A DNA stretch of 26,497 nt, from positions 1-26,497 of the IMG/VR virus record IMGVR_UViG_3300031463_000028; one strand, 5' to 3'. Origin of the DNA: a virus. This document shows positions 1 through 26,497 of this stretch, in pieces. The translations under genes and the position numbers were made by a program. The notes under the pieces are model-generated. The model had not been told where the DNA came from. It searched no databases and saw only the letters and a list, made by a program, of their open reading frames with translations. The stretch's first letter is position 1, and each line of letters starts with the position of its first letter.

Positions 1-31
1 TAATTGAAACATGCAATTGATTGCATGTCTC
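1..31. repeat. Palindromic element, copy 1
   Basis: Bases 11-26 form a perfect palindrome with 7-base arms around a TG centre (ATGCAATTGATTGCAT). Bases 1-31 match 17760-17790 at 26 of 31 positions, counted by hand. Both copies lie just before the start codon of a structural gene, and both begin with TAA, which at the second copy is an in-frame stop. The element may extend upstream of the window. It could be an operator, an RNA hairpin, or the end of a duplicated segment. Confidence 0.55.
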
Positions 32-48
32 AAGGGGAGGGAAATCTA

Positions 49-1206
49 ATGTCTCTGCTTGACTATGTGAAACCGACTCTGGCACCAGATGTGTGGGCTG
101 ATGAAGGAGAAGTTTTAGCTTCTTCGGTAGAGAAGCAGATTGTTGGCACACTTGACGGAATATTTAGGAAGTTCGGCACTGAAATGGAAGATTTTGTGGC
201 TAATCTCTATATTATTGGGGGCATTACCAGTCGTCAGTGGGTTGATAGCTCGGACATTGATGTAACGGTTGTGGTGCGAGATGATGTGACTGAGGATACA
301 CTGGAGGCCATCCATCGTTATGTTGTTAAAAATGTGAATGGACAGACTGCTCCCGGAACAAAACATCCAGTTAACTACTTTTTCAAGCGCAAAAAAGATT
401 TTACCACCGAGGTAGCCCAGGCAGTTTATGATGTGATGGGAAGAAGATGGCTTTATCGGGACGAGCGGGGCGACGAATATGACCCAGAGGTTAGGTATGA
501 AGATAAATTGGTTGTAGCTAAGGCAGTTGCCTCGAATGTTATCGAGTTGATGGAGGAACTAAAGCGGGACTTGCTTGATTTGGCCGACTTAAAAGATTTA
601 GTCAAGGATAGTGATTTTTATCGTGACCTTTATTACAAGAAGCAGGCACAGGCATGGGCTGATGTGGATAATCTTCAGCGACTTTACTATCAGATTCATC
701 AACAACGCAATCAAGCGTTTATTGACGACCCCCGAGGTGGAAATGAAAGTCTGGCTAATGTTATTTATAAATATCTGGAGAAATACAGTTACTTGAGCGA
801 ACTGAAGGATATTCTCAATAGTCGGGAAGAGTTTATTAAAAGTTTGAGCCAGGCAGTTGGGTTGGATATTGAGGAAGTGCTGGAGCCAAAACCGAGAGTT
901 GAGGAGGAGGTGCGGAAAAGCGAGCCTCCATCGGATTCAATCCGAGAGAAGGTAGCAGCCCTGTGCCACGAGCAATGGTCGTGTTGGATGAGTTATTTGT
1001 TCGACAAGAGCATCAAGAATAATGACGGTAGTGTGACTATTCCTAAGGATTTTGTTGAGCGGTGGATGCGACAGATGAGGACGTCATATACAGAGTTGAG
1101 CGAGCCGGAGAAGGATAGTGATCGCCGTGAAGCTGATAAGTTTTTATTGCTGTTGGGTATTGAGGCAACGGAGGGTATAGGCAATGATAATTACCAAGAA
1201 AGGTAA
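49..1206 (+). CDS. Nucleotidyltransferase-fold protein upstream of terminase
   Basis: A 385-residue protein. I place the start at ATG 49 because AAGGGGAGGG lies just upstream; the frame also opens at TTG 4, but that stretch covers a palindromic element. Residues 57-71 show the DNA polymerase beta-type nucleotidyltransferase signature: a GG pair, a short helix, then S-D-I-D (D69 and D71 as likely metal ligands), followed by a hydrophobic strand. A later strand, HPVNYFF, has no obvious third carboxylate, so activity is uncertain. The rest is charged and helical, ending in a segment rich in E, K and R. Proteins of this fold transfer nucleotides to proteins, RNA or small molecules; the substrate here is unknown. 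Its end overlaps the terminase gene by 23 bases, so the two are probably translated together. The fold is fairly sure; the role is not. Confidence 0.65.
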   Translation: MSLLDYVKPTLAPDVWADEGEVLASSVEKQIVGTLDGIFRKFGTEMEDFVANLYIIGGITSRQWVDSSDIDVTVVVRDDVTEDTLEAIHRYVVKNVNGQTAPGTKHPVNYFFKRKKDFTTEVAQAVYDVMGRRWLYRDERGDEYDPEVRYEDKLVVAKAVASNVIELMEELKRDLLDLADLKDLVKDSDFYRDLYYKKQAQAWADVDNLQRLYYQIHQQRNQAFIDDPRGGNESLANVIYKYLEKYSYLSELKDILNSREEFIKSLSQAVGLDIEEVLEPKPRVEEEVRKSEPPSDSIREKVAALCHEQWSCWMSYLFDKSIKNNDGSVTIPKDFVERWMRQMRTSYTELSEPEKDSDRREADKFLLLLGIEATEGIGNDNYQER

Positions 1207-3253
1207 GAGTGTTAGTGTTCTTACTTTTAAGGAGTTTGAGGCACAGGCAGTTAGCCGAGCCAAGAGTCTTAGCCCGGATGAGCTTAAGTTTTTCCAGCAG
1301 GGTATTCGTGAGATTGTTCAGATGTATCAGGCCGGGGAAAAGATTACTCCGGACAAGTTTGATATGATTGTTAATAAATATGTGGCTCTGGCAAAGTGGA
1401 AAAATGGCTGTGCCCCGGTTGATCCAGAGACATTTTTGCTGGATGATTTTTATCTTGGTAAAATGGGGAAGACACTTTATCCGAAGTTGATTGATGACTT
1501 TATTGAGTTATTTTCGGGGAACTATTACAAAGTGCTATTGATGGGTTCTATCGGTTGTGGCAAAAGCACTTTTGCCTATATCAGTATGGCCCGTGTGCTT
1601 TATGAGTTAAGTTGTATGAAGAGTCCACAAAGAGTTTGTCATATTCAGGAGGGGAGCCGTCTTGACCTATTAGCAATTAGTGTGCGAGTTCCGTTGGCAA
1701 AAAAGGCTGTTTATAAACCCGTATGTGATATTATAGAGGCCAGTCCGTATTTTCAGCAAAACTTTAAGCCAGACATCACTCAGGACGAATGTCGTTTTCC
1801 GTCGAGCATCAATTTCCAGCCAGTAGCCAACGATACTGTTAATGTTCTTTCATTAAATGTATTTGGTGGGATCATTGACGAAGTGAACTTTATGGACACT
1901 CCGCACAACCGTGCAGTATCGTCTGATGGTCGGGCTATTACAAACGCCGAACAGCTTTATAATAGCCTAAGTCGTCGTATCAAGTCTCGTTTTATGGAGG
2001 GCGGTTATATTCCTGGAAAGTTGTTTTTGTTGTCGTCCAAGCGAGCCAAGTCTGATTTTACGGAAAAAGCGGTGCGGGATGATGCCGATGACCCGAATGT
2101 GTTTGTTCGTGACCATGCCATGTGGGAAGTCAAGCCAGGTGTTTTTATGAACTCGAAGATGTTCCGTGTTTTGGTCGGAAATGATGTGGTAAAGAGTCGT
2201 ATTATGAAAGATGGTGAGGAGCTAAAGAAATCTGAAATCGATAGTGGTTGTTATTATATTGAAGTCCCGGAAGAATTTCGCTCGGAATTTGAAAATGAGT
2301 TAGAGGGGTCTCTGCGAGACTTGGCCGGTATTGCGACGGAGGCTATTCATCCGTTTATCGGAAATCGGGAGGCCCTGGCTTTGGCGGTGGATAAGAGCAG
2401 AGAACATCCATTTACATCATACGAATGGGTGGCTGGAGACGATGCTTCGTTTATTTGGGAAAAGCTGTGCAGGAAAGACCCCATTACAGGGGAAATGACT
2501 CCGATATTGCATCCTTATGCTCATCGCCATGCTGCTATTGATACTAGTTTGACGGGTGATGCCACGGGGCTGGCGGTTGGTCATCAGGCGGGGGTGAAGA
2601 AGATGACAAAGATTAGTGATGATGGCGGGCAGGTAATCGAAGAGTTGCCGATTGTCGTTATTGATTTTATGCTTCGTATTCGTCCGCCGAAGGGTGATGA
2701 GATACAGCTCCTTGATGTCCGACGACTTATTTATGAACTTAACAAGCACGGTGGGTTTAATATCACATTTGTGGGGCTGGATGGGTTCCAGTCTGTGGAC
2801 AGTAAGCAACAGTTTGTCCGCAATGGTATCCAATCGGAAATTATTTCGGTGGATAGGTCTCCCGACCCCTACTTAGCTTTGAAGCATTGTATTTATGATG
2901 GGCGGATATTATTTTATGAATATTGGCCTCTTTTGGACGAGCTGAAATCTTTGGAGTGGATTGCGACTAAGAAGAAGGTAGACCACCCCGAAGGCGGAAG
3001 TAAAGATGTAGCTGATGCGGTTGCTTCAGTTTGCTATACAGTTCAGGGCTTGCATAAAGATAGTCATCGTAATATAATTAACTCATTGCCAATGCCGACT
3101 CCAATTAAGGGTGGACATATTGACGGTGAGGGAGATGATTCTTATGGCAATTTTGGATTCAGTCGTTTGATACAGGTGAGTCCATCTTCTGGGCAAGAGA
3201 GGCGATTTAGAGGCTATCCTGGGGAATCTCGTTACGAAAGTGATGACAGATAA
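1184..3253 (+). CDS. Terminase large subunit (packaging ATPase and nuclease)
   Basis: A 689-residue large terminase, the motor that drives DNA into the prohead and cuts the concatemer. The N-terminal ATPase shows Walker A GSIGCGKST (residues 121-129) and Walker B VFGGIIDE (226-233, with D232 and catalytic E233); LLSSKRA further on is a plausible coupling motif. The C-terminal half has the RNase H-like nuclease pattern of three acidic sites: D453 in AAIDTSLTGD, D533 in FVGLDGF and D608/D611 in DVADAV. Length is in the normal range for the family (T4 gp17 is 610). The ATG at 1184 lies inside the end of the previous gene and follows GGAGGGT. No small terminase subunit is seen in the window. The portal gene follows after 39 bases, the usual phage arrangement. 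Confidence 0.95.
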   Translation: MIITKKGKSVSVLTFKEFEAQAVSRAKSLSPDELKFFQQGIREIVQMYQAGEKITPDKFDMIVNKYVALAKWKNGCAPVDPETFLLDDFYLGKMGKTLYPKLIDDFIELFSGNYYKVLLMGSIGCGKSTFAYISMARVLYELSCMKSPQRVCHIQEGSRLDLLAISVRVPLAKKAVYKPVCDIIEASPYFQQNFKPDITQDECRFPSSINFQPVANDTVNVLSLNVFGGIIDEVNFMDTPHNRAVSSDGRAITNAEQLYNSLSRRIKSRFMEGGYIPGKLFLLSSKRAKSDFTEKAVRDDADDPNVFVRDHAMWEVKPGVFMNSKMFRVLVGNDVVKSRIMKDGEELKKSEIDSGCYYIEVPEEFRSEFENELEGSLRDLAGIATEAIHPFIGNREALALAVDKSREHPFTSYEWVAGDDASFIWEKLCRKDPITGEMTPILHPYAHRHAAIDTSLTGDATGLAVGHQAGVKKMTKISDDGGQVIEELPIVVIDFMLRIRPPKGDEIQLLDVRRLIYELNKHGGFNITFVGLDGFQSVDSKQQFVRNGIQSEIISVDRSPDPYLALKHCIYDGRILFYEYWPLLDELKSLEWIATKKKVDHPEGGSKDVADAVASVCYTVQGLHKDSHRNIINSLPMPTPIKGGHIDGEGDDSYGNFGFSRLIQVSPSSGQERRFRGYPGESRYESDDR

Positions 3254-3292
3254 TGGTTATAATGAGAATAATAAGTAAATAGGTGGTGAATC

Positions 3293-6200
3293 ATGGCCAT
3301 CAAAGAGACGATTAAAAACTTTATCCGTGAAGTCTTCGGTCGGGAAAAGGGACGGCAGGAAAGTTCTAAAATTGACGACATGATGGATAAACTGCCGAGT
3401 CATCTTTCGTTCTTGGTGGGCGGTGGCATTAGTGACATTGCCAGATATCTCCAGATGGAAGATGATATTAAGTGCTTGACAGGGGATACAAGAATTGCTG
3501 TGTTGAATGATGGCCTACAGTGGGTGCCCATCAAGCAGTTGGCGGAGGTTTATGGGGCAGACGACTCACTATTTGTTCTTAGTTACGACCGAGAACATAA
3601 AAAAGTGGTTTGTGCTAAGGCATATCATCCTAGAAAGACCAAGGAAAATGCCAAAGTTTTTTATGTAGTGATGGCTGGTTCACTCAAGAATGCAAACCAG
3701 TCGTATGTGATTCGGGCAACGGCCAATCATCCATTCTTGATGCAGGATGGTAAAACATATAAGCGGGTGGATGAGTTGAAGCCTGGTGATTTAGTAATGC
3801 CTGTTAGTTCATCGTCAAATGGCTGTATGGACGCTCAGCACTGGATAAAGAGTATATGCGTCGTTGCTGTTCTCCCGGCAGGGGAGGCTGATGTATACGA
3901 CTTGACTGTTCCAGGCTACGAGAACTTTGCAGCCGAGGGTGTGTTTGTCCATAATTCCCGTTATATGGATTACGAGGATATGGATGACCTCCCAGAACTT
4001 TCGGCAGCCCTTGATATATATTCTGACGATTCGACCCAACCGCATGTTGTGTCCGGCGAATCATTGTGGGTTGAGGGACAAAATCAGGAGCTGGTGGACG
4101 ACCTGAACGAGATGTTGCAAAAAAGAATTGGTATCGAGGACGAACTTTGGGGCATTGCGAGAAATCTAAACAAATATGGTAATGATTTTGAAGAATTGTT
4201 GGTTAAGGATAAGGAGGGTGTTGTCGGATTAAATTTCATGGCTACTCCGTTGGTGCGCTGCATTGTGGATAAGACATGGACAGTGCTCGGCTATAAGTAT
4301 CATCCAGAAGGGAGGTTTTCAAAAACCAGCGAGGAAGATTTCAGGGCATATTTGGAAAAGAGAAAAGTTCCCCCTTTGGGTGAGGTCATCTTTGAAGATT
4401 GGGAGGTGGCGCATTTCAAACTCGGTTCTCGTCGTCGGTGGGACATATATGGCACCTGCTTGGATGGCGATAGCTTGGTATGGGGCCAGGAACAGGTCAG
4501 TCCCATCAAGAATATGGGCGCCGGATATCGTGCCGTTTCTTATGATGGCGGTCGGCTGATTGATGGCGATGTTGTGGCTCAGAAGAGCAATGGCATCAAG
4601 AAGGTGTATCGGATGACGCTGTGCCATCGGGAAATCGTGGCGACTTCAAACCATCCATTCTTGGTATATGCGAGAATCGGAGCAAGCAAGCGGCACACGG
4701 GCAAGGAAATCCGCCACTATATATATGCCGACAAGCCGGAGTGGAAGGAGTTGAAGGATATCAAGGTCGGCGACAGGGTGGTTATTTCCACCGAGATGGA
4801 GCACGGGATTGCTGATGTTGCCTTTGGATGCGACAGTAAGAAGTATCGGAAGACCATTAAGATTCCGACACATTCGTCGGTGGCGTTCTGCCGCTGGTTC
4901 GGGTTCATGTTGGGTGGCGGGTGGGTGCATGGCAACCAGGTCGTGTTCGCCGAGGGCACCAGCCGTGCGAACAATAAGCAATATAAGCAGCTCTTCAAAT
5001 CACTCTTCGGCCTGGGCTGCACTTATCGCAAGAATGTGAATGGTGATTACGGGCAGTTCGTTGTGTCGTCAAAGGAGCTGGCTGAGTTCATGGAGGGCAT
5101 TGGCTGGAAGAACGGGGCGCATAACAAGCGGCTGCCGGATTGGGTGTGGCGGCTTCCCCGTAGCCAGAAGGAAGCTCTGTTGTGGGGGTTCATGGACGCT
5201 GACGGGTGGGATGCCATGACCAATGGGCATAAGGTGTATGGCATTGAGCTGTGCAATGAGAGCCTTCTGCGGGACATCAAGGCCCTGATTGACGGCCTAG
5301 GGTATGCGTGCGGCAATGTCAAGTCCAGACAGCGAAGGGGACACCGGATGAAGGATGGCCGCATCATTCAGGGCGGGACTTCCTACTATCTGTTCTTCTA
5401 TGACAACAAGCTCAAAACGCCGTTTGATGTGTCGCTGGTGCAGAGCATCGAGTATGTCGGCGAGCGTGAGGTGTTTGATATCCAGATTGACAACGATGCC
5501 CATAACTTCGTGGCCAATGGAATCGTTGTGCACAATAGCGTCCTCGAGGCGGCCCGATGGATATGGCGTCGCTTAGTTTTGCTTGAAGACTCTATGTTGA
5601 TTTATCGTTTAACCAGAAGTCCTTCGAGGTTTGTATTTTTCGTTGATATAGGTGATAAAAGTGGGCCAGAGGCATGGAAACATTTGAATAATGTAAGGAA
5701 TGAGTTTAAGAAAAAGAAATTTGTGAATGCCAGTGGCCACCTCGATATGCGCTATAACCCGTTGGCCAATGATGAGGATTTGTTTATCCCGGTGCGGGGC
5801 GGCAAGCGTGGCATTGAGGTGGAGACTCTACAAGGCCCTATTTATGGGGCTATTGACGATGTGGAGTATTTTAAGGATAAGCTCTATGCCGCCATTAAGA
5901 TTCCGAAGTGTCTGAGTGGGGAGACCGAGATACCGCTGACGAACGGCCAGGTGGTTAAGATGGTAGAACTGCATCAGCGTATCGAAGCCGGAGAGAAGCT
6001 GTGGGTGTATTCGATTTCGCCGGAGGGCCATGTGGTGCCAGGTGAGATTTTGAAGACCGAGCTGACCGACCCGGATGCCAAGGTAGTTGAGGTCGAACTG
6101 GACAATGGCGAAAAGGTAGTCTGCACGGACAACCATCCGTTTATGCTTAAGGATGGGAAATACCGTGAGGCCAAAGACCTGGTAGCGGGCGACAGCCTGA

Positions 6201-7048
6201 TGTCTTGGGTGGTTAGGAGTCCCCGTTGTGGGGTTGTGGCGGTTAGGGCACTGAGCGACAGGATTCCTGTATATGATTTGCATGTGAAGGACTATCATAA
6301 CTTTGCTATTGCCCAGGGTGTCTATGTGCATAATTCATATCTCGGATTTGAGGAGGATGTGTCGGCTAAAGCCTTGTTGAGTCAGGAGGACATCCGTTTT
6401 AGTCGCACCATTTTGAGGATTCAGCGGGAAATTCGCAATGGATTTAGGCGAGTCTGTAATGTGCATTTGGCAGCCAAGGGTATTGACCCGGCTGAAGTTG
6501 ATTTTGATGTAATGATGACGATTCCGTCAGCTATTTTCGAGCAAGCATATCTCCAGGTGCTACAAACTCGTGCAGAAGTCGCTGACAAAATGCAGGATTT
6601 TGTGTCCATGGACTGGTTGTTGAGGGAAATCTTTCATTTTTCTGACGCTGAAATTGCCGAGATGGAACGGCAACGGGCTAATGTGGATGCTGAGGGCAGG
6701 CCGACACTTGACCTGAGTGATGTGCCATCCGATGCTGAAATTCCTGTTGAGGTGCCGGAGGGAAGCGATGTGGTGCAACAGGTAGTGAAGGCTCTGAAAC
6801 GGCAAGGTGTTTCTGCGAAGAAGGTGCTGAACGACCGCATTACTCTCGGCTTGGCCAAGGACAAGATCGACAAAGCTCTGAGCAGTGTCTATAAGCGGAG
6901 TGATGGCAGACGGATGGAGGGGAAGCTGGATGTTCTTTTGCGGAGCGATAAACGGCTTGAAGAGCGGCTGAAGAATCTTTCCAGTCTCTTGACCGAACTT
7001 AAACATGGTATGGCCATTCGGCAACATCGGACGACTAATGAGGAATAA
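3293..7048 (+). CDS. Portal protein precursor (T4 gp20-like) with three inteins
   Basis: A 1251-residue open frame encoding a portal protein split into four exteins: residues 1-60, 222-388, 749-872 and 1015-1251. Removing the three inteins leaves 588 residues, close to T4 gp20 (524). The joined protein recreates gp20-family motifs: SRYMDYEDMDDLPELSAALD after junction 1, GT-SVLEAARWIWRRLVLLED across junction 2, and AIKIPK-SYLGF across junction 3, with FFVDIGD and DDVEYFKDKLYAAI between. The portal is the dodecameric ring at the capsid vertex through which DNA enters and the tail attaches. The C-terminus (about residues 1120-1251) is charged and helical. The start follows AGGTGGTG. All three inteins must splice for the conserved core to be continuous, so portal maturation depends on protein splicing. 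The family call is firm from these motifs; splicing itself is inferred. Confidence 0.93.
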   Translation: MAIKETIKNFIREVFGREKGRQESSKIDDMMDKLPSHLSFLVGGGISDIARYLQMEDDIKCLTGDTRIAVLNDGLQWVPIKQLAEVYGADDSLFVLSYDREHKKVVCAKAYHPRKTKENAKVFYVVMAGSLKNANQSYVIRATANHPFLMQDGKTYKRVDELKPGDLVMPVSSSSNGCMDAQHWIKSICVVAVLPAGEADVYDLTVPGYENFAAEGVFVHNSRYMDYEDMDDLPELSAALDIYSDDSTQPHVVSGESLWVEGQNQELVDDLNEMLQKRIGIEDELWGIARNLNKYGNDFEELLVKDKEGVVGLNFMATPLVRCIVDKTWTVLGYKYHPEGRFSKTSEEDFRAYLEKRKVPPLGEVIFEDWEVAHFKLGSRRRWDIYGTCLDGDSLVWGQEQVSPIKNMGAGYRAVSYDGGRLIDGDVVAQKSNGIKKVYRMTLCHREIVATSNHPFLVYARIGASKRHTGKEIRHYIYADKPEWKELKDIKVGDRVVISTEMEHGIADVAFGCDSKKYRKTIKIPTHSSVAFCRWFGFMLGGGWVHGNQVVFAEGTSRANNKQYKQLFKSLFGLGCTYRKNVNGDYGQFVVSSKELAEFMEGIGWKNGAHNKRLPDWVWRLPRSQKEALLWGFMDADGWDAMTNGHKVYGIELCNESLLRDIKALIDGLGYACGNVKSRQRRGHRMKDGRIIQGGTSYYLFFYDNKLKTPFDVSLVQSIEYVGEREVFDIQIDNDAHNFVANGIVVHNSVLEAARWIWRRLVLLEDSMLIYRLTRSPSRFVFFVDIGDKSGPEAWKHLNNVRNEFKKKKFVNASGHLDMRYNPLANDEDLFIPVRGGKRGIEVETLQGPIYGAIDDVEYFKDKLYAAIKIPKCLSGETEIPLTNGQVVKMVELHQRIEAGEKLWVYSISPEGHVVPGEILKTELTDPDAKVVEVELDNGEKVVCTDNHPFMLKDGKYREAKDLVAGDSLMSWVVRSPRCGVVAVRALSDRIPVYDLHVKDYHNFAIAQGVYVHNSYLGFEEDVSAKALLSQEDIRFSRTILRIQREIRNGFRRVCNVHLAAKGIDPAEVDFDVMMTIPSAIFEQAYLQVLQTRAEVADKMQDFVSMDWLLREIFHFSDAEIAEMERQRANVDAEGRPTLDLSDVPSDAEIPVEVPEGSDVVQQVVKALKRQGVSAKKVLNDRITLGLAKDKIDKALSSVYKRSDGRRMEGKLDVLLRSDKRLEERLKNLSSLLTELKHGMAIRQHRTTNEE
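3473..3955 (+). mobile_element. Portal intein 1 (161-residue mini-intein)
   Basis: Residues 61-221 of the portal frame. It starts with Cys (CLTGDTRI, block A), has a block B T-x-N-H motif (ATANHPFL), and ends GVFVHN followed by Ser as the +1 extein nucleophile. There is no endonuclease domain, so it is a mini-intein. Block F reads VPGYENFAAEG, with Glu where the other two inteins here have His; some active inteins lack that His, so splicing is still expected. Base composition looks like the surrounding portal. The insertion site lies just before the conserved RYMDYEDMD portal segment. Confidence 0.9.
4457..5536 (+). mobile_element. Portal intein 2 (360 residues, LAGLIDADG endonuclease domain)
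   Basis: Residues 389-748 of the portal frame. The splicing domain has Cys1 (CLDGDSLVWG), block B VATSNHPFLV, and a C-terminal DNDAHNFVANGIVVHN followed by Ser. Between them lies a DOD-type homing endonuclease with two LAGLIDADG helices: block C FGFMLGGGW (residues 536-544) and block E LWGFMDADG (630-638). Block E keeps its acidic D637, but block C has Gly542 (GGC) at the matching catalytic position, one transition away from Asp (GAC). The DNA is clearly richer in G+C than the flanking portal: 40 of 60 bases at 5101-5160 against 21 of 60 at 5581-5640, which suggests separate ancestry. It sits inside the very conserved GT-SVLEAAR motif. Confidence 0.93.
5909..6334 (+). mobile_element. Portal intein 3 (142-residue mini-intein)
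   Basis: Residues 873-1014 of the portal frame. It begins CLSGETEI, has block B VVCTDNHPFML, block F PVYDLHVKDYHNFAIAQ with its His present, and ends GVYVHN followed by Ser. At 142 residues it is close to the minimum for a splicing domain and has no endonuclease. G+C is raised compared with the extein on its left (32 of 60 at 5941-6000). It interrupts the portal motif IPK-SYLGF, one of the best conserved stretches of the gp20 family. Confidence 0.92.
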
Positions 7049-7073
7049 TTTGTGCCAAAACAGCATGTTACTC

Positions 7074-7103
7074 TTGACAATGATAATACTTATTTCATAT
7101 AAT
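7074..7103 (+). promoter_or_regulatory. Consensus sigma70-type promoter
   Basis: TTGACA at 7074-7079 and TATAAT at 7098-7103 are both perfect consensus hexamers separated by 18 bases, inside the 111-base gap after the portal gene. Transcription would start near 7110 and run into the gene at 7160. The predicted leader holds a perfect 10-base palindrome, GAGATATCTC, at 7127-7136, which could be an operator. This is the best promoter seen in the window. Confidence 0.75.
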
Positions 7104-7159
7104 CAAGTAAAATAATGAATTGATGGGAGATATCTCATCGTCCTGTGGAAGGAGATAAT

Positions 7160-10100
7160 ATGCGTCATAAAAGAACTCTCAACGAAGACCTTCAAATGAT
7201 GGGACTTACGGAGATGTTGCCGAAGGTTGTTTCCGTAGAACCGCAGACCGTTGAATCGTATATTAAGATGTGGGGGGATTCTGGCTATCGCATCGCTTTG
7301 GTGGAGGCCAAAACGGGAGATATTATTGAAAGTGATTTTGACTTAAAGCGATATCCGCAGCTCTTAGGGGAAAAGGTCTTGGTTGGCGGCCAAATTGTTG
7401 GTTCTCGTTTTAGTTTTAAGTTACACAGTGGTGGGTTGGAAGGAAAAAGAAACCTCCATGAGGGTAGGCAGGTTGAAGTGCGTGCTGGCACTTTGACCTG
7501 TTTTTATTGTGGAGCTAAGACATATACTGGCGACATCGATGCCATTATTGCGTGTTCCAATTGTTGCCTGCCTATTAACAGGCAGTTGGCCGAGTCAGTT
7601 GAGCTTGATGCTCTGGCCGAAGCGAGTGCGGGGAAGAAACTTTATTATGTCCAGGATAACATTGGCAAGGCAAAGTATGTTGTTAATTTCCATGATGGTA
7701 TAAAGACCCATGACGATGGTAGTCCCTTTTATGATGTTCGCACTTTCAGGAATAGGGTTGAGCGTGACCAGTTTGTTAAGGAGTTAGAGGCACGAGGTTA
7801 CAAGAAGGCGAGTTCTTGGGAGGAACGGCATGCTCAGTCTGAGCATAATGCTCAAGGGGAACCTGTCCATGAAGAGCGGGGCGAGTCAGGGCGTTTAGGT
7901 TTGAGAATGCGGGATGGGGCTGGCCCTCATAGTAAGACCGGAAGAAGAGAGCCTCTGATACATCGGGGTGGTGTTGCCGAAGTGTCGCATGAGGAGGCGA
8001 TACAGGCAGCTCAGGAAGTTCTGGATTCTGTCTATTCCAATTTTGATGATGAAATACCAGATGCGATAGATGCTGAAATACGGAAACAGTGTGATGCCCT
8101 GAAACGGAACAAGCGTCTGCTGTATAAATTGGCCGACGAGATTGAGTTTGCCTGGGGAGACAATCCGTCAGCCGAGGACTTGTATGCCGTTTTTATTGCT
8201 GACAAGGAAGGTGATGTTAGTTATGAATATTTTGGATGCCTTGATTTTTGGCCAGGTGCATCATATAGCCAGTATCCTTATCGTAGCTTTGTGTCCATTC
8301 CATCGTCTGTAGCCGAGGCGGATGATTTTGATGGCCACGAAAGACGATTGGCGTTCGAGAAACCGAAGCCTGATCCAGATAAGTTGCTGCTTGAGAAACG
8401 ACGGAAAATCCGTCAGATTCGTCGTCGATGGATGGAGGCCCGTGAACGCACTGATCGTGACCAGTTTTTCAAACCAGGCATGAAGAAACCAGAGCCTAAG
8501 AAGCAGGGTGATAAAGAGCCGAAAGAGCCGACTAAAGCTTTCAACGAGAAAAATAAGGTTGTCGAGGGTATTGAGAAACGGGGGCAGTTTCAGAGGGACT
8601 CCTTAGGTGGGTGGAAGAGGCGGTATGCACTGAGGGAGAAAAGTGAGGCCGATGAGCCGATTGCCAAAATAAATGATAGCCATTACTCATTGGAGTTGGA
8701 GGACGGGAAATACAAGTATTCGCTCGGTAACTTTTCGGATAGTGGATGGTATTGGAGCGGTGATTCTGATGATGATACGATGTTGCTGTTTCTTTACCGC
8801 TTAGCAAATTCAGGAGTGTGGAATACTGATGTTAAGAAACAGTTACTGGCGTTTGAGGGTTTATCTGACTATTTCAAGAAAATTCGTAACAATGAGAACG
8901 AACTCAAGGAGTTGGCCCATGCTGTCGCAGGCGACAATGTTACATTCTATTTTGGGCATGGCTTCTGGGACTTGTTCGACGATTATGAGGTTGATGATGT
9001 TGAGGCTGTTGAAAGAGAAGTCATAGCCGATGTTGTTAAGGAGTTGAAGAAGCAAGTCCCCAGCGAACTGTCTGCCTTTCTGGATTGGGCGAGCAAAGCT
9101 GACCGTAATGATTGGCTTTATTCTATTTGGAGTGATGCCGTTAATAGGCATGCCACCGAGAGGCCGAACGATAAGGATGAGGGTGTCACCATCCACGGTC
9201 GGCTGATAACTGAGGAAAGTTTTCGGCGGCTGAGATATGGCAAGAAGAAGCGGCGGGGAACAAAGAGTGTTGACTTGGTAAAGCGGGTCGGTGAGCAGGT
9301 TGACTTGATTACTGACTTGAAGGTGTTGACCGAAGAGAAGGAATCTAAGATTACTAAACGAATGGTTGAGGACTTCCAAGCCATTATCAATGTCGTAGGC
9401 AAGAACTTGAAGTATATTGTTGAATCCGAGAATGATGAAATTAGCGATAAAAAGAAGTCCAAGGCGGCAAAACGGCTGAAGAATATTGAAGCCCTGAAGA
9501 TTCAGGTTGGTGATGTAGTTTCAAAATTAGAGGGTGGAGACGAAGTAACAGTCAACGATATTCTGCCAATCATCTCTGCCCTCATCGGAGTGCTGGAGGA
9601 ATATGTTGAAATTGCCCAAGACATCTTGGATGTAGTTGGTGGCTTAGAACCAACTAAGCCAGAAAAGCCAGTATCGGATGAGCCGACTACTTTGACGACA
9701 ACTCCCGGCGGACAGCAACAGGATGTAGTCGGGGCAATGCAGGGGCAGGCTGTGACTTCGCCGACAGCCAGACATGGTGGTGTCGAATCCAGGCAGTATA
9801 AGGATAATCTGGCTGAAACATTTCCTGACGAGGGTTTTCCTTTAGAGAAATGTGGATTAGTCAAGATTGAGAAGGATGGGTATTACGGCCTAAAAAACAA
9901 AGATGGCGAAGTCATCGCCAAGCCTATCTATCAGTGGATTGATGATTTCGTCAATGCCAATGGTATGGTGCAGGTGAGACACAGGGACGGGAGGTCTGGA
10001 GCAATCGAGGTGTTTACTGGGGAAGAGGAGCTTCAGGAATCTGCTTGGAAGGAGATATCTGATAATAGTGGCAATTTGGTGCTGATTTCTTATCAGACTC

Positions 10101-10642
10101 CTGTGGCTGCTCGTATCGGAGGGAAATACTACAGAACTAGTAAGAGATATTCGGTCACTACATCAAAACATATTAACCAGTGGCTTAGAAAATATGGGGC
10201 AGAAGGGAAGGCCGAGGTCAAGCCTCCAGAGTTTTTCGAGAGTTTGATAAAGATTTCTCATGGCGAGATTTCTACTCCAACCAATGACTCGCAAGGGTCA
10301 GATGGCATGGAGCACTCGTCAGAAATTTCATTGGGTGAGGCTATTGAGGGTTGTCCCTCATTTATAAAGAAGAAGGACAGTTCGACTTTGCTTTTTAGAA
10401 GCAGACGGGGGGTGCATGAAGTTTCGGCAAAAGACTTGGTGGATTATTTGGTGACTGAAAGAAACAATACATCTGGCATCAGTAAACTTGGTTCTATTGA
10501 AGGTAAGAGTAGTTTAATTGCCAATTTATATCACAGTTTGCTGGAGGCATTTAAGAAGGTAAATGCACGGCAACTGGTGCAGGAATGCCAAAGGCGAGGC
10601 TTAAAATCTGTGTTTGCTGAAAATCTGGATGAAGCTAAGTAG
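7160..10642 (+). CDS. Large unknown virion/morphogenesis protein with zinc-ribbon-like motif and WG repeat
   Basis: A 1160-residue protein of unknown function. I start it at ATG 7160, five codons into the open frame, because AAGGAGA precedes that ATG. Visible parts: a four-Cys cluster C114-x2-C117 ... C132-x2-C135 that looks like a zinc ribbon; a segment at about 160-217 (YVVNFHDGIKTHDDGSPF onward) that reads as a compact domain; a long charged helical middle rich in K, E, D and R; a linker rich in P, T and G (near 830-860); and at about 894-955 a WG-type repeat (GYYGLKNKDGEVIAKPIY). Position between portal and protease matches T4 core genes, so a prohead-core or internal head role is possible but unproven. 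It is the first gene behind the promoter at 7074. Confidence 0.6.
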   Translation: MRHKRTLNEDLQMMGLTEMLPKVVSVEPQTVESYIKMWGDSGYRIALVEAKTGDIIESDFDLKRYPQLLGEKVLVGGQIVGSRFSFKLHSGGLEGKRNLHEGRQVEVRAGTLTCFYCGAKTYTGDIDAIIACSNCCLPINRQLAESVELDALAEASAGKKLYYVQDNIGKAKYVVNFHDGIKTHDDGSPFYDVRTFRNRVERDQFVKELEARGYKKASSWEERHAQSEHNAQGEPVHEERGESGRLGLRMRDGAGPHSKTGRREPLIHRGGVAEVSHEEAIQAAQEVLDSVYSNFDDEIPDAIDAEIRKQCDALKRNKRLLYKLADEIEFAWGDNPSAEDLYAVFIADKEGDVSYEYFGCLDFWPGASYSQYPYRSFVSIPSSVAEADDFDGHERRLAFEKPKPDPDKLLLEKRRKIRQIRRRWMEARERTDRDQFFKPGMKKPEPKKQGDKEPKEPTKAFNEKNKVVEGIEKRGQFQRDSLGGWKRRYALREKSEADEPIAKINDSHYSLELEDGKYKYSLGNFSDSGWYWSGDSDDDTMLLFLYRLANSGVWNTDVKKQLLAFEGLSDYFKKIRNNENELKELAHAVAGDNVTFYFGHGFWDLFDDYEVDDVEAVEREVIADVVKELKKQVPSELSAFLDWASKADRNDWLYSIWSDAVNRHATERPNDKDEGVTIHGRLITEESFRRLRYGKKKRRGTKSVDLVKRVGEQVDLITDLKVLTEEKESKITKRMVEDFQAIINVVGKNLKYIVESENDEISDKKKSKAAKRLKNIEALKIQVGDVVSKLEGGDEVTVNDILPIISALIGVLEEYVEIAQDILDVVGGLEPTKPEKPVSDEPTTLTTTPGGQQQDVVGAMQGQAVTSPTARHGGVESRQYKDNLAETFPDEGFPLEKCGLVKIEKDGYYGLKNKDGEVIAKPIYQWIDDFVNANGMVQVRHRDGRSGAIEVFTGEEELQESAWKEISDNSGNLVLISYQTPVAARIGGKYYRTSKRYSVTTSKHINQWLRKYGAEGKAEVKPPEFFESLIKISHGEISTPTNDSQGSDGMEHSSEISLGEAIEGCPSFIKKKDSSTLLFRSRRGVHEVSAKDLVDYLVTERNNTSGISKLGSIEGKSSLIANLYHSLLEAFKKVNARQLVQECQRRGLKSVFAENLDEAK

Positions 10643-10653
10643 GGGTAATAATA

Positions 10654-12060
10654 ATGAAGTGTAAATTACTAATGGAGTCTCCTATTACTAAGGGAACAAT
10701 TATTGATGTCGGTGCTCCAGTCGTTCTGCAGCTTGTTGAAGACCAGCAGACTGGAAAAACTAAAGCCAGGGGAACATTTGCTCTTGCAGATACACCGACC
10801 AGTAATCGTCGCATCTATCCGAGACGATTGTGGGAAAGGGAAACGGGAAAACTCCAGAAGGCCATTGAGGAACGCAAGCTCTTTGGGACACTTGACCATC
10901 CAGAGGATGGCCGCACTCGGTTGAGCGAGGTTTCTCATATTATTACCAAGCTTTATCTTGATGGTAATCAAGTTATCGGCGAGGCTGAAATCCTGGATAC
11001 TATTCCTGGCCAGAACCTCAAGGCTATTATTAAGGCCGGTGGTCGGGTGGGTGTGAGTTCTCGTGGTGTTGGCTCGACACAAACTGTCGAAGAGGGAGAA
11101 TTGGTGCAGGATGACTATAATCTGACTACATTTGATTTTGTGGCTAATCCTGCTGAGTCCTCGGCATATCCTAAAGTGGTGGTGGAAGAAAAACTTAATA
11201 CAGGAGAAGGAGAGATGGCATCTGAAGAAAAACAAAAACTTATTGATGAGGCGATTGTCGCTGCGACAGCTACACTGAAAGAGCAGTATGAGCAGGAAAA
11301 GGTTAGGTTGCTCAGTGAGGCTGACGCCATGAAGAGGCAGATAAGTGACTTGTCTCATGCTTTAGAGGAGGCAAAACTTGCTCTTAAGCATTTGGGCATG
11401 ACTACATTTTTGACTGGCTATCTAACTGAGCAAGACAATAAGGAGGCTATTACGGAGTTGGTGGGTGATGTGATGCTTTACGAAAACACCGATGCTTTGA
11501 AAGCAAAGGTAGATGCTATTCGCAAAAATATTCCGCCTAAACCTAAGGCTATGGTCGAGGAGAAGGTTGATATCAAGGCTTTGACCGAAGACTTGGGTAT
11601 TATTAGGGGACAAATCATTTCCTTGAAAGAAGAGAGGGATACTCTGAGCCAAAAGGTTCGGGAACAGGAGAAGTCAATGCAGTTGATTGCGGCTGAAAAG
11701 GCCAGACTGGAGGAAGAGCTCGGCACATCGATTGCCTTGGCGAAGAATCTGGGCTTGCGGGCATACATGGAGCGAAGGCTTTATGGTAATCCAAGAGCTG
11801 AGCGGGTGAGAAGGATGTTCGAGGAGCAGCAGCCTGATACTAAAGAGAAGGTTGACTCGCTTATCGAATCGGTCAAGACGCCTTCGTCCGAGTTTATCCA
11901 TATTAGGAAGGGACTTGGACGTGCGGTGAGGCCGGTGCAACCGGAGAGTCTTGAAGAGGGGGCTGAGAGCGGTGAGGGGGATGTCCAGGCTCTCAACGAA
12001 GAACTCAAAAACATTGGGGTGTCGGTCGAAATGATAAAAAACCTTTCTGGGACACAGTAG
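10654..12060 (+). CDS. Prohead protease fused to scaffold-like coiled coil
   Basis: A 468-residue protein with two parts. Residues 1 to about 180 resemble T4 gp21-type prohead proteases (peptidase S77 group): LFGTLDHPEDGR places a catalytic-type His at 82, RVGVSSRGVGS a catalytic-type Ser at 135 or 136, and TFDFVANP gives D161 in the expected following strand. Residues 188 to about 400 are a long charged coiled coil (EEKQKLIDEAIVAATATLKE and beyond) typical of a capsid scaffold or core protein, ending in a looser acidic tail. Such a protease would digest the scaffold and trim head proteins before DNA packaging. Stop of the previous gene is 11 bases upstream, and AGGGGT serves as binding site. 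A strong internal start at 11215 may make free scaffold. The protease call is good; the scaffold role is inferred from coiled-coil character and position. Confidence 0.85.
   Translation: MKCKLLMESPITKGTIIDVGAPVVLQLVEDQQTGKTKARGTFALADTPTSNRRIYPRRLWERETGKLQKAIEERKLFGTLDHPEDGRTRLSEVSHIITKLYLDGNQVIGEAEILDTIPGQNLKAIIKAGGRVGVSSRGVGSTQTVEEGELVQDDYNLTTFDFVANPAESSAYPKVVVEEKLNTGEGEMASEEKQKLIDEAIVAATATLKEQYEQEKVRLLSEADAMKRQISDLSHALEEAKLALKHLGMTTFLTGYLTEQDNKEAITELVGDVMLYENTDALKAKVDAIRKNIPPKPKAMVEEKVDIKALTEDLGIIRGQIISLKEERDTLSQKVREQEKSMQLIAAEKARLEEELGTSIALAKNLGLRAYMERRLYGNPRAERVRRMFEEQQPDTKEKVDSLIESVKTPSSEFIHIRKGLGRAVRPVQPESLEEGAESGEGDVQALNEELKNIGVSVEMIKNLSGTQ
11215..12060 (+). CDS. Possible nested scaffold protein from internal start
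   Basis: An in-frame ATG at 11215 (codon 188 of the protease gene) follows the very strong binding site GGAGAAGGAGAG, exactly at the border between the protease domain and the coiled coil. Starting there gives a 281-residue protein made of only the scaffold-like part. Nested protease/scaffold genes are known in other phages (lambda C and Nu3). The site and its position are seen directly; its use is inferred. Confidence 0.5.
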   Translation: MASEEKQKLIDEAIVAATATLKEQYEQEKVRLLSEADAMKRQISDLSHALEEAKLALKHLGMTTFLTGYLTEQDNKEAITELVGDVMLYENTDALKAKVDAIRKNIPPKPKAMVEEKVDIKALTEDLGIIRGQIISLKEERDTLSQKVREQEKSMQLIAAEKARLEEELGTSIALAKNLGLRAYMERRLYGNPRAERVRRMFEEQQPDTKEKVDSLIESVKTPSSEFIHIRKGLGRAVRPVQPESLEEGAESGEGDVQALNEELKNIGVSVEMIKNLSGTQ

Positions 12061-12121
12061 ATATGATTCGCATCGAAAGACCCCAACAATACTTACAACA
12101 TTAATAGAAGGAACTACTATT

Positions 12122-13588
12122 ATGGCAGAACAACGCAAACTCAATCCATTCGTCAATCCGTTGACGGACGAGGGTTATGTCGGCTACTGTCGGAAGAAGT
12201 GGCAGCCTCTTATGGAGTCTACTTGGAGTGATTCGCTTCAGCGGACAATGGCCATTCTTTTTGAGAACCAGGCTCGTTCATCTGAAGCACAACTCAAGAA
12301 GTTACATGAGGACAGCACCACAACTGGAGATTTGGCATCCTATGTCAAGTATCTGTTCCCGACTGTCCGTAGGGTGTGGCCCACACTCATAGCCAATGAT
12401 ATTGTTAGTGTCCAACCCATGAGTGCCCCGATTGGTGGTGTGTCGTATTTCAAAGCGATGTTTAACACCAACAAGGGGAGCATCTCGGCTGGGCAGGAGA
12501 TGATTACTAATGATGTGTTTTCTCGTTGGTATTCGTCTGACTATGTCGACGGTGAGTTGGTAGGATTGGGGGCGGGCGCACCTTTTACGGGCACTATTGA
12601 CTTCTATCCTATTATCAAGCACGGGACGACTGGCTATGCCTCGTCTTACTATTTCACTGTGACCTATACCGTCGGCGGAGTCCTTAAGACTGCTATTGAC
12701 CGAGATGGCGATGGTAAACTGTATGACGGAGCTACTGAAGTTGGCACTATCGATTATACTGGCACTAGCGACCAGCTCGTTTTGACCGTCAGCCCTGACA
12801 GCGGGACTGCTGTAACGGCTTACTACCGTTACAATATGGAAATGAATACTAAAATTCCGGAAGTCAGTTTGCAAATTCAGCTTGACGAGATTCGGGCTGG
12901 GAGCCGGAAGTTGAAGACTATGTGGTCGAGCGAAGCCGCCGAGGATGTCAAGGCCCTCTATGGGTTGGATGCCGAGGGTGAACTGGTATCAATGGTGGCA
13001 TCGGAAATCGCTCTGGAAATCGACCGGGAAATTATTATGGATATTGCCAGTGTTGTAGATGATGTGGCCAAACTTGAGTGGGATATGGATGTGCCTGACG
13101 GCATCTCCGAGGTTGCTCATTTCCGCTCTATACTGACCAAGCTCAGCAACATGAGCAATATTATCCATAAGCGGTCATTCCGACAGCCGGGCAACTGGAT
13201 TGTTTGCTCACCGGAAATCTCCAGTATTTTCGACCAGTTTGCTACTCATGGCGATTATCGTCCTATTCTGGCCGGGGCTGACAAGGACGCCCGTGCCCCC
13301 GTGCAGCCCCCGCAGAATGCTGGCGTTTATTTTGCTGGAACACTCCAGTCTCGGTGGGCAGTTTATGTTGACCCGTTCTTCCCCAAGAACGAACTTATTA
13401 TGGGTCTGAAAGGGGCTACTTTTATGGATGCCGGCTATGTGTATGCTCCGTATATTCCGCTCCAGCTCACCCCGACATTCCTTGACCCCGCTGATTTCTC
13501 TATGCGTAAGGGTTTGCGGACTCGTTACGCCAAGAAGCTTGTGCGGTCGGAGTTCTATGCCAAGTTGACGGTCAATCACATGCCGTAA
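12122..13588 (+). CDS. Major capsid protein (T4 gp23-like)
   Basis: A 488-residue capsid shell protein. The N-terminus (AILFENQARS, LFPTVRRVWP, IANDIVSVQPM) and C-terminus (GNWIVCSPEISSIF, YVDPFFPKNELIMGLKG, YAPYIPLQLTPTF, RTRYAKKLV) carry the motifs of the gp23 family, which has an HK97-like fold and forms the hexamers of the head. Residues about 150-240 are an inserted beta-rich domain that resembles one in the tail sheath protein of this phage (DGDGKLYDGATEVGTIDY). Unlike T4 gp23, no obvious long N-terminal propeptide is seen before FENQ, which lies near residue 47. AGAAGGA stands upstream of ATG 12122. It follows the protease/scaffold gene after 61 bases and is followed by a stable hairpin. 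Confidence 0.93.
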   Translation: MAEQRKLNPFVNPLTDEGYVGYCRKKWQPLMESTWSDSLQRTMAILFENQARSSEAQLKKLHEDSTTTGDLASYVKYLFPTVRRVWPTLIANDIVSVQPMSAPIGGVSYFKAMFNTNKGSISAGQEMITNDVFSRWYSSDYVDGELVGLGAGAPFTGTIDFYPIIKHGTTGYASSYYFTVTYTVGGVLKTAIDRDGDGKLYDGATEVGTIDYTGTSDQLVLTVSPDSGTAVTAYYRYNMEMNTKIPEVSLQIQLDEIRAGSRKLKTMWSSEAAEDVKALYGLDAEGELVSMVASEIALEIDREIIMDIASVVDDVAKLEWDMDVPDGISEVAHFRSILTKLSNMSNIIHKRSFRQPGNWIVCSPEISSIFDQFATHGDYRPILAGADKDARAPVQPPQNAGVYFAGTLQSRWAVYVDPFFPKNELIMGLKGATFMDAGYVYAPYIPLQLTPTFLDPADFSMRKGLRTRYAKKLVRSEFYAKLTVNHMP

Positions 13589-13631
13589 CGAGCGAGTAAT
13601 TTGGGTCACCGTAATGTGACATCTGAAACGA

Positions 13632-13679
13632 CAGCCACAGGCAAGATTGATGGAGCATTTCCTCTCTTGCCTGTGGTTG
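13632..13679 (+). other. Stable stem-loop behind the capsid gene
   Basis: Bases 13632-13646 pair with 13665-13679 in a 15-bp stem (one G-U pair in RNA form) around an 18-base loop; the inner 12 bp are perfect (CCACAGGCAAGA with TCTTGCCTGTGG). There is no U run after it, so it is not a classical intrinsic terminator. It may stabilise the end of the capsid mRNA or reduce read-through into later genes. Confidence 0.7.
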
Positions 13680-13699
13680 CAAAAATGGAAAGGAGCAAA

Positions 13700-14200
13700 A
13701 TGTCAGAAAATAAAGGAAGGAAAATCCGTCGATTTGTGAAGAGTCCAAAGAAGGCTGTTATACATATTGACGGTCGGCACATATCCAGTAAGGATGTTGT
13801 GTTTGAGGGAGATAAATATCTGCCAGAAGTGGCAGCGGGTCGCCTAGTGGAGATCGAACCCCGCTATGAGATATCTACCGAAGAACCGAAGCAATCGATC
13901 CAAGGGAGAAAGTCTGATGAGGGGCTGTATCAGGCGGAGGCGGACAGTCACGATGGGCGGGCAAGTGGTGCGTCGGTCGTTAGGAATGACACAGGTGACC
14001 GGGCAGAGGGGGGGGAAATTGACGACAGCAAGTCAAATAATAGCCAGAGTCAAAGTCAGAATGGCGAAGGTCAGGGGCAGGGGGGAGGCAGCAGGAGCAA
14101 GTTTGTCGAAGACAAAAAATTAGCAAAGCATGTCGAGTCGCAGCCTAGTGCCCGCCAGGAAACAGGCAAGAGGGGTGATAGGAAAGGTCGTCGTAGGTAA
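13700..14200 (+). CDS. Small basic, Q/S/G-rich protein of unknown function
   Basis: A 166-residue hydrophilic protein. The frame opens at TTG 13601, but that would run through the hairpin; ATG 13700 follows GGAAAGGAGC and is the better start. Residues 1 to about 70 are basic and may fold (KIRRFVKSPKKAVIHIDGRH, then a short beta-like stretch VVFEGDKYLPEVAAGRLVEI), resembling the short head-to-tail or capsid-associated proteins that often follow capsid genes. From about residue 75 it is low complexity: D, E and G, then a run of S, Q, N and G (SNNSQSQSQNGEGQGQGGG) and a KR-rich end. No family recognised. It is likely a flexible head-associated or decoration protein, but that is a guess from position. 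Confidence 0.5.
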   Translation: MSENKGRKIRRFVKSPKKAVIHIDGRHISSKDVVFEGDKYLPEVAAGRLVEIEPRYEISTEEPKQSIQGRKSDEGLYQAEADSHDGRASGASVVRNDTGDRAEGGEIDDSKSNNSQSQSQNGEGQGQGGGSRSKFVEDKKLAKHVESQPSARQETGKRGDRKGRRR

Positions 14201-14206
14201 TATTCT

Positions 14207-14920
14207 ATGACTGAGGCTGAACTTAAAGCATCTATCCTTGCTCGGCTTGGTTATCCCACCGTCTGTGTCGAGTTGAAAGATGAAAATTGGGCGGAAGTGT
14301 TTGCTTCAACAACCCGTTGGTTTAATGCAAGGGTTGGTTTGTTGAAGCGAGCTCCGCTTCAGATTTCTAATACAGTCGGCCAGTATGTGTTGCCGGATGA
14401 GGTTAAAGATGTGGTCAATGTCTGGTTTCCTGGATTGGACTTTATGACCTCATTTAGTTTTGATATGCCGTTTTATATTCTATGGCAGTTGCCACACGGA
14501 TGGGCTAGGAGCGGCCAGAGATTTTCTGGTTTGGTTGAGCGTCTTCAATATCTGGAGACAGCTCAGCGTATTTTAGGTGGCCCCGCCTGGGACTATGAGG
14601 TAGCAACTCATATATTGACTATTGCTTCGCCTGTAAGTGCGGAAGATGCCAGTTTGCTTATCTACGAGTATACGGCTGTTGCTACCAAGATTGATGATAT
14701 CCAAAAACTTAATGATATCCAACTCTATTTTGACTATGCTCTGGCAACGGCGATGATTATGCTTGGTCGTATTCGTAGCAAGTATAGTGACCTGCCCGCA
14801 GCTCAAGGCACTGTTACACTGGATGGACAGAAACTTCTGGATGAGGGGCTGGCGATGTTGGAAAAATGCGAAGAGCGGGCATTCAGCCACTCAGATATGC
14901 CGATGTTTCTGACTGGATAG
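14207..14920 (+). CDS. Putative neck/head-completion protein
   Basis: A 237-residue protein starting at ATG 14207, six bases after the previous stop. It opens with a helix (MTEAELKASILARLGYPTVC) like head-tail adaptor proteins, followed by mixed strands, a YVLPDEVKDVVNVW segment, and a C-terminal helical region (YFDYALATAMIMLGRIRSKY, then a DGQKLLDEGLAMLEKC helix). This overall layout matches neck proteins seen behind capsid genes in T4-like and jumbo phages, where they dock under the portal. I cannot tie it to a named T4 protein. The call rests on layout and context, not on a diagnostic motif. Confidence 0.45.
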   Translation: MTEAELKASILARLGYPTVCVELKDENWAEVFASTTRWFNARVGLLKRAPLQISNTVGQYVLPDEVKDVVNVWFPGLDFMTSFSFDMPFYILWQLPHGWARSGQRFSGLVERLQYLETAQRILGGPAWDYEVATHILTIASPVSAEDASLLIYEYTAVATKIDDIQKLNDIQLYFDYALATAMIMLGRIRSKYSDLPAAQGTVTLDGQKLLDEGLAMLEKCEERAFSHSDMPMFLTG

Positions 14921-14932
14921 GAGGGAGAGGCT

Positions 14933-15394
14933 ATGAAGCAATGTTTAGAATGTAAAACAAAATTGGTTGAAATACTCCAGAATTTCAAGAGCGAGATGTT
15001 TGATATTCCGAAAAATTATATGGCAATTTTGGAGCTCAAGTTCGACTTAGTGTTGAAGCATTTTGACACTATCATTGAACATTCCGATGACCGAGGTCTG
15101 GTTGATTATGCTTGGTTGCGTGACGACACAATCAGAGTCGCCGCTGAAATAGACAAGCAACTTTTAGAGATTAGTCCAGATGTGGCTTCTATTTTTATCT
15201 CTTGCCATGCACCGAACACTAAGGCTTATCTTGAGCGTTTGGAGGCATTTGCCTATCAGGACAGTGGGAAACTTTCTATTAATGTGATAATGCTGGAATT
15301 GAAGAAGTTATTGCGGCGTTCCTGTAATGATTTTGCTGAAGCATATATGATGAAAAGGCTAAGAGAATATAGTCTTCTTGGGGCTGTCGCATGA
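14933..15394 (+). CDS. Unknown helical protein with N-terminal CxxC
   Basis: A 153-residue protein, well supported as a gene by GGAGGGAGAGG before ATG 14933 and by an ATGA overlap with the next gene at its end. It begins MKQCLECKTK (a single CxxC pair), is mostly helical with many L, E and K, and has no membrane segment. No family recognised. Its place in a neck/tail operon suggests a structural or assembly role, no more. Confidence 0.5.
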   Translation: MKQCLECKTKLVEILQNFKSEMFDIPKNYMAILELKFDLVLKHFDTIIEHSDDRGLVDYAWLRDDTIRVAAEIDKQLLEISPDVASIFISCHAPNTKAYLERLEAFAYQDSGKLSINVIMLELKKLLRRSCNDFAEAYMMKRLREYSLLGAVA

Positions 15395-15909
15395 ATTGGT
15401 GGGCTGTTATTCAATCTATTCTTAGCGGTTTGGCTTTGCTTTTGGCAGGGACTCTGGTCGGGAGTGAACAAAAACGCAGAGACAGGCTGAAAAAGGAAGA
15501 GGAAGAAAAGCAGAGGGAATTAGCCTTGTTAAAGGCTTCGATCGCTTTGTGTGTAACCAAGGCTCAGTTGCAGCCATACATTGACGAGGTGCAACGGCTC
15601 CGTGAGGAGTTGGGCAAATATCCAACACGGGAAGAATTGAAATCAGAAATTAGCCAGCTTGATGCTGCTCTGCAGGAACTTTATGGTAAGGCCGAGGTTG
15701 AGGTTGATGCCCTGAATGACAAGGTAGATAAGATGCGAGAGGAGAATGAGCGGGCCCATCGTGACCAAGAGCGTGGATTACAGTCGCTCCATCTGGAGTT
15801 AAAAGACACAGCACGGGATATTCCCAGAAACCTCCATGGGATTGTGATGGAGCTCCAGAAGCATGTCGAGGTTTTGCGTGCTAGGATCGGCACTCGGATT
15901 GGAGATTAA
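15391..15909 (+). CDS. Membrane-anchored coiled-coil protein
   Basis: A 172-residue protein whose ATG overlaps the previous stop (ATGA at 15391). Residues about 5-24 form one hydrophobic segment (VIQSILSGLALLLAGTLVG), followed at once by a strongly charged stretch (EQKRRDRLKKEEEEKQ) and then by long heptad-like helices to the end. This is the shape of a single-pass membrane protein with a coiled-coil body. An inner-membrane spanin or a virion tape-like factor could look like this, but the positive charges directly after the membrane segment favour a cytoplasmic body, which argues against a spanin. Function unknown. Confidence 0.5.
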   Translation: MNWWAVIQSILSGLALLLAGTLVGSEQKRRDRLKKEEEEKQRELALLKASIALCVTKAQLQPYIDEVQRLREELGKYPTREELKSEISQLDAALQELYGKAEVEVDALNDKVDKMREENERAHRDQERGLQSLHLELKDTARDIPRNLHGIVMELQKHVEVLRARIGTRIGD

Positions 15910-15940
15910 AAGAAGTTTAATATATAATAGGAGAATTGTC

Positions 15941-17443
15941 ATGGCATTAGAAAAGCGGTGTAGCACAAAAGCAATGGGGCGTAATATTGCCAGAGAAATC
16001 AAAGCTGGCAAAGACAGAGACCAGGCGATTGCCATTGCCTACAATACACTAAAGAAAGCATGCGGCGTTACCAGCGATAAGCGGATGACCCCGAAGGAAA
16101 TTGTAGCCCGCAAGAAAAGTGAAGCCATTGATACACCAGTATCGCAACTAAAATCGCTTTTGGCCGATTGTTGTAAGATACTCGGTGTTGACAGCAAACT
16201 TTTGGACGAAAGCGGTGATTTGGTGAATCGCATCATGGACTTTGAGCAAGGCTTGATGAGTGACAATGAGACTATTGAGTTATTTTCGGAACTCATCAAG
16301 ACGGGACTAATTGACCATCTTCAGGGTTTTTATGGACGAACCGCAGCCGAACTCATTCGGCAGGGGTTTCTTGACTATAGAGGCAAAATACTAAAGAGGC
16401 CTACGGCAGAGTCGGTCGGCTTAGGTGAGTCGATTTGTGGCTTAAAAGGTGCAAGGACTATTAGTGAGGTGGCTCAGACAATCCGCAAAGTTGGAAAGAA
16501 TCCTATCGTGGTGTGGGATGAGGGTAAATTTTCGGAAGAATATATAAAGGAAGTTTTGTCAAACATTACTGATTATGAGTATATTTATGATGACGACCAT
16601 ACTCTAATGAAGATTTACGAGAGCCCAGAAGTTAATGGAGATGGTCGGAAGTTTATTGATGCTCTAAAAAAGGCTGGACTTTATGACCGATTAGAACACT
16701 TGGTGCAGAAATATGTTTATTCTGACAGCGACCTTACTAAAGAATGGTGGGATGACATGATTGAAGACTTGACTAGATGGTTACAAAAGAAGAACCCGGA
16801 CGGCTATTGGCGGGGTGAAGTCAAAGGCTTTGGCTGGCGAGGCACAAGCGGTCATAAGTATTTTAAGGCGGGGGATGGGCAGAAATTATTGGACGAGATT
16901 TTGCCAAGAGCTGACAACACTTTCTATATTTACGAGTTCGGCGAGGACGGCCTGGCTATTAACAACTTCCACCACGATGCCCCCACAGGCAAGGAGTGGT
17001 ATTACATTGTGCCCGTGACCGTAGCCGAGTTCGAGAACCGAGGGGTGGAGGAAAGATTCCAGGAAGCGATGGGCAATGTCGTGACACCTCCAGCCATTCG
17101 CAAGAATGGAATGCCATTGGCTAAAGATAGGTCGGATAAAATTGAAGCCGATACCATCCAATCGAACCAATCGAAAACAAAAGCTCGCATCGCCTGGATT
17201 AAAGCCAATAAGGATGCAATTATGGCAGCCAAAACCCCCACGGAGGGGAGCAGTCGCAATGCCTACTACCGCCGTGGCATGTCTTCTGGGGGGTGGGGGT
17301 GGTGGGCTAAAGCCTTTGCCGAGGCAGGCATAGATTGCGAAGCTATGCCTTACTGGTCGGGGAGTCTCCCGACTCCCAGCACAGCAATTAATGCAGGAAT
17401 CGCTGATTATATCATCAATAATTGCCCAAAGGAGTTATACTGA
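15941..17443 (+). CDS. Large unknown protein with small N-terminal helical motif
   Basis: A 500-residue protein. The frame is open from 15863, inside the previous gene, but ATG 15941 follows TAATAGGAG and gives a sensible N-terminus. Residues 1-44 hold a small helical motif (GRNIAREIKAGKDRDQAIAI, then AYNTLKKA) like short domains found in many phage proteins with a K-x-x-x-QA-x-AIA pattern. The middle is mixed alpha/beta with many acidic residues (DDMIEDLTRWLQ), and the C-terminal part is rich in W, G and Y (GGWGWWAKAF). No catalytic motif is recognised. G+C rises near 16920-17100 compared with the first half, which may mark a domain of different origin. Downstream the gene is followed by a 355-base stretch without an intact gene. 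Confidence 0.5.
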   Translation: MALEKRCSTKAMGRNIAREIKAGKDRDQAIAIAYNTLKKACGVTSDKRMTPKEIVARKKSEAIDTPVSQLKSLLADCCKILGVDSKLLDESGDLVNRIMDFEQGLMSDNETIELFSELIKTGLIDHLQGFYGRTAAELIRQGFLDYRGKILKRPTAESVGLGESICGLKGARTISEVAQTIRKVGKNPIVVWDEGKFSEEYIKEVLSNITDYEYIYDDDHTLMKIYESPEVNGDGRKFIDALKKAGLYDRLEHLVQKYVYSDSDLTKEWWDDMIEDLTRWLQKKNPDGYWRGEVKGFGWRGTSGHKYFKAGDGQKLLDEILPRADNTFYIYEFGEDGLAINNFHHDAPTGKEWYYIVPVTVAEFENRGVEERFQEAMGNVVTPPAIRKNGMPLAKDRSDKIEADTIQSNQSKTKARIAWIKANKDAIMAAKTPTEGSSRNAYYRRGMSSGGWGWWAKAFAEAGIDCEAMPYWSGSLPTPSTAINAGIADYIINNCPKELY

Positions 17444-17450
17444 TATTTAG

Positions 17451-17762
17451 GGGCGCCCCGCCCCGACCGACCCGGCGGATACCGGGGTTGCATATCTGTT
17501 ATATGATTGCAGTTATGGTAATCGGGGCGATATTGTAGCTCGGACACAAATGACGGATGCAAAAAGCTTGCAGGCTTGGCAAAAGAAAATAGAGAGAAAG
17601 TATCCTGGCGGATTCGTTGGTTTTCGGTGGACATGAGGATGCTAAACCCTTGTGGTTGCAACCTCCGATGAGGAGAAAGCAAGGGTTATCCAGAACAAAA
17701 CGAAAGAGCTCTATTCCAGGGGCGTCATTGTTCAGTTCGGGGACACTGGTATAGTCAGTTAA
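17451..17762 (+). pseudogene. Probable decayed small gene (two in-frame stops, no start)
   Basis: In one frame, codons from 17451 to 17633 read like a real protein, ending with TDAKSLQAWQKKIERKYPGG and then FVGFRWT before TGA at 17634. Nine bases on is a TAA (17643), after which the same frame stays open from 17646 to TAA 17760 and again looks protein-like (SDEEKARVIQNKTKELYSRG, then VIVQFGDTGIVS). There is no ATG, GTG or TTG before the first half. The second half could start at GTG 17652 (36 residues) but has a poor binding site. The simplest reading is a relic of a small gene, or of two fused fragments; two tiny live genes are the alternative. Confidence 0.4.
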
Positions 17763-17790
17763 TCGAAAGGTGCAATCAATTGCATGTCTC
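17760..17790. repeat. Palindromic element, copy 2
   Basis: Matches bases 1-31 at 26 of 31 positions. The dyad TGCAAT-CA-ATTGCA spans 17771-17784, with centre CA where copy 1 has TG, so the core stays symmetric. It lies 8 bases before ATG 17799 and overlaps the final TAA of the coding relic. The shared tail GCATGTCTC follows in both copies. Confidence 0.6.
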
Positions 17791-17798
17791 GGTGAATA

Positions 17799-18317
17799 AT
17801 GGGCGGATTAGTTTGCCAACATGATTTGGATTTTATTGAGTCTGTCAATAAGGAGATTCCACACCTGGCTGGGATTGAGGTGGAGTTTTATGACCTCCAG
17901 GTAATTCCCTCCAAGATTGACCCGCTCTATCGCCAGCCCACTACCGATACTGACTGGAGCTTTGTCGGCCCGTATCTTATTGAGGCCACTGTCGAAAAAC
18001 CCGTCCCAGCATTTACGGCCAATGACGAGGGGGCAACCAAGGAAGAGAAAACACGGGTTATATTTAGCAGGAAGTTGGTAGAAGACATTGGTATGCCATA
18101 TCCGAAGAAGGGTGACTTGGTGAAGTTCTGGGGAGTTATGTTTACCATCATTGCAGTTGAGGATACAAGTCCTTTCTGGCAGAGCGGGCAAATGGTCAAC
18201 ATAACCACAGACCTTATTCGTCATTCGGAATATGTTCCTGAGCGGAAGATACGAATGCCTGTTACTCTTGGTCTTCGCCGATTACGAACGAACATTTATG
18301 TTGGGGTAAATTCATGA
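17799..18317 (+). CDS. Putative head-closure/neck protein
   Basis: A 172-residue protein starting at ATG 17799, nine bases after the palindromic element; CGGTG is a weak binding site. It is beta-rich. The second half (PYPKKGDLVKFWGVMFTIIA, then VEDTSPFWQSGQMVNITTDL) has the pattern of small beta-barrel head-closure or stopper proteins, in which a GD-x-V strand is followed by a ligand-like I-x-x-V strand and a QM-x-x-I-T-x-x-L strand. Such proteins seal the neck under the adaptor ring. The ATGA overlap with the next gene points to coupled translation. The call is from pattern and location and is only moderately sure. Confidence 0.45.
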   Translation: MGGLVCQHDLDFIESVNKEIPHLAGIEVEFYDLQVIPSKIDPLYRQPTTDTDWSFVGPYLIEATVEKPVPAFTANDEGATKEEKTRVIFSRKLVEDIGMPYPKKGDLVKFWGVMFTIIAVEDTSPFWQSGQMVNITTDLIRHSEYVPERKIRMPVTLGLRRLRTNIYVGVNS

Positions 18318-19051
18318 ACTATAGGTTGTCACAAAATATTGCTAATATTGTATTGTCCGTTCCTTTGATAAAAAAGAACGGTGAACAAGCATCCGGCTTG
18401 ACATTGACGACTATCTCGGTTAAGATAATCAGTCCGAATGGCACGGCTGTTACTGGTTTTACCCCACCGATTATTACTGAGCCGAATGGTGATGGTATTT
18501 ATGTGCTAGTGTTCCCGTCTACAGCTGCGGTGAAGGCATTTGCTATTGCTGATACTCAGAATCCTTATGTGGTTTCGGTGAGTAGCACCGATACTGGCGT
18601 AGAGCCGACGACTGTTAATGTGATGATTGTTCCCACCGATTATCTAAATAATTTCATGCAACGAGAGGAGCGGTTGAATATTGTCAGAACAGTCAGTAAC
18701 GGGGGGAATCGAATTAAGGTTGCTCTTCGGGACTATCGGGGGAATCCGATATCTGGTGTTAACCTGTCGAATGAAGTTCGGGTGAGGATTATCGGAGAAT
18801 GGGTTACTGATGTTGAGGAACAATCACCGAGCGGGACTCATCAAGTTGATGGAGAGGAGTTGTCGGGTGCTCCGGGATGGTATCTTATTAGGACTGCAAA
18901 TTATGGATTGCCAGAGTCATCTCCTGGTGTGTTGATTGAGGATTTGTTCCCGTGTTGGACGAGAGTAGAAATTAGTCCAGAGGTGTCTGGTCGTTTTATT
19001 CCTGTATTTGTGGATATTGCAAATTATCTGCAGGGTGCTGGCAAGCCATGA
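18314..19051 (+). CDS. Unknown beta-rich structural protein
   Basis: A 245-residue protein whose ATG overlaps the previous stop (ATGA at 18314). It appears to consist of two beta-sandwich-like halves: residues about 1-110 (alternating strands such as LTLTTISVKIISPNGTAV and GDGIYVLVFPSTAAV, an Ig-like or tail-fibre-like look) and about 120-245 (RIKVALRDYRGNPISGVNL, then GWYLIRTANYG). No enzyme motif, no signal peptide. Repeated GDGIY / PGWYLI turns suggest related folds in both halves. Likely a virion surface or neck-attached protein; family not recognised. Confidence 0.5.
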   Translation: MNYRLSQNIANIVLSVPLIKKNGEQASGLTLTTISVKIISPNGTAVTGFTPPIITEPNGDGIYVLVFPSTAAVKAFAIADTQNPYVVSVSSTDTGVEPTTVNVMIVPTDYLNNFMQREERLNIVRTVSNGGNRIKVALRDYRGNPISGVNLSNEVRVRIIGEWVTDVEEQSPSGTHQVDGEELSGAPGWYLIRTANYGLPESSPGVLIEDLFPCWTRVEISPEVSGRFIPVFVDIANYLQGAGKP

Positions 19052-19085
19052 GTATGGGATGAGACTATAATTGAGACGGAAAGTA

Positions 19086-19814
19086 ATGAAAAACCAGCAT
19101 CTTATCTTGATTGAGAAAGACTTAAGTAAACTAAAATCTCTGATTGGTAAGGCTTCTCTTGATTTAGGTGTTACGCCTGAGGAGCATCCATTGCTCCGCA
19201 AGGCGGTTGATATTATTCCAGATGTTGTTATTGATTTTGCACTTCAAGGGAAAATTCGTGCTCTCCAGATAAAGACGAACGACATAATATTGTCTCTGGA
19301 TAGGATGGGAGGGGCATTTTCTGATTTCATAAACTGCGAGAATCGGGGTGATATTATTATTGATGCCCTCAATGCTGTTTCATTTAATACACAGGCTGTG
19401 GTTAAGACTATTGAGGCATATTCCAAAATGGTAGTTGGATTCTCAGAGAAGGAAGTTATTGAGCGACATCAAGTCAGCAGTCGGGAGGGGGAGATAATTG
19501 AGGAGTTTTACGATAAGGCATTTGGCCTTATTCGAGATATCGACCTGACTAAAATTAACTATCGTCGGGTGGAAATGCTGGTCAATTCATTATCTACTTT
19601 TCGTGAATATCTTCGTTCTTTGAAAAAAATATCTGCCAAGATAGTGTCGAGTCACGACAAGAAGAAAGTGTTGACACCAGACTTGGCTGTTATGCTTGGC
19701 AGTGCATGTGCGACTATTTCTAAGGTTTCTGATGTTCTGGTGGGGGAGATGCAGTCGGCGGTGAAGGTGAAAGTTATTGTCGTGCCTGTTGAGGTGCAAC
19801 TTGAGAAATTATAA
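19086..19814 (+). CDS. Unknown helical protein in the neck/tail operon
   Basis: A 242-residue protein. The open frame begins at TTG 19071, but ATG 19086 with GACGGAAAG upstream is the more likely start. It is largely helical, beginning MKNQHLILIEKDLSKLKSLI, with many charged residues and no membrane segment or catalytic motif. The end (VKVKVIVVPVEVQLEKL) is a strand-like run. The next gene begins within its last codons. Function unknown; it is probably an assembly or structural factor by position. Confidence 0.5.
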   Translation: MKNQHLILIEKDLSKLKSLIGKASLDLGVTPEEHPLLRKAVDIIPDVVIDFALQGKIRALQIKTNDIILSLDRMGGAFSDFINCENRGDIIIDALNAVSFNTQAVVKTIEAYSKMVVGFSEKEVIERHQVSSREGEIIEEFYDKAFGLIRDIDLTKINYRRVEMLVNSLSTFREYLRSLKKISAKIVSSHDKKKVLTPDLAVMLGSACATISKVSDVLVGEMQSAVKVKVIVVPVEVQLEKL

Positions 19815-20100
19815 GCTGGCAGACCTGGCAAGAGCGAATGTTATTATCAAGCGGACGACACTTGCTATTTTTAAGCGGCTGCCGCCGGTTGACGGCGAAA
19901 CGTCTCAGGAACGGCTAAATAAGGCATTCAATTTTGCTTTACGGGGGTTGATTACCAATGGGGCTCTCCGAGAGCGATTTGGCGAGCTGGAGCTGACCAG
20001 TGCAGGTGTTAGGCAGGCTGAGCGACTTGCCAAAGATTACGACAATAGCGAAAAACTTCAGGAACTCGAAAATATTGCTCACGAGCTAAAGGTGTGGTGA
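19801..20100 (+). CDS. Small unknown protein with TTG start
   Basis: A 99-residue protein if started at TTG 19801, which follows GAGGTG at good spacing and overlaps the previous gene by 14 bases; the frame itself is open a little further upstream. It is helical and basic at the N-terminus, with a middle stretch (TSQERLNKAFNFALRGLITN) and a helical C-terminus. Its stop overlaps the next start (TGATG at 20098-20102). No family recognised. Confidence 0.45.
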   Translation: MRNYKLADLARANVIIKRTTLAIFKRLPPVDGETSQERLNKAFNFALRGLITNGALRERFGELELTSAGVRQAERLAKDYDNSEKLQELENIAHELKVW

Positions 20101-20897
20101 TGTTTGAGGTGCAACGAACAGGTGACTGGAAAGAACTCGGCGAAGTTCTAAAGACGATGCCTCAGCGCATCTCTGCTTTTAGTCGCAGGATGGCACAACT
20201 CACCGCTGAGTCGTTTTTGAACGAGGTAAGGGAAAAGTTGCCGAAATCGCCTCGCTATCAGGTGTATCGGGATGCTCTGGAGGTGAAGCAAATCGAGCAG
20301 ACGAGCGAGATGCGAAGGAAGGTTATTCACAGTTATGCTGTTGTCGCTTCCCCAGTATTAGAGGATATGTCACTACTTGATATTAAAACTACTATCATTT
20401 ATGTTCTTGGCGGGACATCAATTGGTAATGTGTTGGCACAATACAATCCCTATACTATTGACACATTGCCGGTGTATAAAGGAATTGAGAAACAGAAGTA
20501 TGTTTATCGTCAGGTGACCGAGGGTGAGGTCACGAGAATTAGGCAGGCTAGTCAGCGGGTGTCAAACTTGGTGATAGAGAACCTCAGTAAAATCGGAGTG
20601 GTGGCCAGAATAGGTGCACGGCAGATGCACTTGCCAGTGCTGAAGGACATTGTGTTTCAGGCATTGCGAATGGAGTTCGGCATTATGGGTGAGCAAAGCA
20701 TTCCGATATGGCGACGAGTAGTGAAGAATCCGAAACCATTGGTTGATACAGTAGTTTCTCAACACAAGGAACTTGGTAATATTTTGTTTGGTAGAGGTAA
20801 AGATTACCAGCAGTTGTTGCTTGATCAGCAGACACCGAAGATGCGGGAAGATGAAACCAAAGCATTCAAAGAGTTCGCACAACAGGTAACACAATAA
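20100..20897 (+). CDS. Putative tail-completion protein (HK97 gp10-like N-terminus)
   Basis: A 265-residue protein. I start it at ATG 20100, which overlaps the previous TGA, rather than at the two GTG codons just before it. The first 90 residues (DWKELGEVLKTMPQRISAFS, then FLNEVREKLPKSPRYQVYRD) have the helix-then-strand layout of HK97 gp10-type tail-completion proteins, which help finish the tail end that joins the head. The rest is mixed, with a helical charged C-terminus. The assignment is tentative and relies on layout and on the place just before the sheath genes. The next gene starts at the final base of its stop. Confidence 0.35.
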   Translation: MFEVQRTGDWKELGEVLKTMPQRISAFSRRMAQLTAESFLNEVREKLPKSPRYQVYRDALEVKQIEQTSEMRRKVIHSYAVVASPVLEDMSLLDIKTTIIYVLGGTSIGNVLAQYNPYTIDTLPVYKGIEKQKYVYRQVTEGEVTRIRQASQRVSNLVIENLSKIGVVARIGARQMHLPVLKDIVFQALRMEFGIMGEQSIPIWRRVVKNPKPLVDTVVSQHKELGNILFGRGKDYQQLLLDQQTPKMREDETKAFKEFAQQVTQ

Positions 20898-21532
20898 TGG
20901 CATATCCTCACGAAACACATGGTGAAGTTTTTATCAGGAACTTCGATGAAGGTATTATGCGGACACTTGGTGCCACATTGGATACTGTTAACAACAAGTG
21001 GGTAAAGGTTATTCCGGGTATTAGCGACCCTACAAACATCGATTGTGTGTTTGTGACGCCGGAACAGGTTCTTTCGGATTATATTTATCCGAGCTTTGTT
21101 GTGCGGCGTCAAGATTTGCGAGTGGCCACCGAACGAATGTTATGTCCAACACTTGATTATAAAGAGCAATTTGAGGAGGATGGCAAATTTTATAATGAAT
21201 CAAAATTAGCTGCTTTGCCGTTTGACATTACTTATTTGGTGCAGGCTATTGCCCGTTATGAACGACACATGCTTCTAATGCAAAAGGAAATACTGCGACG
21301 GTTTCATCGCTGGAAAGAGATTATTGTTTTTGATACTTTAGGGGTGAAGCGCAGTTATGATATGGCGGTAGAGCCGGTATCGAATGTGAGCAATCTGACT
21401 GACCTGAGCTTAAAGAGTTCTGGTTTATCGCTTAATGTAATGGTCTTTGCCGAGATTGACCTTTCTGATCCGTATGTGGCAAAGACGGTTGATAAGAGTC
21501 CGATAATTCGGACACAATCGAAAATTTCATAA
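20897..21532 (+). CDS. Putative tail terminator or sheath-stabilising protein
   Basis: A 211-residue protein, ATG 20897 overlapping the previous stop by one base (TAATG). A characteristic core reads LPFDITYLVQAIARYERHML, with a later IIVFDTLGVKRSY strand and alternating strands at the end. I have seen this D-I-x-Y-x-V-Q-x-x-x-R-Y pattern in myovirus proteins encoded right before the sheath, thought to cap the tube or stabilise the sheath (the job of T4 gp3 and gp15). The exact counterpart is uncertain. It is separated from a small gene and then the sheath gene. Confidence 0.45.
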   Translation: MAYPHETHGEVFIRNFDEGIMRTLGATLDTVNNKWVKVIPGISDPTNIDCVFVTPEQVLSDYIYPSFVVRRQDLRVATERMLCPTLDYKEQFEEDGKFYNESKLAALPFDITYLVQAIARYERHMLLMQKEILRRFHRWKEIIVFDTLGVKRSYDMAVEPVSNVSNLTDLSLKSSGLSLNVMVFAEIDLSDPYVAKTVDKSPIIRTQSKIS

Positions 21533-21544
21533 GGAGAGTAACTG

Positions 21545-21853
21545 ATGTTGAAAGTAACTAGTCAAGATAGTGGCACACTAACTTTGAGACTGGCGGGAGG
21601 GGTATATCTTCATTTACATCGCTATGCCAGTGCTGAGTTAGAGGACAAATACGAGCCTGACTTGGAGAGATTCATTAAACACGGTGTTAAGTTAACTTAT
21701 AAAAAGGTTGCCGTGAAATCTGGGCTACCGAAAATGGAGATTTACAAGTCTGAGTTGTCGAAGGGCGAGTGCAAGGATGGACTGAAGTCAGAGGCGGAGA
21801 AAATAGAGGAAACTAAGAATAATGGGCACAAAGGTGATAGCAAGAAAAAGTAG
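21545..21853 (+). CDS. Small unknown protein before tail sheath
   Basis: A 102-residue protein with AAGGAGAGTAACTG before ATG 21545. The first 60 residues look beta-rich (DSGTLTLRLAGGVYLHLHRY), and the end is a lysine- and glutamate-rich disordered tail (KIEETKNNGHKGDSKKK). No family recognised. A 47-base gap with its own AAGGAG site separates it from the sheath gene. A role in tail assembly is only suggested by place. Confidence 0.5.
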   Translation: MLKVTSQDSGTLTLRLAGGVYLHLHRYASAELEDKYEPDLERFIKHGVKLTYKKVAVKSGLPKMEIYKSELSKGECKDGLKSEAEKIEETKNNGHKGDSKKK

Positions 21854-21900
21854 AGATAAATTATACAATCAAGGACAACCGAACTACAAGGAGAAATATT

Positions 21901-23697
21901 ATGGAATATCTTAGCGCAGGAGTCTTCGTCCAGGAGCTCAATAGTGGTGCTCGGCCTATCGCAGGTGTCGGGACTACTACATTGGCTCTTTTGGGCAAGG
22001 CCGAAAGAGGCCCTATTAACACTCCAGTATTGGTTACGAGTATGGGCGATTTCTATCGCACATTTGGTAATATTGCTCGTTACCGAGTTGGGGCAACCGA
22101 TTACGAGTTTTTCTATCTGGGTATGGCTTTAAGCCTGTTCTTTGCCAACGGCGGCACCAGAGCCTATATTGTCCGCATTGCCAATACTACCGGCGGGCCT
22201 GGCCATGCTGCGGTAGCGGCAACTGCTGACTGGACTACTCTCTGGACTCGCACGGCGAAGAATGAGGGTATTTGGGGAAATCGTATTTCGGATATTCTGA
22301 CTGAGGACAGCAACAATCAGGGCGTTATTGTTGGTGAAGTGCAAGATATCTCAACTGGCACTTTTACATTGAACTTTCATCCAGTAAAGCCTTATAGTGT
22401 GCAGTTTACCTATAATAGTGGTGCTGGGCCGACCACGATTGTTTGCCATGATGGTGGCGATGGTAAATTGTATGATGCATCGGGAGGGCAAGTCGGCACT
22501 ATTAATTACGATAGTGGTGTTTGCGCCATTACCAGCCCCACTCCCCTGACCCTCATTGGTGGCATTACTTATGGCTACAAGATGTATGTCTACGAGATTT
22601 ACTACCAGGACAACCCGCAGGATAGAGGCACAAAGCGGTTGGTCGAACGGTTTGACAATCTCGACTTGGTGAATGAGGCTGGGCAGCGGTATTTTCCGAA
22701 TGTGGTGAATGACGAAGATACCGGGTCGGAATATGTCAAAATTACCAAGTTATCGGGTGGCGTGCCATCTCCGTTGCCGAGCGAATCTTATTTGGAGAAT
22801 GGTGCTGAGGGCGATACTATTTCGGATACCGAGCTTCAGGCTGGGCTAGATTCGCTTGACCATACCACCGATATGATGATGCTGGTAGCTCCCGATACAC
22901 AGTTTGCTGGAATCGCTTCGTCATCTAAAGTGCTCATTGACTATGCTGATAATCGGGGTGATTGCTTCGCCATTTTAGAAACCCCCGCTTCATTGAAGCA
23001 AGAAAGCGATATGAGTGAAGTGGTAAAGTATGTGCAGGCAACTCTCAACAAGAATACTTCGAGGGCTGCTCTTTATCACCCGTGGGTGCGGATCGCTGAT
23101 CCGTTAGCACAGGCTCGAAAAGTAGATTTTCCGCCTGCTGCTATCATAGCTGGCATTTATGCCCGCACCGATATTACTCGTAATGTTTCCAAGACTCCTG
23201 CTGGGATTACGGATGGGGCATTGCGTGGCGTGTTAGAGTTGACCTATTCGACTAATAAGTCGCAGCGGGATGTTATCTATCCGGCACGGGTGAATCCATT
23301 GGTGGACGAGCCGCAGACTGGCTTGTGTGTCTGGGGCGGACGCACACTGTCGTTGGATTCTTTATGGAAATATATTGGCGTGCGGCGTCTATTCCAGTTT
23401 TTGGAGAAAAGCACTTTTCTGGCTACTCATTGGGTAGTCTTTGAGAACAATGATGCAACAACTCGCACTAGAGTGCGTCTTCAGATGGAGGCATTTTTGC
23501 TTTTCCTGTTCCAGCAGGATTACTTTGCCGGCAAGACTCCATCGGAAGCATTCTATGTTGTGTGTGACGAAAGCAACAATCCGCAGTCGGTGGTAGACCA
23601 GGGTCTTCTTATTTGCGACATAGCTGTTGCTCCGAAGAACCCCGCAGAATATGTAGTTTATAGGTTCCAGCAAAAAACTGCAACCGCAACAGTCTAA
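21901..23697 (+). CDS. Tail sheath protein (T4 gp18-like)
   Basis: A 598-residue contractile tail sheath. The N-terminus (YLSAGVFVQELNSGARPIAG) and the C-terminal domain (RRLFQFLEKSTFLATHWVVF, TRVRLQMEAFLLFLFQQDYF, then AFYVVCDESNNP) carry the hallmarks of the sheath family shared by T4 gp18 and related contractile systems; the FFANGGTRAYIVRIAN segment near residue 80-95 is also typical. Residues about 144-231 hold an extra beta-rich domain (GGDGKLYDASGGQVGTINYD) that closely resembles one in the capsid protein of the same phage. The sheath surrounds the tube and contracts to drive DNA injection. AAGGAG precedes ATG 21901. The tube gene is not adjacent: a methyltransferase and a small gene separate them. 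Confidence 0.95.
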   Translation: MEYLSAGVFVQELNSGARPIAGVGTTTLALLGKAERGPINTPVLVTSMGDFYRTFGNIARYRVGATDYEFFYLGMALSLFFANGGTRAYIVRIANTTGGPGHAAVAATADWTTLWTRTAKNEGIWGNRISDILTEDSNNQGVIVGEVQDISTGTFTLNFHPVKPYSVQFTYNSGAGPTTIVCHDGGDGKLYDASGGQVGTINYDSGVCAITSPTPLTLIGGITYGYKMYVYEIYYQDNPQDRGTKRLVERFDNLDLVNEAGQRYFPNVVNDEDTGSEYVKITKLSGGVPSPLPSESYLENGAEGDTISDTELQAGLDSLDHTTDMMMLVAPDTQFAGIASSSKVLIDYADNRGDCFAILETPASLKQESDMSEVVKYVQATLNKNTSRAALYHPWVRIADPLAQARKVDFPPAAIIAGIYARTDITRNVSKTPAGITDGALRGVLELTYSTNKSQRDVIYPARVNPLVDEPQTGLCVWGGRTLSLDSLWKYIGVRRLFQFLEKSTFLATHWVVFENNDATTRTRVRLQMEAFLLFLFQQDYFAGKTPSEAFYVVCDESNNPQSVVDQGLLICDIAVAPKNPAEYVVYRFQQKTATATV

Positions 23698-23732
23698 CCA
23701 TTGCTCTTTTTTATGGGGTGGCCGGGGCAAGC

Positions 23733-23738
23733 TATAAT
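23733..23738 (+). promoter_or_regulatory. Possible -10 element upstream of methyltransferase
   Basis: A perfect TATAAT lies in the 91-base gap between sheath and methyltransferase, about 50 bases before ATG 23789. No good -35 hexamer is found at 16-18 bases upstream. A private promoter would fit an inserted cargo gene, but support is thin. Confidence 0.25.
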
Positions 23739-23788
23739 AGTTGTTGCATAATGGAGTATGTTCGATGTAAAAAAAGAGAGAATAAATC

Positions 23789-25189
23789 ATGGGAGGGGGT
23801 AAAACTGAGCATAAAATAATAATAGCCGACTCAAGGTCAATGCAAGAAGTTAGCAATGGGTCTGTTCATCTTGTTGTTACCTCCCCACCTTATTGGCAAC
23901 TCAAGGATTACAACAATAGTCGGCAGATTGGGTTTAACGATACCTACGAAGAATACATAAACAACCTCAATTTGGTCTGGAAGGAATGCTATCGGGCATT
24001 ACACACTGGGTGCCGACTGTGTATTAATATCGGAGACCAATTTGCGAGGTCGGTTTATTATGGTCGCTATAAGGTTATTCCTATAAGAACAGAAATCATC
24101 AAATTTTGTGAAACCATCGGTTTTGATTACATGGGTGCAATTATCTGGCAGAAGGTAACTACTTGTAATACTACTGGTGGTGCATCCATTATGGGGTCGT
24201 ATCCATATCCAAGGAATGGCATTGTGAAGATAGACTATGAGTTTATTTTGTTGTTTAAGAAACCAGGTCTTCCTCCGAAAGTCAATAAAATGATAAAGGA
24301 GAAATCCAAACTATCCATAGAGGAATGGAACAAATATTTTTCGGGACACTGGAATTTTCCTGGAGAAAAGCAGGATAATCATTTAGCCATGTTTCCTGAA
24401 GAATTGCCAAGGCGTTTGATAAAAATGTTTAGTTTTGTTGGGGAGACCGTGCTTGACCCATTCCTTGGTTCCGGCACAACGACCCTTGCTGCCCAGAACC
24501 TGAACAGAAACTCCATCGGTTATGAAATAAACGAATCGTTTTTACCCGTCATAAAAGAAAAACTCCGTATCGAAGAACCAGACATGTTTAATAAAACCAA
24601 TGTGGAGTTTCTTAAACCAAAACGGCAAGAGATAGACTATTGCCAGCAACTCCAGGTTTTGCCTTATATTTTTCATGATTCGGTTCAATTTGACAGGAAG
24701 GTTGACCCAAGAAAAATGTCTTTTGGTTCGAAAATTGATTTGAGCGGCAATGGGAGTGAAACAGAAGAATATCTACGGGTGAGACAAGTCATCTCTCCAA
24801 AAGAGATAGAGGTTTCGAATGGTCTTATAGTGAGATTAATAGGAATCAAGGAGATAGCTGAAAAGGAGGGAGAAGCAACTAAATGGCTATGGGATAAATT
24901 GAAAGGGGAAAGTATTTGTTTGAAATTTGACCAAATCAAATACGATGAAAATAATCGGTTACTAGCCTATCTCTATCTCAAGAATAAGACATTCATTAAC
25001 CTCCATTTTTTAAGAACAAATTTGGTGCAACTAGACAAAACCTTTCCATTTCGATACTTAGAAAAATTCAAAGCTATAATTCAGGGCAATTCAAGTGATG
25101 AAAAAGTTAAAGATAAAAACGAGGAAGTTTCTCGGTTGCTTGATGCTGAGGTTGTATCGTTTTCAAAATACACAACGCAACTCATTTAA
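23789..25189 (+). CDS. DNA methyltransferase (beta class) with C-terminal SNase-like domain
   Basis: A 466-residue protein. Residues 1 to about 265 are an amino-methyltransferase: catalytic motif IV TSPPYW (31-36) precedes the AdoMet-binding motif I DPFLGSGT (223-230), the beta-class order. TSPPYW is typical of N4-cytosine enzymes but also occurs in N6-adenine ones, so the modified base is not settled. Residues about 330-432 resemble a staphylococcal-nuclease (thermonuclease) domain: VRLIGI (R349 in the place of SNase Arg35), then a helix, a CLKFD strand, DENNRLLAYLYLKN (R390 in the place of Arg87) and INLHFLRTNLVQ. The D-T-P-x-E calcium/catalytic segment after the first Arg reads KEIAE instead, so cleavage may be lost. 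It sits between sheath and tube, without a partner restriction gene in view, so it is probably a solitary modification enzyme. Confidence 0.85.
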   Translation: MGGGKTEHKIIIADSRSMQEVSNGSVHLVVTSPPYWQLKDYNNSRQIGFNDTYEEYINNLNLVWKECYRALHTGCRLCINIGDQFARSVYYGRYKVIPIRTEIIKFCETIGFDYMGAIIWQKVTTCNTTGGASIMGSYPYPRNGIVKIDYEFILLFKKPGLPPKVNKMIKEKSKLSIEEWNKYFSGHWNFPGEKQDNHLAMFPEELPRRLIKMFSFVGETVLDPFLGSGTTTLAAQNLNRNSIGYEINESFLPVIKEKLRIEEPDMFNKTNVEFLKPKRQEIDYCQQLQVLPYIFHDSVQFDRKVDPRKMSFGSKIDLSGNGSETEEYLRVRQVISPKEIEVSNGLIVRLIGIKEIAEKEGEATKWLWDKLKGESICLKFDQIKYDENNRLLAYLYLKNKTFINLHFLRTNLVQLDKTFPFRYLEKFKAIIQGNSSDEKVKDKNEEVSRLLDAEVVSFSKYTTQLI

Positions 25190-25201
25190 TTTTAAGCAAT
25201 A

Positions 25202-25588
25202 ATGCGACGACAGACTGAATTGCAAATCACACGAGACCTAAATGAGTTGGCCAGACTTTTTCTGCGACGGTCTGGGGGGCTCCATGAGGAGGATGGAGCA
25301 AGGGAGAAAGGCCTGCTTGAGAGGTTGGCTAAACTAAAAAGGTATACAATGACACGGACTAATGATAGGTTTAACGACCAGGATATGGTCGAAAGACCTG
25401 ACGGTATCTATGTTGAGTATGATGAGGTGATAAAAGTAATTAAGGAGTTTCTGGGCAAGACCGAGGCGACGACTACTGCCAACATTCCGAATGTGCTGAT
25501 TGGCGGTCCACCGCCCGTCGTTTCTCGGTTGTGGGCTCGTCGGTGGGAGCGGAAGCCCAAGTTTTACGATGACGAAGAAGATAAATAA
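25202..25588 (+). CDS. Small unknown protein between sheath and tube genes
   Basis: A 128-residue protein starting at ATG 25202, twelve bases after the methyltransferase stop and with only a weak binding site. It is hydrophilic, with a basic helical first third (RDLNELARLFLRRSGG), a middle VEYDEVIKVIKEFLGK helix and a charged end (WERKPKFYDDEEDK). The proline-rich VLIGGPPPVVSRLW segment is unusual. No family recognised. Codon use resembles the structural genes more than the methyltransferase, so it may be original to the tail operon, with the methyltransferase inserted in front of it. Confidence 0.45.
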   Translation: MRRQTELQITRDLNELARLFLRRSGGLHEEDGAREKGLLERLAKLKRYTMTRTNDRFNDQDMVERPDGIYVEYDEVIKVIKEFLGKTEATTTANIPNVLIGGPPPVVSRLWARRWERKPKFYDDEEDK

Positions 25589-25615
25589 ACAACTTAAAAT
25601 ATAAGGAGTTATAAA

Positions 25616-26146
25616 ATGCCAAGAGCAATTGCATTAGACCCGTTACTTAATCAGCGGTTTTTGGTGTCGGTCATCGGTGCGGATGGTGGTCTTCAGGCTA
25701 TTCTCGACCCATTATTCGCTGCAGGTTTTGCCACCTGTGAGTTGCCGGAATACACGACTGACCCAGTGACTTATAAAGAGGGAGTGTGGCGATTTGAGCG
25801 CAAATATCCCTCTGACCCGAAAGTCAGTGATATAGTGCTGACCAGAGGTGTAGTTAAAAAGGATACCTCATTCTTCAACTGGATGGTAGCTCAAATTAAC
25901 GGGAAGCCTTACCGAGCTGATTTGGCGGTTTATCACTTCCACCGAGAGGACTGGTCATCTGATAATGGACAGCCCGATACTCAGACACTTACTGATATCT
26001 CCAAAGCCAGCAAAATATACAAACTGCACGAGTGCTTTCCGATTCGTGTGCGACCGGCGGGGAATCTGGATGCCAGTAGCAATGATATCAATATGAGCGA
26101 GTTATCTATTGCCTTGGAGTGGTTCGAAGTTATTTCTAAGGAGTAG
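25616..26146 (+). CDS. Tail tube protein (T4 gp19-like)
   Basis: A 176-residue tail tube subunit. It has the gp19-family pattern: an N-terminal FLVSV strand, a GFATCELPEYTTDPVTYKEG segment (the P-x-x-x-x-x-x-x-Y-x-EG feature), a basic strand RFERKYPSDPKVSDIVLTRG, and FFNWM, with further strands to the end (SELSIALEWFEVISKE). Length is close to T4 gp19 (163). It stacks in hexameric rings inside the sheath to form the DNA channel. TAAGGAG precedes ATG 25616, and the same kind of gene follows directly. Confidence 0.9.
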   Translation: MPRAIALDPLLNQRFLVSVIGADGGLQAILDPLFAAGFATCELPEYTTDPVTYKEGVWRFERKYPSDPKVSDIVLTRGVVKKDTSFFNWMVAQINGKPYRADLAVYHFHREDWSSDNGQPDTQTLTDISKASKIYKLHECFPIRVRPAGNLDASSNDINMSELSIALEWFEVISKE

Positions 26147-26152
26147 CGAATA

Positions 26153-26497
26153 GTGGCCCGCTCTGCTCTCAAAGATATTCTTAGGAATGATTCATTTTAT
26201 CTTTTGGATTTCAGCTTGGGCGAGATGATGTTTGCAACGCAGCTTGTCCAGGCTGGATTCAAGTCATGTTCGGTGCCTGAGTTGACAATAGAAACCCAGG
26301 AGGTGAAGGAGGGCAATTGGCCCTTTTCTCGTCGGGTCATTACTGGCGGCGGGGTTAATTCCATTACAGTGACGAAAGGTGTCACCTGGTATGACTCTGA
26401 TTTCTGGCGATGGATTTCTCGGTCATTGCTCGGTGAGGGTGGGGGGTTGCTTAGCCAGATACCGGGATTGCCGATGGGGATTCGGAAGGATTTTGTG
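26153..26497 (+). CDS. Second tail-tube-like protein, cut by window end
   Basis: The frame from GTG 26153 stays open to the end of the window (115 codons, partial). AGGAG at 26139-26143, inside the end of the tube gene, has good spacing to the GTG. The protein repeats the tube-family layout: FSLGEMMFATQLVQAGFKSC, then VPELTIETQEVKEGNWPFSR and a TVTKGVTWYDSDFWRW segment that lines up with LTRGVV...FFNWM of the gene before. It is a paralogue of the tube protein, possibly a tube-initiating or baseplate-hub version. The C-terminus is not in the window. Confidence 0.75.
   Translation, partial: MARSALKDILRNDSFYLLDFSLGEMMFATQLVQAGFKSCSVPELTIETQEVKEGNWPFSRRVITGGGVNSITVTKGVTWYDSDFWRWISRSLLGEGGGLLSQIPGLPMGIRKDFV

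Follow-up and report, generated by a model that had tools for sequence, protein, structure and literature searches.

The major capsid protein and the tail sheath protein of the virus studied here appear to carry homologous copies of one promiscuous structural module which, with a probability that we would place at roughly 0.6, braces the repeating shells of the head and of the sheath. The window, by which we mean the whole 26,497-base virus record analyzed, contains a T4-like myovirus structural cassette (portal, head protease, gp23-like capsid protein, gp18-like sheath and tube), and its source is an uncultured T4-like virus of bacteria. The T4 gp23-like major capsid protein, of HK97 fold and 488 aa in length, is encoded on the forward strand at positions 12122-13588 (PHROG major head protein, E 4e-72), and its match to Pfam Gp23 (E 1e-68) extends over residues 73-481 and hence covers the HK97-fold core. 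The gp18-like tail sheath protein (598 aa) is encoded on the same strand at positions 21901-23697 (Pfam Phage_sheath_1, E 1.2e-11, and Phage_sheath_1C; PHROG tail sheath, E 5.8e-71). The capsid module occupies residues 153-238 (12578-12835, forward strand; profile E 7.6e-14), at the E-loop/I-domain position immediately before the spine-helix segment, and the sheath module residues 151-229 (22351-22587, forward strand; profile E 4.1e-10), flanked by the GIWGN strand and the VERF segment in the variable region that separates the N-terminal from the C-terminal core. A first-pass annotation of this DNA had located a common inserted domain in these same regions, and its bounds are here corrected to the coordinates given above.

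Elsewhere in the window, the portal gene (3293-7048) is interrupted by several inteins, as Pfam Intein_splicing matches in four stretches, the Portal_T4 match is broken into three parts, and a weak LAGLIDADG match is also present. A 31-nt sequence occurs in two copies, at positions 1-31 and 17760-17790, with 84% direct identity; the second copy is intergenic, and the core of the repeat, TGCAATYRATTGCA, is near-palindromic. An N6/N4 DNA methylase gene (23789-25189) lies between the sheath gene and the tube gene.

At the amino acid level, the match between capsid and sheath in the window is well beyond chance. The two segments align by blastp at E 1e-5, with 35% identity over 71 columns, and the module pair has a BLOSUM62 score of 79, which was reached by none of 20,000 shuffles (mean 33, maximum 78); this pair of proteins is in fact the top-scoring one among the 231 protein pairs of the window, the runner-up having a score of 61. 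The motif GDGKLYD is exact in both modules, at capsid residue 196 (12707) and sheath residue 186 (22456), and is followed by VGTI(D/N)Y, both motifs being already recorded in the first-pass annotation. The GT-x-x-x-F-x-P spacing proposed there was mistaken, however, as GT and F are separated by two residues in the capsid (GTIDFYP) and by four in the sheath (GTFTLNFHP), which leaves only F-x-P in common. Similarity between the two genes at the DNA level, also proposed, does exist, but it is confined to a single stretch of 21 nt coding for GDGKLYD (12706-12726 in the capsid gene and 22455-22475 in the sheath gene, both on the forward strand), identical at 20/21 positions by blastn and repeat search and with an E value, taken alone, of 0.049 (blastn).

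Searches of IMG/VR provided about 150 loci that encode a related capsid or sheath; because these loci come from related phages, the counts that follow should not be read as independent events. All 74 long capsid proteins that were aligned carry an insert of like kind at the identical place. When a capsid-only profile, made from 73 capsid inserts of other phages with the window left out, was searched against 14,456 ORFs, every one of the 57 non-capsid matches at E<1 was a sheath, with E 4.6 for the best other ORF and E 1.3 for the best reversed-sequence one. An iterated profile, which is not independent evidence because it was seeded with both capsid and sheath modules, recovered 81 capsids with a single module each, 74 sheaths with 164 modules between them, and one other ORF. 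Comparison of the capsid-only and sheath-only alignments with hhalign gave a probability of 97.8 (E 1.1e-12), and this result and the capsid-only search can be considered largely, although not wholly, independent, because the sheath rows were chosen via the iterated profile. At the sequence level, these comparisons demonstrate the homology of the two inserts and their positions of insertion, and they uphold the original claim that two unrelated folds bear a homologous inserted domain. One could still argue that unrelated beta-rich inserts came by convergence or composition to have a turn motif in common, as the modules are short, rich in G, T, D and Y and, in the window, only 35% identical; in light of the shuffle test, the hhalign result, the reversed-sequence control and the restriction of non-capsid matches to sheaths, on which chance or composition was rejected as the source of the likeness, we regard such an explanation as extremely improbable.

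Further copies were found in relatives, with up to four in a single sheath, and across the records that were searched the module is nearly restricted to these two shell proteins. A sheath-only profile, run over the whole records of 13 related contigs (98-200 kb), matched no open frames other than those as long as a sheath (838-1022 aa) or a capsid (about 500 aa), with the capsid as the only match in one of the 13; in four isolate genomes the capsid protein was the sole match, and in two further whole records no match was found. The sole carrier in the ORF set that is neither capsid nor sheath lies upstream of the capsid in locus L047 (2584-3294); this ORF is 237 aa long and bears one module at its C-terminal end, preceded by a domain like a small neighbouring ORF (about 110 aa) of several relatives. 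When the two window modules were themselves used as tblastn queries against named phages, no match was obtained, and therefore cleaner modules from relatives were taken instead; many named phages also have the module in their capsids, and it occurs in a small number of tail proteins from other phages. PHROG 6128, a family with no described function, was matched by 40 of 46 capsid modules and by 39 of 56 sheath modules, but differs in being a whole-protein family of 1200 positions, compared to the approximately 80 residues of the module. A phrog_6128 tail protein was evaluated as a possible third carrier and rejected, as the candidate tail proteins of isolates were without a match and whole-record matches were limited to capsid- or sheath-length frames.

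In the capsid protein, the module has the VQPM strand on one side and, on the other, the segment preceding the long spine helix. Solved T4 gp23 aligns well on both flanks of it, the alignment across the insert itself being of low confidence, and on this alignment the module is at the E-loop position where T4-like capsid proteins bear their surface I-domain. The sheath-only profile, when searched against the PDB, found the capsid protein gp23 of phage P1 (9ukm, E 0.009), and both capsid- and sheath-derived profiles place the module signature at P1 gp23 residues 228-299, ending shortly before the E-loop portion, which is reported to start at residue 307 (PMC9024508). The I-domain of P1 gp23 is described (PMC12810830) as beta-rich, protruding outward and touching adjacent capsomers, with a bracing role, and we infer that residues 228-299 fall within it. 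P1 gp23 and the T4-like I-domains resemble the window capsid in having a beta-rich insert that adjoins the E-loop of an HK97-fold capsid protein. No match to the module was seen in the first 210 residues of P1's own sheath, and no relation of T4 gp23, gp24 or gp18 to the module could be detected by sequence. The capsid proteins of Bacillus phage SP-15, Rhizobium phage RHph_TM30, Pseudomonas phage QdP_Psa3 and Escherichia phage IME392 carry the module at the same position as the window capsid; unlike the window, these phages showed no module in their sheaths or elsewhere when whole records were searched. The module-bearing capsid gene of SP-15 (L165, 19563-22080) is annotated as two joined pieces that flank an endonuclease gene. 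The capsid copy of the window also includes the sequence DRDGDGKLYD (12698-12727), which resembles a DxDxDG calcium-binding loop; this pattern occurs in 4 of 223 modules, compared to 5 matches in 1.95 million residues of other ORFs, and a calcium-binding loop as a common feature was discarded because only those four modules fit the pattern.

In the sheath, solved sheath structures align to residues 2-97 and 312-592 of the window protein, and the module (151-229) is located between these core parts. Among sheaths of at least 560 residues, 72 of 84 bear one to four modules, which in relatives are found at two sites: one precedes the G-x-W-G-N motif, and the other follows it and lies downstream of the YFP motif in those sheaths that have one. 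Only in the window sheath is the module found between the G-x-W-G-N and YFP motifs, a third site, at which two distant sheaths (L010 and L011) have differing sequence. These features are reminiscent of the type 2 and type 3 tail sheath proteins of Evseev et al. 2022 (PMC9230969), whose added domains are, as here, beta-rich and variable in number; according to that survey, such domains are located at a distance from the tube and in many cases resemble Ig domains. The sections of it that were consulted make no mention of homology to capsid I-domains, and the window modules are at most candidates for an Ig fold.

A common fold of the capsid and sheath modules is likely based on structural models. 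The capsid model, generated from capsid sequences only, has seven strands (pLDDT 74, pTM 0.65), and the sheath model, generated from sheath sequences only, has six in the same order, with low confidence (pLDDT 69, pTM 0.50). The two independently made models therefore agree in strand order, even though that of the sheath is of low confidence. Against viral models, the best match to the capsid model was a tail sheath protein (E 2.9e-3, prob 1.00), and major capsid proteins ranked third and sixth. Against the PDB, Foldseek returned weak Ig-like matches for the capsid model (TM about 0.5, no E below 0.001), with no I-domain among the 50 matches listed, and no match for the sheath model. Among the modules scanned, none matched the curated Ig-like Pfam families beyond scattered weak hits, so nothing spoke for placing the module in a named Pfam Ig family. 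The residues conserved in both capsid and sheath sets are mostly glycines and tyrosines of turns and core, as would be expected from constraint on the fold rather than from a binding site.

With regard to the history of the module, the sequences are better explained by exchange, either ancient or repeated, of a promiscuous phage module than by a recent copy within the genome, and phage proteins are indeed known to exchange Ig-like domains (cited in PMC9230969). The transfer within the genome that had been put forward for this DNA, if taken as recent, and with it recent intragenomic duplication, was rejected: identity is 35%, the DNA likeness is limited to 21 nt, the two window modules are not mutual best matches, each being absent from the other's top 13 in a comparison set of 223 modules, and they are about 2.1 substitutions per site apart, on deep branches, in a tree which is based on 77 columns and has weak support. 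An old transfer from capsid to sheath is possible, because the tree sets both window modules near the capsid modules of isolates, with modest support, and because the site used by the window sheath was unseen in the other sheaths examined. Whether such a copy arose within this lineage, with the sheath module derived from the phage's own capsid gene and later diverged, is more doubtful. The site that no other module-bearing sheath examined uses would agree with it, as would the branching of the window modules near each other (support 0.75), the capsid modules found as nearest tips to the sheath copy by distance, and the 21-nt stretch. Protein identity is nevertheless low, the module is already present in sheaths throughout the clade, and in single-sequence searches the window sheath module matches the modules of other sheaths better than that of its own capsid; given also how few columns support the tree, we consider this scenario unlikely.

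As for function, among the roles put forward in the first-pass annotation (decoration, host surface binding and stabilization), stabilization is the one that we favour as likeliest, by analogy with the I-domains of P1 and T4 (PMC12810830 and PMC3185693). The module would be a beta domain of about 80 residues and six to seven strands, with a conserved core made of a D-G turn and a G-x-I-x-Y-x-x-G hairpin; its capsid copy would be a surface I-domain inserted at the E-loop, and its sheath copy one of the added outer domains, away from the tube. Judging from P1, T4 (PMC3185693) and the sheath survey, both copies may project outward and brace neighbouring subunits, namely capsomers in the head and discs in the sheath, which would result in a larger, stabilized virion exterior. 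The main rival to bracing is that the module binds a ligand, so that both copies would recognize one partner, such as a cell-surface sugar, a fibre or a whisker protein, and head and tail would adhere alike. Added Ig-like sheath domains have in fact been proposed as adhesion aids (PMC9230969), the module is also found in tail proteins of other phages, and its copy number in sheaths varies from one to four. The positions conserved between capsid and sheath resemble structural turns, however, more than a surface patch, and the copy at the capsid I-domain position has a known bracing role in P1 (PMC12810830), all of which makes ligand binding improbable in our opinion. Slightly less doubtful, and still quite tentative, is the broader proposal that the capsid I-domain of large myoviruses and the added sheath domains are one family, gained repeatedly (at three sheath sites, one of them unique to this virus) and retained nearly exclusively by these two proteins, with the result that one surface module would be displayed on both the head and the tail of a virion and would serve a joint function, for example docking of a common partner.

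Capsid I-domains and added sheath domains are each already known and have been described separately. Their common identity was unreported in the literature that we searched, as far as its accessible text goes; few subscription journals were covered, and we make no claim of priority. The sequence link between capsid and sheath across a large uncultured group implies that both outer shells of a myovirus draw on one module, and it offers a testable origin for the added sheath domains, whose purpose, whether stability or adhesion, is debated. Isolates that bear the capsid copy are targets for cryo-EM or deletion tests. More generally, our results suggest that phages re-use one building block on the head shell and on the contractile tail sheath, across a large group of relatives.
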